A DNA stretch of 64,000 bases from Phocaeicola intestinalis (GTDB lineage: Bacteria > Bacteroidota > Bacteroidia > Bacteroidales > Bacteroidaceae). Of this stretch, positions 1 through 64,000 are shown piece by piece (position 1 is the stretch's first letter; each line of letters opens with the position of its first letter). The stretch covers positions 1 through 64,000 of the forward strand of contig NZ_JACSPP010000010.1 in assembly GCF_014837065.1 (NCBI RefSeq), written 5' to 3'. The translations under genes and the position numbers were made by a program. Below the pieces are notes generated by a model, which was given only the letters and a program-made list of their open reading frames with translations, searched no databases and was not told the DNA's origin.

Positions 1-60
1 AGGGCATTGGCGGCTGTCGGGGATACCTTGGGAATTAAACTTAAACATAATGCTGCTTAA
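1..60 (+). CDS. C-terminal end of an unidentified gene cut by the window edge
   Basis: Frame 1 is open from the first base and ends in TAA at 58-60, giving 19 residues ending GIKLKHNAA. The piece is too short to assign to a family. It would run convergently towards rnfA, whose stop lies 48 bp away. The only support is an open frame with a plausible gene-end position, so it may be chance. Confidence 0.35.
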   Translation, partial: RALAAVGDTLGIKLKHNAA

Positions 61-107
61 TTTTGATTAGTTACTTAGGGACAATTGGCTTATATGTAAA
101 ACCTGTG

Positions 108-707
108 TCAGAGTCCCATCAGGGCAGCAAGTCCTTTGTCGACACCCGAAAAACCCATAAATGCCATTGCCAGCAGGCCGGCAGTAATCAGCGCAATAGA
201 CATTCCTTGCATTCCTTTCGGGATATTGACCAGACTAAGCTGTTCGCGGATGCCGGCAAAAACTATCAGGGCAAGGGCAAATCCCAAGGCTGTAGAGAAA
301 GCATAGACCACGCCTGTCAGCAGGTCGAAATCTTTTTGGATGACCAGAATGGCTACACCCAGGATGCAACAGTTGGTGGTGATAAGCGGCAGAAACACGC
401 CCAATGCCTGATAGAGTGCCGGTGACACTTTTTTCAAGATGATTTCGACCATCTGTACCAGCGCGGCGATGACAAGGATAAAAGCAATGGTTTGCAGATA
501 AGCTAGTCCGAATGGGTCGAGTACGAATTTCTGGATGACGTAAGTGACGATGGTGGAAAGCGTGAGCACAAAGGCTACGGCAGCTCCCATACCCATTGCT
601 GTTTCTACTTTCTTCGATACACCCAGGAAAGGACAAATTCCGAGGAATTGCGACAACACGATGTTGTTCACAAAGATAGCGGTGATAAATATAAGGATAT
701 ATTCCAT
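108..707 (-). CDS. rnfA: Electron transport complex subunit RnfA (RsxA)
   Basis: Integral membrane subunit of the Rnf complex, which couples electron flow between reduced ferredoxin and NAD to Na+ or H+ pumping. The 199-residue product has the usual RnfA length and about six hydrophobic helices. Family-typical segments are visible: FVNNIVLSQFLGICPFLG near residue 13 and PLITTNCCILGVAI near 108. These carry the conserved Cys of the buried iron-sulfur site known in RnfA/RnfE and NqrD/NqrE. It is the last gene of the leftward operon, 84 bp after rnfE. The ATG start at 707 gives an immediate N-terminal helix (MEYILIFITAIFVNN). No hairpin terminator is obvious downstream. Confidence 0.95.
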   Translation of the reverse strand: MEYILIFITAIFVNNIVLSQFLGICPFLGVSKKVETAMGMGAAVAFVLTLSTIVTYVIQKFVLDPFGLAYLQTIAFILVIAALVQMVEIILKKVSPALYQALGVFLPLITTNCCILGVAILVIQKDFDLLTGVVYAFSTALGFALALIVFAGIREQLSLVNIPKGMQGMSIALITAGLLAMAFMGFSGVDKGLAALMGL

Positions 708-791
708 GGTTTGTTGTTTTTTATTTTAGAGTTTAAGAAGTTAATGCCGATGGTCGAGCTGCATCTGCGGAGTATGGGCTCTCTGAACTCT

Positions 792-1379
792 TTAATTATT
801 CTTTTTTAATCTGTTTACAATCGCAATGAGATATCCCAAGGCGATGAAAGCACCCGGAGCCAGAACGAAGACCAGCATGCCATATTGTTCGGGCAGGATG
901 GAAATGCCGAACAGTTTGCCTGTGCCTAAAAATTCACGCACACCGCCTAGTAAGGTAAGTGCAATGGTGAAGCCCAGGCCGATGCCCAGTCCATCGAAAA
1001 GAGAGGCTATCGGAGTATGCTTGCAGGCAAAAGCTTCGGCGCGTCCCAGCAGGATACAGTTGACTACGATAAGGGGGATGAACAGTCCCAGTGTGGCGTA
1101 GAGTGCGGGTACATAAGCCTGCATCAGCATTTGCAAGATGGTAACGAAGGAAGCAATAACCACGACAAAGATGGGAATGCGTACCATGTCGGGCACAAGG
1201 TTTTTGATGCCGGAGATAGCAAAGTTGGAACAGATGAGCACGAACATTGTGGCGAGTCCCATACCCATTCCATTGAGGGCGGATGAGGTTGTTCCCAGCG
1301 TAGGACACATGCCTAGCAGGAGCACGAACGTGGGGTTTTCCTTGACGATTCCGTTTATCAGTATCTTAAAATTGTTCAT
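792..1379 (-). CDS. rnfE: Electron transport complex subunit RnfE (RsxE)
   Basis: Membrane subunit of Rnf, homologous to RnfA but inserted in the opposite orientation. The 195-residue product starts MNNFKILINGIVKENPTFVLLLGMCPTLG, the classic RnfE/NqrD N-terminus, and has PLIVVNCILLGRAEAFA near residue 104. The conserved Cys residues in both half-motifs (LGMCP and VNCILL) correspond to the intramembrane Fe-S ligands known in the family. It lies 17 bp after rnfG and 84 bp before rnfA in the same operon. Nothing is truncated, and the length agrees with family members of about 200-230 residues. Confidence 0.95.
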   Translation of the reverse strand: MNNFKILINGIVKENPTFVLLLGMCPTLGTTSSALNGMGMGLATMFVLICSNFAISGIKNLVPDMVRIPIFVVVIASFVTILQMLMQAYVPALYATLGLFIPLIVVNCILLGRAEAFACKHTPIASLFDGLGIGLGFTIALTLLGGVREFLGTGKLFGISILPEQYGMLVFVLAPGAFIALGYLIAIVNRLKKNN

Positions 1380-1396
1380 AATGTTCTCCTTTCTTG

Positions 1397-2002
1397 TTAA
1401 TGTTGTTGGGAAGCTCCACTGGTGGCATCTACTTGGCCGTTCATATAGGCAGACCAGGCATTGTTTACTGCCTGCAGGAAGGCACGTGAAGTGATGGTGG
1501 AAGCGGTAATGGCATCTATTTCGCCTCCATCCTTGCTTACTGTGAGGGATTGGGTGCCGGGGTTTTTACCGGTAATGTCTCCTTTGGCTCCTTTCTTAAA
1601 CCAGTCGGAGGCTTTCGAACCTAGTCCCGGAGTTTCTGCATGGCTGAGCAGGGAATAGTCGATGATGTTGCCTTCGGTATCGAAACCTACCAGTACGGTG
1701 AGGGTACCGCCGAATCCATTTGCCGAAGCTTCTACGGCTGCTCCGATGGGCTTGCCCCCTTGCGTGGCAGGATATATCTTGTAGGTGGTGCCTTCTACTT
1801 CTACTGTTTCCGCTTCTTCGGCAGGATTGTTGTCAAATCCCGGTATCACCACGGCTATGGCATCGCTCAGAGCTTTGGCATTGGCCTGGGCAATAGGCTC
1901 GGCAGTAGCTGCATTGACCCAGCCCAGCAATCCACCGGCTACAATAGAAAATCCAGTCAGCGACAGGATCATATTTTTCAATGACGATTCCAGTTTTTTC
2001 AT
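1397..2002 (-). CDS. rnfG: Flavoprotein subunit RnfG with covalent FMN site
   Basis: Extracytoplasmic subunit of Rnf anchored by one N-terminal helix (about residues 10-32). It carries an FMN_bind domain (about residues 85-185). FMN is attached by ApbE to Thr in a D-x2-[ST]-[GA]-x-T type motif; here D163-AITAS-T169 fits, followed by the family-typical ITSRA. The protein has 201 residues, and its ATGA overlap with rnfD (4 bp) indicates translational coupling. An oddity is the tail: residues 192-198 read DATSGAS, itself a match to the ApbE recognition consensus, three residues before the stop (see findings). Confidence 0.95.
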   Translation of the reverse strand: MKKLESSLKNMILSLTGFSIVAGGLLGWVNAATAEPIAQANAKALSDAIAVVIPGFDNNPAEEAETVEVEGTTYKIYPATQGGKPIGAAVEASANGFGGTLTVLVGFDTEGNIIDYSLLSHAETPGLGSKASDWFKKGAKGDITGKNPGTQSLTVSKDGGEIDAITASTITSRAFLQAVNNAWSAYMNGQVDATSGASQQH

Positions 2003-3006
2003 TTTTTTGCTACCTCCCCATAGCGTTTGGGTTTACAATAAGTGTTGATTAACGGAGTGAATGCATTCATAATCAGGATGGCGAATGACATGCCTTCGGG
2101 ATATGCTCCGAAGGTGCGGATGACTACCGTAAGGAAACCGATGCACACGCCGTAGACGAGCATTCCTTTATGGCTCATCGGCGAGGTTACGTAATCGGTT
2201 GCCATAAAAATGGCTCCCAACATCAATCCTCCGGTGAGCAGATGTTGTACGGGCGAGGCATAGACGGGATTCGCCAGGTGCATCAGTCCCGAAAAAACGA
2301 ATACGGTAGCAAGGATGGATATCGGTATGTGCCACGAGATGATTTTTTTCCACAACATATAAGCCAGTCCGAGAAGCAGGGCAAGGGCACAGATTTCTCC
2401 CAGACATCCAGCTCCTGCCTGACAATTTTCAGGAAAACCTATTAACAGGAGCAGGCTGCTGGGCAGGTCGTTCAATACGGAAGGGTCGCCCGACTTGATG
2501 GCTTGCTTCATCAGGGCAAGCGGAGTTGCTCCGGTTTCGGCATCAAGGTAAGCTCCCCATTGTCCGGCTTGAGGCCACGAGGTCATTTGTACGGGGAAAG
2601 AGATGAGCAGGAATACACGGCCGATGAGTGCCGGATTGAACGGATTGCACCCTAGTCCGCCAAAAGTCATCTTGCCGATACCGATAGCCACGAGGGCACC
2701 GATGATGACAATCCATACAGGCAGGTTGGAAGGTAGATTGAATGCCAGTAAGATGCCGGTGATGGCGGCGGAACCATCCCAAAGGGTGTTTCCATCGCGC
2801 TTCAGGATGTATTTTGTGATGGCCCATTCGAAGAAGAGGCAGGCTGCTACCGAAGTGAGCGTGACAATGATAGCCCCTAGTCCGAACACGAAGAACGATA
2901 CGAGCAAGGCGGGGATGAGCGCTATCAGCACGCCATACATATTGCGTTGGATGCTGTCGCCGCTATGCACGTGAGGCGATAAAGATACGATGAGTTTATT
3001 TTCCAT
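1999..3006 (-). CDS. rnfD: Electron transport complex subunit RnfD with covalent FMN site
   Basis: Polytopic membrane subunit of Rnf/Nqr (NqrB family) carrying a covalently bound FMN. The 335-residue product begins LIVSLSPHVHSGDS, typical of RnfD, and has multiple hydrophobic helices. LDAETGATPL at residues 154-163 is the flavinylation motif, with T161 as predicted FMN-phosphothreonine. The GLGCNPFNPALIGR segment near residue 117 is another family signature. It overlaps rnfG by 4 bp and follows rnfC by 35 bp. Assignment is secure from motif order, length and operon position. Confidence 0.96.
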   Translation of the reverse strand: MENKLIVSLSPHVHSGDSIQRNMYGVLIALIPALLVSFFVFGLGAIIVTLTSVAACLFFEWAITKYILKRDGNTLWDGSAAITGILLAFNLPSNLPVWIVIIGALVAIGIGKMTFGGLGCNPFNPALIGRVFLLISFPVQMTSWPQAGQWGAYLDAETGATPLALMKQAIKSGDPSVLNDLPSSLLLLIGFPENCQAGAGCLGEICALALLLGLAYMLWKKIISWHIPISILATVFVFSGLMHLANPVYASPVQHLLTGGLMLGAIFMATDYVTSPMSHKGMLVYGVCIGFLTVVIRTFGAYPEGMSFAILIMNAFTPLINTYCKPKRYGEVAKK

Positions 3007-3041
3007 TTATATTTTACAATTTATCATTTTCAACTTATAAT

Positions 3042-4379
3042 TCACTTTTTGGTGTTGCGTGCGCGGATGATGGCGCCGACTTTGCCTTTTCCCAACCGGA
3101 TATTATCGAGTATCGGGCGGTGTGAGGGACAGGTGAACTGGCACGATCCGCATTCGATGCACGACATAATCTGTTCGTGTTCCACGCGGTCCCAATCGCC
3201 ATGTGCCGAACAGGTGGCAAGCAGGTAAGGTTCCAGTCCCATTGGGCATACACTTACACATTTGGCGCAACGGATACAAGGTTGAGGAGTTGCACGGCGT
3301 GCTTCATGTTCGTTCATCAGCAGTACGCCCGAACTTCCTTTGCATATAGGTATGTCGGTGCTCATCAGTGCTTTTCCCATCATCGGACCTCCTCCGATTA
3401 CCTTGCCGGTATCTTCGGGCATACCTCCGGCTGCTTCTATCAACTGGCTCATCGGAGTGCCCAATCGGGTAAGAAAATTGGAAGGAGTCTTGAGCGACTT
3501 ACCTGTGACGGTTACAATGCGTTCGAAGAGGGGCTTATGTTTTTGTACTGCTTCGTAGATGGCAAATACCGTGCCTACGTTTTGTACGATGGCACCTACA
3601 TGGATGGGCAATGCAGGAGGAGCTGGCACTTGCCGGCGGATAACAGCGTCAATCAATTGCTTTTCGCCCCCTTGGGGATATTTTACTTGCAGAGGAATCA
3701 CTTCGATACCTGCATAAGCCTTGGCTTTTTCGGAAAGCAGGCGGATGGCATCTGGCTTGTTGTTTTCGATGGCGATGTAAGCACGATTTACCTTGGCGGC
3801 CTTCATCAGGATGCAGATGCCTACCAATATTTCATCGGGCTTTTCCAGCATCAGCCGGTGGTCGGCGGTCAGATAAGGTTCACATTCCACGCCGTTGATA
3901 ATGACGCACGTTGCCTTGCATCCTGCCGGAGGGCTGAGCTTGACGTGTGTGGGAAAACAGGCACCGCCCATACCTACGATGCCGGCTTCTTTAATACGTG
4001 ACACGATTTCCTCGGGGCTGAGGTCGCATGTTTTTAGGAGAGTGGTGCTGCGGTCGATGTCCGGCTCCCATTCATCACCTTCCACATCGATATAGATGGC
4101 GGGCTTACGATAGCCGCTGGCATCAATGACGCTATCTATCTTGTTCACCTTGCCAGATACGGACGAGAAGATGGGGGCTGAGACAAATCCTCCTGCTTCT
4201 GCTATCCGGGTGCCCACCTTTACCGTATCACCTTTTTTTACGAGGGGGGTAGCAGGTGCGCCGATGTGTTGTGACAAAGGGAACACCGCCTGCCGGGGGA
4301 GGGCAAGGGGTTCGATGGCTTTGCCCGCCGACAATTTATTAGCTGCTGGATGTACTCCACCAATTCTGAATGTCTTCAC
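3042..4379 (-). CDS. rnfC: Electron transport complex subunit RnfC, NADH-binding iron-sulfur protein
   Basis: Cytoplasmic peripheral subunit of Rnf with the NAD(H)/FMN site and two [4Fe-4S] clusters. The 445-residue product has an N-terminal barrel-sandwich region (residues 35-90), a flavin/NAD-binding fold with GMGGACFPTHVK near residue 136 (analogue of the GxGGxGFPT loop of complex I NuoF), and two C-terminal quartets: C368-x2-C371-x2-C374-x3-C378 and C407-x2-C410-x2-C413-x3-C417. Its size matches compact RnfC proteins without the long Ala/Glu-rich tail of E. coli RsxC. It sits 14 bp after rnfB. Confidence 0.96.
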   Translation of the reverse strand: MKTFRIGGVHPAANKLSAGKAIEPLALPRQAVFPLSQHIGAPATPLVKKGDTVKVGTRIAEAGGFVSAPIFSSVSGKVNKIDSVIDASGYRKPAIYIDVEGDEWEPDIDRSTTLLKTCDLSPEEIVSRIKEAGIVGMGGACFPTHVKLSPPAGCKATCVIINGVECEPYLTADHRLMLEKPDEILVGICILMKAAKVNRAYIAIENNKPDAIRLLSEKAKAYAGIEVIPLQVKYPQGGEKQLIDAVIRRQVPAPPALPIHVGAIVQNVGTVFAIYEAVQKHKPLFERIVTVTGKSLKTPSNFLTRLGTPMSQLIEAAGGMPEDTGKVIGGGPMMGKALMSTDIPICKGSSGVLLMNEHEARRATPQPCIRCAKCVSVCPMGLEPYLLATCSAHGDWDRVEHEQIMSCIECGSCQFTCPSHRPILDNIRLGKGKVGAIIRARNTKK

Positions 4380-4393
4380 TTTATCTGTTGTTT

Positions 4394-5266
4394 TTAAGGT
4401 TTTACTTCGGGTTGTTCTATTTCGGCTGAAACGGTTTCCCGTTGCTTACGGGGAGGGAAGTTGACCGCCACGATGGCTCCTTGCAGACATTCCATTTCGC
4501 ACTTGCGGCACGCCTTGCATTTGGCAGGGTCGATGTAGGCAAGGTTGTTTTCGAGTGTAATGGCTTCGAACGGACAAGTTTTCACGCATTTGCCACATCC
4601 GATGCAGGCGGCATCGCACACCTTACGGGCAAGGGCACCTTTGTCTTTGTTGACGCATTGCACATACACACGGCGGTTGTTCTTTCCACGTGGGCGGATT
4701 TCGATGATGTTTCGTGGGCAGGTTTTCGCACAGGCTCCACACGCGGTACATTTTGTCTCGTCCACTTCGGGCAGTCCAGTCTGAGGATTGATGCGGATGG
4801 CCCCGAACTGGCAGGCATTGGCGCAATCACCATAACCCAGGCATCCGAAGAAACATCCCGTTTCTCCACCTCCGGTGGCATTTGCCACTACGCACGAGCG
4901 CACACCGTCGTATTGCGTGAGCCGGGGACGATTGTCGCATGTGCCGTTGCATCTTACTACAGCCACTTTAGGCTCGGAGGCTTCTGCCTTCAGCCCCAAG
5001 ATGGCAGCTACCTTCTCCATCGTGGGTTGTCCACCTACGGGACAGAGTTTCCCTTCGAGCGAGCCTGCCTTGACACATGCTGCGGCAAAGCCCGAACATC
5101 CCGGAAATCCGCATCCACCGCAATTTGCCTGTGGAAGCACTTCGGCTACCTGGGCAATTCGTGGATCTTCGTACACGGCAAATTTCTTCGAAGCCACATA
5201 CAAGACGATGGCAGATACCAGTCCGATGGCTCCCAATGAAACGACCGCAATTAAAATCATATTCAT
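4394..5266 (-). CDS. rnfB: Electron transport complex subunit RnfB, polyferredoxin
   Basis: Ferredoxin-accepting subunit of Rnf, anchored by one N-terminal helix (residues 3-25). A Fe4S domain follows with C49, C52, C57 and C75 (CGGCGFPGC). There are then further cysteine clusters: C138/C142/C148/C152 followed by C173/C176/C179/C183, and C217/C221/C224/C227/C231 followed by C250/C253/C256/C260. At 290 residues it is longer than E. coli RsxB (about 190) and resembles the extended RnfB of anaerobes, which carries extra ferredoxin domains. It follows the RseC-like gene by 23 bp and precedes rnfC by 14 bp. Confidence 0.95.
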   Translation of the reverse strand: MNMILIAVVSLGAIGLVSAIVLYVASKKFAVYEDPRIAQVAEVLPQANCGGCGFPGCSGFAAACVKAGSLEGKLCPVGGQPTMEKVAAILGLKAEASEPKVAVVRCNGTCDNRPRLTQYDGVRSCVVANATGGGETGCFFGCLGYGDCANACQFGAIRINPQTGLPEVDETKCTACGACAKTCPRNIIEIRPRGKNNRRVYVQCVNKDKGALARKVCDAACIGCGKCVKTCPFEAITLENNLAYIDPAKCKACRKCEMECLQGAIVAVNFPPRKQRETVSAEIEQPEVKP

Positions 5267-5289
5267 ACGTATAAAGTTAGTTTATTTGA

Positions 5290-5709
5290 TTAGACTACAT
5301 TTTCCAGCCGGAAGATAAACGAACGGTTCAGTCGCTTACGGCATATATATATAATAAGGTAATAAGGAACCAGTGCACCTAGTGCGGCAAGGGCGGAAAC
5401 CAACTCATTGTGCGTAAGGTGAAGGACGGAAGCAAGTGCCAAGAGTAAAACCAAAAAAGGAAAGACAAAAGCCAGCAGGACGGCTTTCATGCCCATCGCG
5501 GTGGTGCCCGAAATCAATACCTTTTGTCCGACGGCACACACCACTCCTTGTGGGTTACACACATCGATTATCTTTTCTTTTGATTCAGGCACGTGGCAAT
5601 GTTGCTTGACGCTACATGCCGCGCAAGCTGATGTTTGTTCGATTCTCACCTTCAGGCGAGTTCCGTTGATGCTTTCCACAATACCTAGATGTTTAATGTT
5701 ACTTGGCAT
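5290..5709 (-). CDS. RseC/MucC family protein at the head of the rnf operon
   Basis: This 139-residue membrane protein of the SoxR-reducing system RseC family has an N-terminal cytoplasmic portion with a small beta domain (GIVESINGTRLKVRI), a cysteine cluster C29-x2-C32-x5-C38, and two hydrophobic helices (about 74-97 and 100-121). Family members occur with Rsx/Rnf genes and have been linked to reduction of SoxR, or to Rnf assembly and electron delivery. Here it is the first gene of the operon, 23 bp before rnfB. A TAnnTTTG promoter element lies about 30 bp upstream. The exact function in Bacteroidota is inferred from the family and the linkage. Confidence 0.88.
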   Translation of the reverse strand: MPSNIKHLGIVESINGTRLKVRIEQTSACAACSVKQHCHVPESKEKIIDVCNPQGVVCAVGQKVLISGTTAMGMKAVLLAFVFPFLVLLLALASVLHLTHNELVSALAALGALVPYYLIIYICRKRLNRSFIFRLENVV

Positions 5710-5738
5710 ATTTGTAATCTGTACTTTGCAATACGAGG

Positions 5739-5746
5739 CAAAAATA
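5739..5746 (-). promoter_or_regulatory. -7 promoter element of the rnf operon
   Basis: On the minus strand TATTTTTG matches the Bacteroidota -7 consensus TAnnTTTG. It would give a leader of roughly 25 nt before the RseC-like start at 5709. No clear -33 TTTG was found. Confidence 0.55.
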
Positions 5747-5917
5747 CTATAAATTTTCAGTCGCTGGTAACGTTAACGGTGAATTTATCTGCTAAAAAAA
5801 GCAAAATCCAACGGATATGTGTCTTTCTCCCTCTGATTGCATCAGAATGCATAGACGATTAGGGGATGACCTCGGTGGATAAGTAGTGCCGGTGTATCTG
5901 TATCTCTCCGCCATATG

Positions 5918-6004
5918 CTGCATCGTTTGTAAGATTATTAATCTTACAGCGTGAAGATTAATAATCTTTCGGCTTGAAGATTAATAATCTTACAAGCAAT
6001 GCAG
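5918..6004. repeat. Triple-palindrome intergenic element, family A, copy 1
   Basis: This is the notable content of the 586-bp divergent gap between the rnf operon and gltB; I see no gene there. Three short palindromes follow each other: GTAAGATTATTAATCTTAC (9-bp arms), then AAGATTAATAATCTT twice, separated by short linkers AGCGTG and TCGGCTTG. The whole is enclosed by an outer inverted repeat from CTGCAT at 5918 to ATGCAG at 6004. A nearly identical copy lies at 62888-62969, also in a gap between genes. Confidence 0.85.
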
Positions 6005-6231
6005 TCATGTGGACTGTCTTATTGACAGTATGTCTGTGGCAATAGAAGCCGATGGAATGTTGAGCTATAAAAAGCCTTATTCTTTTATATTGTAATTAAA
6101 ACAATTTGTTTTGCTTATGATATGTTTGATTGGCAAGGGTTATTCGAGCAGATTGAAAGTACAGCGGCGGGCACTTGATATTTCTTGAAACAAAAACGGC
6201 CTGTAGGTGTACACGATGAACGTAGTATCTG

Positions 6232-6239
6232 TATCTTTG
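6232..6239 (+). promoter_or_regulatory. -7 promoter element of gltB
   Basis: TATCTTTG fits TAnnTTTG exactly. It predicts transcription starting about 6244 and a leader of roughly 50 nt ahead of the gltB ATG at 6296. No convincing -33 element. Confidence 0.55.
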
Positions 6240-6295
6240 CGAGCAAAGAGATAGATACAAACGACTAAACAGTAGTAAAAAGAAAGCAAACACCA

Positions 6296-9200
6296 ATGAA
6301 AGAGGAAACTTTTATCAGAATGGAGAGCAGCGCAGCTACAGACGTACAACAAACGGGATTATACGATGCTGCATACGAGCACGATGCTTGCGGTGTGGGA
6401 ATGATTGTAGACATTCATGGCAACAAGTCGCACGAACTGGTGGACTCGGCACTGAAAGTGCTGGAGAATATGAAACACCGCGGGGCGGAAGGTGCCGACA
6501 ACAAGACCGGAGACGGTGCCGGCATCATGGTACAGATTCCTCATGAGTTTATCTTGTTGCAAGGCATACCGGTGCCTGAAAAAGGAAAGTACGGCACAGG
6601 GTTGGTCTTCCTGCCCAAGGACGAGCAGGAACAGGCACGCATCCTGAGCATCATGATAGAGGAAATAGAGCGTGAAGGGCTTACCCTGATGCACCTGCGG
6701 AGCGTACCGGTCAACTCTTCCATCCTGGGGCAAAGCGCACAGGAGACGGAGCCGGCTATCAAGCAAGTGTTCATCACCGGTGCCACGGACGTGGAAAACC
6801 TGGAACGTACCTTGTATATCATACGCAAGAAAATCGAGAAGCGGATACAACACAAAGACTTCTACATAGTGTCATTGTCCAGCAAGAACATTATTTATAA
6901 AGGTATGCTCTCGTCGGTGCAAGTACGCGAGTATTTCCAGGACCTGACACAACCTTACTTCACCAGCGGGCTTGCCATCGTGCATTCCCGCTTCAGCACC
7001 AACACCTTCCCCACGTGGAGCCTTGCCCAGCCTTTCCGCCTCTTGGCGCATAACGGCGAAATCAATACCATCCGGGGAAACCGTGCATGGATGGAAGCCC
7101 GGGAAAGTGTGCTTTCTACGCCTACTCTGGGCAATGTAAAGGATATCCGTCCCATCATCCAGCCGGGCATGAGTGATAGCGCCTCGCTGGACAATGTATT
7201 GGAGTTTTTCGTGATGTCGGGCTTGAGCCTGCCTCATGCCATGGCGATGCTGGTGCCCGAATCGTTCAACGACAAGAATCCTATCAGCGAAGACCTGAAG
7301 GCATTCTACGAATACCATTCCATCCTGATGGAACCGTGGGACGGACCTGCCGCCCTGCTTTTCAGCGACGGAAGGTATGCCGGAGGTATGTTGGACCGTA
7401 ACGGCTTGCGTCCGGCACGCTACCTCATTACGAAAAATGACATAATGGTGGTGGCAAGCGAGGCTGGTGTCATCAGCTTTGAGCCGGAGACCATCAAGGA
7501 AAAAGGACGCCTCCAGCCGGGAAAGATATTGCTTATCGATACCCAGGAAGGCAAAATCTATTACGACGGGGAATTGAAAGAACAGCTTGCATCGGCACGC
7601 CCGTACCGCCAATGGCTTTCTGCCAACCGCATCGAGCTGAACACCCTGAAGAGCGGGCGGAAGGTGGAAAATACCGTGCCCGATTTCGAGCGTAAGCTCC
7701 GTGCCTTCGGTTTCACGCGCGAGGACATCGAACGCACGCTGACACCGATGTGCACCAACGGTGCCGAACCTACGGCATCCATGGGAAACGATACCCCGCT
7801 GGCGGTGCTGAGCGACATGCCTCAGTTGCTATTCAACTATTTCCGCCAGCAGTTCGCACAAGTGACCAACCCTGCTATCGACCCGATACGCGAGGAACTG
7901 GTGATGTCGCTCACCGAATACATCGGGGCGGTGGGCACCAACATCCTCTTGCCCAGCGAAAGCCATTGCAAGATGGTGCGCCTTCCGCATCCCATCCTTA
8001 CCAATACCGAACTGGACATTCTCTGCAACATCCGCTATAAGGGCTTCAATACCGTGAAGCTTCCTGCGCTCTTCGAAGTCAGCAAAGGGAAGGCAGGATT
8101 GCAGGAAGCCCTGACCCAGTTGTGCAAGAAAGCCGAACAATCGGTAGATGATGGCGTAAACTATATCATCCTGTCGGATAGAGGCATCGATACGGAACAC
8201 GCCGCCATCCCGTCCCTGCTTGCCGTAAGTGCCGTGCACCATCACCTCATCAGCGTGCAGAAACGTGTACAGACCGCGCTGATTGTAGAAAGCGGAGAGG
8301 TGCGCGAGGTGATGCATGCCGCCCTGCTTCTGGGATACGGGGCAAGTGCCTTCAATCCGTACATGGCATTTGCGGTATTGGACGAACTGGTGAAACGCAA
8401 CGAAATCCAAATGAACTATGAAACCGCGGAAAAGAACTACATCAAGGCTATCTGCAAGGGATTGTATAAGGTGATGAGCAAGATGGGCATCAGTACCATC
8501 CGTTCGTATCGCGGCGCCAAGATATTCGAAGCCGTTGGGCTGAGTGAAGAATTGCTGAAGGCTTATTTCGGCACCGGAACGTCTTCGGTGGGAGGCATCC
8601 GGCTGGAAGAGATAGCCAAAGACTATATCACGTTCCACGACAACGGGTTCATGCCGGATGAAGTAGAGCCTTTATTGCCGCATATCGGACAGTTCTCTTA
8701 CCGGAAAGACGGAGAGAAACATGCCTGGAACCCTGAAACCATCAGTGCCCTTCAGCTCGCCACACGTACGGGAAGCTATGCCAAGTTCAAGGAATACACC
8801 CGCAAGGCGGACGAGAAAGAGCATCCCATTTTCTTGCGCGACTTCTTCTCCTTCAAGCGCAACCCCATTCCGGTAGAAGAAGTGGAGCCGGTAGAGGATA
8901 TAGTGAAACATTTCGTGACGGGAGCCATGTCGTTCGGCGCCATCAGCAAGGAAGCCCACGAGGCAATGACGCTTGCGATGAACAAGCTGGGCACACGGAG
9001 CAATACGGGCGAGGGAGGCGAGGATTCGGACCGCTTTCACGACACGTTCGACGGCATCTCGCTCTGTAGCAAGACCAAGCAGGTGGCATCGGGGCGTTTC
9101 GGAGTGACCGCCGAATACCTGGTGAATGCCGAAGAGATACAAATCAAGGTGGCGCAGGGAGCCAAGCCCGGTGAAGGCGGACAGCTTCCGGGCTTCAAGG

Positions 9201-10813
9201 TGAACGAGGTCATCGCCCGTACGCGCCATTCCATTCCGGGCATCTCATTGATTTCACCTCCGCCCCATCACGATATCTACTCCATCGAGGATTTGGCTCA
9301 GCTCATCTTTGACTTGAAGAACGTGAATCCGAAAGCCCAAATCAGCGTGAAACTGGTGGCAGAGAGCGGCATCGGGACCATAGCCGCCGGCGTAGCGAAG
9401 GCGAAAGCCGACCTGATTGTGATTTCGGGAGCCGAAGGAGGCACAGGGGCTTCGCCCGCCTCATCAATGCGCTATGCGGGCATCCCGCCCGAAATAGGGT
9501 TGAGCGAGACTCAGCAGACACTGGTGCTGAACGGCTTGCGCGGACAGGTACGCCTGCAGACCGACGGACAACTGAAGACCGGACGGGATGTTATCAGCAT
9601 GGCATTGCTGGGAGCCGAAGAGTTCGGTTTCGGTACGGCGGCACTGATAGTCTTGGGATGTGTAATGATGCGTAAGTGCCATGCCAACACGTGCCCCGTG
9701 GGCGTAGCTACCCAGAATCCGGAGTTACGCGACCATTTCCGCGGGAAATACGAATATGTAGTTAATTTCTTCCGCTTCCTGGCACAGGAGGTGCGTGAGT
9801 ATCTTGCCGAAATGGGCTTCAAGCACCTCGATGACATTGTAGGACGTACCGACCTCATCGAAATCAAGCCCCGCCAAATGGGAAGCAAGGCAGCCCTGCT
9901 CGACTTCGGTCGCATCCTGCATCAGGTGAACAACGGGTCGGCACTGCACAATGTCACTACACAAAAGCACGATATAGATAATGTGAAAGACGTAGCGATG
10001 CTTGCCGCTGCCCGTGAGGCGTTGGAGAGCAAGAAAGAAGTATCGCTGGAATATGCCATTGCCAATACCGACCGTGCAGTAGGCACGATGCTTTCGGGAG
10101 CCGTAGCGTTGAAATACGGTGAGGCAGGCTTGCCCGACCAGACCATCAACGTGAAGTTCAAAGGCTCGGCAGGACAGAGTTTCGGCGCTTTCCTGACCCA
10201 CGGCATCAGCTTCAAGCTGGAAGGGGAAGCCAACGATTATTTGGGCAAGGGCTTGAGCGGAGGCCACATTTCAGTACAGCCTCCTGTACGGAGCAATTTC
10301 GATGCCGAGAAGAATACCATCGTGGGCAATACCCTGCTCTATGGTGCCACAAGCGGCGAAGTGTATATTAACGGACGTGCCGGAGAGCGGTTTGCGGTGC
10401 GCAATTCGGGTGCCATAGCCGTAGTAGAAGGCGTGGGCGACCATTGTTGCGAATACATGACCGGCGGTCGGGTGGTCGTATTGGGAGAAACCGGACGTAA
10501 CTTTGCCGCCGGTATGAGCGGAGGCGTGGCTTACGTGTGGGACAAGAACCATAACTTCGACTATTTCTGCAACATGGAAATGGTGGAACTCTCCTTGCTG
10601 GAAGACTCCACCGCCCGTAAGGAACTGCACGAACTGGTACGCCAGCATTACCTCTACACGGGGTCGCAATTGGCACGCACCATGCTCGACAACTGGAGCC
10701 GTTACGTAGACGAGTTCATTCAGGTGACACCGATTGAATACAAGAAGGTGCTTGCCGAAGAGCAGATGCGCAAACTCCAGCAAAAGATTGCCGAAGTGCA
10801 AAGAGACTACTAA
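6296..10813 (+). CDS. gltB: Glutamate synthase large subunit
   Basis: Converts glutamine plus 2-oxoglutarate to two glutamates. The 1505-residue product has the full GltB layout. A short propeptide ends before the nucleophile C32 (YEHDACGVG). A class II glutamine amidotransferase domain runs to about 430, a central domain covers about 480-780, and an FMN-binding synthase barrel covers about 830-1200. The 3Fe-4S ligands are C1122, C1128 and C1133 (CVMMRKCHANTC). A C-terminal glycine-rich beta-helix (GXGXG domain) covers about 1270-1470. The start could also be the Met at 6320; both precede the cleaved propeptide. gltD follows after 108 bp of palindromic repeat. Confidence 0.97.
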   Translation: MKEETFIRMESSAATDVQQTGLYDAAYEHDACGVGMIVDIHGNKSHELVDSALKVLENMKHRGAEGADNKTGDGAGIMVQIPHEFILLQGIPVPEKGKYGTGLVFLPKDEQEQARILSIMIEEIEREGLTLMHLRSVPVNSSILGQSAQETEPAIKQVFITGATDVENLERTLYIIRKKIEKRIQHKDFYIVSLSSKNIIYKGMLSSVQVREYFQDLTQPYFTSGLAIVHSRFSTNTFPTWSLAQPFRLLAHNGEINTIRGNRAWMEARESVLSTPTLGNVKDIRPIIQPGMSDSASLDNVLEFFVMSGLSLPHAMAMLVPESFNDKNPISEDLKAFYEYHSILMEPWDGPAALLFSDGRYAGGMLDRNGLRPARYLITKNDIMVVASEAGVISFEPETIKEKGRLQPGKILLIDTQEGKIYYDGELKEQLASARPYRQWLSANRIELNTLKSGRKVENTVPDFERKLRAFGFTREDIERTLTPMCTNGAEPTASMGNDTPLAVLSDMPQLLFNYFRQQFAQVTNPAIDPIREELVMSLTEYIGAVGTNILLPSESHCKMVRLPHPILTNTELDILCNIRYKGFNTVKLPALFEVSKGKAGLQEALTQLCKKAEQSVDDGVNYIILSDRGIDTEHAAIPSLLAVSAVHHHLISVQKRVQTALIVESGEVREVMHAALLLGYGASAFNPYMAFAVLDELVKRNEIQMNYETAEKNYIKAICKGLYKVMSKMGISTIRSYRGAKIFEAVGLSEELLKAYFGTGTSSVGGIRLEEIAKDYITFHDNGFMPDEVEPLLPHIGQFSYRKDGEKHAWNPETISALQLATRTGSYAKFKEYTRKADEKEHPIFLRDFFSFKRNPIPVEEVEPVEDIVKHFVTGAMSFGAISKEAHEAMTLAMNKLGTRSNTGEGGEDSDRFHDTFDGISLCSKTKQVASGRFGVTAEYLVNAEEIQIKVAQGAKPGEGGQLPGFKVNEVIARTRHSIPGISLISPPPHHDIYSIEDLAQLIFDLKNVNPKAQISVKLVAESGIGTIAAGVAKAKADLIVISGAEGGTGASPASSMRYAGIPPEIGLSETQQTLVLNGLRGQVRLQTDGQLKTGRDVISMALLGAEEFGFGTAALIVLGCVMMRKCHANTCPVGVATQNPELRDHFRGKYEYVVNFFRFLAQEVREYLAEMGFKHLDDIVGRTDLIEIKPRQMGSKAALLDFGRILHQVNNGSALHNVTTQKHDIDNVKDVAMLAAAREALESKKEVSLEYAIANTDRAVGTMLSGAVALKYGEAGLPDQTINVKFKGSAGQSFGAFLTHGISFKLEGEANDYLGKGLSGGHISVQPPVRSNFDAEKNTIVGNTLLYGATSGEVYINGRAGERFAVRNSGAIAVVEGVGDHCCEYMTGGRVVVLGETGRNFAAGMSGGVAYVWDKNHNFDYFCNMEMVELSLLEDSTARKELHELVRQHYLYTGSQLARTMLDNWSRYVDEFIQVTPIEYKKVLAEEQMRKLQQKIAEVQRDY

Positions 10814-10818
10814 ATATA

Positions 10819-10913
10819 AATTAAGAATGAAGAATTAAGAATGAAGAATGGGTAGATGTCACTCTTCATTCCTCGTTCCTGATTCTTCATTCCTCATTCT
10901 TAATTCTTCATTT
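10819..10913. repeat. Palindromic AAGAATGAAG repeat between gltB and gltD
   Basis: The left arm is a direct array of TTAAGAATGAAGAA-like units and the right arm is its imperfect reverse complement (ATTCTTCATTCCTCATTC type), with a loop near 10855-10865. It fills the whole gap. It could form a long RNA hairpin between two genes whose products work together. Confidence 0.8.
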
Positions 10914-10921
10914 AATATATT

Positions 10922-12268
10922 ATGGGAAATCCTAAAGCATTCTTAACCATACCCCGTCAGGAAGCCGGCTACCGGCCGATACACGAACGGATTACTGACT
11001 TCAGTGAAGTAGAACAGACACTCAATACCAGCGACCGCAAATTGCAAGCCTCGCGCTGTATGGATTGCGGCGTACCCTTCTGCCATTGGGCATGCCCGCT
11101 GGGCAACCGTCCGCCCGAATTTCAGGACGCAATGTATAAAGGCAAGTGGGAAGAAGCCTTCCAGATACTGAGCCGCACCAATGACTTTCCGGAGTTTACC
11201 GGACGCATCTGCCCCGCCTTGTGCGAGAAGAGCTGCGTGCTGCAACTGAGTATTCATGCGCCGGTCACCATCCGCGAAGATGAAGCCGCCATCATCGAAG
11301 CGGCGTTCCGCGAAGGCTACATCAAGCCGAAACACTATCCGCGCAACGGGAAGAAAGTGGCGGTTATCGGATCGGGACCTGCCGGGCTTGCCGCCGCCAA
11401 CCAGCTGAACAAGAAAGGATATGAAGTAACCGTATTCGAGAAGTTGGAATACATCGGCGGATTGCTCCGCTTCGGCATCCCCAACTTCAAACTGGGAAAG
11501 AACATCATCGACCGGCGCATCAGGCTGATGGAAGCAGAAGGGGTGACGTTCAAGCCCAATACCGAAATCGACGTGCAGAAGCTGCCCGAAGGCTTCGACG
11601 CTTATTGCGTATGCACCGGCACGCCCCAGGCACGCGACCTCGCCATCCCCGGACGAGACCTGAAAGGCATCCACTTTGCAATGGAGATGCTGGCACAACA
11701 AAACCGGGTACTTGCCGGACAGACCTTCACGAAAGAAGAGCGCATCGATGCCCGAGGCAAACACGTGCTGGTGATAGGCGGAGGCGATACCGGAAGTGAT
11801 TGCATCGGCACAAGCAACCGCCAAGGAGCAGCAAGCGTGACACAAATCGAGATTATGCCCAAGCCGCCCGTAGGAGATAATCCAGCCACGCCTTGGCCCC
11901 AATGGCCCGTAGTGCTGAAAACCAGCAGCAGCCACGAAGAAGGATGCACACGCCGCTGGAGTTTGTCGTCCACTAAATTCATCGGGAAAAACGGGCACGT
12001 GTGTGGTGTGGAAGTGGAAGAAGTGGAATGGGTGCCTGCGGAAGGCGGAGGACGCCCTGTAATGAAACCCACCGGCAAGAAGGAAGTCATCAAGGCAGAC
12101 TTGGTATTGCTCGCCATGGGATTCCTGAAGCCGGAAGCTCCCCAGCTTCCCCCGAATGCTTTCCTGGCAGGGGATGCCGCTACCGGCGCCAGCCTCGTAG
12201 TGAAATGCATCGCCGGAGGACGGAAAGCCGCCGAAAGCATCGACCGTTTCCTTTCACCTAAAAATTAA
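10922..12268 (+). CDS. gltD: Glutamate synthase small subunit
   Basis: NAD(P)H-oxidising partner of GltB that passes electrons through FAD and Fe-S clusters. The 448-residue product has an N-terminal Fe-S domain with C46/C49/C54/C58 (CMDCGVPFCHWAC) and C97/C101/C105. An FAD-binding Rossmann motif VAVIGSGPAG lies near residue 147, and the NADPH-binding motif VLVIGGGDTGSD lies near 282. A third conserved FAD segment near the C-terminus reads FLAGDAATGASLV. Length is normal (E. coli GltD about 470). It forms the glt pair with gltB. Confidence 0.96.
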   Translation: MGNPKAFLTIPRQEAGYRPIHERITDFSEVEQTLNTSDRKLQASRCMDCGVPFCHWACPLGNRPPEFQDAMYKGKWEEAFQILSRTNDFPEFTGRICPALCEKSCVLQLSIHAPVTIREDEAAIIEAAFREGYIKPKHYPRNGKKVAVIGSGPAGLAAANQLNKKGYEVTVFEKLEYIGGLLRFGIPNFKLGKNIIDRRIRLMEAEGVTFKPNTEIDVQKLPEGFDAYCVCTGTPQARDLAIPGRDLKGIHFAMEMLAQQNRVLAGQTFTKEERIDARGKHVLVIGGGDTGSDCIGTSNRQGAASVTQIEIMPKPPVGDNPATPWPQWPVVLKTSSSHEEGCTRRWSLSSTKFIGKNGHVCGVEVEEVEWVPAEGGGRPVMKPTGKKEVIKADLVLLAMGFLKPEAPQLPPNAFLAGDAATGASLVVKCIAGGRKAAESIDRFLSPKN

Positions 12269-12275
12269 GGATGCA

Positions 12276-12407
12276 TTGAAACGCAGATTATTTTAATTTA
12301 CGATTTGACAATTTACTATCTACTATTGGGCATTAAATCGTACTTCGTAAATCGAAAAATAGTAAATCAAAATAATCTGTGTTAATCTGCGAAAATCTGT
12401 GTTTCAA
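12276..12407. repeat. Nested palindrome of AAACGCAGATT type between gltD and asnB
   Basis: Outer arms begin TTGAAACGCAGATTA and end ATCTGTGTTTCAA. Inside is a second palindromic block (about 12296-12370, TTTACGATTTGACAATTTAC to ATAGTAAATC). The inner block recurs in reverse complement at about 37670-37745, again inside an AAACGCAGATT palindrome. Confidence 0.8.
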
Positions 12408-12450
12408 CCTCAACCCCCAAAAACTCACAAACTTAAAAACTCACAAACTT

Positions 12451-14142
12451 ATGTGTGGAATAGTCAGCATATTCAATATCAAGGAACAAACCAAACCGCT
12501 CCGCGACAAGGCACTTGCCATGGCAAAGAAAATACGTCACCGCGGACCCGACTGGAGCGGAATCTATTGCGGGCGGACCGCTATCCTTGCCCACGAGCGT
12601 TTGTCCATTGTCGACCCCCAAAGCGGAAAGCAACCCCTTTTCTCGCCCGACCATAAACAAATACTTGCCGTAAACGGCGAAATCTATAACCACCTGGACA
12701 TCCGCAAGCGGTATGCGGGCAAGTACCAGTTCCAGACGGGAAGTGATTGCGAGGTGATTCTTGCCCTCTACCGCGACAAGGGCATCCATTTTCTGGACGA
12801 ACTGAACGGCATTTTCGCCTTCGCCCTCTACGACGAAGAGCAGGACACCTTCCTTATTGCCCGTGACCCCATCGGCGTCATTCCCCTTTACATCGGCTAT
12901 GATGCCGACGGCAAGGTGTATTGTGCCAGCGAACTGAAGGCACTCGAAGGTTTTTGCGACCGCTACGAACCTTTCCTGCCCGGACACTATTACGATAGCA
13001 AGGAGGGAAAGATGACGCGCTGGTACACCCGCGACTGGATGTCGTACGATGCCGTAAAGGATAATCCGGCATCCGTGGAAGAACTGCGTGAGGCACTCGA
13101 AGCCGCCGTACGTCGCCAGCTGATGAGCGACGTGCCCTACGGTGTGCTGCTTTCGGGAGGGCTGGACAGCTCGGTCATTTCCGCCGTTGCCAAGAAATAC
13201 GCTTCCCGCCGCGTGGAAAGCAACGGGAAACAGGAGGCATGGTGGCCTCAGCTGCACTCGTTCGCCGTGGGGCTGAAAGGTGCGCCCGACCTGGCGAAGG
13301 CACGCGAGGTGGCAGACCACATCGGCACCGTGCACCACGAAATCAACTACACCATTCAGGAGGGGCTGGACGCCGTGCGCGATGTGATTTATTTCATCGA
13401 GACCTACGACGTAACCACCGTGCGCGCCTCTACGCCGATGTATCTTCTGGCACGCGTCATCAAGAGCATGGGCATCAAGATGGTGCTGAGCGGCGAAGGA
13501 GCCGATGAAGTGTTCGGCGGATACCTTTACTTCCACAAGGCGCCCGATGCGCGTGCGTTCCACGAAGAAACCCTCCGCAAGCTCTCCAAGCTCTACCTTT
13601 ACGATTGCCTGCGTGCCAACAAGTCGCTCGCGGCATGGGGCGTGGAAGGGCGCGTGCCTTTCCTCGACAAGGAGTTCCTCGACGTGGCGATGCGGCTCAA
13701 CCCTGCCGCCAAGATGTGCCCCGGAAAGACCATCGAAAAGAAAATCGTGCGCGAGGCATTTCAGGATATGCTCCCGGAAGGAGTGGCATGGCGCCAGAAA
13801 GAGCAGTTCAGCGACGGGGTGGGCTACAGCTGGATAGATACGCTGAAAGCCGTCACTTCGCAAGCCGTAAGCGACGAACAGATGGCACATGCCGCCGAGC
13901 GTTTCCCCGTCAACACCCCGATGAACAAGGAAGAGTATTATTACCGCAGCATCTTCGAGGAATATTTCCCCAGCGAGAGTGCCGCCCGAAGCGTGCCCAG
14001 CGTGCCCAGCGTGGCTTGCTCCACCGCCGAGGCGCTTGCTTGGGACGAGGCTTTCAAGAACATGAACGAGCCGAGCGGACGCGCCGTAGCAGGGGTGCAC
14101 GAGGAGGCATACGCCAAAGTTTCACAGGAATTAAGGAGTTAA
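12451..14142 (+). CDS. asnB: Asparagine synthase, glutamine-hydrolysing
   Basis: Makes asparagine from aspartate, ATP and glutamine. I start at 12451 because the amidotransferase nucleophile must be residue 2 (MCGIVSIFN); the frame is open further upstream only into the repeat. The glutaminase domain spans about 1-200 with the loops RGPDWSG and VNGEIYNH, and the synthetase domain has the PP-loop LLSGGLDSS near residue 235. At 563 residues it is close to E. coli AsnB (554). The last residues, ELRS, and the stop codon are encoded by a GGAGTTAA-type repeat, so the C-terminus looks remodelled by it. The context with gltBD fits nitrogen assimilation. Confidence 0.95.
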   Translation: MCGIVSIFNIKEQTKPLRDKALAMAKKIRHRGPDWSGIYCGRTAILAHERLSIVDPQSGKQPLFSPDHKQILAVNGEIYNHLDIRKRYAGKYQFQTGSDCEVILALYRDKGIHFLDELNGIFAFALYDEEQDTFLIARDPIGVIPLYIGYDADGKVYCASELKALEGFCDRYEPFLPGHYYDSKEGKMTRWYTRDWMSYDAVKDNPASVEELREALEAAVRRQLMSDVPYGVLLSGGLDSSVISAVAKKYASRRVESNGKQEAWWPQLHSFAVGLKGAPDLAKAREVADHIGTVHHEINYTIQEGLDAVRDVIYFIETYDVTTVRASTPMYLLARVIKSMGIKMVLSGEGADEVFGGYLYFHKAPDARAFHEETLRKLSKLYLYDCLRANKSLAAWGVEGRVPFLDKEFLDVAMRLNPAAKMCPGKTIEKKIVREAFQDMLPEGVAWRQKEQFSDGVGYSWIDTLKAVTSQAVSDEQMAHAAERFPVNTPMNKEEYYYRSIFEEYFPSESAARSVPSVPSVACSTAEALAWDEAFKNMNEPSGRAVAGVHEEAYAKVSQELRS

Positions 14143-14286
14143 GAAGTTAAGTCAATACTTTTACTAATGCTTCCACCAACAAAACTATTGGCTTAACTCC
14201 TAACGGAGCGTAGCGGAGTGATAACTCCCTTTTAACTCCTGATTGGCATTATTAATTATTAACTATTAACTATTAACTATTAATTA
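14131..14286. repeat. GGAGTTAA palindromic repeat and AT-rich heptamer array
   Basis: Starts inside the 3' end of asnB. Left arm TTAAGGAGTTAAGAAGTTAA, loop with CTTCCACCAACAAAACTA, right arm TTGGCTTAACTCC, then CGGAGCGTAGCGGAGTGATAA and another AACTCC arm to about 14247. From about 14250 to 14286 a TTAACTA heptamer is repeated up to the dapF start codon. Related copies: 19806-19997, 34746-35018 and, inside another element, 39791-39915. Confidence 0.8.
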
Positions 14287-15087
14287 ATGAAGATAGAATT
14301 TACCAAAATGCAAGGGGCAGGCAACGACTACATCTACGTCAACACCCTGATATATCCCCTGCCGAATCCCGAAGAGCTGGCGGTGGCGTGGAGCCGCCCC
14401 CATACGGGCATCGGAAGCGACGGGCTGGTGCTGATAGGCTCGTCCGGCAAGGCGGATTTCAGCATGCGCATCTTCAACGCCGACGGTTCGGAAGCCAAGA
14501 TGTGCGGCAACGCCAGCCGCTGCATCGGAAAGTATGTGTACGAGTACGGTCTGACCCGTAAGACCGAAGTGACTCTCGACACGCTTTCGGGCATCAAGAC
14601 CCTCCGCCTGCATGTGGAGGACGGCAAGGTGGACGCCGTGACGGTGGATATGGGCATCCCGGCAGAGATTCATCCCGTCGATTTGGGCGAGGGGTATCCT
14701 TATCGCGAAGGCATTGCCGTATCGATGGGCAACCCGCATCTGGTGATTTTCGTGGACGATATGGAGCAGGTGGATTTGCCTCGTGTGGGACCGGTGCTGG
14801 AACATCATCCGCTCTTCCCCGACCGTGTGAACGTGGAGTTCGCGCAGGTATTGGCTCCCGGCCGTGTCCGCATGCGTGTATGGGAACGCGGTTCGGGCAT
14901 CACGATGGCATGCGGCACCGGAGCGTGCGCCACCGCCGTGGCATCGGCATACACCCACCGTTGCCCCGGAGAATCGGACATCATCATGGACGGGGGCACG
15001 CTCCGCATCCGCTGGGCAGGCGAAGGCACCCGCCTCTTCATGACCGGCCCCGCCGAGAAAGTATTTGACGGTGTGATAACCGTGTGA
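14287..15087 (+). CDS. dapF: Diaminopimelate epimerase
   Basis: Interconverts LL- and meso-diaminopimelate for lysine and peptidoglycan synthesis, using two catalytic cysteines. Both are visible: C73 in KMCGNASRC and C209 in [11 protein letters not shown]. The 266-residue product begins [18 protein letters not shown], the standard DapF N-terminus, so the ATG at 14287 is secure. The next gene is dapL, which makes its substrate, so the pair forms the end of the aminotransferase variant of the DAP pathway. Confidence 0.97.
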
Positions 15088-15095
15088 ATCTGCTT

Positions 15096-15181
15096 CACCA
15101 CAGATTACACAGATTTTTATTGAACACAGAACCACAGAAACACAGAAGAATTTATTTTAATAATCTGTGTAATCTGTGGTG
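15096..15181. repeat. CACCACAGATTACACAG palindrome between dapF and dapL
   Basis: Arms CACCACAGATTACACAGATT and its reverse complement ending at 15181, with an inner ACACAGAACCACAGAAACAC stretch in the loop. The same family frames 16434-16624 and 39729-39981, and degenerate versions occur near 20541 and 58196. Confidence 0.8.
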
Positions 15182-15201
15182 AGAAAACTCAAAAACTCAA
15201 T

Positions 15202-16428
15202 ATGGCACTACTCAACGAACATTTCCTGAAACTGAAGGGGAGCTACCTCTTCTCCGATATAGCGAAAAAAGTAAAGGCTTATCAAGTAACCCATCCGGGC
15301 GAACCAATCATCCGCCTGGGCATCGGCGACGTGACCCGTCCCCTGCCGCAGGCATCCATCGAGGCAATGCACCGCGCCGTGGACGAAATGGCATCATCTG
15401 CGACCTTCCACGGCTACGGTCCCGAGCAGGGATACGATTTCCTCATCGAAACCATCATCAAGCACGACTTCGCGCCGCGCGGCATCCAGCTCAGCCCCTC
15501 CGAAGTATTCATCAGCGACGGGGCGAAGAGCGACACGGGCAATATCGGCGAACTCTTGCGTTGGGATAATAGCATGGGCATCACCGATCCGGTCTATCCT
15601 GCCTATATCGACAGCAACGTGATGTGCGGGCGTGCCGGTACGCTGGGCGAAGACGGACGCTGGAGCAACATTACTTACCTGCCCTGCACCGCCGCAAACG
15701 GCTTTGTCCCAGCCATCCCCGACCATCGCATCGACCTGCTCTACCTATGCTATCCCAATAACCCTACAGGCACCACGCTCACGCGCGACCAGCTGAAGCA
15801 ATGGGTCGACTATGCGCTGGCTAACGATACGCTCATCATCTTCGATGCCGCCTACGAGGCTTACATCCACGATGACGATGTTCCCCATTCCATCTACGAA
15901 ATACGCGGGGCGAAAAAAGTAGCCATCGAGATACGCAGCTTCTCGAAAACCGCCGGCTTTACGGGCGTGCGTTGCGGCTATACCGTGGTGCCCAAGGAAG
16001 TGACCGCCGCTACCCTCGATGACGAGCGCGTCCCGCTCAATCCCTTGTGGAACCGGCGCCAGTGCACCAAGTTCAACGGCACCAGCTACATCACCCAGCG
16101 TGGTGCCGAGGCGGTCTATTCGCCCGAAGGCAGGGCACAGGTGAAGGAAACCATCGCCTACTATATGGAAAACGCCCGTACGATGCGCGAAGGCCTGACC
16201 CGTGCTGGCTACCGGGTGTTCGGAGGCATAAACGCGCCTTATCTGTGGGTGCAGGCTCCCGAAGGAATGACCTCGTGGAAGTTCTTCGACGAGCTGCTTT
16301 ACCGTGCCCACATCGTCAGCACGCCCGGCGTAGGCTTCGGCCCCAGCGGCGAAGGCTACCTGCGCCTCACCGCCTTCGGCAAGCGCGAGGATTGCGAGGA
16401 AGCCATCCGGCGTATCGGCAAGCTCTGA
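15202..16428 (+). CDS. dapL: LL-diaminopimelate aminotransferase
   Basis: PLP enzyme converting tetrahydrodipicolinate directly to LL-diaminopimelate with glutamate as amino donor, bypassing acylated intermediates. The 408-residue product has RLGIGDVTRPLP near residue 38, the YPNNPTG substrate motif at 184-190, and the PLP lysine K249 in IRSFSKTAGFTGVR. Length and these motifs match the DapL family of Bacteroidota, Chlamydiae and plants. It sits directly behind dapF. Glutamate from GltBD upstream would feed it. Confidence 0.96.
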   Translation: MALLNEHFLKLKGSYLFSDIAKKVKAYQVTHPGEPIIRLGIGDVTRPLPQASIEAMHRAVDEMASSATFHGYGPEQGYDFLIETIIKHDFAPRGIQLSPSEVFISDGAKSDTGNIGELLRWDNSMGITDPVYPAYIDSNVMCGRAGTLGEDGRWSNITYLPCTAANGFVPAIPDHRIDLLYLCYPNNPTGTTLTRDQLKQWVDYALANDTLIIFDAAYEAYIHDDDVPHSIYEIRGAKKVAIEIRSFSKTAGFTGVRCGYTVVPKEVTAATLDDERVPLNPLWNRRQCTKFNGTSYITQRGAEAVYSPEGRAQVKETIAYYMENARTMREGLTRAGYRVFGGINAPYLWVQAPEGMTSWKFFDELLYRAHIVSTPGVGFGPSGEGYLRLTAFGKREDCEEAIRRIGKL

Positions 16429-16433
16429 TATTT

Positions 16434-16624
16434 CACCACAGAGGCACACAGAGTTTTTATTTATTGAATATCCGCAAACATCCCATGTAGGGGCATATCG
16501 CATACGCCCTGAAGACATCCACGTGGATTAGTTGACGTATTCGGGCGTATGCGATACGCCCCTACAAGGCAATTGGGTGAAATGCGGATATTCAAATTTT
16601 ATTTTTTTTCTGTGTGCCTCTGTG
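16434..16624. repeat. CACCACAGAGGCACACAG palindrome interrupted by a mobile repeat
   Basis: Outer arms CACAGAGGCACACAGAG (from 16434) and CTGTGTGCCTCTGTG (to 16624) flank the 133-bp element at 16463-16596 in the loop. This is most of the 371-bp gap between dapL and the next gene. Confidence 0.75.
16463..16596. mobile_element. 133-bp palindromic MITE-like element (TTGAATATCCGCA ends), copy 1
   Basis: Perfect 13-bp terminal inverted repeats TTGAATATCCGCA and TGCGGATATTCAA enclose a second palindrome whose arms are about GTAGGGGCATATCGCATACG and its complement. TTTTATTT occurs on both sides (16455-16462 and 16597-16604), a possible target duplication, though the site is low complexity. By eye it differs from the copy at 34836-34968 at three bases. 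It has no coding capacity, so it would need a transposase supplied elsewhere. Confidence 0.75.
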
Positions 16625-16633
16625 CCTTTCATT

Positions 16634-16656
16634 ACGCTGGATTACAAATCCAGCGT
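16634..16656. repeat. Short GC palindrome ACGCTGGATTACAAATCCAGCGT
   Basis: Ten-bp arms with an ACA loop. A related palindrome with GCCGGAT/ATCCGGC arms lies at 62834-62852. Both are preceded by ATTA or AATTA and followed by a TGACA-type sequence. The rest of the gap to 16800 shows only the promoter element. Confidence 0.6.
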
Positions 16657-16762
16657 GACAAAATCTAGCATGACAAATTAAGAATAAACTTAGACCTGAT
16701 ATAAATTATCGGTATTAAGAAAGTTTTGTTATCTGCCTGATACCATAAAAAACATTTACTTC

Positions 16763-16770
16763 TAATTTTG
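16763..16770 (+). promoter_or_regulatory. -7 promoter element of the polyferredoxin gene
   Basis: TAATTTTG fits TAnnTTTG, 29 bp before the ATG at 16800. No -33 motif is evident. Confidence 0.5.
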
Positions 16771-16799
16771 TGACATGAAATAACAAAAGACCACTCATT

Positions 16800-18305
16800 A
16801 TGTTGCAAAAAATCAGACAAGTAATAGCTTTCCTATTCTTTTGCATCGTCACGCTTTTGTTCCTCGACTTTACAGGGACATTGCATGCATGGTTCGGATG
16901 GATGGCTAAGATTCAGTTCTTGCCGGCTGTATTGGCACTCAATGTCGGCGTTGTGCTCCTTCTTATAGTGCTTACTTTCGTATGCGGACGCATTTACTGT
17001 TCCGTTATCTGCCCGTTGGGAGTCTTTCAAGACATCGTGGCGCGGATAGGACGAGGGAAGAAAAAACTTCCTTATACGTATTCGAAAGCGAAAAACGTGT
17101 TGCGTTATAGCGTATTGGTCGTGTTCTTGGCGTTGATGGCAGGCGGACTCACTTCGATTGCCGCACTGGTTGCCCCTTATAGCGCCTACGGAAGAATCGC
17201 CAACAACCTGTTTGCTCCCGTTTACCAGTGGGGAAACAACCTGCTGGCCTATTTTGCAGAACGTGCCGACAGCTACGCTTTCTATGAAACCGAGGTGTGG
17301 CTGAAGAGCCTTCCGACATTCCTCATCGCCCTGCTTACCTTTATAATAATAGGTGTATTGGCGTGGCGGAACGGACGTACGTATTGCAATACCATCTGTC
17401 CTGTAGGGACCGTGTTGGGGGTTATCTCTAAATTTTCGTTGTTCCGAATCGAAATCGATAAAGAGAAATGCAGGAAATGCAACTTGTGCGCACGCCGTTG
17501 CAAGGCGGCTTGCATTGATATTCCGAACGCAGCTGTAGACCATAGCCGGTGCGTGACTTGCTTCGACTGCCTGAAGCAATGCAAGCACGATGCCATCCAC
17601 TATCGTTTTGCCTACGGAAAGAAAGAAGCCGCTCCGTCACAACCTACTTCGCAACCCAAGGATAAGGGACGGCGTGAGGTACTGGCAGGGTCGTTGTTGC
17701 TCCTTGCCTCCGCAGCCAAGGCACAGGCTGTAAAGAAAGCCGAAATCGTCAAACTGGACGGCGGGCTTGCTGACATCATCGACAAGCAGGCACCGAAACG
17801 CCAGACTCCGATTACTCCTCCGGGTTCGCAAAGCGCACGTAATATGCAGCAACATTGCACCGCTTGCCAGCTTTGCGTATCGGTCTGCCCCAACGAAGTG
17901 CTCCGTCCTTCTTCTTCGCTTGACACGTTCATGCAACCTACCGCATCGTACGAACGCGGTTATTGCCGCCCCGAATGCACGAAATGTTCGGAAGTCTGTC
18001 CGACGGGTGCCATTCACCTGATAGATAAAGCCGAAAAGTCTGCCATCCAGATAGGCCATGCCGTATGGGTGAAAGAACGCTGCATCCCGCTCACCGACGA
18101 ACAGGCATGTGGAAACTGTGCACGCCATTGCCCCACAGGAGCTATTCTGATGATTCCTTCCGACCCGTCTGATCCCGAGTCGCTCAAGATTCCGGCGATA
18201 GACACCGAGAAGTGCATCGGATGTGGAGCCTGTGAGAACCTGTGTCCGGCACGCCCGCTCAGCGCCATCTACGTAGAAGGCCACGAAGTCCACCGAATCA
18301 TTTAA
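16800..18305 (+). CDS. Membrane polyferredoxin resembling a NapH-NapG fusion
   Basis: The 501-residue product has two parts. The first (1-270) has about four membrane helices (10-28, 38-60, 98-125, 172-195), two membrane-proximal motifs CxxxCPxG (CSVICPLG and CNTICPVG), and two ferredoxin quartets (CRKCNLCARRC and CVTCFDCLKQC), as in NapH/CcoG-type quinol-oxidising proteins. The second starts with RREVLAGSLLLLASAAKAQA near residue 290, a Tat-like hydrophobic segment. It is followed by four more cysteine groups: CTACQLCVSVC, CTKCSEVC, CGNCARHC and CIGCGACENLC, as in periplasmic NapG. It probably moves electrons across the membrane to a periplasmic partner. The Tat-type reductase downstream is a candidate. 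The specific reaction is unknown. Confidence 0.8.
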   Translation: MLQKIRQVIAFLFFCIVTLLFLDFTGTLHAWFGWMAKIQFLPAVLALNVGVVLLLIVLTFVCGRIYCSVICPLGVFQDIVARIGRGKKKLPYTYSKAKNVLRYSVLVVFLALMAGGLTSIAALVAPYSAYGRIANNLFAPVYQWGNNLLAYFAERADSYAFYETEVWLKSLPTFLIALLTFIIIGVLAWRNGRTYCNTICPVGTVLGVISKFSLFRIEIDKEKCRKCNLCARRCKAACIDIPNAAVDHSRCVTCFDCLKQCKHDAIHYRFAYGKKEAAPSQPTSQPKDKGRREVLAGSLLLLASAAKAQAVKKAEIVKLDGGLADIIDKQAPKRQTPITPPGSQSARNMQQHCTACQLCVSVCPNEVLRPSSSLDTFMQPTASYERGYCRPECTKCSEVCPTGAIHLIDKAEKSAIQIGHAVWVKERCIPLTDEQACGNCARHCPTGAILMIPSDPSDPESLKIPAIDTEKCIGCGACENLCPARPLSAIYVEGHEVHRII

Positions 18306-18308
18306 GCT

Positions 18309-18397
18309 GAAACGCAAATTCACGCAGATTTCCGCAGACTATATATCAGACTCATTTTCCTTATAAATCTGCGTTAATCTGCGATAATCCGCGTTTC
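18309..18397. repeat. AAACGCAAATTCACGCAGATT palindrome
   Basis: Imperfect inverted arms (AAACGCAAATTCACGCAGATT-type and AATCTGCGTTAATCTGCG-type ending CCGCGTTT) fill the gap between the polyferredoxin and the aldo/keto reductase. Same family as 12276-12407 and 37637-37782. Confidence 0.7.
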
Positions 18398-18428
18398 TAA
18401 AAATCAGAACGAATAAAAAATTGCTATT

Positions 18429-19805
18429 ATGAACAAACAAGATAACCGCATGAACCGCAGGGATTTCCTGAAAATAGTAGGCATCAGCACCGCCGGTACC
18501 GCCGCAGCCCTGACGGGATGCTCCCCCAAAGAATCAGCCGAGACATCTGCACAAAATCCTGTGCCAACAGGCAAGATGACTTACCGCAACTTCCCGCCTT
18601 CAAAAGACCAAGTCTCCATTCTGGGCTACGGATGTATGCGCTGGCCTACGCTCCCCGCACCCGAGAAAGGCGGAAACGTCATCGACCAGGAAGAGGTGAA
18701 CCGCCTGATAGACTACGCCATCGAACACGGAGTGAATTACTTCGATACGGCACCCGTATATGTGCAGGGCTGGTCGGAAACCTCGACAGGCATCGCCCTG
18801 AAACGACACCCGAGAGAAAAATACTTCATCGCCACCAAGATGTCGAACTTCGACCTTACGGACTTCAAGTCGAGCGTAGAAATGTACCACGACTCGATGA
18901 AGAAGCTCCAGACGGACTACATCGACTACTACCTGCTCCACTCGCTGGGCAACACCGGCAAGCGCAGCTTCCAGAACCGCTTCATCGACAACGGACTGCT
19001 GGACTATCTGGTAAAAGAGCGTGAGGCAGGACGCATCCGTCACCTCGGCTGGTCATTTCACGGAAGCAAGGAAGAGTTCGACAAAATACTGGCATACCAC
19101 GAGCAGGTGCACTGGGATTTCATCCAAATCCAGCTGAACTATTCCGACTGGAAGCACGCATCGGGCAGAAACGTCAACGCCGACTACCTGTATGCCGAAA
19201 TCTCCAAGCGGAACATTCCGATGGTTATCATGGAACCCCTGCAGGGAGGACGCCTGTCGAAAGTGCCCGAACACATCGTAGCACGTCTGAAGACACGCAA
19301 CCCCGAAAACAGCGTCGCTTCGTGGGCATTCCGCTTTGCCGGCACACCGCCCATGGTGCTCACCGTACTGAGCGGCATGACCTACATGGAGCATCTGCAA
19401 GACAACATCCGCACCTATTCGCCGCTGGTTCCGCTCACCCAGGAGGAACAGCAATTCCTGCTCGATACCGCCGAGCTGATGCTCAAATACCCCACCATCC
19501 CATGCAACAACTGCCAATACTGCATGCCTTGCCCCTATGGCATCGACATTCCGGGGGTATTGCTCCACTACAACAAATGTGTGAACGAAGGCAACATGCC
19601 GCAAAGCAAGCTCGACCCCAACTACGCCGAGGCACGCCGCACCTTCCTGATAGGCTACGACCGCAGCGTGCCGAAGTTGCGCCAGGCATCCCACTGCATC
19701 GGGTGTGAGCAATGCAATCCGCATTGCCCGCAATACATCGATATCCCACGCGAAATGCAACGCATCGACCAGTATGTGGAAAAATTGAAGCAGGAAACAT
19801 TGTGA
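18429..19805 (+). CDS. Tat-exported aldo/keto reductase with C-terminal ferredoxin domain
   Basis: The 458-residue product opens with a twin-arginine motif (NRRDFLK, R10-R11), a hydrophobic stretch and a lipobox ending at C31 (ALTGC), so it should be an exported, probably lipidated protein. Residues about 60-350 form an aldo/keto reductase barrel (YGCMRWP, NYFDTAPVY, DYYLLHSLG). The C-terminus has two 4Fe-4S groups, CNNCQYCMPCPYGIDIP and CIGCEQCNPHCPQYIDIP. Periplasmic location plus Fe-S clusters suggests electrons come from the neighbouring membrane polyferredoxin rather than from NADPH. The substrate is unknown. Confidence 0.85.
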   Translation: MNKQDNRMNRRDFLKIVGISTAGTAAALTGCSPKESAETSAQNPVPTGKMTYRNFPPSKDQVSILGYGCMRWPTLPAPEKGGNVIDQEEVNRLIDYAIEHGVNYFDTAPVYVQGWSETSTGIALKRHPREKYFIATKMSNFDLTDFKSSVEMYHDSMKKLQTDYIDYYLLHSLGNTGKRSFQNRFIDNGLLDYLVKEREAGRIRHLGWSFHGSKEEFDKILAYHEQVHWDFIQIQLNYSDWKHASGRNVNADYLYAEISKRNIPMVIMEPLQGGRLSKVPEHIVARLKTRNPENSVASWAFRFAGTPPMVLTVLSGMTYMEHLQDNIRTYSPLVPLTQEEQQFLLDTAELMLKYPTIPCNNCQYCMPCPYGIDIPGVLLHYNKCVNEGNMPQSKLDPNYAEARRTFLIGYDRSVPKLRQASHCIGCEQCNPHCPQYIDIPREMQRIDQYVEKLKQETL

Positions 19806-19997
19806 ATTAGGAGTTAGAGGGAGTTAAGAAGTTAAGGAGTTAAGAAGTTAAGGAGTTAAGAAGTTAAGGAGTTAAGAAGTTAAGGAGTTAAGCCAATACC
19901 TTCACTCCTGCTTCCACCAACAAAACTATTGGCTTAACTCCTAACGAAGCGGAGCGGAGTGATAACTCCTTTTAACTCCTTAACTCCTGATTGGCAT
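19806..19997. repeat. GGAGTTAA repeat with expanded 16-bp tandem array
   Basis: A 16-bp unit close to GGAGTTAAGAAGTTAA occurs about four times in tandem (to about 19890). The shared CTTCCACCAACAAAACTA loop and the TTGGCTTAACTCC arm follow, then AAGCGGAGCGGAGTGATAAC and a final CTCCTTAACTCC run. A piece of the AGTAAATCG family (about 20001-20033) follows, up to the DUF1893 start. Confidence 0.8.
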
Positions 19998-20037
19998 AAA
20001 CCGTAAATAGTAAATCGCAAAATCGTAAATAAAAAAG

Positions 20038-20448
20038 ATGAACCAACTTATCTCCCTCCTCCATGCAGGAGGTTATTCGTGCGTCATTGCCAACCGTAGT
20101 GAGACGCGCACGTTTACGCAACGTGGCGTAGCCGATCTTTATACCTTATATAATAATGACCCTGCTTTTATGCAAGGTGCTACCATAGCCGACAAAGTCA
20201 TCGGCAAGGGAGCCGCCGCCCTGATGATATTGGGCGGAATGACGGAAGTCTATGCCGATGTGTTAAGCACCCCCGCACGAAAGTTATTCGAACAATATGG
20301 AATAAAAGTGTCTTGCGCACAGGAAGTGCCTCACATCATCAACCGCCAGCAGACCGGATATTGCCCATTGGAAACAGCATGCGGAGAAGAAACCGACCTG
20401 CAACGGCTTTACCAGATTATCACCGATTTCGTTATAACGCACAAATGA
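20038..20448 (+). CDS. DUF1893 domain protein
   Basis: Small cytoplasmic protein of 136 residues. The pattern of a short N-terminal LLHAGGYSCVIAN segment, GKGAAALMILGG near residue 56 and a late conserved cysteine segment (GYCPLETAC) is typical of DUF1893, a family with a cytidine-deaminase-like fold and no settled function. It is the third gene of the redox block behind the polyferredoxin and the Tat reductase, which points to a shared role. The stop codon TGA is the first part of TGAGAAACTGTTTTGAGAAG, where remnant repeat sequence begins. Confidence 0.75.
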   Translation: MNQLISLLHAGGYSCVIANRSETRTFTQRGVADLYTLYNNDPAFMQGATIADKVIGKGAAALMILGGMTEVYADVLSTPARKLFEQYGIKVSCAQEVPHIINRQQTGYCPLETACGEETDLQRLYQIITDFVITHK

Positions 20449-20491
20449 GAAACTGTTTTGAGAAGCTGTTTTGAATTTCTCCAAAAAGTTT
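20446..20491. repeat. Truncated end of the 194-bp element
   Basis: GAGAAACTGTTTTGAGAAGC followed by TGTTTTGAATTTCTCCAAAA matches the extended end of the element found whole at 25342-25535. Only this end is present. It begins exactly at the DUF1893 stop codon. Confidence 0.65.
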
Positions 20492-20540
20492 CTTATACTA
20501 CATGCGGTATAGATTTATGATTTTAATGAAACATAACTAT

Positions 20541-20662
20541 TCACCACAGAGTGCCACAGAAGAATAGGTCAATAAACAATATGCTAATGCGAAAATAAAT
20601 TAGCACATTGCCCTATTATTCATTGACACATTAAATCTGTGTACCTGTGTCCTCCGTAGTGA
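20541..20662. repeat. Degenerate CACCACAG palindrome
   Basis: Begins CACCACAGAGTGCCACAGAA and ends CTGTGTCCTCCGTAGTG. In the centre ATGCTAAT and ATTAGCACAT form an inner stem. It is part of the 543-bp gap 20449-20991, in which I see no gene. Confidence 0.55.
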
Positions 20663-20707
20663 GAAAGGCAGCTACATTGCCTTTCCAGAAGGAATTATAA
20701 GTATCAG

Positions 20708-20785
20708 CAGTTTCAATGCACTGAAACTGAAGTTTCAAGATATATAAACTATAGTTTCAATGCAAATAAACTATAGTTTCAGTAT
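20708..20785. repeat. Triple-palindrome intergenic element, family B
   Basis: Three successive palindromes: TGAAACTGAAGTTTCA, then AAACTATAGTTT twice, separated by short AT-rich linkers, with the end inverted repeat CTGAAACT/AGTTTCAG. The architecture is the same as at 5918-6004 but the sequence differs. Directly after it AAACCAGGCTG is duplicated in tandem (about 20790-20811). Confidence 0.75.
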
Positions 20786-20991
20786 AATAAAACCAGGCTG
20801 AAACCAGGCTGCTTTGCCAAAGGCTTCCGGCTGATGCGCCCAATGAAGCTATATGCCTGCGCGGACCAACCGGACAGGGAAAAAGAAAAGCCACGGATTG
20901 CACCGGTCTGAATGGAGGTTCGATGGAATGGGAATCGGTGTAATCTGTGGCGGGAAAGTTTTTTGAGGCAATCGTGCCCCTAAAGAGAGAG

Positions 20992-21693
20992 TTATCCGAT
21001 TTTACTGATTTTTTTCAGTTTTTCTTCGTCCACAATCTTGATTTTACGCCCGTCGATGATAATCAGTTTCTCGGCGGCAAAGTTCGACAGAGTACGGATA
21101 GCATTCGATGTCGTCATATTCGACAAATTGGCAAGGTCTTCACGCGAAAGATAAATACTCAGCGTACACTGGTCTTCCTCCAATCCGTACGTATCTTTCA
21201 GGAACAAGAGCGATTCGGCAAGGCGTCCACGGATATGCTTTTGCGTCAGGTTTACCGTACGCGCATCCGAAATACCCAGATCTTTCGACAGCTGACGGAT
21301 GAAATACATCGCCAACTCCGCATTTTGGACCACCAATTCTTCAATAACAGCCATCGGAATCAGGCACATCGTACAAGGTTCGAAAGCCGCCGCCGCCGTC
21401 ACAAAGTTTTCATGCGCGAAATAGGCACGATAGGCAAAATATTCCTTGTTCTTCACAACCCGGATAATCTGGCTGCGCCCACCTACTCCGTCCTTATAAA
21501 TTTTTACCTTGCCATTCAACAGACACATCATATACTGCGGAGTTTCGCCTTCGCAATAAATAACCTCATTTTTCTTGTATTTTTGAATTGTAAAGTTCTG
21601 CGCAAGATATTCACGTTGCGCCTCTGTAAGAGGTTGCCATAAATCGGGGATACTTTCGGCAATCTCGGCTTCTGTCAGTTCCTTCTTTACCAT
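20992..21693 (-). CDS. Crp/Fnr family transcriptional regulator
   Basis: The 233-residue product starts at the ATG at 21693 (MVKKELTEAEIAES). The frame is open further upstream, but that part would include the promoter. Residues about 30-140 form a cyclic-nucleotide-binding-like beta-roll (YKKNEVIYCEGETPQYMMCLLNGKVKIY), followed by the dimer helix and a winged helix-turn-helix at about 160-215 (LSREDLANLSNMTTSNAIRTLSNF). There is no N-terminal CxxC cluster like that of Fnr, so direct oxygen sensing through Fe-S is unlikely. The neighbouring redox genes are possible targets, by position only. Confidence 0.85.
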   Translation of the reverse strand: MVKKELTEAEIAESIPDLWQPLTEAQREYLAQNFTIQKYKKNEVIYCEGETPQYMMCLLNGKVKIYKDGVGGRSQIIRVVKNKEYFAYRAYFAHENFVTAAAAFEPCTMCLIPMAVIEELVVQNAELAMYFIRQLSKDLGISDARTVNLTQKHIRGRLAESLLFLKDTYGLEEDQCTLSIYLSREDLANLSNMTTSNAIRTLSNFAAEKLIIIDGRKIKIVDEEKLKKISKIG

Positions 21694-21721
21694 AGGTGCT
21701 ATAAAACGATGTTGTGGAGCA

Positions 21722-21729
21722 CAAAGGTA
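21722..21729 (-). promoter_or_regulatory. -7 promoter element of the Crp-type regulator
   Basis: Minus-strand TACCTTTG matches TAnnTTTG, 29 bp ahead of the start at 21693. It supports the shorter start. Confidence 0.6.
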
Positions 21730-21795
21730 GTAAGAAAAAATGAAAATCTTTATTTCAAACCCTAAAAATTGCCTCCGTGACACGAGGATTTATTA

Positions 21796-21803
21796 TATAT
21801 TTG
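21796..21803 (+). promoter_or_regulatory. -7 promoter element of the DUF5686-like gene
   Basis: TATATTTG matches TAnnTTTG, and TTG at 21769-21771 is a possible -33 element. The start of transcription falls only a few bases before the candidate ATG codons at 21812 and 21821. Confidence 0.5.
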
Positions 21804-21811
21804 CCTTTAGA

Positions 21812-24013
21812 ATGGCAAATATGAAAATTGTACAGGGTTTTATATGCTGGATTGTCCTGCTCTTACTGGCAATATGTCCGGCACGGGGAGAGATAGGCTC
21901 GTTTCAGAAATCTTTACCTCACAAGACTGATGTGCCCGATTCCATCCTGACACATATATTCAATGCCGCCAACTTCTATGCCTCTGAAGTGGAAGAATAC
22001 AAGGCTGAATTATACTTGAAAGGCCTGCTGAAAATCCACAAACGAAACCGTATCATCAAGTACATCCCTTCGATGTTCCGTTTGGAGAAAGGAGTGAACA
22101 CATACATCCACGAGTCCATCAGCAAGCTTCACTATACAGCTCCCAGTATCTACGACCGGAAGGTACAGTGGATGTCGAGCACGTTTCCGGGAAGCGAAAG
22201 CCGTTTCTTCGATATAGCCGACTTCCTGAAGTTCAACCTCTATGCTCCTTCCATCATGGAAGACAAAGTACTTTCCCCACTCAGCAAGGAATCAAGCATC
22301 CATTACAATTACCTGCTCGACTCGGTCGCCTACCGCCGTAACGGAAAAATCTACAAGCTGCGTATCATCCCACGCTATCCCAGTACCCAGCTATTGGAAG
22401 GGTCGTGCTGGATTTCTTCCAGTGACTGGACCATCCGCTACCTCGATTTTCAAGGGAAATATGACCTGATAACCTTCCACATCACCATGTATATGGGCGA
22501 CACGCCAGAAACCAAGTACCTGCCACACATGATGAACCTCGACATCCGCTTCAAGTTCCTGCGCAACGACCTGGAAATGAATTGTACTGGCTGGCTCAAT
22601 TACGAAGAGGTAAAATTTCATAAAAAGTCGGACCTGCCCGACAAATGGTTGACAAAAGACCAACAGCGATATAACCTGACCGACTCGTACACACTAACCT
22701 GCGACACCACCCGGCTCATGCACGACCGTGATTCTTTCGCACGTATCCGTCCGCTACCACTCAGCGATATGGAAGACAGCCTTTACCAAGCTTATAACGA
22801 ACGCCGTAGAATAAGTCCGGAAGATACACTGAAAGCTCCTCCTACCAAACTCCGCAAAAATCTGGTACTTCTGGGGCAGATGGGCGATGCCTTGATAAGC
22901 AGCTATAACATTGACATCAACAAAATAGGAAATATCTCCTGTTCGCCGCTTATCAACCCGTTGTTAATCAGCTATAGCCACCGTAACGGAATCGCTTACC
23001 GGCAAGAATTCAAATACAACAAACTGTTTCATAACGGACGGCTGCTTCATCTGGTGCCGCAAATCGGCTATAACTTCACGAAAAAAGAATTTTATGCCAA
23101 ACTTGACGGAGAATATGTCTACAATCCCCGAAAACACGGAGCCATTTCTGTAAGTGTAGGAAACGGTAACCGCATCTACAGCAGTATCGTGCTCGACCAG
23201 CTTCAGGCTCAGCCCGACAGTACATTCAGCTTTGACGGACTGGAACTGGATTACTTCAAGGATGTGTATCTCAACGTTTCGCACAACATCGAAATCATCA
23301 ACGGGCTGACGTTATGGACCGGTGTATCGATGCATTGGCGTCATGCTGTCAACGGCACTCCCGAAGTGGCACAGCGGGTAAGGTTACGCTACAATAGCTT
23401 CGCCCCCCGGCTGCGCATCGAATGGACCCCATGCATGTACCATTATTATACCAGCGGCAACCGCAAAGTAAATATAGGTTCACGCTATCCTACTTTCCTT
23501 ATCGACTATGAACGGGGCATCAAAGTACTGAACAACTCTGGAGCCTACGAACGTTTCGAGTTCTCTGCCGAACAGAAAATCCGGATACGGGGTATGCATA
23601 CCATTGCCTACCACGTAGGAGGAGGTTTTTTTACCAACCAGGATGACATGTATTTTGTAGATTATGTCAATTTTGCCAACCGCAACCTGCCACAAGGCTG
23701 GAACGATGATATCGGCGGCACCTTTCAGATGCTTGATTCACGCTGGTACAATGCCTCACGCCATTACATCCGGGGTAATATGACTTACGAAACACCGTTC
23801 TTGCTACTCTATCCGGTAGGCAGTCTGCTGTCCTTCATCCAGAAAGAACGGCTGTATGGGGGCATCCTCTTTATGCCACACCTTAACCCCTATATCGAAT
23901 TAGGGTATGGCATAGGCACGCACATCTTCGATTTCGGCATTTTCATAGGCAATGAGCAAGGCAAATTCACTTCGGTAGGATGTAAATTCACTTTCGAACT
24001 ATTCAACCGTTAA
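21812..24013 (+). CDS. DUF5686-like outer-membrane protein
   Basis: The product is about 733 residues from ATG 21812; the ATG at 21821 is equally possible, and the longer open frame upstream overlaps the promoter. A signal peptide is clear (IVQGFICWIVLLLLAICPARG). Residues about 50-350 resemble the DUF5686 region: an N-terminal EYKAELYLKGLLKI segment and the IIPRYPSTQLLEGSCWISS type strand block. The remaining 350 residues alternate hydrophobic strands and end in SVGCKFTFELFNR, with a C-terminal aromatic residue two from the end, as in outer-membrane barrels. Unlike many relatives it lacks an obvious carboxypeptidase-regulatory-like domain at the N-terminus. Function unknown. Confidence 0.7.
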   Translation: MANMKIVQGFICWIVLLLLAICPARGEIGSFQKSLPHKTDVPDSILTHIFNAANFYASEVEEYKAELYLKGLLKIHKRNRIIKYIPSMFRLEKGVNTYIHESISKLHYTAPSIYDRKVQWMSSTFPGSESRFFDIADFLKFNLYAPSIMEDKVLSPLSKESSIHYNYLLDSVAYRRNGKIYKLRIIPRYPSTQLLEGSCWISSSDWTIRYLDFQGKYDLITFHITMYMGDTPETKYLPHMMNLDIRFKFLRNDLEMNCTGWLNYEEVKFHKKSDLPDKWLTKDQQRYNLTDSYTLTCDTTRLMHDRDSFARIRPLPLSDMEDSLYQAYNERRRISPEDTLKAPPTKLRKNLVLLGQMGDALISSYNIDINKIGNISCSPLINPLLISYSHRNGIAYRQEFKYNKLFHNGRLLHLVPQIGYNFTKKEFYAKLDGEYVYNPRKHGAISVSVGNGNRIYSSIVLDQLQAQPDSTFSFDGLELDYFKDVYLNVSHNIEIINGLTLWTGVSMHWRHAVNGTPEVAQRVRLRYNSFAPRLRIEWTPCMYHYYTSGNRKVNIGSRYPTFLIDYERGIKVLNNSGAYERFEFSAEQKIRIRGMHTIAYHVGGGFFTNQDDMYFVDYVNFANRNLPQGWNDDIGGTFQMLDSRWYNASRHYIRGNMTYETPFLLLYPVGSLLSFIQKERLYGGILFMPHLNPYIELGYGIGTHIFDFGIFIGNEQGKFTSVGCKFTFELFNR

Positions 24014-24066
24014 TCATTCTAGTGCCTCTCCCTGCACATTCTGTGTGGTCTGTGTTCAAAATAAAA

Positions 24067-25224
24067 CTATTTCCTGAGAAAAGCATCCTTCCGGCAAAAC
24101 CAGAAGCGGATATGGTGTGCCAGACTCCACCACGGGCGCAGCACATCGAAGATTGGTAAAAACACGCCGAACTTCTCGCCCAAATCCCACGCTGTATGAT
24201 ACCATATATGCATCACCGCCAGCAAACGGACCAGCCACAGCCCTGCAGCCATACCTGCCCATATCCATTGCCCGCTTACCAGGCCTACAGCAAAAGCAAC
24301 GGCACATCCCAGATGAAACAAGAAACATGTCCACGTTTCCAACGCATTCAGCAACGGTGCCACACCCTGGTAGAAACGTCCCGTCAATACGCTTCCCAAC
24401 ATCTCTTCCCTCCAGCTTTTCCGGGAAACAGGCAATGGCAGACGTACAATGCTTTCCTTTCCCCGTGCTACCCGTGTGTTATACCTGTCGGCAATGGCAT
24501 TCACCAGCAAATCGTCTTCACCACGCTGCAACTGCAAATGACTGCTGAAGCCCTTGTGTTCCAGATAGGCACGCTTGCGATATGCCAGATTATGCCCAAG
24601 TCCCATATAAGGATGCCCGGCAAGTGCCATGCCGAGGTAACGCAGCGAACGGAAAAAAGCATCTGTCCTGACACGCAAGGCAAACATTCCTTTCCCGTAC
24701 ACATAGTTGCTGTAACCCAGCACGATATCGGTTTCGGGTGTCATCTCGCGGGCAAGGCTGCGCAGCCATTCCTTACTTTCGGGTCTGGCATAAGGACTGG
24801 TCACTACCACCCATTCGTAATGACTGGCACGTATACCCATCGCCACTCCCAGTTTCTTCCGGCTCACATAACGTGCCGTTTCTGGAATAAACGTATGATA
24901 CAAATTCGGATATATGTTTGCCAGACGTTTCAATATCAGTTCGTCTTCACCAGCCGACAAATCGTTCACTACAATCACTTCAAATGCCGGATAGTCCTGT
25001 TCCAGAATAGCTGTCAGGCTATCGTGCAGCAGCTCGCCCGTATCTTTGGTCACGACAATCACCGAAAGCGGAGGATATTCTACGGGATCCGTTCCAGCAT
25101 CTTTCCGGAAATGGCGGTGAATCCTGCTGTAAAAGCCGCACATCACACTCATTTGAACCACAAAGAATACGACACATATACCCGCCAACAGGGCAGCAAT
25201 CGAAGTAAAGTCTATCGTCATCAT
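24067..25224 (-). CDS. Family 2 type glycosyltransferase, membrane bound
   Basis: The 385-residue product from ATG 25224 (MMTIDFTSI) has an N-terminal membrane helix (8-30). A GT-A domain follows, with PLSVIVVTKDTGELL near residue 52, the DYPAFEVIVVNDLS segment near 77, and a QRGEDDLLVN motif near 250. Two or three helices close the protein (about 300-350). This layout is typical of membrane glycosyltransferases acting on lipid-linked or polysaccharide substrates. The sugar and acceptor cannot be told. It converges with the DUF5686-like gene (53 bp gap). The longer frame to 25320 would span its own promoter. Confidence 0.8.
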   Translation of the reverse strand: MMTIDFTSIAALLAGICVVFFVVQMSVMCGFYSRIHRHFRKDAGTDPVEYPPLSVIVVTKDTGELLHDSLTAILEQDYPAFEVIVVNDLSAGEDELILKRLANIYPNLYHTFIPETARYVSRKKLGVAMGIRASHYEWVVVTSPYARPESKEWLRSLAREMTPETDIVLGYSNYVYGKGMFALRVRTDAFFRSLRYLGMALAGHPYMGLGHNLAYRKRAYLEHKGFSSHLQLQRGEDDLLVNAIADRYNTRVARGKESIVRLPLPVSRKSWREEMLGSVLTGRFYQGVAPLLNALETWTCFLFHLGCAVAFAVGLVSGQWIWAGMAAGLWLVRLLAVMHIWYHTAWDLGEKFGVFLPIFDVLRPWWSLAHHIRFWFCRKDAFLRK

Positions 25225-25247
25225 ATCATCTCTTCTAAATAACGGTG

Positions 25248-25279
25248 CAAAAATAGGGCAAATCTTCATTCGATAGCAA
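25248..25279 (-). promoter_or_regulatory. Promoter of the glycosyltransferase gene
   Basis: Minus-strand TTG (25277-25279) lies 21 bp before TATTTTTG (25248-25255), close to the Bacteroidota -33/-7 layout. It leaves a leader of about 20 nt and supports the start at 25224. Confidence 0.6.
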
Positions 25280-25341
25280 CATACGCTGATTTTTTCACCA
25301 CATAATCTATAAGAACGCAACCGTATTCAGAAACTGAATTC

Positions 25342-25535
25342 AGAAGCTGTTTTGAATTTCTCCAAAAAGTTTTTCTTGGCTTGATGTATCCTTTTTCGTG
25401 TGTGCTTTGGGCGATTTTTTGGTCCTTTTCGCTCCTGTTCTTCGTCAGATAGCCCGCTATCTTCCTCATCACAGAAGCGAAAATGCCTCAAAAACTCATC
25501 CCAAATCAGCGCACGATAAATTCAAAACAGCTTCT
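25342..25535. mobile_element. 194-bp MITE-like element with 18-bp inverted ends, copy 1
   Basis: Ends AGAAGCTGTTTTGAATTT and AAATTCAAAACAGCTTCT are perfect inverted repeats. The reverse complement matches 50413-50606 over the full 194 bp with three differences by eye. The interior, read leftward, is open for about 57 codons (DEFLRHFRF then CDEEDSGLSDEEQ) but lacks an ATG in this copy. The element lies between the glycosyltransferase promoter and the SDR stop codon. The sequence GAGAAACGGTTTTGAGAAGC extends its right end to that stop. Confidence 0.75.
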
Positions 25536-25547
25536 CAAAACCGTTTC

Positions 25548-26294
25548 TCAATTCTTAACCGGCAGACGTTTCCATAACCAGCGGGGAAGCAAACGCCAGG
25601 CTCCTACCAGCAGACGGTAACGCCAGTCGATGACTACCATACGCTGCTTGCGGTGAATAGCACGGACAATGCAACGTGCCACCTTACCGGGACGCATCAG
25701 GAACGGATAATGTTTTCCGTCGTTCAGCAAATCTGTCTGGACAAACCCCGGACGGATATCGGTAAAACATATACCTGTCCAGCCATGCATGCAGGCAAGC
25801 TGTTCAAGGGCGTCGATGTAGGTATTCTGATATCTTTTGGTCGCCGAATAAGCAGGAGCGATGCCCAGTCCCTTGGTGCCGGCAATGGAGCTGATTACAG
25901 CAATGTGCCCTTCGCCCCGGTTTCCGAAATAACGGAATGCCGCATCTACCATACGGGTGAACCCTACTACATTGGTCTGTACCGTATCAGTCTCGATATC
26001 GGCATCGAGGTTGTAATTCTGATGTCCGATACCGGAACAATGCAGATACAAGTCCATACCACCTAAATCAGTTATCAACGCCTCCAGTTCGATAGGGGCA
26101 TTTTCTTTCCGGATGTCTATTACACGGTAATAAATGCGCGCAGGAGCCTTACGCTGAAATGCCTTCAACAGCCCTTCACGACGTCCGGCTATGCCCAGTA
26201 TCCAGCCTTCTTTCAGCAAAAGACAGGCGGTTTCATATCCGATGCCGGAGGTAGCTCCTACAATGACTGCACGTTTCTGATTCTGTAGATTCAT
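25548..26294 (-). CDS. Short-chain dehydrogenase/reductase
   Basis: The 248-residue NAD(P)-dependent oxidoreductase has the Rossmann motif GATSGIG at residues 13-19, an HCSGIGHQN (NAG-equivalent) segment, ISSIAGTKG with the catalytic serine, and YSATK for Tyr/Lys. The start MNLQNQKRAVIVGA at 26294 leaves 13 bp after the helicase stop, so it is probably co-transcribed. The hydrophobic, basic C-terminus (LLPRWLWKRLPVKN) may associate with membrane. The substrate cannot be inferred. The stop codon coincides with the start of the neighbouring repeat extension. Confidence 0.85.
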   Translation of the reverse strand: MNLQNQKRAVIVGATSGIGYETACLLLKEGWILGIAGRREGLLKAFQRKAPARIYYRVIDIRKENAPIELEALITDLGGMDLYLHCSGIGHQNYNLDADIETDTVQTNVVGFTRMVDAAFRYFGNRGEGHIAVISSIAGTKGLGIAPAYSATKRYQNTYIDALEQLACMHGWTGICFTDIRPGFVQTDLLNDGKHYPFLMRPGKVARCIVRAIHRKQRMVVIDWRYRLLVGAWRLLPRWLWKRLPVKN

Positions 26295-26307
26295 AAAAGT
26301 CAAGAAG

Positions 26308-29300
26308 TTAAGTAGTTCGTACTTCATAGATAAAAGATTCTGATGCAGGAACACTTCCGGCATGCCGGTTATAATAAAAGTCTCCATTCAGGGGCATACG
26401 TTCATTAAGCATGGCAAATGCCGGAGAAAGGTGTGCACAGAACACATCGTAAGAATGACGGTTGGCACGTTCACCCGTATCATCCCGATAAAACACGGCA
26501 TAATGGTTGAGCGGGTAATCCGCAATCAACCGGTTCAGGTATTCGGCCCAGCCGCGTGCCTTTCCGGGCGTAATGCGGTCGAACAGGTTCGACACATTGA
26601 AAACTATCAGTTCCGATACTTTTGCATGCATTTTCCAGAAAGCCGGAGGCACTTTCTCTGCCTGAGTATAGAAATTTGTCTGTACCAGACGGTAAGCATC
26701 CGAACGAAACATCAGACGCGCAATATCAAGCATTTCTTCTACCGGACACACCCCCAGATAGGCAAGGTCGATGTGCGGCAAACGTTTGCACACATCGGCA
26801 AATGCCAGTCCCGAAGCTCCACCCTCGTAGGCAAGGTCGCAAAAAACCACCCTTGCCGACACGTTGCGGACAGCAGGGAAAAGCCATCCTCCTACCAGTT
26901 CGTAGAAAGCGCGGGCCGCACAATAACTGCGCCGCATATAATAATAGGTATACAGTTGTACCAGCCGGTCAGGATACCCGGCAAACTGAAAATCGCAACG
27001 TCCGTAAGCTATCTGTTCACGTACCTGTGTATCATCGTTGACATTGACAGGTATCTTGGGAAACAAATCTGCGACTACTGCATCGAATGTTTGCCCAAAA
27101 GGCTGCGACAAGGGATAATTATCAGAACACAAGTCCCATCCCGATTTGAGGTCAGGCAATTCGAAATCACCTTGGCAAAACCGGTCGAGTGGCACGTGGA
27201 TATAACCGTTATGCATACGGATATACTCCATCAGCTTGTAAAACGTAAGGCTGGCTCCCAATATTCGTGGGTTTCCGGTCAGGAAAAGTTGCTTACGGGC
27301 ACGGGTGATTGCCACATTCAGCTTACGGTCGATTATCGCATCGCCTTCACGAAACGTATTGGCAGTCAAGAAGTTTAGCTGATTGAAATCGCGTACGGTA
27401 AACGAATAGATAATGACATCACGCTGGCTTCCCTGATAACGCTCTACCGTATCGATGGTTACTTTCTCCAGCTCAGGAATATCCAGGTGTGCCACTTCCC
27501 GCCGTATCATGGCTATCTGATTGCGATAAGGCACAATAACCCCTACAGTCTTGCCAGCATCAAAAGCCGTTCCCATAAACCGGTAGATGCGACAAAGCAA
27601 AGTAGCGACAATGCGTGCTTCGTAAAGATTACTCTTTTCGGAATGAGCCGTATCTGCCGGCGTATCGGATGCAATGAACACCATACGCCGGTACAACATC
27701 AGCCGGTCAAGGTTGTCTTCGGGTTCACGAAGGACGTAAGGCAACGCTTCTTGCTGATGCGGAAGCGGTACCGGTTCCAATTGTTCGCGGGAATAAAACG
27801 CATGGTCAGGAAACTCTGCAATTAAAGGATGCATCCGTCCTTGCTTGTGCAAAATACTGCAAAACTCTGGTTTGCACCCACGGTACAAGCGCTCGAACAA
27901 AGAATTACGGCAATCATTCAATCCGATTTCCAGCAGCAACGGGTCAGTCACCCGGGCTTCTTCCTCGCTTTGCAAAGCAATGGCAGGTAATTGCTTGTAA
28001 TCGCCTATCAGGACAAACTTGCCAATGGCATTCCCGTCTTTGTGACGCGCAGAAAGAATGCCTATAAGGTCGGGCTCCAATATCTGCGAAGCCTCATCGA
28101 TGATAGCAAGGGTGAAACGTTTTAACTGGAAGAGGTAAGGACGTCCGTTAATGGCGGTAGTAGTTCCCACGAAAATACGGGTGCGGAGTATCTTCCCACG
28201 GATATCTGCCAGTTTAGGACAATCGGCAAGACTATTATTCAACAGATAAGGCACAAACCGCTTATCGCAGGCCAGTTCGTTCCCGATGCGGATAAAGGGA
28301 TGCCGTCCGGCAATGCCCGAACTGGTCAGCATATTGCAGATTTCATCTACAGCACGATTGGTATAAGACAAAAGCAACAAAGAACACGCCGGGTCGGTCA
28401 ATGCTTCTTCCACCATATAGCGCAGGACACACGAAGTCTTGCCCGTTCCCGGTGGACCAACCAGCAGGAAATAATCATCGCATTGCTTTGCTTTCAAGAC
28501 CAGTTCATCAAACCTTCCGTACGAACCGTTCAATGTACGTGAAGTATCCCGTCCGGGCACACGCCTGCCCAGCAATAAGTCCTTTCGGTCGGTAGAAGCG
28601 GAAAGGAAAGCATACAGTCCACGGATGGCATTGCCGGCAGAAGCATCCGAGAAATCGTGCTCAATGGCAAAAGTATCTGTATCCGTTCCGATGATGTCGG
28701 GATTCTGTTGTCCGTTACGTAACTGGACAAGTATCCTGTCGGGATAAATCTCTACCAGATTACCTTTCATCAGGATATGCCGGCGCACATCAGGTTGACC
28801 ACGATAAGCATACAGCACGACTATATCCCCCGTACGGAAATTAGGAAGGAAATCATCTCCCTGCCGAGGAACACTCAATTCTATCCGATCGTATCCTTTA
28901 CCCGGTGCACTCTGACGGCGGGAAAGAATCTTCAAGCCCAACAGGATGTTACCCGCCTCTATTTTTCCGGCAAGGGGCGTATGCCACAAACCGGCAAACC
29001 CTTGCGATGAACCGGTATTCCCTCCCGTCTTTCCCAACAATTGCTCCTTGGATACAAAAGTGAAAAAACGGCGGAAATAAGCCTGTTCCAACGGGTCTCC
29101 CTGCTTGAGGAGGTGAATCAGACTGCTCAATTCAGGTTCCTGATAACGGGTCCAAAGCTTGCCGTGGTCTTTCTTCTCATTCAGTACCTCCACATCCAGT
29201 TGGTCTATGATTGCAGCGATACCCCCGTTTGCCAATATCATTTCGTTTGCCACAATCTGATTGCGCAAACGGATACATTCGCGAAACAAGCTTTCCGAAA

Positions 29301-30561
29301 AGTGTTCCAGCATCAGCCCGTCCTGGTATTTCGAATATAACAGAAGAGTTTGCGTATCATCGGCACTCCTGCCGAAACCGTACATCAGTACCCCCTGATA
29401 AAGCATCATCTGCACATAATGGTCTTCTTTATGACGATGATTGTACTCATCCCGTTTGCCCGATTTCTGTTCGATAAGCACCTTCAGGTCCTTTTGCAAC
29501 AGGTCGGCACGCCCTTGAAGGCCGAGACTTTCGCAAATGAAAGATGCTTCCAGCCAAGCCTCCCGCCGCTCGAACGCTTCCAGGTTATGCGGCAAAAGGT
29601 CGTGAACAAACGAACGTATGTTCATCATCTGTGTCTGTGCCAAGGAGTGGAAATCATTGGGAATCTCACACGTACAGAACTCCAATGCCGATGTAGCGAA
29701 GAATTTCTTCACCGTTTGGGCATAAGTGACAGGAATATCCTCCTGCTCGTTGATGTAATCATCGAGAAACTGTCCGGCAAGGTTTCCCAACAGGATATGG
29801 TATGTATTGGCTTTTGGCCTGATTTTGTTGATGAAATAATTGAGCGGATGATGCCCGTACTCACGGAAGCAAACGGCAAGTGAACTGATATCTATCAGGT
29901 AATCAGGGTGTACCACAATCAGTTTCGGAACATACTCGTGATGTTCGTCGATACGTACATCCAGCAGATTGAGCTGCATGTTTTCAGTCAGAAGCCCGGA
30001 CAAATAAGCCATATCACCGTTATATCCGCCTTCCCTGTAATTGATGATGATAAACGGGTCTTCTCCGTTATCGGTAGCTGCATAAATACGTTCATCGGTC
30101 CAGCTGGAGACCACCGCACGCACATACGGTACATGCTTCAAAGAAGAGACGTGATACGGACGGTTCTGATGAGGAAGGTCTGCTATCAGTGATACCGGAA
30201 TATCTTCACCGAACGCCACCGACACAAAACGGCAAAGTGCACGCAAATCGGAAAGATAGGTTTCTTTATCGGGAGAGAAACCCTTGTGCATCGCTTCCTT
30301 AGCATTCCGGCGCATGGTCTGGACGGCATAACGGTCGGATGGTGTCATCCCCTTTTCCTTGCATACATAGTCCAGCCTGGAAAACAAGTTGGAAAACGAA
30401 AGGGTAATGCCTTGCGTCAACTCGTAACAAGCCTCCTCCAACACCTTGTAAAGGGCGGCGTATTTAGGCTTTATATTTTCGGGAGCAACTGGAGGTCTAT
30501 GATGTATCTGTTCGATTCGCCGGTACAAATCAAACGCCTGAAGTTCGATGCGTTCTGCCAT
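26308..30561 (-). CDS. Dna2-like nuclease-helicase, superfamily 1
   Basis: The large 1417-residue protein has several segments. The N-terminal 300 residues are of no recognised type. A PD-(D/E)xK nuclease of Cas4/RecB type lies at about 345-395 (GRADLL, then VLIEQKSGK, then Q-x3-Y spacing). A UvrD/Upf1-type helicase follows: Walker A GPPGTGKTS near 700, DEASQ near 820, GDYKQLPAIA near 845, VERYQGSQRDVI near 1045 and VAITRARKQLFL near 1090. About 330 further residues are uncharacterised. Nuclease followed by DNA2/NAM7-type helicase is the domain order of eukaryotic Dna2. A role in DNA end processing or replication repair is inferred; defence is possible but unsupported. It starts 2 bp after the lipoprotein stop. 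Confidence 0.85.
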   Translation of the reverse strand: MAERIELQAFDLYRRIEQIHHRPPVAPENIKPKYAALYKVLEEACYELTQGITLSFSNLFSRLDYVCKEKGMTPSDRYAVQTMRRNAKEAMHKGFSPDKETYLSDLRALCRFVSVAFGEDIPVSLIADLPHQNRPYHVSSLKHVPYVRAVVSSWTDERIYAATDNGEDPFIIINYREGGYNGDMAYLSGLLTENMQLNLLDVRIDEHHEYVPKLIVVHPDYLIDISSLAVCFREYGHHPLNYFINKIRPKANTYHILLGNLAGQFLDDYINEQEDIPVTYAQTVKKFFATSALEFCTCEIPNDFHSLAQTQMMNIRSFVHDLLPHNLEAFERREAWLEASFICESLGLQGRADLLQKDLKVLIEQKSGKRDEYNHRHKEDHYVQMMLYQGVLMYGFGRSADDTQTLLLYSKYQDGLMLEHFSESLFRECIRLRNQIVANEMILANGGIAAIIDQLDVEVLNEKKDHGKLWTRYQEPELSSLIHLLKQGDPLEQAYFRRFFTFVSKEQLLGKTGGNTGSSQGFAGLWHTPLAGKIEAGNILLGLKILSRRQSAPGKGYDRIELSVPRQGDDFLPNFRTGDIVVLYAYRGQPDVRRHILMKGNLVEIYPDRILVQLRNGQQNPDIIGTDTDTFAIEHDFSDASAGNAIRGLYAFLSASTDRKDLLLGRRVPGRDTSRTLNGSYGRFDELVLKAKQCDDYFLLVGPPGTGKTSCVLRYMVEEALTDPACSLLLLSYTNRAVDEICNMLTSSGIAGRHPFIRIGNELACDKRFVPYLLNNSLADCPKLADIRGKILRTRIFVGTTTAINGRPYLFQLKRFTLAIIDEASQILEPDLIGILSARHKDGNAIGKFVLIGDYKQLPAIALQSEEEARVTDPLLLEIGLNDCRNSLFERLYRGCKPEFCSILHKQGRMHPLIAEFPDHAFYSREQLEPVPLPHQQEALPYVLREPEDNLDRLMLYRRMVFIASDTPADTAHSEKSNLYEARIVATLLCRIYRFMGTAFDAGKTVGVIVPYRNQIAMIRREVAHLDIPELEKVTIDTVERYQGSQRDVIIYSFTVRDFNQLNFLTANTFREGDAIIDRKLNVAITRARKQLFLTGNPRILGASLTFYKLMEYIRMHNGYIHVPLDRFCQGDFELPDLKSGWDLCSDNYPLSQPFGQTFDAVVADLFPKIPVNVNDDTQVREQIAYGRCDFQFAGYPDRLVQLYTYYYMRRSYCAARAFYELVGGWLFPAVRNVSARVVFCDLAYEGGASGLAFADVCKRLPHIDLAYLGVCPVEEMLDIARLMFRSDAYRLVQTNFYTQAEKVPPAFWKMHAKVSELIVFNVSNLFDRITPGKARGWAEYLNRLIADYPLNHYAVFYRDDTGERANRHSYDVFCAHLSPAFAMLNERMPLNGDFYYNRHAGSVPASESFIYEVRTT

Positions 30562-30563
30562 GT

Positions 30564-31370
30564 TCAGAGGGCTTCACCAGGAATATGCTGCACACAATAT
30601 GCTTTCTCCAATGCCGGATACAGTGAACGGTAGGTCTCGGTAACATCCTGCATCAAGACTCGCGCCGGACTCGTCTCCGTTCGGCTGTCATCATATCCGG
30701 ATAATAGTACAGAAGTCATACCCAATATAAATTCATAAGTACTTCCGTTGGTCAGTACGATATGCATCCGAGTCTGATCCGTATCCTCTGTCTGCGTAAA
30801 GATACCATGCAACATATTACTGGTCGAAGCCGAAGGATAGATGGTGACAATACCCGACGCAGCCTCCTTATCGGTATAGGTGAACACATATTTTCCACCT
30901 GCCTGCACCAACGGGGCGCTCTCAATATCACGTTGAATGGCAAGTGTCTGGCTTTGTGTAAGCTCTGCACCACGCACCACGCCTTCAATGCGGCTTATCG
31001 TATAGGTTGTTTCGGGATAAGCCACGGTAACCTGCAGGGTATACCGGTTCCATGCCCGGTCGGTAATGTTCAGTTCGGCACTGCCCAGTCCTACAGGTAT
31101 CACGGTCAATACATTCCCATCATACCGATAGTCGATAACAGTGGTATCGGGATTGGTAATGACATACATCCCGTCACCACCCGAAATATGAAACGTAGCC
31201 CCTGCGCTGTACGGGCTGAGCGTCAGGACACTGTTGGTAAAATCCAAGTCTGCCTCTGATGAAAGCGACAAAAAAATAGCTCCATAATCATCGTCCTTAC
31301 ACGAAGCAAACGAAACAATTCCAGCCAGCAGGACGATGTATAATAAACTTCTTACAAGAGTCTTTTTCAT
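30564..31370 (-). CDS. Lipoprotein of unknown function, first gene of the helicase operon
   Basis: The 268-residue product starts at ATG 31370 (MKKTLVRSLLYIVLLAG) with a lipobox ending at C24 (SFASCKDDD), the CKDDD pattern typical of Bacteroidota lipoproteins. Residues about 30-120 look like one immunoglobulin-like repeat region (ATFHISGGDGMYVI). Residues 130-250 look like a second beta-rich domain. I cannot name a family. It shares a transcript with the nuclease-helicase, whose start is only 2 bp downstream, an unusual pairing of a surface protein with a DNA enzyme. Confidence 0.75.
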   Translation of the reverse strand: MKKTLVRSLLYIVLLAGIVSFASCKDDDYGAIFLSLSSEADLDFTNSVLTLSPYSAGATFHISGGDGMYVITNPDTTVIDYRYDGNVLTVIPVGLGSAELNITDRAWNRYTLQVTVAYPETTYTISRIEGVVRGAELTQSQTLAIQRDIESAPLVQAGGKYVFTYTDKEAASGIVTIYPSASTSNMLHGIFTQTEDTDQTRMHIVLTNGSTYEFILGMTSVLLSGYDDSRTETSPARVLMQDVTETYRSLYPALEKAYCVQHIPGEAL

Positions 31371-31400
31371 ATCTTCATTTCCTAATGTTATACAATGAGA

Positions 31401-31408
31401 CAAAGATA
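31401..31408 (-). promoter_or_regulatory. -7 promoter element of the lipoprotein-helicase-SDR operon
   Basis: Minus-strand TATCTTTG matches TAnnTTTG, 31 bp ahead of the start at 31370. Confidence 0.6.
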
Positions 31409-31446
31409 CGATTTTTATTTTTCCAAAATACTCCTCTGCAGGGGAT

Positions 31447-31474
31447 AAAGGAGTTAAAAGGCGTTAACTCCTTT
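31447..31474 (-). terminator. Hairpin terminator behind the copper ATPase
   Basis: AAAGGAGTTAA and TTAACTCCTTT form an 11-bp stem around a 6-base loop, immediately after the copA stop codon, with T-rich flank. It is the simplest member of the GGAGTTAA palindrome family, suggesting that family began as terminators. Confidence 0.65.
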
Positions 31475-31475
31475 T

Positions 31476-33977
31476 TCATTCCTCGCTAATGGTATAGTCT
31501 CCAGCCTTTTCGGTAATTACCTGTTGCAAAGCATCCAATGGCAATGCTTTGCCATCAGCATAAGTAAGAGTAGCGACAGGAGGTTCCAGTGTCACCTGTG
31601 CTTCTACTCCTGCTATCGAATTCAACGCCTTTTCCACATACGTGCGGCAATGATTGCACATCATTCCCTCTACACGATATGTACGGCTTAAGGCATGCGA
31701 AACGACCTGACCGGGAACAGGCTCCACAGATACAGCCTCTACCGGTTTTCCGATGCGCTTGCGGTGCAGGCGCAGGCTATTAGTCACTACACTAACACTA
31801 CTCATAGCCATTGCCGCCCCAGCCAGCATGGGATTGAGCAGAAAACCATTTATCGGATAAAGGATACCGGCAGCAATGGGCACACCTATCAGGTTATAAA
31901 TAAATGCCCAGAACAGGTTCTCGCGGATGGTACGGGTGGTGAAGACCGAAAGCCGGATGGCATCGCTTATCTTACCTAAGTCGGACGAAATCAAAGTCAT
32001 CTTTGCCACATCCATCGCCAGATCGCTTCCTTGCCCCATCGCAATGCTGAGGTCGGCATGTGCCAGTGCCGAACTATCATTGATGCCATCGCCCACCATC
32101 GCCACGTGCCTGCCTTCTGCCTGAAGATGCCTGATAACCTCTGCCTTGTCTTGCGGAAGCATCTCTGCACGGAAATCATTGATACCTACCTGGCGGGCTA
32201 TACTTTGCGCCGTCACCCGATTGTCACCGGTAAGCATCATTACCGATATGCCTTGGCGTTGCAGGTTTTCGACGGCAGCTTTCGAAGTGGGCTTGATACG
32301 GTCGGCTATGGCAAATACCCCCAACGCTACTTCGGTGTCGGCAAACCATACAACCGTTTTGGCTTCGGAAGCAAAGACATCCGCCTGTTTCTGTAATTCA
32401 TCAGCAATACGGATATGATGTTCTGCCAGCAAGCGGGAATTACCCACATAATAAGCTTTGCCGTCCGATGTACCTTTAATGCCCTGCCCTGTCACACTTT
32501 CCGCATGCTCGATAACAATGCGTGCTCCGGCATCGGCAAGACTTTCCGCATACTGTACAACCGCATTTGCCAACGGATGCTCGGAACACCTTTCTAATGC
32601 ATAGAAAACGGCTTGCAGATATTTGTCCTGCGTATTCCATACGGCATCGGTTACGACGGGTTTCCCTTCGGTAATGGTACCGGTCTTGTCCAGCACAATC
32701 GTGTCTATCTTTTTCGCTACCTCCAGGCTCTCGGCATCTTTGATGAGAATGCCTTGTTCAGCCCCCTTGCCTATACCCACCATAATGGCGGTAGGAGTGG
32801 CGAGCCCCAATGCACAAGGACAAGCGATAATCAGCACCGTTACGGCAGACAGCAAACCGTGGGTAAAACCATTTGTCCCGCCCAATACCAGCCACAGAAT
32901 AAACGTAAGCAGGGCTATCCCCATAATGGCAGGAACAAAAATACCAGCTATCTTATCAACCAGCTTCTGTACCGGTGCCTTGCTTCCCTGCGCCTCTTGC
33001 ACGGCACGGATGATGTGTGCCAGCATCGTATCGGCTCCCACCTTTTCAGCACGGAAACGGAAACTTCCCTTTTGATTGATGGTTCCGGCATAGACATTGT
33101 CGGCTTCTTTTTTCCACACCGGCACGGGTTCGCCGCTTAGCATACTCTCGTCAACATACGAGTTTCCTTCGGTCACCTTTCCGTCTACAGCGATACGTTC
33201 GCCCGGTTTTACCACCAGCATATCCCCTGCCTTCACCTCATCAATACCAACCACCTGCATCGTCCCGTCGGCATGGACGAGGGTCACGGTGCGGGGTTGC
33301 AAGCCCATCAGCTTCTTAATAGAGTTGGACGTCTGTCCCTTGGCACGTTCCTCCAGCATACGTCCCAGCAAGATAAAGGCAATAATCACGCTTGACGCCT
33401 CAAAATAGACGTGAGGCATCACGCCACGCTCTAACCAGAAATCAGGAAAGAACAGATTGAACAGGCTGAACAGGTAAGCGATGCCGGTGCTGTTTGCCAC
33501 CAGCGTGTCCATATTGGCAGAACGATGTTTCAATTGCTTCCAGGCATTGATGTAGAACTCACTCCCCATCCAGAAAATCACGGGTGTGGAAAGAATCCAC
33601 ATAATCCAGTTGGCATAGGGCATATCCATGAAGAACATGCCGATAACAGCAACAGGCAAAGCCAGGGCTATGGCACACAAGGTACGGAAGCGCAAATGCT
33701 TGTAACGCTCGGTATGAGCATTTTCAGCCACTTCAACACTATTCTTTTCCGTATCAGTCACCAGGTCATAACCCGCATCTTGCACAGCTTTCTTCAACTG
33801 TCCGGGCGAACATTGCGTTTCATCATAAGTTATGGTGGCCGTAGCCGCTGCATAATTCACACTTGCTTCACATACGCCAGGCTGGCGGTTCAGGGTCTTG
33901 TCCACCCGTGCGGCACAAGCAGCGCAACTCATACCCAATACGGGAAACGTCTGTTTATGGATTGTAGATTGACTCAT
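31476..33977 (-). CDS. copA: Copper-translocating P-type ATPase with N- and C-terminal metal-binding domains
   Basis: P1B-type ATPase, predicted to export Cu(I) from the cytoplasm. From ATG 33977 the product has 833 residues. An N-terminal HMA domain has C18-x2-C21 (GMSCAACAARVDKTL). Membrane helices follow, the CPC ion motif lies near residue 386 (ACPCALGLATPTA), the phosphorylation loop DKTGTITEG near 430, and the hinge VGDGINDS near 625. Another HMA domain sits at the very C-terminus (GMMCNHCRTYV near 772). The C-terminal HMA is less usual. Translation could also begin at the ATG 12 bp upstream (33989). Confidence 0.93.
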   Translation of the reverse strand: MSQSTIHKQTFPVLGMSCAACAARVDKTLNRQPGVCEASVNYAAATATITYDETQCSPGQLKKAVQDAGYDLVTDTEKNSVEVAENAHTERYKHLRFRTLCAIALALPVAVIGMFFMDMPYANWIMWILSTPVIFWMGSEFYINAWKQLKHRSANMDTLVANSTGIAYLFSLFNLFFPDFWLERGVMPHVYFEASSVIIAFILLGRMLEERAKGQTSNSIKKLMGLQPRTVTLVHADGTMQVVGIDEVKAGDMLVVKPGERIAVDGKVTEGNSYVDESMLSGEPVPVWKKEADNVYAGTINQKGSFRFRAEKVGADTMLAHIIRAVQEAQGSKAPVQKLVDKIAGIFVPAIMGIALLTFILWLVLGGTNGFTHGLLSAVTVLIIACPCALGLATPTAIMVGIGKGAEQGILIKDAESLEVAKKIDTIVLDKTGTITEGKPVVTDAVWNTQDKYLQAVFYALERCSEHPLANAVVQYAESLADAGARIVIEHAESVTGQGIKGTSDGKAYYVGNSRLLAEHHIRIADELQKQADVFASEAKTVVWFADTEVALGVFAIADRIKPTSKAAVENLQRQGISVMMLTGDNRVTAQSIARQVGINDFRAEMLPQDKAEVIRHLQAEGRHVAMVGDGINDSSALAHADLSIAMGQGSDLAMDVAKMTLISSDLGKISDAIRLSVFTTRTIRENLFWAFIYNLIGVPIAAGILYPINGFLLNPMLAGAAMAMSSVSVVTNSLRLHRKRIGKPVEAVSVEPVPGQVVSHALSRTYRVEGMMCNHCRTYVEKALNSIAGVEAQVTLEPPVATLTYADGKALPLDALQQVITEKAGDYTISEE

Positions 33978-34004
33978 ATCAATTCGCATTTTATAGTTTG
34001 GTTG

Positions 34005-34012
34005 CAAAGTTA
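34005..34012 (-). promoter_or_regulatory. -7 promoter element of copA
   Basis: Minus-strand TAACTTTG matches TAnnTTTG, 28 bp from the chosen start. I saw no copper-responsive operator. Confidence 0.5.
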
Positions 34013-34240
34013 ACAAGCCTTTCGGATATACCTTTATATTATTATGGATATATTTTATAGTAAGACAAAATTGGTTTGCGAAAAATTCTTGACTGGAAAT
34101 TCGGAGTCATGTACGACTTGACTCCGCAATAAAATCCGGCACAAGCAACTATTTGCTACAAACAGACAAAAAGCCCACAAAATCCGACATTTATCGGCAA
34201 AATACTTCTAAACTCATGCAATCTTATCTGTTTTTTTATT

Positions 34241-34248
34241 TACCTTTG
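34241..34248 (+). promoter_or_regulatory. -7 promoter element of the MaoC gene
   Basis: TACCTTTG matches TAnnTTTG, 33 bp before the ATG at 34281, in the divergent gap with copA. Confidence 0.55.
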
Positions 34249-34280
34249 TTCTTCATAACAAGTTTTTAAACATAAGGTGT

Positions 34281-34745
34281 ATGAGCAAAGTAGTAATTAA
34301 TTCGTACGAAGAATTTGAGAGATTGTTAGGCCAGCAAATCGGCGTGTCCGATTGGCTGGAAGTGACGCAAGAGCGTATCAACCAGTTTGCCGACGCTACG
34401 CTGGATCATCAATGGATTCATGTGGACGTGGAACGTGCGAAAACGGAAAGCCCTTTCAAGAGCACCATTGTACACGGTTATCTGACCCTTTCCCTGCTTC
34501 CGTATTTCTGGAATCAGATTATCGAAGTGAACAACCTGAAGATGATGGTAAACTATGGGATGGACAAGATGCGTTTCGGCCAGGCTGTATTGTCGGGGCA
34601 ACGCATCCGCATGACGGCTGAACTCCATTCGCTGGTCAACTTGCGCGGCACGGCAAAGGCCGAAATTAAGTTCTTCATCGAAATCGAGGGACAGAAGAAG
34701 AAAGCCTTGGAAGGCATCGCCACGTTCTTGTATTATTTCTGTTGA
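34281..34745 (+). CDS. MaoC family (R)-specific enoyl-CoA hydratase-like protein
   Basis: The 154-residue hot-dog-fold protein carries the MaoC/PhaJ signature: FADATLDHQWIHVD near residue 38 (catalytic Asp and His) and FKSTIVHGYLTLSLLP near 58. Single-domain members of this length hydrate trans-2-enoyl-CoA thioesters. The physiological substrate in a Bacteroidota cell is not evident, and no fatty-acid gene is adjacent. It stands alone, with a promoter in front and a long palindromic region (34746-35018) behind. Confidence 0.88.
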   Translation: MSKVVINSYEEFERLLGQQIGVSDWLEVTQERINQFADATLDHQWIHVDVERAKTESPFKSTIVHGYLTLSLLPYFWNQIIEVNNLKMMVNYGMDKMRFGQAVLSGQRIRMTAELHSLVNLRGTAKAEIKFFIEIEGQKKKALEGIATFLYYFC

Positions 34746-35018
34746 ATATTTAAGGAGTTAGAAGGAGTTAGAGGAGTTAAGGAGTTAGAAGAAGTTAAGC
34801 CAATACCTTCACGAGTGCTTCCACCAACAAAACTAATTGAATATCCGCAAACATCCCATGTAGGGGCGTATGGCATACGCCCTGAAGACATCCACGTGGA
34901 TTAGTTGACGTATTCGGGCGTATGCGATACGCCCCTACAAAGCAATTGGGTGAAATGCGGATATTCAAAAAACTATTGGCTTCTAACTCCTTAACTCCTT
35001 CTAACTCCTTAACTCCCT
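34746..35018. repeat. GGAGTTAA palindromic repeat split by an inserted element
   Basis: Left arm 34752-34800 is made of GGAGTTAGAAGGAGTTAGA-type units. The loop CTTCCACCAACAAAACTA is interrupted at 34835 by the 133-bp element. The sequence resumes AAAACTATTGGCTTCTAACTC and runs in CTCCTTAACTCCTTC units to the PAP2 stop codon. At 14131-14247 and 19806-19997 the same loop is uninterrupted. Confidence 0.85.
34836..34968. mobile_element. 133-bp palindromic MITE-like element, copy 2, with direct-repeat flanks
   Basis: Bounded by TTGAATATCCGCA and TGCGGATATTCAA, with the inner palindrome GTAGGGGCGTATGGCATACG and complement. AAAACTA stands on both sides (34829-34835 and 34969-34975). The two related repeat copies have this sequence once, so the insertion and a 7-bp (or 6-bp) target duplication can be read directly. 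Confidence 0.85.
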
Positions 35019-35020
35019 CC

Positions 35021-35581
35021 TTAAAACCTCATCGAAGTATAAATCCCGACACATCCGTCGCCTGCTACGGGATTGATTGTCAGCTGATGCTTTTGGGCAA
35101 ACGGGCGGGTGAAGATGTACGAGCATCCGGCGCCGATGGCTGCTCCGGCAAGTACGTCCCATCCGTCATGCTTCTTGCCGTATATCCGGCTCCAGCCCAC
35201 GTAGGTGGACAGCACGTATGCCGGAAGCCCCCATTCCCAGCCGTACCGCCTTTGGATGAATGCCGCCGAGGCAAACGAGGTGGCGGTGTGCATCGAGGGG
35301 AATGAGTGGCGGTCGCTATGGTCGGGGCGGTCTTTCTTGACGCTATATTTCAGGGCATACGTGATGCCTGCCGTGGCGAGGGCGGAAAATGCCCCTTGCT
35401 TCAATCCCTGCCAGTCTTGCCGGACCAATACGGCGGTCAGTCCCGCAACGGGAAGCAATACCGCTCCGATGTCTCCCGAAGTGCGTACCGCCTTGCGCGA
35501 GCCTGTCACTTCCAGTTCTTGGGCGGACACGGGCAACGCCAGCATGAGCAAGGCGAGCAGTGTCAAAAGGTTCTTTTTCAT
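35021..35581 (-). CDS. PAP2-type membrane phosphatase
   Basis: The 186-residue product has a signal peptide (KNLLTLLALLMLALPVSAQ) and the three PAP2 motifs: KKDRPDHSDRHSFPSMHTA (motifs 1 and 2, with PSMH) and SRIYGKKHDGWDV (motif 3, with the catalytic His). It is likely a lipid phosphate or undecaprenyl pyrophosphate phosphatase acting outside the cytoplasm. It lies 8 bp after dgkA, so a kinase and a phosphatase for lipid substrates are made together. The exact lipid is inferred only from the pairing. Confidence 0.85.
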   Translation of the reverse strand: MKKNLLTLLALLMLALPVSAQELEVTGSRKAVRTSGDIGAVLLPVAGLTAVLVRQDWQGLKQGAFSALATAGITYALKYSVKKDRPDHSDRHSFPSMHTATSFASAAFIQRRYGWEWGLPAYVLSTYVGWSRIYGKKHDGWDVLAGAAIGAGCSYIFTRPFAQKHQLTINPVAGDGCVGIYTSMRF

Positions 35582-35589
35582 TTGTCGGT

Positions 35590-35955
35590 TTATAGTTTGG
35601 GGATAAATATCAAAAGCCCGATTGCCGCGGAAGCGATGGCGAGAATCAATACGGCTCCGGCGGCCAGGTCTTTGGTCCGCCTGATGGCTTCATCGTATGC
35701 TGGAGATACCCTGTCGGCAAGCGCCTCGATGGAGGAATTGAGGGCTTCGGCGGCAAATACCATGCCGATGCACAGGACGATGGCGACCCATTCCATGCGC
35801 GATAATCCGGCAAGAAAGCCTGCCGCCAGCACGCATGCGGTGATGGCACAATGTATCCACGCATTGTGTTCGTAGCGGACGAGCAGGTATATCCCGCGGA
35901 ATGCATAGCGGAAACTCTTCATCCGCTTGCGGAAGGTAAAGCCGTCGTTTTTCAT
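35590..35955 (-). CDS. dgkA: Diacylglycerol kinase / undecaprenol kinase family protein
   Basis: Small membrane kinase of 121 residues. The ATG at 35955 overlaps the xth stop by 4 bp (ATGA), which supports this start over the longer frame. Three hydrophobic helices (about 37-52, 55-75, 98-118) and the signature EALNSSIEALADRVS identify the DgkA/UdpK family. Members phosphorylate diacylglycerol or undecaprenol. In a didermal Bacteroidota, either lipid-carrier recycling or phospholipid turnover is possible. Translational coupling with xth is seen, though the two functions are unrelated. Confidence 0.9.
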   Translation of the reverse strand: MKNDGFTFRKRMKSFRYAFRGIYLLVRYEHNAWIHCAITACVLAAGFLAGLSRMEWVAIVLCIGMVFAAEALNSSIEALADRVSPAYDEAIRRTKDLAAGAVLILAIASAAIGLLIFIPKL

Positions 35956-36707
35956 ATCCTTACGCACACCTCTACCGGGCAATGGTCGGAACCGAATATT
36001 TCGGTATGGATGGCTGCGCTCTCCAGCTTGCCGGCAAGGCGTGCCGAAGCGAGGAAATAATCAATGCGCCACCCCGCATTCTTCTCGCGTGCCCGGAAGC
36101 GGTACGACCACCACGAGTAAATGCCTTCCTGTTCGGGATAGAAATAGCGGAACGTATCGATGAATCCCGCGTCCAGCAGGGTCTGGAACTTCTCGCGTTC
36201 CTGGTCGGTGAAGCCTGCGTTCATGCGGTTGGTCTTCGGATTCTTCAGGTCTATCTCCTTGTGCGCCACGTTCAGGTCGCCGCATACCAGCACGGGCTTC
36301 TTTGCGTCAAGTTCCAAGAGGTACCGGCGGAAGGCATCCTCCCACGTCATCCGGTAGTCCAGGCGCTTCAGTCCGTCCTGCGAGTTGGGGGTATAGACCG
36401 TTACTAAATAGAAGTTCTCCATTTCCAAGGTGATGACACGTCCTTCACGGTCGTGTTCGTCGATGCCCATGCCGTAGCTTACGTTCAGAGGCTGGTGCCG
36501 GGTAAAGATGGCGGTGCCCGAATAGCCTTTCTTCTCGGCATAGTTCCAATACGAGGTATAGCCGTCGAAAGCCAGGTCGAGCTGCCCTGCCTGCATTTTG
36601 GTCTCCTGCAGGCAGAAGAAATCGGCATTTAGCCGGGTGAATGCGTCGCGGAAGCCTTTGTCGCAGCACGCCCGCAGTCCGTTTACGTTCCAAGAGATGA
36701 GTTTCAT
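35952..36707 (-). CDS. xth: Exodeoxyribonuclease III
   Basis: AP endonuclease and 3'-5' exonuclease of base excision repair. The 251-residue product shows all landmarks of the EEP fold: MKLISWNVNGLRA at the start, LQETKMQ near residue 34, VCGDLNVAH near 140 and GSDHCPVEV near the end. Length is typical. It begins a three-gene leftward set with dgkA and PAP2. The upstream gap of 129 bp holds a CTAGTTGACCAGG palindrome. Confidence 0.95.
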   Translation of the reverse strand: MKLISWNVNGLRACCDKGFRDAFTRLNADFFCLQETKMQAGQLDLAFDGYTSYWNYAEKKGYSGTAIFTRHQPLNVSYGMGIDEHDREGRVITLEMENFYLVTVYTPNSQDGLKRLDYRMTWEDAFRRYLLELDAKKPVLVCGDLNVAHKEIDLKNPKTNRMNAGFTDQEREKFQTLLDAGFIDTFRYFYPEQEGIYSWWSYRFRAREKNAGWRIDYFLASARLAGKLESAAIHTEIFGSDHCPVEVCVRI

Positions 36708-36722
36708 ATATTTTTGTTTTTT

Positions 36723-36836
36723 ACTAGTTGACCAGGTATCAGGTACTAGTTGACCAGGTTCTGAATAGTTTTACTAATGGTATCTAAAATCTAGTTGCCT
36801 AGTACCTAGTCAACTAGCCCCTAATACCTGATTCCC
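36723..36836. repeat. CTAGTTGACCAGGTACTAG palindromic repeat
   Basis: Left arm has two ACTAGTTGACCAGGTATC-like units. The right arm has the complementary CTAGTACCTAGTCAACTAG series and ends against the next gene's stop codon. A smaller relative stands at 46020-46094, ending at the feoB stop codon. Confidence 0.75.
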
Positions 36837-37532
36837 TTATTTCTTTAAGTCAAACAGATAAGTCAGCCGGGCACCGATGTACGAATGTGCCGAGCGCGAA
36901 AACGGGTCCTTCTTTGAATTGTTGTAAAAATCCGACAAGCCGAAGTAATAACGGGCTTCCAGCACAAAATGACCGATACCCGTACGTACCTCCATGCCGC
37001 CCCCGCCTACAATGCCATAATCGAACTTCCGGTCTGCCATCTTGCCGTATTGCTCGTTGGGAGTGCGTCCCGAAGGGTCCCAAGGGTCGCTCATCGTTTC
37101 TTTTTCCCCTATCAGGTATCCCACTTGCGGTCCCAGGTTGAGCACGAAACGCACGCCGTTCCCCTTGTCCTTACCGAAAGCCAGGTGGGCGAGCAGGGGG
37201 ATTTCGATGTAGCTCATCGAGCGGTGATATGTATCGCCTGTCCCATCTTCTATCACTTCCTTCCATCCGCGTTGCGAGAAATTCACTTCTCCCTGTATAC
37301 CGCATATCATCTTGAAATATTTTTCGCCGATATAACGCACGGTCAGTCCAAATGCCGGCCCTACCTGTTTGCCTTGCTTGAAACTGGGCGTGATACTGAT
37401 AGAGCTGAAATTGACGCCGCCGTTTACGCCTATGGAGAGGTTGCTCCGCTGGTCTTGCAGTTGCGCCTGGGCGGGAGATGCCCCCAGCAGGCATAGTCCG
37501 GTAATGATAAGTATGTAAAGTCTTTTCATCAT
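36837..37532 (-). CDS. PorT-like outer-membrane beta-barrel protein
   Basis: The 231-residue secreted protein has a signal peptide (KRLYILIITGLCLLGASPAQAQ). Alternating strands of the outer-membrane barrel family follow, with SIGVNGGVNFSSISI near residue 35, IPLLAHLAFG near 118 and a final HSYIGARLTYLFDLKK. The Gly-rich strands and C-terminal aromatic residues support a small barrel of the PorT/OmpW-like type common in Bacteroidota. Function unknown. The second Met (37529) is an alternative start. Confidence 0.8.
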   Translation of the reverse strand: MMKRLYILIITGLCLLGASPAQAQLQDQRSNLSIGVNGGVNFSSISITPSFKQGKQVGPAFGLTVRYIGEKYFKMICGIQGEVNFSQRGWKEVIEDGTGDTYHRSMSYIEIPLLAHLAFGKDKGNGVRFVLNLGPQVGYLIGEKETMSDPWDPSGRTPNEQYGKMADRKFDYGIVGGGGMEVRTGIGHFVLEARYYFGLSDFYNNSKKDPFSRSAHSYIGARLTYLFDLKK

Positions 37533-37560
37533 AAGTAGATGTTGAGAATTAGTTTATTTT

Positions 37561-37613
37561 AATATCCGCATTCCACCCAATTGCCCCTACATGGGATGTT
37601 TGCGGATATTCAA
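37561..37613. repeat. Short form of the 133-bp element, reverse orientation
   Basis: Reverse complement matches both ends of the element (AATATCCGCA and TGTTTGCGGATATTCAA, with ATCCCATGTAGGGG and CAATTGGGTGGAA) but lacks the central palindrome. Either the core was deleted or it had not yet been inserted. Confidence 0.75.
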
Positions 37614-37636
37614 ATAGTTTATATAATGTGTCAGCT

Positions 37637-37782
37637 CAGAAACGCAAATTAACGCAGATTTTCGCGAATTCTTTTGATTTACTATTTTTCGATTTACGAA
37701 GTACGATTTAATGCTCAAATAGTAAATTGTCAAATCGTAAATTAAAGTAATCTGCGTTAATCCGCGAAAATCTGTGTTTCTG
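37637..37782. repeat. Nested AAACGCAAATTAACG palindrome
   Basis: Outer arms CAGAAACGCAAATTAACGC and ATCTGTGTTTCTG. The inner block 37670-37745 is the reverse complement of the inner block at 12296-12370. With 37561-37613 it accounts for the 278-bp gap between the barrel gene and the LysM gene. Confidence 0.75.
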
Positions 37783-37810
37783 ATAATATCATTTCATTTT
37801 GCATACTTAC

Positions 37811-39616
37811 TTATTCAAAATCAAGTTTGACCAGTTCGTAATTTTGCGAGAAATGTACGAAGAATATCTTGCGGTTGATGAATCCGCCCCAGTTATTGAC
37901 CCGCTCAAACTTGAATCCGGTCTGTATCGGTACCACCTTCATACGGTCCAGATTGTCTTCCAATTTGTTGCCATACTGCGAAAGCCCTTTCAGGAAATAA
38001 TAACCGATGTCAAACCCCAGCATGCCGTATTTGGGATAGATATTCGCCATATCCTTGCTATACCAGTGCCGGTAGGCATGTGTGAAGTCCACGGCGGCTG
38101 GAAACAGGTTGTTGGTATAAAACGACGAATAAAAATACGTGTCCAGTTCGTAAAAGTTGGCAAGGAAATCCTGCGTGTAGGTCTGCCATTCAGGATAACC
38201 GAAGAGGTGCATGTCGAAATGCGGGTGTTCCTTGCGCACCAGCGTAAGATGAGGAACCAGTTTTGTCAACGCTGTACTGCGTGCCGAAAGCGGTACGAAA
38301 ATGTTCTGTTGCAGCGTGTCCATCGCACTGATAACCCGGGCAGGGTCAATTTCCCCCTCCAGGCGTATCTGGGTAAAACGCACACCGTTATCCTTCAGTT
38401 CCGCCTTCATTCCCTTAATGAAATCGGCTTTTTCAGGGTCGGGCGTACCATCATCAAGGAACACCACATTACTCCGCCCGAACTTACGGAGAAAATGTTC
38501 GTATACCTCCGAGTACAGATACGATTGTGGCGTATTCACCTGGTAAAGCAAAGGATTGTTGAACACCTGGTCTACCTTAGGAGCAAACGGCACCACCAAC
38601 CGGATATTGTTCTGCCGGGCAAAATCCGTCAAGGGAGCAATCGAAGCGGCATTTACCGGCCCCACAATCAAATCCATCTCTTTCATCCGGCTGTCTGCCA
38701 GAATTTTTTCGGCACCTGCCTTAGTCTCCTTGGTATCGTAGGCATAGATATCCATCGACACTCCCTGACGTTTCAGGCTGTCTGCCGCCATCAGAAAACC
38801 TTCGTAAAACTCCACAATACGTGTCTGTGGCCCGCGCTGTGCACCGTTCTCTTTCGAAAAAGGGAGCACCAGTGCCACTTTAATCGTATGAATGGGTTTC
38901 TTTTCAGCAGCATTTTGCCTGAACAGTTCCTCGTTGGTAGGCTCGGCAGCAGCCTGTTTTGCCGCCTCTATCACCTCTGCCATAGCCTGGCGTTCCGCCT
39001 CTGGATAAGGGATAAAAAGAAAGGTTCCCCGTTTCAGCTTACCTTTCTTCAGCTCAGGGTTCGCCGCCAGCAATTCTTCTTCACTGATGCCATACTGGCG
39101 GCAGATGCTGAATATGGTTTCACGGCGTTGCACCTTGTGCATTGTCTTCCATTCGTCTTTCGCCTGTTCCGAACCCTGTTTTGCAAGAGTAGAAGAAGGT
39201 TGTGCCTCTGTCTTTCCATCAGGAGCCGGAACCACGATAACCTGCCCCACACGGAAATTGCTGGCACTCAGACCAGGATTTGCAGCACAAATGGCTTGCG
39301 CAGTCACCCCATATTTCACAGTCAGCTGATACAGGGTTTCCCCACGCTGAATGGTATGATACTGCGGTCCCTGCTTGGCAGCAGATGCTTGCGGGATTTT
39401 CAACGTTTCGCCCATGCGGATTTTTTGGTCGCTCCCGGGATTCAGACGCACGATATCACTTACCGGCACATTGTACATCCGTGAAATAGAATATAAGCTT
39501 TGCCCCTGTGCCACGGTATGCAGGAAAAATCCCGCATCGCCCGCGGTCTGTGCGTTCAGTACGGGATTACCTATCCACAACGCAGCCGCTACGCAAAGAA
39601 TATGAATGAATTTCAT
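37811..39616 (-). CDS. LysM-repeat protein fused to a periplasmic-binding-protein domain
   Basis: The 601-residue exported protein from ATG 39616 has a signal peptide (FIHILCVAAALWIGNPVLNAQ). Three LysM domains lie at about 30-75, 80-125 and 145-190 (LHTVAQGQSLYSISRMY, YHTIQRGETLYQLTVKY, MHKVQRRETIFSICRQY). A charged linker follows, then a class 1 periplasmic-binding-protein fold from about 240 (KVALVLPFSKENG, then FYEGFLMAADSL). LysM suggests anchoring to peptidoglycan. The binding domain resembles branched-chain amino-acid receptor folds, but no transport genes are nearby. A cell-wall sensor or scaffold role is an inference. Confidence 0.88.
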   Translation of the reverse strand: MKFIHILCVAAALWIGNPVLNAQTAGDAGFFLHTVAQGQSLYSISRMYNVPVSDIVRLNPGSDQKIRMGETLKIPQASAAKQGPQYHTIQRGETLYQLTVKYGVTAQAICAANPGLSASNFRVGQVIVVPAPDGKTEAQPSSTLAKQGSEQAKDEWKTMHKVQRRETIFSICRQYGISEEELLAANPELKKGKLKRGTFLFIPYPEAERQAMAEVIEAAKQAAAEPTNEELFRQNAAEKKPIHTIKVALVLPFSKENGAQRGPQTRIVEFYEGFLMAADSLKRQGVSMDIYAYDTKETKAGAEKILADSRMKEMDLIVGPVNAASIAPLTDFARQNNIRLVVPFAPKVDQVFNNPLLYQVNTPQSYLYSEVYEHFLRKFGRSNVVFLDDGTPDPEKADFIKGMKAELKDNGVRFTQIRLEGEIDPARVISAMDTLQQNIFVPLSARSTALTKLVPHLTLVRKEHPHFDMHLFGYPEWQTYTQDFLANFYELDTYFYSSFYTNNLFPAAVDFTHAYRHWYSKDMANIYPKYGMLGFDIGYYFLKGLSQYGNKLEDNLDRMKVVPIQTGFKFERVNNWGGFINRKIFFVHFSQNYELVKLDFE

Positions 39617-39645
39617 CTTTTTGTCTCTTGAATTGTTTGAACGGG

Positions 39646-39653
39646 CAAAAATA
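39646..39653 (-). promoter_or_regulatory. -7 promoter element of the LysM gene
   Basis: Minus-strand TATTTTTG matches TAnnTTTG, 30 bp ahead of ATG 39616. It supports the shorter start. Confidence 0.55.
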
Positions 39654-39728
39654 CGCATTTTTATCGGTAGGCTAATGGATATTCCCAAGAATTTGCTCTC
39701 CGTGTAAGATTTTTTGGGAAATAAAAAG

Positions 39729-39981
39729 TTCACCACAGGATACAGGGTACCACACAGGAAAATATAATTGAATATCCGCATTTTCCCAACAAGGAGTTAA
39801 AAGGATTTATTTCAGGGAGTTAAAAGGAGTTAGAAGCCAATACATTAGTTCATGGAAGCCATAGCAAGACTATTGGCTTTTAACTCCTGCCGAAGGTATA
39901 ACTCCTTTTAACTTCCTCTTATACTATGGGCATTTTGCGGAATTCATAAAAATTTAAAAGGCTCTGTGTCCTCTGTGGTGA
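39729..39981. repeat. Three-level nested palindromic region
   Basis: The outer layer is CACCACAGGATACAGG at the left and CTGTGTCCTCTGTGGTG at the right. The middle layer is TTGAATATCCGCA (39768) with degenerate TTTTGCGGAATTCA (to 39946), the ends of the 133-bp element. The inner layer is GGAGTTAAAAGG units and TTTTAACTCC units (39791-39915) with a GACTATTGGC piece. It fills most of the 377-bp gap before the GH105 gene; I see no gene in it. Confidence 0.8.
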
Positions 39982-39993
39982 AAAATGATAAAC

Positions 39994-41253
39994 TTATTTC
40001 ACTAATTCGTATTCCAGGCAAGCCATGATGAAAGGGCCGATGGCTTTGCCTTCATTGTTCACGATGGTTACGTCTTTACCGCACAGGTAATAGTCGGGTG
40101 TACCGTCGCGCGAGGGATCTTTTGCCGGACCCAATCCTGCCGAACGGCAACTTTGGTTCAGGTTGATGGTGCCGTTTTCGTTGGTGGTGACAAAGGTTTT
40201 CAGCAATCCTTGGTATGCCTTTTCGGTTACGTCCTTATAGCTTTCGGGCAGGATGCCGAGGCGGATGCCTTTCAGATAAGCGTAGGTAAACATGCTCGAA
40301 GCCGAGGACTCCAGGTAATTGGCGATGCCGCATCGGCTTACGAACGAGTCGTCGTATTGCAGCAATTGGTACCATACGCCGCTCTCCCGGTCTTGCCAGT
40401 GTGCCAGTCCCTTGGCTACGGTATTTACGATGGTCTTCAGCTCATTGTAGTCGGGGTGCGACTGGGGCATCACTTCCAGTACGTCGACCAGTGCGGCGAA
40501 ATACCAGCCCATGCCCCGTCCCCAGAACTCTTTGGAGCAGCCTTTGTGAGGTTCGGCTTTGTTTGCCCAGAACGAGTTGGCGTCTTCGGGATTGGCAGAC
40601 CATGCGTGATAATACAATTGCTTGCCGGCATCGTAGGTATGGCGGGCGATGGTCTTGAACTGGTGCGCAATGTCGGTCCATGCCTTTGTATTGTTGGGGT
40701 CGAAGTTGGCTTGCCATTCGGCATAGAAGGCGGCTCCCATATAGAGGCCGTCCAGCCACATCTGTCCCGGATAGATATCTTTGTGGAAGAAACAACCTTT
40801 GGCATCGCCTGTCTGGATACGCGAATAGTCGTTCACCAGGTAATTGCGTAGCCAGTCGGCAGCCTTTTTGTAGCGGTCGGCATTGTGCGTGCCGTTCTGC
40901 TCGTCCAAGGCTTTTTCGTGGCGGTAAAGGGCGAAGAGCACCTTGCCCGAATTGATGTTGTCGATGTTCCCTTTCTTGAAGTTCTTGAAGGTGCCGTCGG
41001 GATTGATGGCGTTGTCAGCATATTCTTTAGCCCATTGGTAATAGTCGGCAGTCCAGTCGGCATACCGATATTGCTCGCAAAGGTTCAGGAGCGACTTTGC
41101 TACCAGCCCGTTCACGTAGTCCCACGATTTGCCGTGTGTCCATTGTTTGCCTTGCGATTCCGCCATGCGTTGCGAATAGCGCGTTTGCGCATGAGTGGAA
41201 AGGGTGCAGCAGGCGGCAAGAAGCAGGCATACGGCGCATACGAATGTTTTCAT
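39994..41253 (-). CDS. GH105 unsaturated glucuronyl/rhamnogalacturonyl hydrolase
   Basis: The 419-residue secreted (alpha/alpha)6-barrel enzyme has a signal peptide cut near TLSTHAQ. The signature GQMWLDGLYMGAAFYA carries the predicted catalytic D168, and RGMGWYFAALVDVLE near residue 240 is also typical of GH105/GH88. Such enzymes remove the unsaturated uronic acid left by polysaccharide lyases on pectin-like or related glycans. No lyase or SusCD pair is adjacent, so the substrate class is uncertain. It is upstream of nothing on its strand apart from the nested palindrome. Confidence 0.88.
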   Translation of the reverse strand: MKTFVCAVCLLLAACCTLSTHAQTRYSQRMAESQGKQWTHGKSWDYVNGLVAKSLLNLCEQYRYADWTADYYQWAKEYADNAINPDGTFKNFKKGNIDNINSGKVLFALYRHEKALDEQNGTHNADRYKKAADWLRNYLVNDYSRIQTGDAKGCFFHKDIYPGQMWLDGLYMGAAFYAEWQANFDPNNTKAWTDIAHQFKTIARHTYDAGKQLYYHAWSANPEDANSFWANKAEPHKGCSKEFWGRGMGWYFAALVDVLEVMPQSHPDYNELKTIVNTVAKGLAHWQDRESGVWYQLLQYDDSFVSRCGIANYLESSASSMFTYAYLKGIRLGILPESYKDVTEKAYQGLLKTFVTTNENGTINLNQSCRSAGLGPAKDPSRDGTPDYYLCGKDVTIVNNEGKAIGPFIMACLEYELVK

Positions 41254-41304
41254 GCTCGATAGTTTTTTAGGGTTAGGTTTTATTTCTTTTACGGTTAACG
41301 AAAA

Positions 41305-41332
41305 AAGGCCGGCTGAACATTCAGCCGACCTT
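41305..41332 (-). terminator. Terminator of the tRNA-Cys transcript
   Basis: Minus-strand AAGGTCGGCTGAA, TG loop, TTCAGCCGGCCTT, then six T residues. A strong stem with U-tract 10 bp beyond the tRNA 3' end. Confidence 0.85.
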
Positions 41333-41341
41333 CATGCTTTG

Positions 41342-41413
41342 AGGTTCCTGGCGGATTCGAACCGCCGTGCACGGTTTTGCAGACCGCTGACTAAGCCACT
41401 CATCCAAGGAACC
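41342..41413 (-). tRNA. tRNA-Cys (GCA)
   Basis: Minus-strand cloverleaf with acceptor GGTTCCT/AGGAACC, anticodon loop CTGCAAA (anticodon GCA), T-arm GGCGG-TTCGAAT-CCGCC and discriminator U73, the cysteine identity base. CCA is not encoded. The first 300 bases upstream (41414-41717) show no gene or clear repeat. Confidence 0.95.
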
Positions 41414-41717
41414 ATTGGTTGTTACACTTGTGTTTCTCAAATGCGTTGCAAAGGTATGACTATTTTTTGAATCTGCAATACTTTCCACCGAAATTTTTCA
41501 TTTTTCTTCATGTTTTCCATCAGTTTTCCATCTGTCTTTTCAAGAAATGCTCTTTATTGTACTCATGTGCATCGTTAAACGGCGAACTCACTTGTGTTCA
41601 TCAAAAGGCATGTTTGAATCGTTGTCTTTTTGAAATACGAAGCCAGCGCAATCTGTTTCTTCTGTGGAGAGCGTGCAGATTGCGCTTGGGCATTATCGCA
41701 TCAAAAAGGTATGCCGT

Positions 41718-42419
41718 TTAAAACCGGTATCCGATATTCAGTTGGAAATTAGAGTTCCGCAATCCTAACAGGTCGTGCACCTGTTTGATGCCTACCATGT
41801 AATTGAAACTGACGGTGTAATGTTCGGCTATGATTGCTTTCAGTCCGGCAGTTCCTCCATATTCCCAGTGGCGGAAAGGAGTGAGAAGAGCATGTGCATT
41901 GTTCGGGCTTCCTTCGATGGGGTACGAATATCCTTTCATCGGATTCCATTGGTGTGTTTCCGTGCGTGCACCTTCTCCATCGGGCTGTACAATTTCCAGC
42001 GAAGAATTTCCTGCGCTGAAGCCGTATGCTGCATAAAGGCCGATAGACGGCATCAGGCAGAAACGCTCGGTAATGTGGAAGTTATAACCTATCTTGAGGG
42101 GCAGGATCAGGTTGTTTATTTTAGTGTCTGTCTTAGGAAAATGTGTCACCATGTAAGGCGAGAATTTCATGGTGCTCCGGTTCTGTAAAAGTGTCAGTCC
42201 GGATGAAAGTGTCCAATGTTTTTTGAACTCATAGTCGACGGTTGCCCCTACTTGGAACCCGGCTTTCATTCCTCCTGTTTGTTCTGCCGTATGCTTTTGA
42301 CTTGCCAGATAGTGTGACAGGTTTGCTCCGGCTTCTACGCCAAACTTTACTTGTTGGGCTGCTATTGGCAGGATATTTAGAAGAGACAGTATGAGTATAA
42401 TGGATAATTTTACGTTCAT
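41718..42419 (-). CDS. Outer-membrane beta-barrel protein
   Basis: The 233-residue product has a signal peptide (KLSIILILSLLNILPIAAQQ) and repeated amphipathic strands: VKFGVEAGANLSHYLA near residue 25, WTLSSGLTLLQNRS near 72 and LILPLKIGYNFHI near 105. The C-terminal strand FQLNIGYRF ends in Phe, the hallmark of barrels recognised by the BAM machinery. It belongs to the PorT/OmpA-like barrel group without a recognisable ligand. It is a distant relative of the barrels at 36837 and 45124 by pattern only. Confidence 0.8.
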   Translation of the reverse strand: MNVKLSIILILSLLNILPIAAQQVKFGVEAGANLSHYLASQKHTAEQTGGMKAGFQVGATVDYEFKKHWTLSSGLTLLQNRSTMKFSPYMVTHFPKTDTKINNLILPLKIGYNFHITERFCLMPSIGLYAAYGFSAGNSSLEIVQPDGEGARTETHQWNPMKGYSYPIEGSPNNAHALLTPFRHWEYGGTAGLKAIIAEHYTVSFNYMVGIKQVHDLLGLRNSNFQLNIGYRF

Positions 42420-42613
42420 AATGATGTAATGGTTGTTTTGAATGGATTGTTATGTATGTTCTTCACTATTCTTCACTATTAAAGTGTATTGTTGTTTGTT
42501 TTTGGTTTCTTTTCTTTCTATCTTCGCACTCACCTCCTTTCTTTTTAGGTGGTTGGGGCAGGCACTTCCGGTTTCTTTTAGCGGGGAAAAGGAAGCGGTC
42601 TGCCTTTATTTCA

Positions 42614-42991
42614 TTAGAAAATTGTGATTAGTTGGTCTGATTTAATAGAACTAGTAATAATCAAGGTGTATTCTTCTCCGTCTTGCAATGCATCTAACGG
42701 TATGACCATATAGGCAGAGTTCTCTTGAAGAATTTCTTTCGTAAGAATAGAAACGCCTTGTGAATTTCGAATTTCAAGATACACCGTTCTATCCGGCTGA
42801 CTGTTAGTCAAGATGAGGAGACCGTTTGTCACTTCTCCGGATATAGGTATTTTAGAAAGGCTGCGTTTTATGCTATGCGTATGCCATCTCCCATTTAGTC
42901 TTGTAGATTTATTGTCTTTTCTATGATATCCATAGGCAGGAAGTATACAACAAATCAACAACCCCGCGATCAATAGTTTTGTTTTTCTCAT
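42614..42991 (-). CDS. DUF3244 family small exported protein
   Basis: The 125-residue product starts at ATG 42991 (MRKTKLLIAGLLICCILPAYG, a signal peptide). Residues about 50-120 form an Ig-like beta domain (GEVTNGLLILTNSQPDRTVYLEIRN then EYTLIIT), the pattern of DUF3244 proteins of Bacteroides. It is the gene immediately downstream of the TPR/HTH membrane regulator, with its own promoter at 43016-43023. Such small genes are often found next to regulators of this type; a regulator-target relation is an inference. Confidence 0.7.
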   Translation of the reverse strand: MRKTKLLIAGLLICCILPAYGYHRKDNKSTRLNGRWHTHSIKRSLSKIPISGEVTNGLLILTNSQPDRTVYLEIRNSQGVSILTKEILQENSAYMVIPLDALQDGEEYTLIITSSIKSDQLITIF

Positions 42992-43015
42992 AGTTTTCTC
43001 GTTTTTGATTTGCTG

Positions 43016-43023
43016 CAAAATTA
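43016..43023 (-). promoter_or_regulatory. -7 promoter element of the DUF3244 gene
   Basis: Minus-strand TAATTTTG matches TAnnTTTG, 25 bp ahead of ATG 42991. A TTG about 17-18 bp further upstream may be the -33 element. Confidence 0.55.
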
Positions 43024-43145
43024 GACATAACAAGTAAAACCAACAAGAAACTTACCTTGATTTCATATAGACATAATGATTTTCTTGGTTGTTGAAAATC
43101 AGTTGATTATAAACATTCCTATGCGTTTAATCTGTACATTGCTTT

Positions 43146-44942
43146 TCAATACTCCCAAATCCAAGTATCGAAGCTCCTTTTTTCGTCAGAAAGTTTGAGT
43201 TGAGTGTAGATTTTCTTTTTCAGTCGAGATTTGGATGTGGAGACGGATGCGGGTGAAATGGCCAAGAGTGTAGCAATCTCGCTAACGGAGAAATGCAGCT
43301 TTATCAGGCAGCAAAGCAACACTTCGTATTCGCTTAATGAAGGTATAGATGTAAGCAGACGTTGCCTGAAGCCGGTGTAGATGGTATCGGCAAGTTGGCA
43401 TATTTGGTTTCTGTCCGCATTGCTTAAACAAATAGGGTGCTGATGCAAAGCTGTGAGATAGGGATGTGTTTCAATCAGAAGAGCAGACAATTGGTCTTTC
43501 TCTAGCTGGAGTTGATTGAATGCTTCGGTAATAGTGGTTGCTCCATTAGTGGATTTATAGGAGGTGATTTCAGTTTGCAGGTGTGCATTCTTTTGTTGTA
43601 AAGTTTGGTTCTCTTCGCGCAGAAAAGCAAGGGTTTCGCGTTGCTCTTCCAATTGCTCTGCAACTTCCTTATTTTCAGCAATTCGTTTTTCCAATTCTGC
43701 AATGTAGATATTATTTCGTGCCATAAGCCGTTGGTTTTTGTTTAGTTGTGCTGTTAGGCGGTTTAAATCTTCTTTCTTTCGGTATAGCATTGTCTTTCGG
43801 TATATGTAGAAGTAGGTGATGACCCCAATCAAACAAAGCACAGCAATAATGCTCAACAAAAACCATCGTGCAGTTTGAAACTCTAATTGCTGATTGCGGT
43901 GAGCAAGTTTTTGGTGTTCGTATTTCTCTTTATAGGCTATGATGGTTTCACTTTTGTCTAACGCATAAATGGAATCTTGATAGAATAATAAGGAATCGCA
44001 AAAGTCTGTCATATATTGCCGATAAGTAGGCTGCTGGCTCAGAGACAATAAAGCTTCATACACTCCTGCAAGTGTATATACATTGGAAGTATGTAAGGCT
44101 TTCTTTAAATAATAATAAGCCGAATCGTATTCTTCCAGACAAAGGAAAGTTTCCCCTATTCCATAATAATCTGGAGCAATATTGTTTTTTATTGCTCGTT
44201 TTTCTAAATCCAGTGCTTTCTCGTAATTTCCCAAAGCAAAATAGACATCAGCCAATTCGCTTTCTAAGGAGTTGAAAGTTTCATGGATGCTGTCTCGTAT
44301 CTGAATGGCTTGGTTATAAGACTGGATAGCACGTTCATACTCTCCTCTTACGCTATATGTTCTTCCAAAATCTTGTAAAGTTGTCATTTCATACCGTTTG
44401 CAGGAGTCTTTCACGGCATAATCGTAGGCTTCTTGAAAGGCTTCCAAGGCATAGTCGGTCAGGTTGCGGTACACATACAGGTTGCCTAAGGAGGACATGA
44501 CCAGATAGCCTAACTTATAGTCGTTGGTCTTTTCTATATTTGCTTTAGCCTCTAAAAAGTAATTCATGGCTTTCGTGATATTCTTCAGTTCATAGTTGAC
44601 ATTGCCCATATAAAGTGCCGACATGGCTTTCCTTCGAGCGTTATCAGTATGTCGGTAATAGTCATAAGCAATGCGGATGAGGGAATCGGACTGGAAAGGC
44701 AGGCACAATTTGAATTGGGCTTGCGTTGTCAGCAGGCACCACAAGGCATGTTGTTTTTTATTTCGTGCGGAAGGAATAGGCATCGTTTTCAAGATATGCA
44801 GGGCACTGTCCGGATTATTAAACATTAGTGCTTCTGCCTGTATAAGTTCAGGCAAAGGGGAAACGTCTTGTTTCTTGCATCCGAAAAGCAAGAACAAGCC
44901 GATAAAGTAAAATATGGTGTACGCTATGCCTTTTGTTTTCAT
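43146..44942 (-). CDS. Membrane-spanning TPR protein with C-terminal helix-turn-helix
   Basis: The 598-residue product has a signal sequence with lipobox ending at C22 (LFLLFGCKK). Tetratricopeptide-type helical repeats follow to about residue 340 (SALYMGNVNYELKNITKAM, YEKALDLEKRAIK), then one membrane helix at about 358-380 and a long coiled coil (390-480). The C-terminal DNA-binding helix-turn-helix resembles LuxR or sigma region 4 (LHFSVSEIATLLAISPASV near 545). This suggests a one-component regulator with a periplasmic TPR sensor and a cytoplasmic DNA-binding end. The lipobox is hard to reconcile with a second membrane crossing, so the first segment may act as an uncleaved anchor. Confidence 0.8.
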   Translation of the reverse strand: MKTKGIAYTIFYFIGLFLLFGCKKQDVSPLPELIQAEALMFNNPDSALHILKTMPIPSARNKKQHALWCLLTTQAQFKLCLPFQSDSLIRIAYDYYRHTDNARRKAMSALYMGNVNYELKNITKAMNYFLEAKANIEKTNDYKLGYLVMSSLGNLYVYRNLTDYALEAFQEAYDYAVKDSCKRYEMTTLQDFGRTYSVRGEYERAIQSYNQAIQIRDSIHETFNSLESELADVYFALGNYEKALDLEKRAIKNNIAPDYYGIGETFLCLEEYDSAYYYLKKALHTSNVYTLAGVYEALLSLSQQPTYRQYMTDFCDSLLFYQDSIYALDKSETIIAYKEKYEHQKLAHRNQQLEFQTARWFLLSIIAVLCLIGVITYFYIYRKTMLYRKKEDLNRLTAQLNKNQRLMARNNIYIAELEKRIAENKEVAEQLEEQRETLAFLREENQTLQQKNAHLQTEITSYKSTNGATTITEAFNQLQLEKDQLSALLIETHPYLTALHQHPICLSNADRNQICQLADTIYTGFRQRLLTSIPSLSEYEVLLCCLIKLHFSVSEIATLLAISPASVSTSKSRLKKKIYTQLKLSDEKRSFDTWIWEY

Positions 44943-44960
44943 GCTTTTTGGGTTTCATGA

Positions 44961-44968
44961 CAAAATTA
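44961..44968 (-). promoter_or_regulatory. -7 promoter element of the TPR/HTH gene
   Basis: Minus-strand TAATTTTG matches TAnnTTTG, 19 bp before the start at 44942. Confidence 0.5.
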
Positions 44969-45123
44969 AGCAAAATCCGTTGAAATATGTATGTCGTTTC
45001 AGTTAAAAAAAAGTATCTGCTTCTGCGCCTCTGCGTTCGTTAGTTGAAGCGCAGATTGACGCAGATTTCGCAGATTACTTTTCAATTTATGTCTGTTGTT
45101 CGCATCTATTTGTTTCTGCTTGC

Positions 45124-45738
45124 TCAGAAAGGAACGTACACGGAGAGCATGAGGTCGGACAGATGCCCTTTGCGTCCGTTTGCCGCTCCTTTGTTGAAAT
45201 GCTTCAGCACGTCGAGGCATCCGTATTGGTAGGAGAGGGCAAGCTCGCAATGCTTTCCTGCGCGGTAGCCTATCTTTGCCAGTACGGGCAGGTCGAATAC
45301 GGCTTGCGGGCGTACATAGAGGGTAGGCGCTATGCCCAGTCCGAAGAAGAACTTCTCGGTGATGCGGTAGTTCCAACTGGCTGCTAGGGAAATGGGCATG
45401 ACGAACTCGCTGAACTCATCTCCTTCATTGCCGGTGTAAGTACCGTCTTGCTTAGAAAGGAACGGCACGTACTTTTGTGTGCTCATACCTTGGAATCCGA
45501 TGGTGAGGTCGAGGTCGAAGAAGTGTTTCCGCTGGGGCAGGAAGCGTAAGCGGTATCCTATCATCCCGTTTCCTTTCAGGTTATGGTCGTAGCGTAATTC
45601 GTTGGTAGGCGGAATAAGTTGCTTGCTGTCCTGCATGGGGAATCCGATACCTCCGCCGACTAACACTCCGTGTTCCACCTTCTGCGCGAAGGCGGAGGTG
45701 GAAAAGATTACTAACAATAAAAAGAATAACTTTTTCAT
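45124..45738 (-). CDS. Outer-membrane beta-barrel protein next to the iron genes
   Basis: The 204-residue product from ATG 45738 has a signal peptide (KKLFFLLLVIFSTSAFAQ). Longer in-frame starts exist, but they run back to the 3' end of the neighbouring small gene. Barrel-like strands include VEHGVLVGGGIGFPM near residue 20, FDLDLTIGFQGM near 73 and LMLSVYVPF at the C-terminus, which ends in Phe. It lies 97 bp downstream of the FeoB-associated small protein on the same strand. A link with iron is positional only. The 181 bp behind the TPR/HTH gene start hold degenerate CGCAGATT palindromic sequence (about 45015-45085). Confidence 0.75.
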   Translation of the reverse strand: MKKLFFLLLVIFSTSAFAQKVEHGVLVGGGIGFPMQDSKQLIPPTNELRYDHNLKGNGMIGYRLRFLPQRKHFFDLDLTIGFQGMSTQKYVPFLSKQDGTYTGNEGDEFSEFVMPISLAASWNYRITEKFFFGLGIAPTLYVRPQAVFDLPVLAKIGYRAGKHCELALSYQYGCLDVLKHFNKGAANGRKGHLSDLMLSVYVPF

Positions 45739-45835
45739 AACTTTGGCTTCTTTAATTGGTTTCATCTGTATGACGGAAAGAAACCGGAAGCTCCCTATTG
45801 GCGGATAGTGAATATTCGTTAATCGGGCAATGTTT

Positions 45836-46000
45836 TCAAGGTTTCTTGTGTTTCCCTTTCTGGCATCCGGCACATCCGCATCCGCACCCGCAATCGGTTT
45901 GTCCCGGTTTCTTCTTCTTGAAGAACTTCAGGAAGTGCCGCCCTGCGTAAATGACGCAGAGCAGCACGATGATATAAACAAGGATAGTTTGTGTGTCCAT
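45836..46000 (-). CDS. FeoB-associated Cys-rich membrane protein
   Basis: The 54-residue product starts with ATG at 45998-46000 and stops with TGA at 45836-45838. It reads MDTQTILVYIIVLLCVIYAG, a single membrane helix, then a Lys-rich stretch (FLKFFKKKKPG) and a C-terminal cysteine array CGCGCGCAGC. This is the layout of the FeoB-associated Cys-rich membrane family, which accompanies Feo ferrous iron transporters and may handle iron or Fe-S chemistry at the inner face. It lies directly downstream of feoB, separated by a CTAGTTGACC palindrome of about 90 bp. Confidence 0.85.
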   Translation of the reverse strand: MDTQTILVYIIVLLCVIYAGRHFLKFFKKKKPGQTDCGCGCGCAGCQKGKHKKP

Positions 46001-46019
46001 GAGTTTTATTTTTAGGAAC

Positions 46020-46094
46020 TAGGCACTAGTTGACCAGGTACTAGGTCTTTAATAGCATGTATTTATCTAATTAAAACCGATGTCAACTAGTCAA
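46020..46094. repeat. CTAGTTGACCAGG palindrome between feoB and the small Cys-rich gene
   Basis: Left arm CACTAGTTGACCAGGTACTA and right arm GTCAACTAG (imperfect). It ends right at the feoB stop codon (46095-46097). Related to 36723-36836. Confidence 0.65.
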
Positions 46095-48575
46095 TTAAAT
46101 AAATAATTTCCCTATCTGATGCACCGCAAACGCCACTATCCAGGCAAGTACGGTGGTATAGCAAGCCGCAAAAGCTGCCCACTTCCAGCTTCCCGACTCG
46201 TTCTTGATAGCCGCTATGGTGGCGATGCAGGGGAAGTATATCAGTACGAAGAGCATATAGCCGTATGCCACTAAGGGCGTGATGGGGATGCGTTCGGAGA
46301 GATTGACATTCTCGATGTCTTCTTCGTTGGTGTAGAGTACGCCCAGCGTACTGACCACCAGCTCTTTGGCTCCTACGCCCGACAAGATGCCGATGCCCAT
46401 CTTCCAGTCGAATCCTAACGGTTCGATAACGGGCTCGATGGCTTTTCCTATCTGGCCGATGTAGGAGTTCTCCTGCTGTTCGGCGGTAGTTTCATACCGG
46501 TCGTGGTTGGGATAATATCCGAGGAACCAGATGATGATGGACGCTATCATGATGATTCCTCCCATCTTCTTGAGGTATTGCGCGCCTTTTTCCCAGGTGT
46601 GGCGTGCCACCGATTTTGCCGTAGGCATACGGTAGGGTGGAAGTTCCATGACGAAAGGAGCATCTTCGCCTTTTACGATGAACTTGCTGAAGATGCGTGC
46701 CATGAGCACGGCGAGCAGGATGCCGGCTACGTAGAGCGAGAGCAATATCAGGCTGGCGTGGCTGGGGAAGAAGGCTCCTATCAATACCAGATAGATGGGC
46801 AGGCGGGCGCTGCACGACATCAGCGGGTTGATGAGCATGGTGACCAGGCGTGCCTTGCGGCTTTCGATGATGCGCGAAGCCATGATAGCCGGTACATTGC
46901 ATCCGAAGCCCATGATGAGGGGGATGAACGACTTGCCGTGCAATCCCATTTTGTGCATGATTTTATCCATGATGAATGCCGCGCGTGCCATGTAACCCGT
47001 ATCTTCCATGAACGAGATGAAGATGTAGAGCAGCAGGATGTTGGGCAAGAATACGATGACGCCTCCCACACCTCCGATGATGCCATCGATGACCAAATCC
47101 TTGAGCGGGCCTGCGGGCATGTAATGTTCGGCCAGTGAACCGATTTGTGCTACCAGCCATTCAATCCACTCCTGCGGGTAGGCACCAAGGATGAAGGTGC
47201 ACTCGAACATGATGTAAAGGAAAAGGAAGAAGATGGGGAAGCCCCATATCTTGTGGGTCACGATGCTGTCTACCACACGGGTGAATGCTTCGGTGTTCTG
47301 GTTCTTCTCCACGAAAGTTTCTTTCAGTGCGCCCGAGATAAAGCCGTATTTGGCATCGGTGATGGCTTGTTCGCTGTCTTCGTTCATCGCCCGGCGGATG
47401 CGTTCGGCTTCCCTGTCGCGTATCTGGATGACTTCTGCGCCGTTGGGAAGGGTAGAGATGACGTGCTGCTCGATATCCTTGTCGTTTTCCAGCAGCTTGA
47501 TGGCCAGGAAGCGGGTGGAGTATTTGTAACGGATGTTCTCGTTCTTGCAGATTTCTTTCTTTACGGCATCGATACTGCGCTCCAGTTCCGGCCCGTGGTT
47601 GATGTGGATGTGGCGGATATAGCTTTTCGAGTCAAACTCTTGTACTTCTTCTTCCTTGCTTCCGAACTTGTGGTCGGGCGCGTACTGGTCGTGCCATTGG
47701 CGTAGTTCGCGCAGGGCTTCATTCTTGATCTCATCTTTTTGCCCCATGAAGTCGGCACCTTCGTATAGCCCGATGATGACGTGGAAAAGTGTGTCGATAC
47801 CTTTTCCTGTGCGGCTTACGGTGGGCACCATAGGTACGCCTAACAGTTGCCCCAGTGTTTTATGGTCGAGGGTATTTCCGCTATGCTCCAGTGCGTCGTA
47901 CATGTTGAGTGCCACCACCATGCGCACATTCATGTCGATGAGTTGGGTGGTGAGATAGAGGTTGCGCTCCAAGTTGCCTGCATCCACTACGTTGATAATG
48001 ACGTCGGGTGTCTCATCGATGATGTGCTTACGCACGTAAAGTTCTTCGGGACTGTATGCCGAGAGCGAATAGGTGCCCGGCAGGTCGACCAGCCGGAAGT
48101 GATAGCCTTGGAAATCGAAATGCCCTTCTTTGGCATCTACCGTTACTCCGCTATAGTTGCCTACATGTTCGTGCGCTCCCGAAGCGATGTTGAAAAGTGA
48201 AGTCTTGCCGCAGTTGGGGTTCCCCACCAGTGCCACGTTGATGGTGCGCCGTTTGCCCTGTGCTATTTCCTTCAGCTTTTCTTCGGATACGGGAATGTCT
48301 TCTTCGATGGGGTTGAGCACCCGGTCTTCGTGCATGGAGGCGCGTGCTTCTTCTTCGCTCATCACTTCAATCATCTCTGCCTCTTGCCGGCGGAGTGAAA
48401 TCTCGTATCCCATGATTTTGTATTTGATAGGGTCTTTCAGCGGTGCGTTCAGCAGTACTTCCACCGTCTTTCCCTTGATGAAGCCCATCTCGATGATGCG
48501 CCGGCGGAATCCTCCGTGCCCCATTACCTTGATGATGACTCCTTTTTCTCCAGTTTTAAGTTCTGATAGTCTCAT
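46095..48575 (-). CDS. feoB: FeoA-FeoB fusion, ferrous iron transporter
   Basis: The 826-residue inner-membrane Fe(II) transporter has an N-terminal FeoA (SH3-like) domain at residues 1-73 (LSELKTGEKGVIIKV, then RIIEMGFIKGKTVEV). A linker follows, then the GTPase domain with G1 GNPNCGKTS at 118-126, NYSGVTVDAKEG (G2) and DLPGTYSLSAYSPEE (G3). The transporter part has about eight helices with GCNVPAIMASR near 555 and the GVGAKELVVSTLGVLY segment near 750. FeoA fused to FeoB is common in Bacteroidota. A canonical promoter lies upstream; I found no clear Fur box. Confidence 0.96.
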   Translation of the reverse strand: MRLSELKTGEKGVIIKVMGHGGFRRRIIEMGFIKGKTVEVLLNAPLKDPIKYKIMGYEISLRRQEAEMIEVMSEEEARASMHEDRVLNPIEEDIPVSEEKLKEIAQGKRRTINVALVGNPNCGKTSLFNIASGAHEHVGNYSGVTVDAKEGHFDFQGYHFRLVDLPGTYSLSAYSPEELYVRKHIIDETPDVIINVVDAGNLERNLYLTTQLIDMNVRMVVALNMYDALEHSGNTLDHKTLGQLLGVPMVPTVSRTGKGIDTLFHVIIGLYEGADFMGQKDEIKNEALRELRQWHDQYAPDHKFGSKEEEVQEFDSKSYIRHIHINHGPELERSIDAVKKEICKNENIRYKYSTRFLAIKLLENDKDIEQHVISTLPNGAEVIQIRDREAERIRRAMNEDSEQAITDAKYGFISGALKETFVEKNQNTEAFTRVVDSIVTHKIWGFPIFFLFLYIMFECTFILGAYPQEWIEWLVAQIGSLAEHYMPAGPLKDLVIDGIIGGVGGVIVFLPNILLLYIFISFMEDTGYMARAAFIMDKIMHKMGLHGKSFIPLIMGFGCNVPAIMASRIIESRKARLVTMLINPLMSCSARLPIYLVLIGAFFPSHASLILLSLYVAGILLAVLMARIFSKFIVKGEDAPFVMELPPYRMPTAKSVARHTWEKGAQYLKKMGGIIMIASIIIWFLGYYPNHDRYETTAEQQENSYIGQIGKAIEPVIEPLGFDWKMGIGILSGVGAKELVVSTLGVLYTNEEDIENVNLSERIPITPLVAYGYMLFVLIYFPCIATIAAIKNESGSWKWAAFAACYTTVLAWIVAFAVHQIGKLFI

Positions 48576-48595
48576 AGTTGCCGTTTATTTTGCGG

Positions 48596-48626
48596 CAAAG
48601 ATATAGGATAGATTTTTGCTATGCAA
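48596..48626 (-). promoter_or_regulatory. Promoter of feoAB
   Basis: Minus-strand TTG (48624-48626), 20 bp, then TATCTTTG (48596-48603), the canonical Bacteroidota arrangement. Leader about 18 nt. Confidence 0.65.
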
Positions 48627-48750
48627 GTTATTTAGATTGTTTTTAAATAGAATGCAAAGAAGTTGCATCGGTTTTCGCTTCAGAATGTATGTATATGGGG
48701 TGTTGGGAGCACTTATCTGCAAGAGGTTTTGCACATAGGTGCATGAGGCA

Positions 48751-48782
48751 TTGCATATAGTCAGGTATTTTTCTTATCTTTG
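48751..48782 (+). promoter_or_regulatory. Promoter of tilS, close to the start codon
   Basis: TTG (48751-48753), 21 bp, TATCTTTG (48775-48782). The ATG of tilS is at 48787, only 4 bp after the -7 element, so the transcript would be leaderless or nearly so. Confidence 0.55.
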
Positions 48783-48786
48783 CTTT

Positions 48787-50085
48787 ATGTTTAAAAGGAA
48801 GATATTGCGATTTGTCCGCGAGAAAGATTTGTTTGCCGGAGGTGATACGGTTGTGGTGGCACTGAGTGGGGGAGCCGACTCGGTAGCTTTGTTGCGTGTG
48901 CTGGTGGAATCGGGTGTACGATGTGTGGCAGCCCATTGTAATTTCCATTTGCGCGGGACGGAATCGGACCGGGATGAGGCTTTTGTGCGGACTTTGTGTG
49001 CAAGGTTGGAAGTGCCTTTGCATGTGGCTGATTTTGATACGAAGGCATATACCGCTGCGCATCATGTCTCGGTAGAGATGGCAGCACGCGAGCTTCGTTA
49101 TGCTTGGTTCGAACAAATCCGTATGCAAGAGCAAGCGCAGGCAATCGCTGTGGCTCATCATCGTGACGATAGCGTAGAGACTTTCTTGTTGAATCTGGTT
49201 CGGGGAACAGGCATACAGGGATTGAAAGGCATTGCGGCAAAGAACGGCAAGGTGGTGCGTCCGCTTCTGGAGGTGAGCCGTGAGGAGATTTTGTGCTATC
49301 TGAAGCAGTTGGGGCAGGACTATGTGACCGACAGTACTAATGCAAAGGATGTGTTTATGCGTAATAAAATACGGCTCGATGTGCTTCCGCTATTGAAAGA
49401 AATCAATCCGTCGGTAAGCGAGACCATCGCCGGGACCGCGCGTAGGCTTGCTGATGTAGAGGCGGTCTATCGTTCGGCAATGGAAGAGTCTTGCAAGCGG
49501 GTAAAGGATGATGAAGGGCGCATTCATATCAGTTCTGTGCTGCGGGAAGTGTCTCCGCAGGCGGTTTTGTTCGAATTGTTGCATCCGCTGGGATTCAATT
49601 CGGCGCAACTGAATGATATTTACCGTAGCTTGGATGGAGAATCGGGCAGGTTGTTTTATTCGGCGGATTATGTGGTTCTGCGCGACCGTGATTGCCTGCT
49701 GGTCAGAAAACGGGAAGAAACGGAAGAAGTGGTATGGACTTTGCAGCAGGAAACGGTTGAGGTGAATGCAGGCTTCCAAGTGCCGAAAGATGTGCATGTG
49801 GCTTGTCTGGATGCTTCGAAGGTAAAGGCTCCGCTGGTATTGCGTAAATGGCAGGCGGGCGATAAGTTCGTTCCCTTTGGTATGCGTGGATTCAAGAAGG
49901 TGCGCGACTATTTGCGCGACCGCAAGTACTCTTTGTTTGATAAAGAAAACCAATATGTGGTGTGTGCCGGTGATGATATCGTATGGCTGGTAAACGAACG
50001 TACCGATAATCGTTTCCGGGTAACGGGACAGACCCATCGGGTATTGATGTTGCGGGTAAAAAAAGATACTCCAGCCATTCTCTAA
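48787..50085 (+). CDS. tilS: tRNA(Ile)-lysidine synthase
   Basis: Converts C34 of the CAU-anticodon tRNA-Ile to lysidine using ATP and lysine. The 432-residue product starts at MFKRKILRFV. The PP-loop SGGADS is at residues 27-32, AHCNFHLRG near 55 and AHHRDDSVETFLLNLVRGTG near 125. The C-terminal substrate-binding domain includes KWQAGDKFVPFGMRGFKKVRDYL near 370. An ATG 48 bp further upstream (48739) is in frame but lies before the predicted promoter -7 box. Confidence 0.95.
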   Translation: MFKRKILRFVREKDLFAGGDTVVVALSGGADSVALLRVLVESGVRCVAAHCNFHLRGTESDRDEAFVRTLCARLEVPLHVADFDTKAYTAAHHVSVEMAARELRYAWFEQIRMQEQAQAIAVAHHRDDSVETFLLNLVRGTGIQGLKGIAAKNGKVVRPLLEVSREEILCYLKQLGQDYVTDSTNAKDVFMRNKIRLDVLPLLKEINPSVSETIAGTARRLADVEAVYRSAMEESCKRVKDDEGRIHISSVLREVSPQAVLFELLHPLGFNSAQLNDIYRSLDGESGRLFYSADYVVLRDRDCLLVRKREETEEVVWTLQQETVEVNAGFQVPKDVHVACLDASKVKAPLVLRKWQAGDKFVPFGMRGFKKVRDYLRDRKYSLFDKENQYVVCAGDDIVWLVNERTDNRFRVTGQTHRVLMLRVKKDTPAIL

Positions 50086-50094
50086 TGGTTGGAG
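50069..50094 (+). terminator. Hairpin overlapping the tilS stop codon
   Basis: CTCCAGCCATT and AATGGTTGGAG pair with one mismatch around a CTCT loop. The stop codon lies in the right arm and the T-tract after it is weak. Confidence 0.45.
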
Positions 50095-50230
50095 CAGTCT
50101 TTATAGGGCGTTTTTAAAGGTCGTTTCCCTGTCGCTCCAGGGTAAGAAAAATGTTATGAGCATTTATAATCAAATTCCCCAAGCCATATAATTGAAGTAT
50201 TTGATTGGGTTGCGTTATTAATCCAGATAG

Positions 50231-50336
50231 CTTCCTTTTATAGTTTCCATCTCAAAACCGTACGTTCTTGATATGGAAACCGTATGTTTTCGATATGGAA
50301 ACCGTACGGTTTCCATATGGAGAACGTAAAAGGAAG
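50231..50336. repeat. Triple-palindrome intergenic element, family C
   Basis: Three related units: AAACCGTACGTT, GAAACCGTATGTTTTC and the perfect 16-bp palindrome GAAACCGTACGGTTTC, separated by GATATG linkers. An outer inverted repeat CTTCCTTTTA...TAAAAGGAAG encloses them. Part of the 840-bp gap between tilS and tRNA-Lys. Confidence 0.8.
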
Positions 50337-50412
50337 ACAGCCTGAAACAGATATTGAACCTTTCAATCATACATTGATTCATATCCGCAAAACAAATTTA
50401 TCAGAAAAATTA

Positions 50413-50606
50413 AGAAGCTGTTTTGGATTTATCGTGCGATGATTTGGGATGAGTTTTTGAGGCATTTTCGCTTCTGTGATGAGGAAGATAGCGGGCTATC
50501 TGACGAAGAACAGGAGCGAAAAGGACCAAAAAATCGCCCAAAGCACACACGAAAACGGATACATCAAGCCAAGAAAAACTTTTTGGAGAAATTCAAAACA
50601 GCTTCT
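50413..50606. mobile_element. 194-bp MITE-like element, copy 2
   Basis: Ends AGAAGCTGTTTTGGATTT and AAATTCAAAACAGCTTCT. Inverse orientation to the copy at 25342-25535 and the same length. A short open frame from ATG 50439 (MIWDEFLRHFRFCDEEDS) crosses it. The frame is shared with the other copy, but the ATG is CTG there, so I do not call a gene. Confidence 0.75.
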
Positions 50607-50770
50607 AAGAGCCTGTCCTTTTATGGAATGTTCTTCAAAACCTTATTCCATTTATTGATATGCTTCCTGCCTGTTGTCATTTTGCTGTTTTCCTATATCC
50701 GACTCCTTATAGAGGGTTTTAGTGCCAAGTTGCATATCGCAAAACGCAGAAAATCAGGTTGGTATGGTAT

Positions 50771-50814
50771 AAATAGGTGGACTTTGTTCCGGTGGAAATC
50801 AAGTCCACCTATTT
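50771..50814. repeat. Hairpin AAATAGGTGGACTT
   Basis: Perfect 14-bp arms AAATAGGTGGACTT and AAGTCCACCTATTT around 16 bases. There is no T-tract on either strand. Between 50607 and 50870 I see nothing else of note. Confidence 0.6.
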
Positions 50815-50869
50815 CACCTGTTTTTATTGTCCCATTTTGCCCCGAAATGCAGGTGGGAGATAAAAGAAA

Positions 50870-50900
50870 AACCGCTGATAATGATTGATTATCAGCGGTT
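50870..50900 (-). terminator. Terminator of the tRNA-Lys transcript
   Basis: Minus-strand AACCGCTGATAAT, loop CAATC, ATTATCAGCGGTT, then TTTCTTTT. It lies 25 bp beyond the tRNA 3' end. Confidence 0.85.
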
Positions 50901-50925
50901 CTCATTGTTTTGCTTTTTGTTTGAG

Positions 50926-50998
50926 TGATCCGCTTGGGGCTCGAACCCAAGACCCCAACATTAAAAGTGTTGTGCTCTACCTGCTGAGCTAGCGAATC
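50926..50998 (-). tRNA. tRNA-Lys (UUU)
   Basis: Minus-strand cloverleaf with acceptor GATTCGC/GCGGATC, D-arm GCTCAGCAGGTAGAGC, anticodon loop CTTTTAA (UUU), T-arm TTGGG-TTCGAGC-CCCAA and discriminator A. CCA is not encoded. Confidence 0.95.
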
Positions 50999-51119
50999 AA
51001 ACCTGTTTTTGCCATCATTTCTGATTGCGGGTGCAAAGATAGACACTTTTCTTGAACTGGCAAAACTTTTGAAGTTTTTTTTCTGATTATTTCATTTTTC
51101 GGTTCTTTCCCCGACCTCC

Positions 51120-51725
51120 TTACTCTGTTTCCCTACCAGATTTCCCTCGTAACGCTTTTTGGTAACATCTCCGGCATAAAGGCTCGTATTCTTCTTTTTC
51201 GCCAAGCAACACACGCTTGTCATCCGCTACCGTGCGGTGAGAAATATATGCCAAATCACCACATTTCACACAAATAGCATGCACTTTCGTCACTTCATCG
51301 GCTATGGCACACAATCCGGGTATCGGACCGAAAGGAACACCTTTGTAATCCATATCCAAACCGGCGATGATAACCCGTACCCCGCGGTTGGCCAGTTCGT
51401 TGCAGATACCTATCAAGCCTTCATCAAAGAATTGTGCTTCATCAATACCAACCACATCAATTTCGGAGCCAAGCAAAAGAATGCTCGCTGATGTTTCTAC
51501 CGGAGTTGACTTAATGGAATTATTATCGTGTGACACCACTTCCGCCTCCGAATAGCGTGTGTCGATAGCTGGTTTGAATATTTCTACTTGTTGACGAGCA
51601 AACATTGCACGCTTCAGGCGGCGTATCAGTTCTTCAGTTTTACCCGAAAACATCGAACCGCATATCACCTCAATTCGTCCACGACGAAAAGTCTCTTGTG
51701 TATGGTCTTCTGAAAATACTACCAT
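51120..51725 (-). CDS. tdk: Thymidine kinase
   Basis: Phosphorylates thymidine to dTMP in the salvage pathway. The 201-residue type II enzyme has P-loop GSMFSGKTE at 23-31, the lid and Walker B region IDEAQFF near residue 98, and a structural zinc site C152/C155 and C184/C187 (CVKC, CRRC). About 15 extra residues precede the usual start ([20 protein letters not shown]), consistent with Bacteroidota homologues. Transcribed towards tRNA-Lys from the promoter at 51758-51765. Confidence 0.95.
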
Positions 51726-51757
51726 GATATGATCTTCTGTTTGAATAATTGCGGTTG

Positions 51758-51765
51758 CAAAAGTA
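51758..51765 (-). promoter_or_regulatory. -7 promoter element of tdk
   Basis: Minus-strand TACTTTTG matches TAnnTTTG, 33 bp ahead of the start at 51725. Confidence 0.55.
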
Positions 51766-51880
51766 CGTTTTCTAAAGTAAAAAAGGATACAGTCCAGACT
51801 AAAAAACGATGTTTTAGGCTAGAATAATACAACTTCTGTTAAATAATGGAGCAAATTAACACATACAATCAAAAACTTTC

Positions 51881-51888
51881 TACCTTTG
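51881..51888 (+). promoter_or_regulatory. -7 promoter element of rsmI
   Basis: TACCTTTG matches TAnnTTTG. The candidate ATG codons are at 51900 and 51909, giving leaders of only about 7 to 16 nt. Confidence 0.55.
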
Positions 51889-51908
51889 CTATATTATAAA
51901 TGACAAAT

Positions 51909-52583
51909 ATGGGTAAACTGTATGTAGTACCTACTCCAGTAGGCAATTTAGAAGACATGACATTGCGTGCCATACGGGTGCTGAAAGAGGTCGACTTGAT
52001 TTTAGCGGAAGACACCCGCACATCGGGTATTCTGCTGAAGCACTTCGAAATCAAGAACGCCCTGCAATCTTACCATAAGTTCAATGAACATCAGGTACTG
52101 GAGAGCATCATCACGCGGCTCAAGGCTGGAGAAAACATCGCCTTGATATCGGATGCAGGCACGCCAGGCATTTCCGACCCGGGATTTCTGGTTGTCCGCG
52201 AATGCGTAAGGAACGGCATCGAAGTGCAATGCCTGCCGGGGGCAACAGCCTTTGTTCCGGCATTAGTAGCCTCAGGACTGCCGGATGAACGCTTCTGTTT
52301 CGAAGGTTTCTTGCCTCAGAAAAAAGGACGGATGACACGTTTGAACTCACTGGCAGAAGAGACACGGACGATGATATTTTATGAATCTCCATACAGGCTG
52401 GTAAAAACCTTAACCCAATTCGCCGAACTTTTCGGTGAAGAACGGCAGGTCTCTGTTTGTCGGGAAATTTCAAAAATACATGAGGAAAGCGTACGAGGGA
52501 CGCTTGCAGAAGTAATAGCGCATTTCACCGTTGCCGAACCTAAAGGAGAAATTGTAATCATACTTGCAGGGAAAGAAAAATAA
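51909..52583 (+). CDS. rsmI: 16S rRNA (cytidine-1402-2'-O)-methyltransferase
   Basis: SAM-dependent methyltransferase modifying C1402 of 16S rRNA. The 224-residue product begins MGKLYVVPTPVGNLEDMTLRA, the classic RsmI N-terminus, so I prefer ATG 51909 to the ATG at 51900, which adds MTN. LILAEDTRTSG near residue 32, ISDAGTPGISDPG near 78, and CLPGATAFVPALVASGLP near 108 are conserved tetrapyrrole-methylase-fold motifs. Length is slightly shorter than E. coli RsmI (286), as usual in Bacteroidota, which lack the C-terminal extension. The lipoprotein gene starts 29 bp later on the same strand. Confidence 0.94.
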   Translation: MGKLYVVPTPVGNLEDMTLRAIRVLKEVDLILAEDTRTSGILLKHFEIKNALQSYHKFNEHQVLESIITRLKAGENIALISDAGTPGISDPGFLVVRECVRNGIEVQCLPGATAFVPALVASGLPDERFCFEGFLPQKKGRMTRLNSLAEETRTMIFYESPYRLVKTLTQFAELFGEERQVSVCREISKIHEESVRGTLAEVIAHFTVAEPKGEIVIILAGKEK

Positions 52584-52612
52584 AAGTATAAATTCTAAAC
52601 AGATAAGAAACT

Positions 52613-53467
52613 ATGAAGAAAGTTGTTTTATTTTCGCTATGCGCAGCAGCCTTATTGGCTTCCTGTACAAATTCGGGGCAGAAAAAAGACGCATTACAAG
52701 TTCAAAACGACTCATTGATGCTGGAATTGTCTAATCGGGATGCAGAACTCGATGAGATTATGGGAGCTTTCAACGAGATACAAGAAGGCTTCCGCGAAAT
52801 TAATGAAGCCGAAAACCGTGTTGACTTGAAAGGTGATGCAATGGAAAGCAAATCGAGTGCAGAGAAAATCAAGGAAGATATCCGTTTCATCAGCCAGAAA
52901 TTGCAAGCCAATCGTGCACGAATTGCAGAACTGGAGAAACAGCTGCAAAATAGCAACTACCAGTCTGCACAACTGAAAAAAGCAATCCAGAACCTGACCG
53001 CTGAACTGGAATCGAAACAAAAGCAAATAGAAACCTTGCAGGCAGAACTGGCTTCGAAAAACATCCGCATTGCTGAACTGGATGAAGCTGTAGCCGACTT
53101 GAACAAAAACGTAGACGAACTGACGGCAGAAAATGAAGCCAAAACGGAAACTGTAGTGGCACAAGACAAGGCACTGAATACTGCCTGGTATGTATTCGGA
53201 ACAAAATCGGAACTGAAAGACCAGAAAATCCTGAAACGTGGAGATGTATTAAAAGATAACGAATTTAACAAGGATTATTTTACTGAAATTGATATCCGTC
53301 AGGACAAAGAAATCAAACTTTACTCCAAACGCGCTGAACTGCTGACCACACATCCTGAAGGTTCATACGAACTGGTAAAAGATGACAAAGGACAGTTGAC
53401 TCTGAAAATCACAAACCCCAGCCAGTTCTGGAGTGTATCACGCTATCTGGTTATCCAAGTACGTTAA
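52613..53467 (+). CDS. Coiled-coil lipoprotein, Cbp1-like
   Basis: The 284-residue product has a signal peptide and a lipobox ending at C18 (ALLASCTNSG). A long coiled coil spans about residues 25-195 (EKQLQNSNYQSAQLKKAIQ, ELASKNIRIAELDEAVADL). A C-terminal globular domain lies at about 200-284 (YVFGTKSELKDQKILKRGDV then FWSVSRYLVIQVR). This architecture resembles the Bacteroides protein described as collagen-binding Cbp1. Adhesin function here is by resemblance only; a periplasmic scaffold is also possible. It ends in a strong terminator, so it may share the rsmI transcript. Confidence 0.75.
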   Translation: MKKVVLFSLCAAALLASCTNSGQKKDALQVQNDSLMLELSNRDAELDEIMGAFNEIQEGFREINEAENRVDLKGDAMESKSSAEKIKEDIRFISQKLQANRARIAELEKQLQNSNYQSAQLKKAIQNLTAELESKQKQIETLQAELASKNIRIAELDEAVADLNKNVDELTAENEAKTETVVAQDKALNTAWYVFGTKSELKDQKILKRGDVLKDNEFNKDYFTEIDIRQDKEIKLYSKRAELLTTHPEGSYELVKDDKGQLTLKITNPSQFWSVSRYLVIQVR

Positions 53468-53484
53468 CACGGCTCATATTAAAC

Positions 53485-53525
53485 AATGAATTGTGCCCGA
53501 TAAATGTTGGGCACAATTCATTTTA
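53485..53525 (+). terminator. Terminator of the coiled-coil lipoprotein gene
   Basis: AATGAATTGTGCCC and GGGCACAATTCATT form a perfect 14-bp stem around 10 bases, followed by TTTAC. Confidence 0.8.
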
Positions 53526-53550
53526 CATGTTCTCTCACACCAACACTTCG

Positions 53551-53577
53551 GAGTTGTTTTGAATTTCTCCAAACAAA
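53551..53577. repeat. Left-end remnant of the 194-bp element
   Basis: GAGTTGTTTTGAATTTCTCC followed by AAACAAAA resembles the end AAGCTGTTTTGAATTTCTCC of the element at 25342. The matching right-end remnant is at 55591-55628. Confidence 0.5.
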
Positions 53578-53706
53578 ATTATCCAATCTGATATAGCCAA
53601 ATACCTAAGTTTATCTTTATTTATCCAAACAATTATTCATTTTATAAGGTAAGTTCTCATTTTTTTTAGCTAACTTGCAATCCGAAATCAGCATAAACAA
53701 AAACAA

Positions 53707-54198
53707 ATGAGAAAAATCTGTTTGCTTTTCATACTTTGGGCATGTGTATGCTTGACCGGAAATGCCGGAACGCAGGCAAGCGAGACAAAAAAGGATACAA
53801 CCGAAATTTACATTGAGAAACAACTGGACAACCGTTGTTTCACGGTAGATGTATCGATGGCTTATCCCATGCGGGGAAGGAGTATTCCGTTGACAAGTTC
53901 TTACAGCCTGAAGATGAAAAACGACTCGGTAGACGTATATCTTCCCTATTTCGGAAGAGCTTACTCGGTGCCTTACGGAGGTGGAAAAGGCTTACATTTC
54001 CAATCGGAAATTACGGGCTTTTGCCTTGAAAAGAAAAAGAAAGGATACGAAGTTCGCTTTTCTTCGAAAACCGAAGAAGATGTTTTCGATTTTTATCTCG
54101 ACATTTCTACAGGAGGTTCTGTAACGGTTTCTGTCACGATGCACAACAGGCAACCAATCCGTTACAGTGGAGAAATAGTGGCCGAAGAAATGCAATAA
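53707..54198 (+). CDS. DUF4251 family exported protein
   Basis: The 163-residue product has a signal peptide (RKICLLFILWACVCLTGNAG). The YLPYFGRAYSVPYGG signature near residue 80 with flanking beta strands is the typical DUF4251 core of Bacteroidota periplasmic proteins of unknown function. A late segment GGSVTVSVTMHNRQPIRYSG also fits. It is the first gene of a tight rightward set with the Fur-type regulator (21 bp gap) and an SDR gene (28 bp gap). Confidence 0.75.
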   Translation: MRKICLLFILWACVCLTGNAGTQASETKKDTTEIYIEKQLDNRCFTVDVSMAYPMRGRSIPLTSSYSLKMKNDSVDVYLPYFGRAYSVPYGGGKGLHFQSEITGFCLEKKKKGYEVRFSSKTEEDVFDFYLDISTGGSVTVSVTMHNRQPIRYSGEIVAEEMQ

Positions 54199-54219
54199 TA
54201 AATAAAGATATCCGTTTTT

Positions 54220-54669
54220 ATGGAAAATAACCAATACTATATTGACCGGCTGGAAAAGAAAAGCGTAAAACCTACTTCCATACGTCTTTTAGTATTCAAG
54301 GCAATGGTAGAAGCTGAACATCCGGTTTCGTTGCTTGACTTAGAGACAATACTCGAAACGGTTGATAAATCAACTATATTTCGTACCTTAAACACTTTTC
54401 TTGCCCACCATCTGATACATGACATCGAAGACGGCAGCGGGTCGCTGAAATACGAAATCTGTTCGGGAGAAAATGCATGCAGCATTGACGACATGCATAC
54501 GCATTTTTATTGCGAAGTGTGTCACCGTACATTCTGTTTTAAAGGAATACACATTCCTGTGGTAAATCTGCCCGAAGGTTTCGACATGCACAGTATCAAC
54601 TATATGGCGAAGGGAATCTGCCGCGATTGTACTCGTCAACGCAGGCAAGCGAATAAACAACCAATCTAA
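54220..54669 (+). CDS. Fur family metal-dependent regulator
   Basis: The 149-residue protein has an N-terminal winged helix (KPTSIRLLVFKAMVEAEHP, then KSTIFRTLNTFLAHHLIHDI). The C-terminal metal/dimer domain has HTHFYCEVCHRTFCF near residue 95 and GICRDCTRQ near 137, i.e. two CxxC pairs for structural zinc. The HxH-type residues for a regulatory metal are visible (DDMHTHFYC). Zur-like or Fur-like specificity cannot be decided. It is in the same unit as a DUF4251 gene and an SDR gene, not next to feoB. Confidence 0.88.
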   Translation: MENNQYYIDRLEKKSVKPTSIRLLVFKAMVEAEHPVSLLDLETILETVDKSTIFRTLNTFLAHHLIHDIEDGSGSLKYEICSGENACSIDDMHTHFYCEVCHRTFCFKGIHIPVVNLPEGFDMHSINYMAKGICRDCTRQRRQANKQPI

Positions 54670-54697
54670 ATATCCATTTAATTAAAGTAAAAACATT

Positions 54698-55513
54698 ATG
54701 AACGAAATTTTCAGTATTGCCGGAAAAGTAGCCGTCGTAACCGGCGGCTCCGGTGTGTTAGGGAGTAATATTGCAGAAGGTTTTTTACGTGCCGGTGCTA
54801 AAGTAATCATTATCGGTGCCCATAAAGACCGCGTAGATGCAGCTGTAGAACGCCTGAAACAGACAGGAGGTGAAATAAGAGGTACAGTATGTAACGTACT
54901 CGACATTGAAAGTCTGAATGCAGTAAAAGACGAAGTACTGGCCCAGTGGGGACGAGTAGACATTTTGGTCAATGCCGCAGGAGGAAATATTCCAGGTGGT
55001 ACACTGACAGTAGACCAAAACATCTTCGACATGAAAGTTGAAGATTTGGACAAAGTGGTTGACCTGAACCTGAACGGAACGGTTTACCCTTGTCTGGTGT
55101 TCGGTGAAATCATGGCAAAGCAACAGAGTGGTGCTATCGTTAACGTTTCTTCGATGGCTGCCTACGAATCCATCACCCGTGTACCTGGTTATTCGATGGC
55201 GAAAAGTGCTGTAGAAAACTTTACACGCTGGATGGCACAGGAAATGGCAATCAAGTTCAGCGAGAAAATCCGTGTCAATGCCATCGCCCCCGGTTTCTTC
55301 ATCGGCAACCAGAACCGTGCCATCCTGATTAACCCCGACGGTTCGTTAACCGACCGTAGCAAGAAGGTCATTGCCAAAACCCCGATGCGGCGGTTTGGTG
55401 ATATTTCTGAACTGAACGGTGCTGTACAGTTCTTATGTAGTGATGCTGCCAGCTTCATCACGGGTGCTGTATTGGCTGTAGACGGCGGCTTCAGCGCATT
55501 CAGCGGCGTCTGA
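54698..55513 (+). CDS. SDR oxidoreductase, probable D-mannonate oxidoreductase (fructuronate reductase type)
   Basis: The 271-residue dehydrogenase has TGGSGVLG at residues 15-22, NAAGGN near 92, serines 151-152 and Y165/K169 (GYSMAK), followed by NAIAPGFFIGNQNRAIL. The NQNRALL-NPDGSLT-type stretch is characteristic of the SDR family annotated as D-mannonate oxidoreductase in Bacteroidota, which reduces fructuronate to mannonate in uronate catabolism. A related gluconate/keto-sugar dehydrogenase role is possible. No uxuA is in view. It ends at a bidirectional terminator shared with the efflux operon. Confidence 0.85.
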   Translation: MNEIFSIAGKVAVVTGGSGVLGSNIAEGFLRAGAKVIIIGAHKDRVDAAVERLKQTGGEIRGTVCNVLDIESLNAVKDEVLAQWGRVDILVNAAGGNIPGGTLTVDQNIFDMKVEDLDKVVDLNLNGTVYPCLVFGEIMAKQQSGAIVNVSSMAAYESITRVPGYSMAKSAVENFTRWMAQEMAIKFSEKIRVNAIAPGFFIGNQNRAILINPDGSLTDRSKKVIAKTPMRRFGDISELNGAVQFLCSDAASFITGAVLAVDGGFSAFSGV

Positions 55514-55590
55514 TTAACTACAGGTGTACTCACCATTACAAATTTATAAATCCTATGTGTTTCGACATATAAAAAATGAAAGTCTGCAAA

Positions 55591-55628
55591 CCCCAATCAG
55601 CACATGATAAGTTCAAAACAGTTTCTTC
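55591..55628. repeat. Right-end remnant of the 194-bp element
   Basis: CCCCAATCAGCACATGATAA followed by GTTCAAAACAGTTTCTTC resembles the right end of the element at 25342-25535 (CCAAATCAGCGCACGATAAA followed by TTCAAAACAGCTTCTC), in the same orientation as the left remnant at 53551. Confidence 0.55.
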
Positions 55629-55648
55629 TATGCGAACATTCAAAAAAA

Positions 55649-55687
55649 GAGGATAATCTTCTTCAACGAAGAGGATTATCCTTTTTC
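55649..55687. terminator. Bidirectional terminator between the SDR gene and the efflux operon
   Basis: GGATAATCTTCTTC and GAAGAGGATTATCC form a 14-bp stem with one G-T pair around CAAC. It has A-run on the left and T-run on the right, so it can end both converging transcripts. Confidence 0.8.
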
Positions 55688-55717
55688 TGAATCAGTACTG
55701 CCAAGAAGTTTAGCACA

Positions 55718-57043
55718 TCATTTCAGCTCCAAAGGCACGCCACGGTAAAAGTCTAGTATTTTGAAGCGGAAGATATAGTTGTATTTCGCCTGCAGCTGAT
55801 CGGACACCGCACGCATCCATGCCGTGCGCGACTCATTAAACTCGGTAGCATTCGCCTTGCCATTCATGTAACGTTCTTTCATTAAGTCGAATGAGGCCTT
55901 AGCAGCTTCGGCTGCAGTACGGCTACTGGTGTATTGTGTCTGAGCACTCAACGTATTATAATACGCCTGTTGTATTTCCTTGTACAAAGTTTTTTTGCTA
56001 TCTTCCAGTTGCCATCCCAACGTAGTTTGTTGGATGCGTGCACTCCGTACACGATTGCGCGTTGCCAGACGGTTGAAGATAGGGATGCTCAATGTCAGCC
56101 CCACATACTGGCTAAAATTATCTCGCAGCTGTGAACCGAAGCCTGCATTGTCCATGCCTGACATTTTATAATAATTAGTACTCAACCCTGCTCCTAAACT
56201 CAGCTGAGGATAGTAAGCACTTTGTGCGATGCGGATGCTCTTTTGTGCTCCTTCCAAACGATATTGCGCCGCCTTGATGACAGGCTTTATCAGCAAGGCA
56301 TCGGCATAGATTTCAGCAGGTGGAAGCGGGGTGCCCAAATTCTCCACGGCATCAGTTTGGGGCGAAACGATAGCAAATCCGTCAGGAGAAGGTAACTCAA
56401 GCAGTTGACTGAGGTCAAGCAATGCCAACTGATAGTCGTTGTCTGCCTGCACTGCCGACAACTCATCTTGAGCCACGCGTGACTTAGCCTCATATAGTTC
56501 CGACTCCGAGGCCTTGCCATTTCGGAAATAAGCTTCGCGCTGTACCAGCATTTCACGGCTGAGGTCGACCTGTTCGTGCGCCACACGTGCCAATTCGTCA
56601 TTAAACAAGACCTGCAAATAACTGGATGCCACTTGTATACTGACATTTTCTTTAGCAGCATTCAGGTCTTCAAGAGCAGCCTGCAGGTTAAGTTTCGAGA
56701 GAGCAATGTTGTTAGGAATCTGCAATCCGGTAAAAAGCGGCACACTGGTAGAAAGGCTGAAGCCTGTATTTTGGGTATTGATGCTATTGTAAGTATTGTC
56801 TGCCTGCAAACTTCGGCCGAAGCTAAAAGAGTGCGATGCACTTCCGTTCAGATCGGGCAGACGGCTGTTTTTCGCTGTGCTCAGTTCTATCTTGCTCTGC
56901 TCGGCAGAAGCTTCCTGCTGCTTGATGGTTAGGTTATGTTCGATGGCATAATCAATGCATTTCTTCAATGTCCATGCCTGCTGAGCATGCACAGGCATAC
57001 ACATGGCTCCTATCCCTATAAATAAATAACTGAATTTCATCAT
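55718..57043 (-). CDS. TolC family outer-membrane efflux protein
   Basis: The 441-residue product has a signal peptide (YLFIGIGAMCMPVHAQQ). Two OEP repeats of long helices follow: CIDYAIEHNLTIKQQEASAEQ near residue 30, ELYEAKSRVAQDELSAVQAD near 185 and FNRLATRNRVRSARIQQTTL near 320. It is the last gene of the leftward efflux operon, 9 bp after the membrane-fusion protein. It would form the outer-membrane channel of a tripartite ABC efflux pump. The substrate is unknown. Confidence 0.92.
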   Translation of the reverse strand: MMKFSYLFIGIGAMCMPVHAQQAWTLKKCIDYAIEHNLTIKQQEASAEQSKIELSTAKNSRLPDLNGSASHSFSFGRSLQADNTYNSINTQNTGFSLSTSVPLFTGLQIPNNIALSKLNLQAALEDLNAAKENVSIQVASSYLQVLFNDELARVAHEQVDLSREMLVQREAYFRNGKASESELYEAKSRVAQDELSAVQADNDYQLALLDLSQLLELPSPDGFAIVSPQTDAVENLGTPLPPAEIYADALLIKPVIKAAQYRLEGAQKSIRIAQSAYYPQLSLGAGLSTNYYKMSGMDNAGFGSQLRDNFSQYVGLTLSIPIFNRLATRNRVRSARIQQTTLGWQLEDSKKTLYKEIQQAYYNTLSAQTQYTSSRTAAEAAKASFDLMKERYMNGKANATEFNESRTAWMRAVSDQLQAKYNYIFRFKILDFYRGVPLELK

Positions 57044-57052
57044 CGCGAATAT

Positions 57053-58153
57053 TTATTGGTCTTCTATTTTCAGTCCGCGAACCTTGTCACCGGACTTTAA
57101 TCCTTGTTTCACTTCCGTATCGATGCCATTACTGATACCTGTTACGATTTGCTGGCGTTTGAACTTCTGGTCAGGCACACTATCTGTCAATACATAAACA
57201 AAAGTAGAATCACCGCTAAATTCGACGGCACTTTCGGGAACAGTTAACGCGCCGTCAACATGTTGCAATTCCATCTCTGCATTGGCGCTGTACCCCGAAC
57301 GGATAGTCACACTATCGGGCACATCGATAGCAGCTTTGATTTCAAACTGATTGGCGCCATTATTTTCTGTACTTTTAGGAGATATATATTCCAATACGGC
57401 ATCAAACTTCATATTCTGTAAGGCTCCTAAGGTGATTTTCACTGGAATCCCTTCGCGGATACGTCCCACTTCAGTCTCATCTACATTTCCACGGAATATC
57501 AAGTCACTCATATCTGCCACAGTAGCAATCGTCGTTCCGTCATTGAAGGTATTACTCATTATCACCGAATTTCCCACCTTGATAGGTACATCCAATATCA
57601 ATCCGGTAATCGTAGAACGTATCAACGTACTACTGAATGAAGCACTGTTTTTCGTAATGCCTTCTTTCACGATTTCCAGATTGTCTTTTGCTGCCTGAAG
57701 TTCTTCACGTGCCTGCTTGGCAGCAAGCAACGTCTTTTCGTATTCTTCATTACTTACCAGCTTACCTTGGTAAAGTTTTTCCATACGTTCCAAATCGATT
57801 TCTGCCTGTTTGCCGTTCATCTCTGCCAGCCGGACCCGGCTCTCTGCCGCATTAAGTGTGCCCAGTTCAGGAATCACTTTTACTTTGGCAATAACCTCAC
57901 CTTCTTTCACGGTCTGTCCTGCTTCTTTATACACTTCAGCTATGATACCCGATATTTGTGGCTTGATTTCCACCTCGTCACGTGGCTCTATCTTTCCCGT
58001 GGCGACAGTAGTCTGTACCAAGTCTTTGGTTTCTGCCTTCAACACTTGATAACTCACTTTTTCCGGCTGCGATTTCTGATAAAGAAATACAAATGTCCCA
58101 ATAAACACAATGGCTATCAGAACCAGTACAGCAATTTTCATAAACTTCTTCAT
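57053..58153 (-). CDS. HlyD/MacA-type periplasmic membrane-fusion protein
   Basis: The 366-residue adaptor from ATG 58153 (MKKFMKIAVLVLIAIVFIG, signal anchor) has a lipoyl-like half motif (ATGKIEPRDEVEIKPQISG near residue 55). An alpha-helical hairpin follows at 85-155 (AAESRVRLAEMNGKQAEID then AKQAREELQAAKDNLEIV), then the second half (VPIKVGNSVIMSN) and C-terminal barrel domains. It connects the MacB-type permeases to the TolC protein encoded next. The ATG 39 bp upstream is a possible longer start. The 103-bp gap in front holds a degenerate CTACAGATTACACAG palindrome. Confidence 0.9.
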   Translation of the reverse strand: MKKFMKIAVLVLIAIVFIGTFVFLYQKSQPEKVSYQVLKAETKDLVQTTVATGKIEPRDEVEIKPQISGIIAEVYKEAGQTVKEGEVIAKVKVIPELGTLNAAESRVRLAEMNGKQAEIDLERMEKLYQGKLVSNEEYEKTLLAAKQAREELQAAKDNLEIVKEGITKNSASFSSTLIRSTITGLILDVPIKVGNSVIMSNTFNDGTTIATVADMSDLIFRGNVDETEVGRIREGIPVKITLGALQNMKFDAVLEYISPKSTENNGANQFEIKAAIDVPDSVTIRSGYSANAEMELQHVDGALTVPESAVEFSGDSTFVYVLTDSVPDQKFKRQQIVTGISNGIDTEVKQGLKSGDKVRGLKIEDQ

Positions 58154-58195
58154 ATAGGTTATGGTTTTTATTTGTTTCTTTTTTTTGTTCACTAC

Positions 58196-58295
58196 AGATT
58201 ACACAGATAAAAAAGATTTCCTCGTCTGTGCACTCTTATGGCAAATTTTCTATTCCCGTTTTTATTTTTAAAATCAGTGCAGTCTGTGGTAGGCG
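58196..58295. repeat. Degenerate CACAGATTACACAG palindrome inside the efflux operon
   Basis: CTACAGATTACACAGATAAA at the left and CAGTGCAGTCTGTGGTAG at the right form weak arms. It separates the second permease from the fusion protein gene. Confidence 0.45.
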
Positions 58296-59540
58296 TCACT
58301 CGTCACGAATCGCATCAATCGGCTTTACCGACATTGCACGATAAGCAGGAGCCAGTCCCGCAAGCAAGCCAAGGAAAAGCAAAAGGACACATGCCCCGAC
58401 AGCTTCCCAAAAACTAATCAAGAAATGCGTGGGTGCATTCGGCTCTGAAGTTCCTACCTCGACCACATTCAGCAAGAAGACTGCAAAAGCAATTCCCGCC
58501 ATACCGGCAAGGATGGTCAAAACCATGCTTTCTGAAAGAATCTGTTGCAGAATATCATTCGGCCTGGCACCGATGGCACGGCGGATACCTATTTCCACCG
58601 TACGTTCCTTTACCGTTACCATCATGATATTGCTCACACCGATGGCACCTGCAAGCAGGGTACCTAATCCTACCATCCATCCCAGGATACGGATACCCGA
58701 AAACAAATTGTCCATCATACTGAACATAGCCTCTGCATTCACCTGTATCATTGCCTGGCTGTCATCGGGATGAATGTAATGCGCACGTTTCACCACTTGT
58801 GCCACTTTCTTTTCCACCTCGCTGATAGAGTATCCCTTGCGGGCGGTATAACACAAGAGTTGCACCTTTTGCCCGAAGTTATAGTTTTGCTGCATCGTAG
58901 TGAAAGGGATAGTCACAGAAGTTTCCGAACGCCCGTTTATAGAAATATTCCCCGATGAAACACTTACTCCAATTACCTGATAATAGATGCCATTAATCTT
59001 GATGAACCTTCCACACGGATTCTCCTTACCGGGAAAAAGCGTTTCGTAGATACGTTTTCCTATGACACATACCCTGCGCCGGTCTTTCACATCCATGTCA
59101 TTCAAGTATCGTCCGTAAGTAATCATCGGTTCCTCTATCTTGCCATATTCGGGATAAAGCCCTTTCAATGTTCCCGAAATTTTCTGCTCATTATAAATCA
59201 CGTCCACTCCCCACTTTGCCAAGCTGGGAGTAATAATATCTACTTCGTTTACACTCCGGCGGACACGGTCTACATCACTATTTTCCAAGTCCCAGTACCG
59301 TCCTTGCTGGAATCCTTTATAAGCCTTGCTGGTCTTGTTCGCACCCATGAATCCTGAATTGGTGGCAAATCCTTCAAATTCCCGCGAAAGCATCTGCTGC
59401 ATGCCTTGCGCTCCCCCCATCAGTGCAATGAGCATAAAAATCCCCCAAAAGATACCGAAAGCTGTCAGCAAACTGCGGGTTTTGTTACGGGTAATGGTAA
59501 CCAATATCTCTTCCCAAACATCTAAATCGAACTGTTTCAT
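58296..59540 (-). CDS. MacB/FtsX-type ABC transporter permease, second copy
   Basis: The 414-residue product has one N-terminal helix (about 22-42, RSLLTAFGIFWGIFMLIALMG), a large MacB periplasmic core domain (about 45-280), and three C-terminal helices (about 285-310, 335-360, 375-400) in the FtsX arrangement (GVSNIMMVTVKERTVEIGIRRAIGA). It starts 27 bp after the first permease and is clearly related to it (both share the [18 protein letters not shown] loop). The pair may form a heterodimer around one ATPase. Confidence 0.92.
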   Translation of the reverse strand: MKQFDLDVWEEILVTITRNKTRSLLTAFGIFWGIFMLIALMGGAQGMQQMLSREFEGFATNSGFMGANKTSKAYKGFQQGRYWDLENSDVDRVRRSVNEVDIITPSLAKWGVDVIYNEQKISGTLKGLYPEYGKIEEPMITYGRYLNDMDVKDRRRVCVIGKRIYETLFPGKENPCGRFIKINGIYYQVIGVSVSSGNISINGRSETSVTIPFTTMQQNYNFGQKVQLLCYTARKGYSISEVEKKVAQVVKRAHYIHPDDSQAMIQVNAEAMFSMMDNLFSGIRILGWMVGLGTLLAGAIGVSNIMMVTVKERTVEIGIRRAIGARPNDILQQILSESMVLTILAGMAGIAFAVFLLNVVEVGTSEPNAPTHFLISFWEAVGACVLLLFLGLLAGLAPAYRAMSVKPIDAIRDE

Positions 59541-59567
59541 AACTTAAATATTTCTCTTGTCAATGTA

Positions 59568-60818
59568 CTAGTCTGCCCTCAATGCCTCTATCGGACGGAT
59601 TTTTACAGCTTTCAATGCAGGAAAAAGTCCAGCTAATGTTCCTGCAATAATCAATGTCAAAGTAGCTTCAATGGCAATGGAAAGGTCGACCGTCGGATTT
59701 TCAAAGAAAGTCATTGAAAACACTCCCATATCCATGGTCTGCTTACCTGCCACCATGTTCATATACTCGGTCACCGCTATACCTGCTACCATGCCAAGGT
59801 ATCCGAAAAAAGTCGTGATGGTCACACTTTCTGAAATAATCAGCCGGAGAATAGACAAAGGCTTTGCTCCCAACGCCTTACGAATACCGAACTCGTGCGT
59901 ACGTTCGCGTACCGTTATCAGCATAATGTTGCTCACGCCCACAATGCCGCTTAATAAAGTAAAAATTCCGATTACCCAAATGGCTATATGCAAGATCTTT
60001 GTGGCAGTCTGCTGCTGAAGGTATTGCGTGAAGCGGTTCCATATCCAAATGGCACTGTCGTCAGACGGGTCGAATTGTTTCTGGCTTCCCAGCATACGGC
60101 GATAGTCGGCTTCGAAAGCATCATTGTCGGCTTCGTTTGTCAAGCCCTTGGTGGTAAACGTAATGTTGTCAATACTGTCTCCCTTACTGTACACCGTCTG
60201 TAAGGTAGTAAAAGGTACAAGCGCAGTAGGCGAGAAGCTATTCTGGTCCTTATAGACCCCGACTATCTGATAACTGACTCCGCTGGCATTGACGTATTTT
60301 CCTATTGCATGTCCTTGCGGAAAAAGCATTCCTACAGTCTTTTCATGGAGAATCATCACTTTGCGGCGTTCTGCCATATCGCGTTCGTTGATGAAACGCC
60401 CTTCTTTCAGTTTCATTGCTTCCAGTTCTGGATAATTGGGAAATACCCCATCCACCCCTATGCTTAAAAACTCTTTGCCATAGGTTAGAGTGACATCGCT
60501 CTGGCTCACCGTAGCCCCCGTAGCAATGACATGTTCGGGAAAAGCCGTAGCACTCAACTCCCGGTCACGGTTATCCAGTGAAATGCTTCTTCCTTCCTGC
60601 ATGCCTTGAAACGGCTTTGAAGTATATCCCGGATAGATTTTCATCGAGTTCATTAGCATATCTTCCGATTGTCCTTCGAAGGCATGTATCAGTCCGTTGC
60701 CTGCACCCAGCAACACAATAAGCATAAATATCCCCCATGCCACCGAAAAGCCCGTCAGAGCCGTGCGCAATTTATTACGCATAATGGTGCCATATATTTC
60801 TTGTATTAAGTCTACCAT
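59568..60818 (-). CDS. MacB/FtsX-type ABC transporter permease, first copy
   Basis: The 416-residue permease has the same layout as its neighbour: helix at about 20-40 ([20 protein letters not shown]), periplasmic domain, then three helices with [25 protein letters not shown] near residue 300. It lies 8 bp after the ATPase gene. The two permeases differ most in the periplasmic domain, which in MacB contacts the fusion protein and substrate. Confidence 0.92.
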
Positions 60819-60826
60819 AAGATTAC

Positions 60827-61546
60827 TTATTTCATGAAACCATTTTGTCCGAAAGGTGAAGCGTTATGGTCAATGTTGTCTTCAATACGTTCGATGACGC
60901 CGTCTTTGATATGGATTATCTTGTTCGTCTGGTTGGCCACGCCACTCTCGTGCGTCACCACCACGATGGTCAGTCCCTCCCGGTCATGCAGGTCTTTCAA
61001 GATATTCATCACTTCCACCGAAGTCTTGCTGTCCAGTGCACCGGTAGGTTCATCAGCCAAAATAATTTGCGGCTTCGATATCAAAGCACGCGCAATGGCC
61101 ACACGTTGCTTTTGCCCGCCCGAAAGTTCGTTGGGCATATGGTGTGCCCACTCTTTCAGTCCCAGCTTGTCGAGGTATTCCATAGCCAGTTCGTTCCGTT
61201 TCTTTCGGTTCACACCTTGGTAGAAAAGCGGTAGGGCCACGTTCTCCATGGCATTCTTGAACGAAATCAAGTTGAACGATTGAAAAATAAACCCGATCAT
61301 CCGGTTGCGGTATTCGGCTGCACGCGTCTCGCTCAGATTTTTGATAAGCACATCATTCAGGTAATATTCACCCGAATCATAATTGTCAAGAATGCCCAAT
61401 ATATTTAATAAGGTGGATTTTCCCGAACCTGAAGCTCCCATAATAGAAACAAATTCTCCCTTCCCGATAGTCAAATCAATGCCTTTCAACACATGAAGCG
61501 GAGCTCCGTTGTGGTAAGTTTTATTGATATCCTTTAGTTGTATCAT
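60827..61546 (-). CDS. ABC transporter ATP-binding protein (MacB/LolD type)
   Basis: The 239-residue ATPase has Walker [10 protein letters not shown] at 37-45, Q-loop IFQSFNLI near 92, signature [15 protein letters not shown] near 141, Walker B IILADEP near 160 and the H-loop VVVTHE near 193. Length and sequence fit the LolD/MacB branch in which the ATPase is separate from the permease. First gene of the operon ATPase - permease - permease - MFP - TolC. I found only a weak -7 candidate upstream (TATCTTAG), so the promoter is unclear. Confidence 0.93.
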
Positions 61547-61641
61547 AATGTAAAACTTTGGTTTTTCTTTCGTTTTTATGCCCTTTAGACGTTGCTAAGA
61601 TATAAAAAGTTACGCAACAGCTTAAATAAATTCATTAAAAA

Positions 61642-61673
61642 TTTGCTCCGTTGTGCCCGATTGCTTACTTTTG
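61642..61673 (+). promoter_or_regulatory. Promoter of the glucokinase gene
   Basis: TTTG (61642-61645), 20 bp, TACTTTTG (61666-61673): both Bacteroidota elements at normal spacing. Leader about 30 nt. Confidence 0.7.
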
Positions 61674-61706
61674 TTCTCATAACTAACCTTTAAACGATTT
61701 AATGTC

Positions 61707-62681
61707 ATGGCAACAAATATGGAAAAACCCTACGTAGTAGGTATGGACATCGGTGGAACAAACACCGTGTTCGGTATTGTTGATTCACGCGGAACCGTAC
61801 TGGCTTCCGATTCTATCAAGACACACCAATTTGAAAAAGTAGAAGATTACGTCGATGCCGTATGCGAGCGGATGCGTCCGTTATTGGAACAATTCGGAGG
61901 TTCCGACAAAATCAAAGGGATGGGTGTAGGTGCGCCCAACGGCAATTATTATAGTGGCACTATCGAATTTGCGCCTAACCTGCCATGGAAAGGCATCATC
62001 CCCCTGGCTGCCATGTTTGAAGAACGTCTGGGTATTCCTACTGCCCTGACCAACGATGCCAATGCAGCTGCCATCGGTGAAATGACCTATGGAGCCGCAC
62101 GCGGTATGAAAGACTTTATCATGATTACTTTAGGTACAGGCGTAGGAAGCGGTATTGTCATTAATGGACAACTGGTATACGGTCACGATGGATTCGCAGG
62201 CGAACTGGGTCACGTCATCGTAGACAAGGAAGGACGTATCTGCGGATGCGGCCGTAAAGGATGTCTGGAGACTTATTGTTCAGCAACCGGTGTGGCACGT
62301 ACGGCACGCGAATTTCTGGTAGCACGTTCCGAGCCCAGCCTGCTGCGCAATGTCCCGGCCGAAGAAATCCAATCGAAAGACGTTTATGATGCAGCCGTAA
62401 AAGGCGACAAGCTGGCTCAAGATATTTTTGAGTTCACGGGCGACATATTGGGCCGTGCGCTGGCTAATTTCATTGCTTTCTCCAGCCCTGAAGCCATCAT
62501 CCTGTTCGGAGGATTGGCCAAATCGGGCGATTACATCATGAAGCCTATCCAGAAAGCTATGGAAGACAATGTGCTGAACATCTTCAAAGGCAAAACAAAA
62601 ATACTTCTTTCTCAACTGAAAGATGCTGATGCAGCCGTATTAGGCGCCAGCGCTTTGGGATGGGAAGTAAAAGAAAACTAA
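61707..62681 (+). CDS. glk: ROK family glucokinase
   Basis: Phosphorylates glucose with ATP. The 324-residue product has the ATP-binding DIGGTNT at residues 14-20, the substrate loop LTNDANAAAIGE near 113, ITLGTGVGSGIVINGQ near 140, ELGH near 168, and the ROK zinc signature CGCGRKGCLETYCS near 176. Sugar specificity within ROK kinases cannot be proved from sequence, but this length and motif set match Bacteroides glucokinases. It stands alone with its own promoter and terminator. Confidence 0.9.
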   Translation: MATNMEKPYVVGMDIGGTNTVFGIVDSRGTVLASDSIKTHQFEKVEDYVDAVCERMRPLLEQFGGSDKIKGMGVGAPNGNYYSGTIEFAPNLPWKGIIPLAAMFEERLGIPTALTNDANAAAIGEMTYGAARGMKDFIMITLGTGVGSGIVINGQLVYGHDGFAGELGHVIVDKEGRICGCGRKGCLETYCSATGVARTAREFLVARSEPSLLRNVPAEEIQSKDVYDAAVKGDKLAQDIFEFTGDILGRALANFIAFSSPEAIILFGGLAKSGDYIMKPIQKAMEDNVLNIFKGKTKILLSQLKDADAAVLGASALGWEVKEN

Positions 62682-62710
62682 CGAGTCGGTATAAACGACA
62701 AAAAACAATC

Positions 62711-62745
62711 AAAGCCGGATGGTACGTGATGTATCGTCCGGCTTT
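62711..62745 (+). terminator. Terminator of glk
   Basis: AAAGCCGGA and TCCGGCTTT arms with further partial pairing in the loop, then AATTTTAG. It lies 30 bp after the stop codon. Confidence 0.75.
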
Positions 62746-62833
62746 AATTTTAGATCCTTACAATTACAATTTATAGTAGAACAAAGCCTGTTTCCAGTGT
62801 CACGCAGGGTTGCAAATCAGTTTTTTCAATTAC

Positions 62834-62852
62834 GCCGGATTACACATCCGGC
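62834..62852. repeat. Short GC palindrome GCCGGAT
   Basis: GCCGGAT-tacac-ATCCGGC. Related in layout to 16634-16656. Confidence 0.5.
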
Positions 62853-62887
62853 ATGACAAGCAAGACATTGGTCTTTTCGCAATATAA

Positions 62888-62969
62888 CTGCATTGTTTGT
62901 AAGATTATTAATCTTACAGCGTGAAGATTAATAATCTTTCGGCATGAAGATTAATAATCTTACAAGCAA
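62888..62969. repeat. Triple-palindrome intergenic element, family A, copy 2
   Basis: Matches 5918-6004 almost base for base over about 75 bp, including GTAAGATTATTAATCTTAC, both AAGATTAATAATCTT units and the linkers (GGCATG here, GGCTTG there). With the glk terminator it explains most of the 321-bp gap 62682-63002. Confidence 0.85.
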
Positions 62970-63002
62970 GTCAGCTATATCCGTCGTACGATGCAGCTAT
63001 AT

Positions 63003-64000
63003 TCATTCAGCCTCCCATGCAGTAGCATGTACCGGCGATATCAGTGTGTCTGGCTGAAGCACCAGCTGACGGGCCTCCCCTCTGATTTGTACATCAGGCA
63101 CAAATGCTTCAGCCTCCTCTTCCGTCATCAGTCCTTTGACCGCAAGACGCCGGGCAATGACACGATAATATCCCAACTGATTTTCACGCAATGTGGCATC
63201 AGGATTAAACACCGAACGGAAATGTTTCGGCCGTGGAATGATGGATGCCAGGAAAATAGCTTCACTGACCGTCAGCTCAGACGGTTCTTTTTCGAAATAA
63301 AAACGGCTTGCCTCGGCCGCCCCATATACCAACGGTCCCCATTCGATAATATTCAGATAAACTTCATACATACGTTCTTTCGAGGTGAGATGCTGCGACT
63401 CGATAAGCCAGACTATCAAGGCTTCTTCCAGCTTGCGTGCAATATTCTTATGGCGATTCAGAAAAACATTTTTTACCAGCTGCATCGTAATGGAACTGCC
63501 TCCACGGGCAAACCCTCCTTTTTGTAAATCATATGCCAATGCCTCTTGGATAGCACCGGGATAAAAGCCATCGTGATAATAAAAACTACCGTCCTCGGAT
63601 TGCATCACTGCCATCTGAAGCAAAGGGGAAATGCACGAAAGCGGACGGAAATGAGGATTTGACGGGCCAATGGCAAATGTACGCACAGGGGTGTCGTGCT
63701 CGTAAGCCGTATACTCGAACTCCGTACTCATCCGTGACAAGTCGGTAGTCCCCATACGATGAATACGAAATCCGTGCCCACGAAGATTGGAAGAAAATTT
63801 CAAACTGTCAAGACAGTTGAAATCCACATCGGCATTCAGGTCATAACTCAATTCTCCTTCTACCTCCAAGCCCCGCAAATGACTGAACAGGGCAGAAGGA
63901 AGAGAAGTAAACAAATCTTGTGCCGGGAAAGAAGGACGATGAACAGATGCTGTGAAGTGCCATCTGTCGGTCTTGTCGGCACGCACGAAAGGATGAAACG
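63003..64000 (-). CDS. Biosynthetic peptidoglycan transglycosylase, N-terminus outside the window
   Basis: The frame stays open to the window edge, so at least the first part of the gene is missing; the GTG at 63986 is probably an internal Val. Visible are at least 331 residues. An N-terminal beta-rich part of unclear type is followed from about residue 120 by a GT51 transglycosylase domain: MQSEDGSFYYHDGF (catalytic Glu region), RGGSSITMQLVKNVFLNR, KLEEALIVWLIE, YLNIIEWGPLVYGAAEASRFYF and FLASIIPRPKHF. There is no penicillin-binding transpeptidase domain, and the protein ends about 45 residues after the GT51 core. It polymerises lipid II. Confidence 0.88.
   Translation of the reverse strand, partial: FHPFVRADKTDRWHFTASVHRPSFPAQDLFTSLPSALFSHLRGLEVEGELSYDLNADVDFNCLDSLKFSSNLRGHGFRIHRMGTTDLSRMSTEFEYTAYEHDTPVRTFAIGPSNPHFRPLSCISPLLQMAVMQSEDGSFYYHDGFYPGAIQEALAYDLQKGGFARGGSSITMQLVKNVFLNRHKNIARKLEEALIVWLIESQHLTSKERMYEVYLNIIEWGPLVYGAAEASRFYFEKEPSELTVSEAIFLASIIPRPKHFRSVFNPDATLRENQLGYYRVIARRLAVKGLMTEEEAEAFVPDVQIRGEARQLVLQPDTLISPVHATAWEAE

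Follow-up and report, generated by a model that had tools for sequence, protein, structure and literature searches.

Layered palindromes between the genes of a gut Bacteroidales lineage are probably explained for the most part by MITE stacking, with one family-specific insertion hotspot

Nested palindromes in the window and in the sampled genomes

The window analysed here is the opening 64 kb of contig C11, which is 84.9 kb long and belongs to the source genome (G000), a member of the Bacteroides/Phocaeicola group available as a draft assembly of 4.07 Mb in 162 contigs, so that assembly errors may be present at its loci. It was compared with a close relative assembled into four contigs (G025), whose identity to G000 is 98-99% in some blocks and 77-87% in others. 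Next to the coding region of a protein (39,994-41,253) whose nearest named relatives are found in Bacteroides sp. An322 (93%), Phocaeicola coprocola (84%) and Bacteroides ilei (83%), three palindromic shells occupy positions 39,729-39,982: from outside to inside, CACCACAG arms (family A), degenerate TTGAATATCC ends (family B) and GGAGTTA arms (family C). This order, written here as A{B{C}}, where X{Y} denotes Y enclosed by X, had been proposed by a first-pass annotation of the DNA and is borne out by the arm coordinates and by their pairing. The outer A arms, TTCACCACAG at 39,729-39,738 on the plus strand and CTGTGGTGAA at 39,973-39,982 on the minus strand, pair perfectly. The B ends lie at 39,768-39,788 (TTGAATATCCGCATTTTCCCA, plus strand) and, in a degenerate form, at 39,925-39,946 (TATGGGCATTTTGCGGAATTCA, minus strand), and enclose the C arms at 39,792-39,842 (GGAGTTA repeats and AGAAGCCAATA, plus strand) and 39,871-39,920 (minus strand), which pair at 95% between 39,814-39,832 and 39,899-39,917 and at 94% between 39,825-39,842 and 39,871-39,888.

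Two further loci of the window carry the same families in other arrangements, and the descriptions given of them previously, a reversed order at 34.8 kb and a B element in the loop of an A palindrome at 16.4 kb, were both confirmed. At 34.8 kb the arrangement is C{B}: C arms at 34,754-34,805 (plus strand) and 34,974-35,016 (minus strand) surround a loop whose right edge holds a B element (34,837-34,968, plus strand). At 16.4 kb it is A{B}: the A arms CACCACAGAGGCACACAGAG (16,434-16,453, plus strand) and TCTGTGTGCCTCTGTG (16,609-16,624, minus strand) surround a B element (16,464-16,595, plus strand) with TTTTATTT on each flank. Within B, both loci harbour a fourth shell that had been missed, a GTAGGGGCG hairpin (family D; in full, GTAGGGGCGTATCGCATACGCCC) whose left arm carries one change in each of the two copies and whose paired GTAGGGGCGTATGGCATACGCCC arms span 34,860-34,938 (plus strand) at 34.8 kb. 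D is carried by many B copies, and its loop may face either way with respect to the B ends that surround it (window 16,464-16,595; contig C74:4405), which indicates that the inner hairpins flip or were inserted either way. Folding of the three loci as single-stranded DNA gave z-scores of -6.97, -13.9 and -14.6, and none of 200 dinucleotide shuffles of each locus folded as well as the real sequence, excluding chance for the three loci.

The wider occurrence of such structures was surveyed in a sample of 2.77 Mb from the two genomes, 1.19 Mb of G000 and 1.58 Mb (37%) of G025. Sampling was not random, since B ends guided the choice of 40 stretches of G000 and 12 of G025, and the list of B matches that of the large G000 contigs; this affects the counts of B but should not favour loops. 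Of 1373 intergenic regions, 456 contained a palindrome, compared with a single one once the regions had been shuffled in two-base blocks. Palindromes were most frequent in convergent gaps (126 of 223), less so in tandem gaps (279 of 919) and least so in divergent gaps (51 of 231). Nested palindrome pairs numbered 62, against 33.8 (s.d. 4.8) expected from lengths, an excess that is inflated because some nests were copied as units and orthologous loci were left in the count; of the other pairs, 112 lie side by side, four cross and three have one member in an arm. Family A and its companion A2 (AACGCAGATTAACGCAGATT) form the commonest outer shell (25 of the 62 nested pairs), and 62 of 88 A/A2 palindromes stand in gaps devoid of any of the eleven families searched. 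In an unsystematic look, the arms of A, A2, C and further palindromes were built from short units repeated imperfectly in tandem, and target duplications were not seen around them. The exact A 20-mer has 57 matches in G000 and none in the 295 other genomes of a draw from the phylum, a draw with no same-genus relative in which diverged copies were hardly covered.

Mobile elements within the layers

Families B, E, F and H, all of which take part in the stacking, behave as MITEs, that is, they contain no gene and leave target duplications. The B family is delimited by TGAATATCCGCA ends, the 10-base end having 39 + 41 exact matches in G000, and is represented in the sample by 65 paired copies of 30-320 bases with at most two end mismatches. 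Near-repeats of 7-11 bp, representing an A/T-rich target duplication, flank 30 of these 65 copies, against a mean of 3.8 and a maximum of 10 in 200 shufflings of the flank pairs. Outside palindromes, the density of B rises from 0.02 to 3.65 per kb with the A/T content of the surrounding 16 nt. Family E (GAAGCTGTTTTGAATTT ends), with copies in the window at 25,343-25,534 (TCA on each flank) and 50,414-50,605 (both plus strand), shows identical flanking triplets in 50 of 61 copies, 49 of which read TNA; TNA triplets also flank 14 of 17 copies of H (GAGCCTGTTTAAA), and 20 of 24 copies of F (TAGT..ACTA ends) have TA on their flanks.

E has a likely parent, as G000 contains an IS5-family transposase gene (L291; NF033580 score of 227.5 bits against a cut-off of 110) between E-like ends with up to four of 17 bases changed. 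The TNA duplication fits a subgroup of IS5 elements. In both its ends and its duplication E resembles known IS5-type MITEs, and no difference from them was seen. A search for transposases bearing B, F or H ends found none, and by eye none of ten translated genes situated between widely spaced ends (seven for E, two for B, one for F and none for H) appeared transposase-like. We infer that B, F and H are likewise moved by transposases. By description only, the four families can also be likened to the BrickBuilt MITEs of Porphyromonas gingivalis, gene-free intergenic repeats of another Bacteroidales genome; the word nested is absent from the main text of the BrickBuilt paper (PMC5771137).

Several observations establish that inner MITEs entered palindromes that already existed. 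At 34.8 kb the B element is flanked on each side by AAAACTA, and in two sister copies of C at 14.2 and 19.9 kb (14,135-14,240 and 19,810-19,987, both plus strand) the loop (...CACCAACAAAACTATTGGCTT...) is uninterrupted. An A palindrome at 15,096-15,181 (plus strand), serving as a comparison copy, has a loop free of B, E, F and H. At contig position C66:27401 G000 presents A{B{D}}, while G025 presents the same nest with an additional F element, which contains A-like arms of its own, is bounded by TA on each side and sits at the inner edge of the A arm. More generally, the two genomes differ by insertions of F, H, G and E that lie within nearly unchanged flanks. Elsewhere (C86:19691), an E element of G000 apparently lies within the arm of an AAGAATT-type palindrome, at a site that is empty in G025. 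Thus, of the earlier suggestion of repeated insertion into loops, the part concerning insertion stands on target duplications, uninterrupted sister loops and the polymorphic F element, whereas a general preference for loops is unsupported, as detailed below.

These features fit an account in which the shells would be layers of unrelated repeats gathered in one intergenic gap. MITEs, of which B and F pick A/T-rich sites, would find suitable targets in the gaps between genes and above all in the loops, rich in A/T, of the abundant A/A2 palindromes (CACCACAGATT.., AACGCAGATT..), where such sites are available and no gene is harmed. Each landing would split a palindrome and leave outer and inner arms, and the resulting composites, B{D}, B{C} and A{B{C}} among them, would then be copied as units and exchanged between strains as cassettes, giving rise to more nested forms. 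Nesting is therefore best regarded as probably the product, for the most part, of MITE stacking in A/T-rich intergenic DNA followed by unit copying and cassette exchange.

Proposed preference for loops in general and for A/A2 loops

The first-pass annotation had proposed that the centre of a hairpin or cruciform is a preferred target. In a within-gap test, insertions were excised, palindromes were sought in the restored gap and the insertion positions were compared with all positions of the same gap. The 153 insertions tested (B 51, E 60, F 24, H 17, G 1) remained after removal of 28 B calls with weak ends, three in genes, one at an edge and four duplicates, and include two orthologous pairs (B at window 16,465 and G025 3,166,634; E at C85:116,939 and G025 1,164,582). 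Loops received 28 of them, against 24.6 expected under uniformity (p = 0.21) and 24.5 after matching for A/T content and motif (p = 0.195), and arms received eight, against 14.3 and 12.0, respectively. By family, loop hits numbered 8 for F, against 3.7 (p = 0.009, uniform) or 4.5 (p = 0.029, A/T-matched) with four families tested, 12 for B, against 8.7 (p = 0.095) or 9.2 (p = 0.13), 7 for E, against 7.7, and 1 for H, against 4.5. In a smaller first sample the corresponding figures were 12 against 6.5 (B), 6 against 3.2 (F), 3 against 4.6 (E) and 1 against 2.8 (H); the B excess shrank in the larger sample and that of F stayed.

When density was computed by class (143 insertions in 1351 gaps), 116 insertions fell outside any detected palindrome (0.43 per kb), six in arms, 17 in A/A2 loops (3.86 per kb), two in C loops, one in a loop of MITE type and one in loops of other palindromes (0.10 per kb). 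A further test compared sites of like A/T content after 65 duplicate regions had been discarded, which left 1301. In the loops of A/A2 palindromes (CACCACAG/AACGCAGATT), six B elements were found against 1.20 expected (p = 0.0015; about fivefold) and five F elements against 0.47 (p = 1.3e-4; about tenfold), with no clear excess of E and H taken together (2 against 1.12, p = 0.31). A coarser stratification with duplicates still included gave 8 against 1.25 for B, 6 against 0.45 for F and 3 against 1.72 for E+H. In the loops of all other palindromes four insertions were found against 5.8 expected (B 2 against 1.93, F 1 against 1.24, E+H 1 against 2.64). Even scatter over arms, loops and single-copy DNA, the outcome named in advance as contrary to a loop rule, was not seen either, as A/A2 loops are enriched for B and F.

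In the same stratified test arms were hit at the background rate (6 against 6.0; B 2 against 1.29, F 0 against 0.82, E+H 4 against 3.86), and a shielding of arms by selection is accordingly unsupported. Two other tests returned fewer arm hits than expected (within-gap, 8 against 12.0-14.3; motif-based, 0 against 2.8-5.0).

A rule by which the centre of any hairpin or cruciform attracts insertions could draw on the enrichment of A/A2 loops for B and F after A/T control, on the excess of nested pairs (62 against 33.8, uncorrected for copies) and on the position of insertions within A/A2 loops, which tend towards the middle (mean offset of 0.34 against 0.5 for a uniform distribution, in 17 events of which three are orthologous repeats). 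Such a shape-based rule should, however, make other hairpins hot as well, since non-A/A2 and A/A2 palindromes are similar in median arm and loop length (20/25.5 and 22/31 nt, respectively) and the lower A/T content of the former's loops (0.60 against 0.76) was allowed for; the shortfall in those similarly sized loops, the totals over all palindromes (28 of 153 against 24.5), the background rate in arms and the lack of a clear excess for E and H all argue against it. The proposed rule fails in general and is very unlikely to hold. Taken together, the three tests leave a general hairpin rule unsupported and support a rule for one palindrome family.

In gaps whose A/A2 palindrome was detected by a second, motif-based method, 16 of 24 insertions were placed in the loop, against 7.7 expected after weighting for distance, A/T content and motif (p = 7.5e-5), none in arms, against 2.8 expected, and eight outside; by this method E is also found in A/A2 loops (6 of 8). 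Another count gave 26 insertions inside (10.9 expected), seven outside and two in an arm; its p-value is disregarded because one locus was counted four times and interrupted arms escaped the arm search. At sites with 9-10 of 10 A/T bases, B and F together reach 10.8 per kb in A/A2 loops (12 hits, including two orthologous repeats and one near-duplicate), against 1.33 per kb outside palindromes in other gaps and 0.65 per kb (one hit) in the rest of the same gaps. A/T content therefore fails to explain all of the excess in A/A2 loops. Harmlessness alone would not give a reason for insertion into A/A2 loops rather than into those of other palindromes, which counts against MITE stacking as the complete explanation.

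One conceivable cause of the remaining excess is that a bound protein, a local structure or the arm sequence attracts B and F to A/A2 palindromes. These would then be shared landing pads on which unrelated gene-free elements, B with a duplication of about 10 bp and F with one of 2 bp, home in independently at five to ten times the A/T prediction, and would act as safe docking sites concentrating transposition between genes. This idea is attractive inasmuch as the A/T-controlled excess is limited to A/A2 loops, the motif-based method agrees, flanks and duplications differ between most of the loop events, and G000 by itself shows four hits in 1.35 kb of A/A2 loop, against 0.48 per kb outside palindromes. 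On the other hand, the A/A2 family was singled out post hoc, after its outer position had been seen, and the hotspot comprises 11 B and F events, all counted in G025 after removal of duplicates; two of the 11 occur in G000 as well, and the six B events include one pair of near-duplicates (3,192,331 and 3,194,951). In addition, E and H do not clearly follow in the A/T-stratified test, a sequence preference finer than A/T content may remain, and the two methods disagree on some events: the B insertion at G025 1,424,805 is outside by the motif-based method and in the loop by the A/T-stratified test, and E at G025 877,740 and C82:10,121 is in the loop by the motif-based method only. We consider dedicated landing pads doubtful.

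Copying and probable exchange of nests and comparison with known systems

Nests also spread whole, as the focal A{B{C}} recurs at C117:19325-19603 in an alignment that runs through both outer arms. Exchange between strains was approached through 610 gaps of G000, 44 of which have both flanks in the G025 sample at an identity of at least 94%. The flanks are adjacent in G025 for 40 of these gaps, 25 gaps are of equal length, and in at least seven (window 10,814, 12,269, 14,143 and 15,088; C66:28,135; C96:120,381; C85:63,620) the palindromic cassette is wholly or partly different, presumably through exchange rather than independent change. A separate comparison of C97:4604 with the block at G025 562001 revealed a three-shell nest in G025 and the loss in G000 of about 100 bases between TTTTTCTT repeats, probably by deletion within the nest.

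Larger rearrangements involve the same repeats. A block of genes some 14 kb long (window 6.2-20.4 kb; G025:C1:3151525-3168092) is inverted and circularly permuted in G025, where it occupies the slot of the focal nest. Its right junction lies within the A arms of 16.43 and 39.97 kb, and on its left a spacer of about 0.47 kb, containing an E element and half an arm of A type, lies between the block and the A arm at 39,738; the arrangement resembles the outcome of a circle recombining into the site via an A palindrome. Synteny is also broken at the C palindrome of 34.75-35.02 kb.

It could accordingly be argued that nests are built by recombination, with ectopic exchange or gene conversion between repeats swapping loops and moving composites, and with transposition in a minor role. 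The permuted and inverted block with its junction in A arms and the recurrence of the focal nest as a unit are in keeping with this, as are the similar arms with different loops in G000 and G025 at window 12,290-12,418 and a B element at C72:7884 whose left half is like B{C} and whose right half is like B{D}, making it a likely recombinant. Most nested MITEs, however, have target duplications and distinct flanks, which require transposition, and a predominantly recombinational origin seems unlikely. In the preferred reading, MITE stacking, exchange acts on nests that insertion has built.

Insertion at the axes of REP sequences is already known. ISPsy8 and ISRm22 are located at the symmetry axis of REP sequences, and IS1397 and IS621 target the REPs of E. 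coli, so that in these cases too mobile elements lie within dispersed palindromes; there, a full insertion sequence enters its own REP type at a fixed point (PMC1525189), whereas here gene-free MITEs enter variable A/T-rich loops at varied positions. REPs within longer palindromes have been described for A. variabilis GTAG-15, H. neapolitanus CGTC-1 and T. roseum GTAG-23, and resemble the present nests in that a palindromic repeat lies inside another and that D is GTAG-tagged. They differ in that for two of those three families no outer palindrome lacking the REP was found (PMC3733652), in contrast to the A/A2 palindromes standing in gaps without any searched family, and in that several unrelated families nest here.

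Inner and outer arms could also belong to a single REP family moved by a Y1 (TnpA-REP/RAYT) transposase, as D begins with GTAG followed by a hairpin, the hallmark of one REP superfamily according to the same study (PMC3733652). The Y1-type REP transposase described in another report (PMC8266576) has no match in G000, searched as its 162-contig assembly. Searches with Y1_Tnp returned no match in G000 or in seven of the eight relatives and one in G025, and a RAYT origin for all families was rejected on these grounds. Moreover, B, E, F and H make target duplications and, to our knowledge, single-strand Y1 elements do not. This origin is extremely improbable. The single Y1-family gene of G025 (L288, G025:C1:3112897-3113244) lies between arrays of AACCTC-AAGAGGTT palindromes and possibly represents a REP/RAYT system. 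A search of open-licence papers found none, among the matches listed, that names these families or multi-shell nests in Bacteroidales, and a search with the letters of the motifs gave, among the matches listed, papers unrelated by title.

The nests are thus real and mostly explained by MITE stacking, with one family-specific hotspot. In this gut lineage, the palindromes between genes form layers, move and vary from strain to strain despite nearly identical flanking genes, and the presence of A-type repeats at the borders of a moved block suggests that they may shape gene order as well. A general rule of insertion into any hairpin gives way to a narrower, testable one for A/A2 palindromes; if their loops are truly docking sites, they would constitute natural safe harbours for insertions in relatives of Bacteroides and Phocaeicola.
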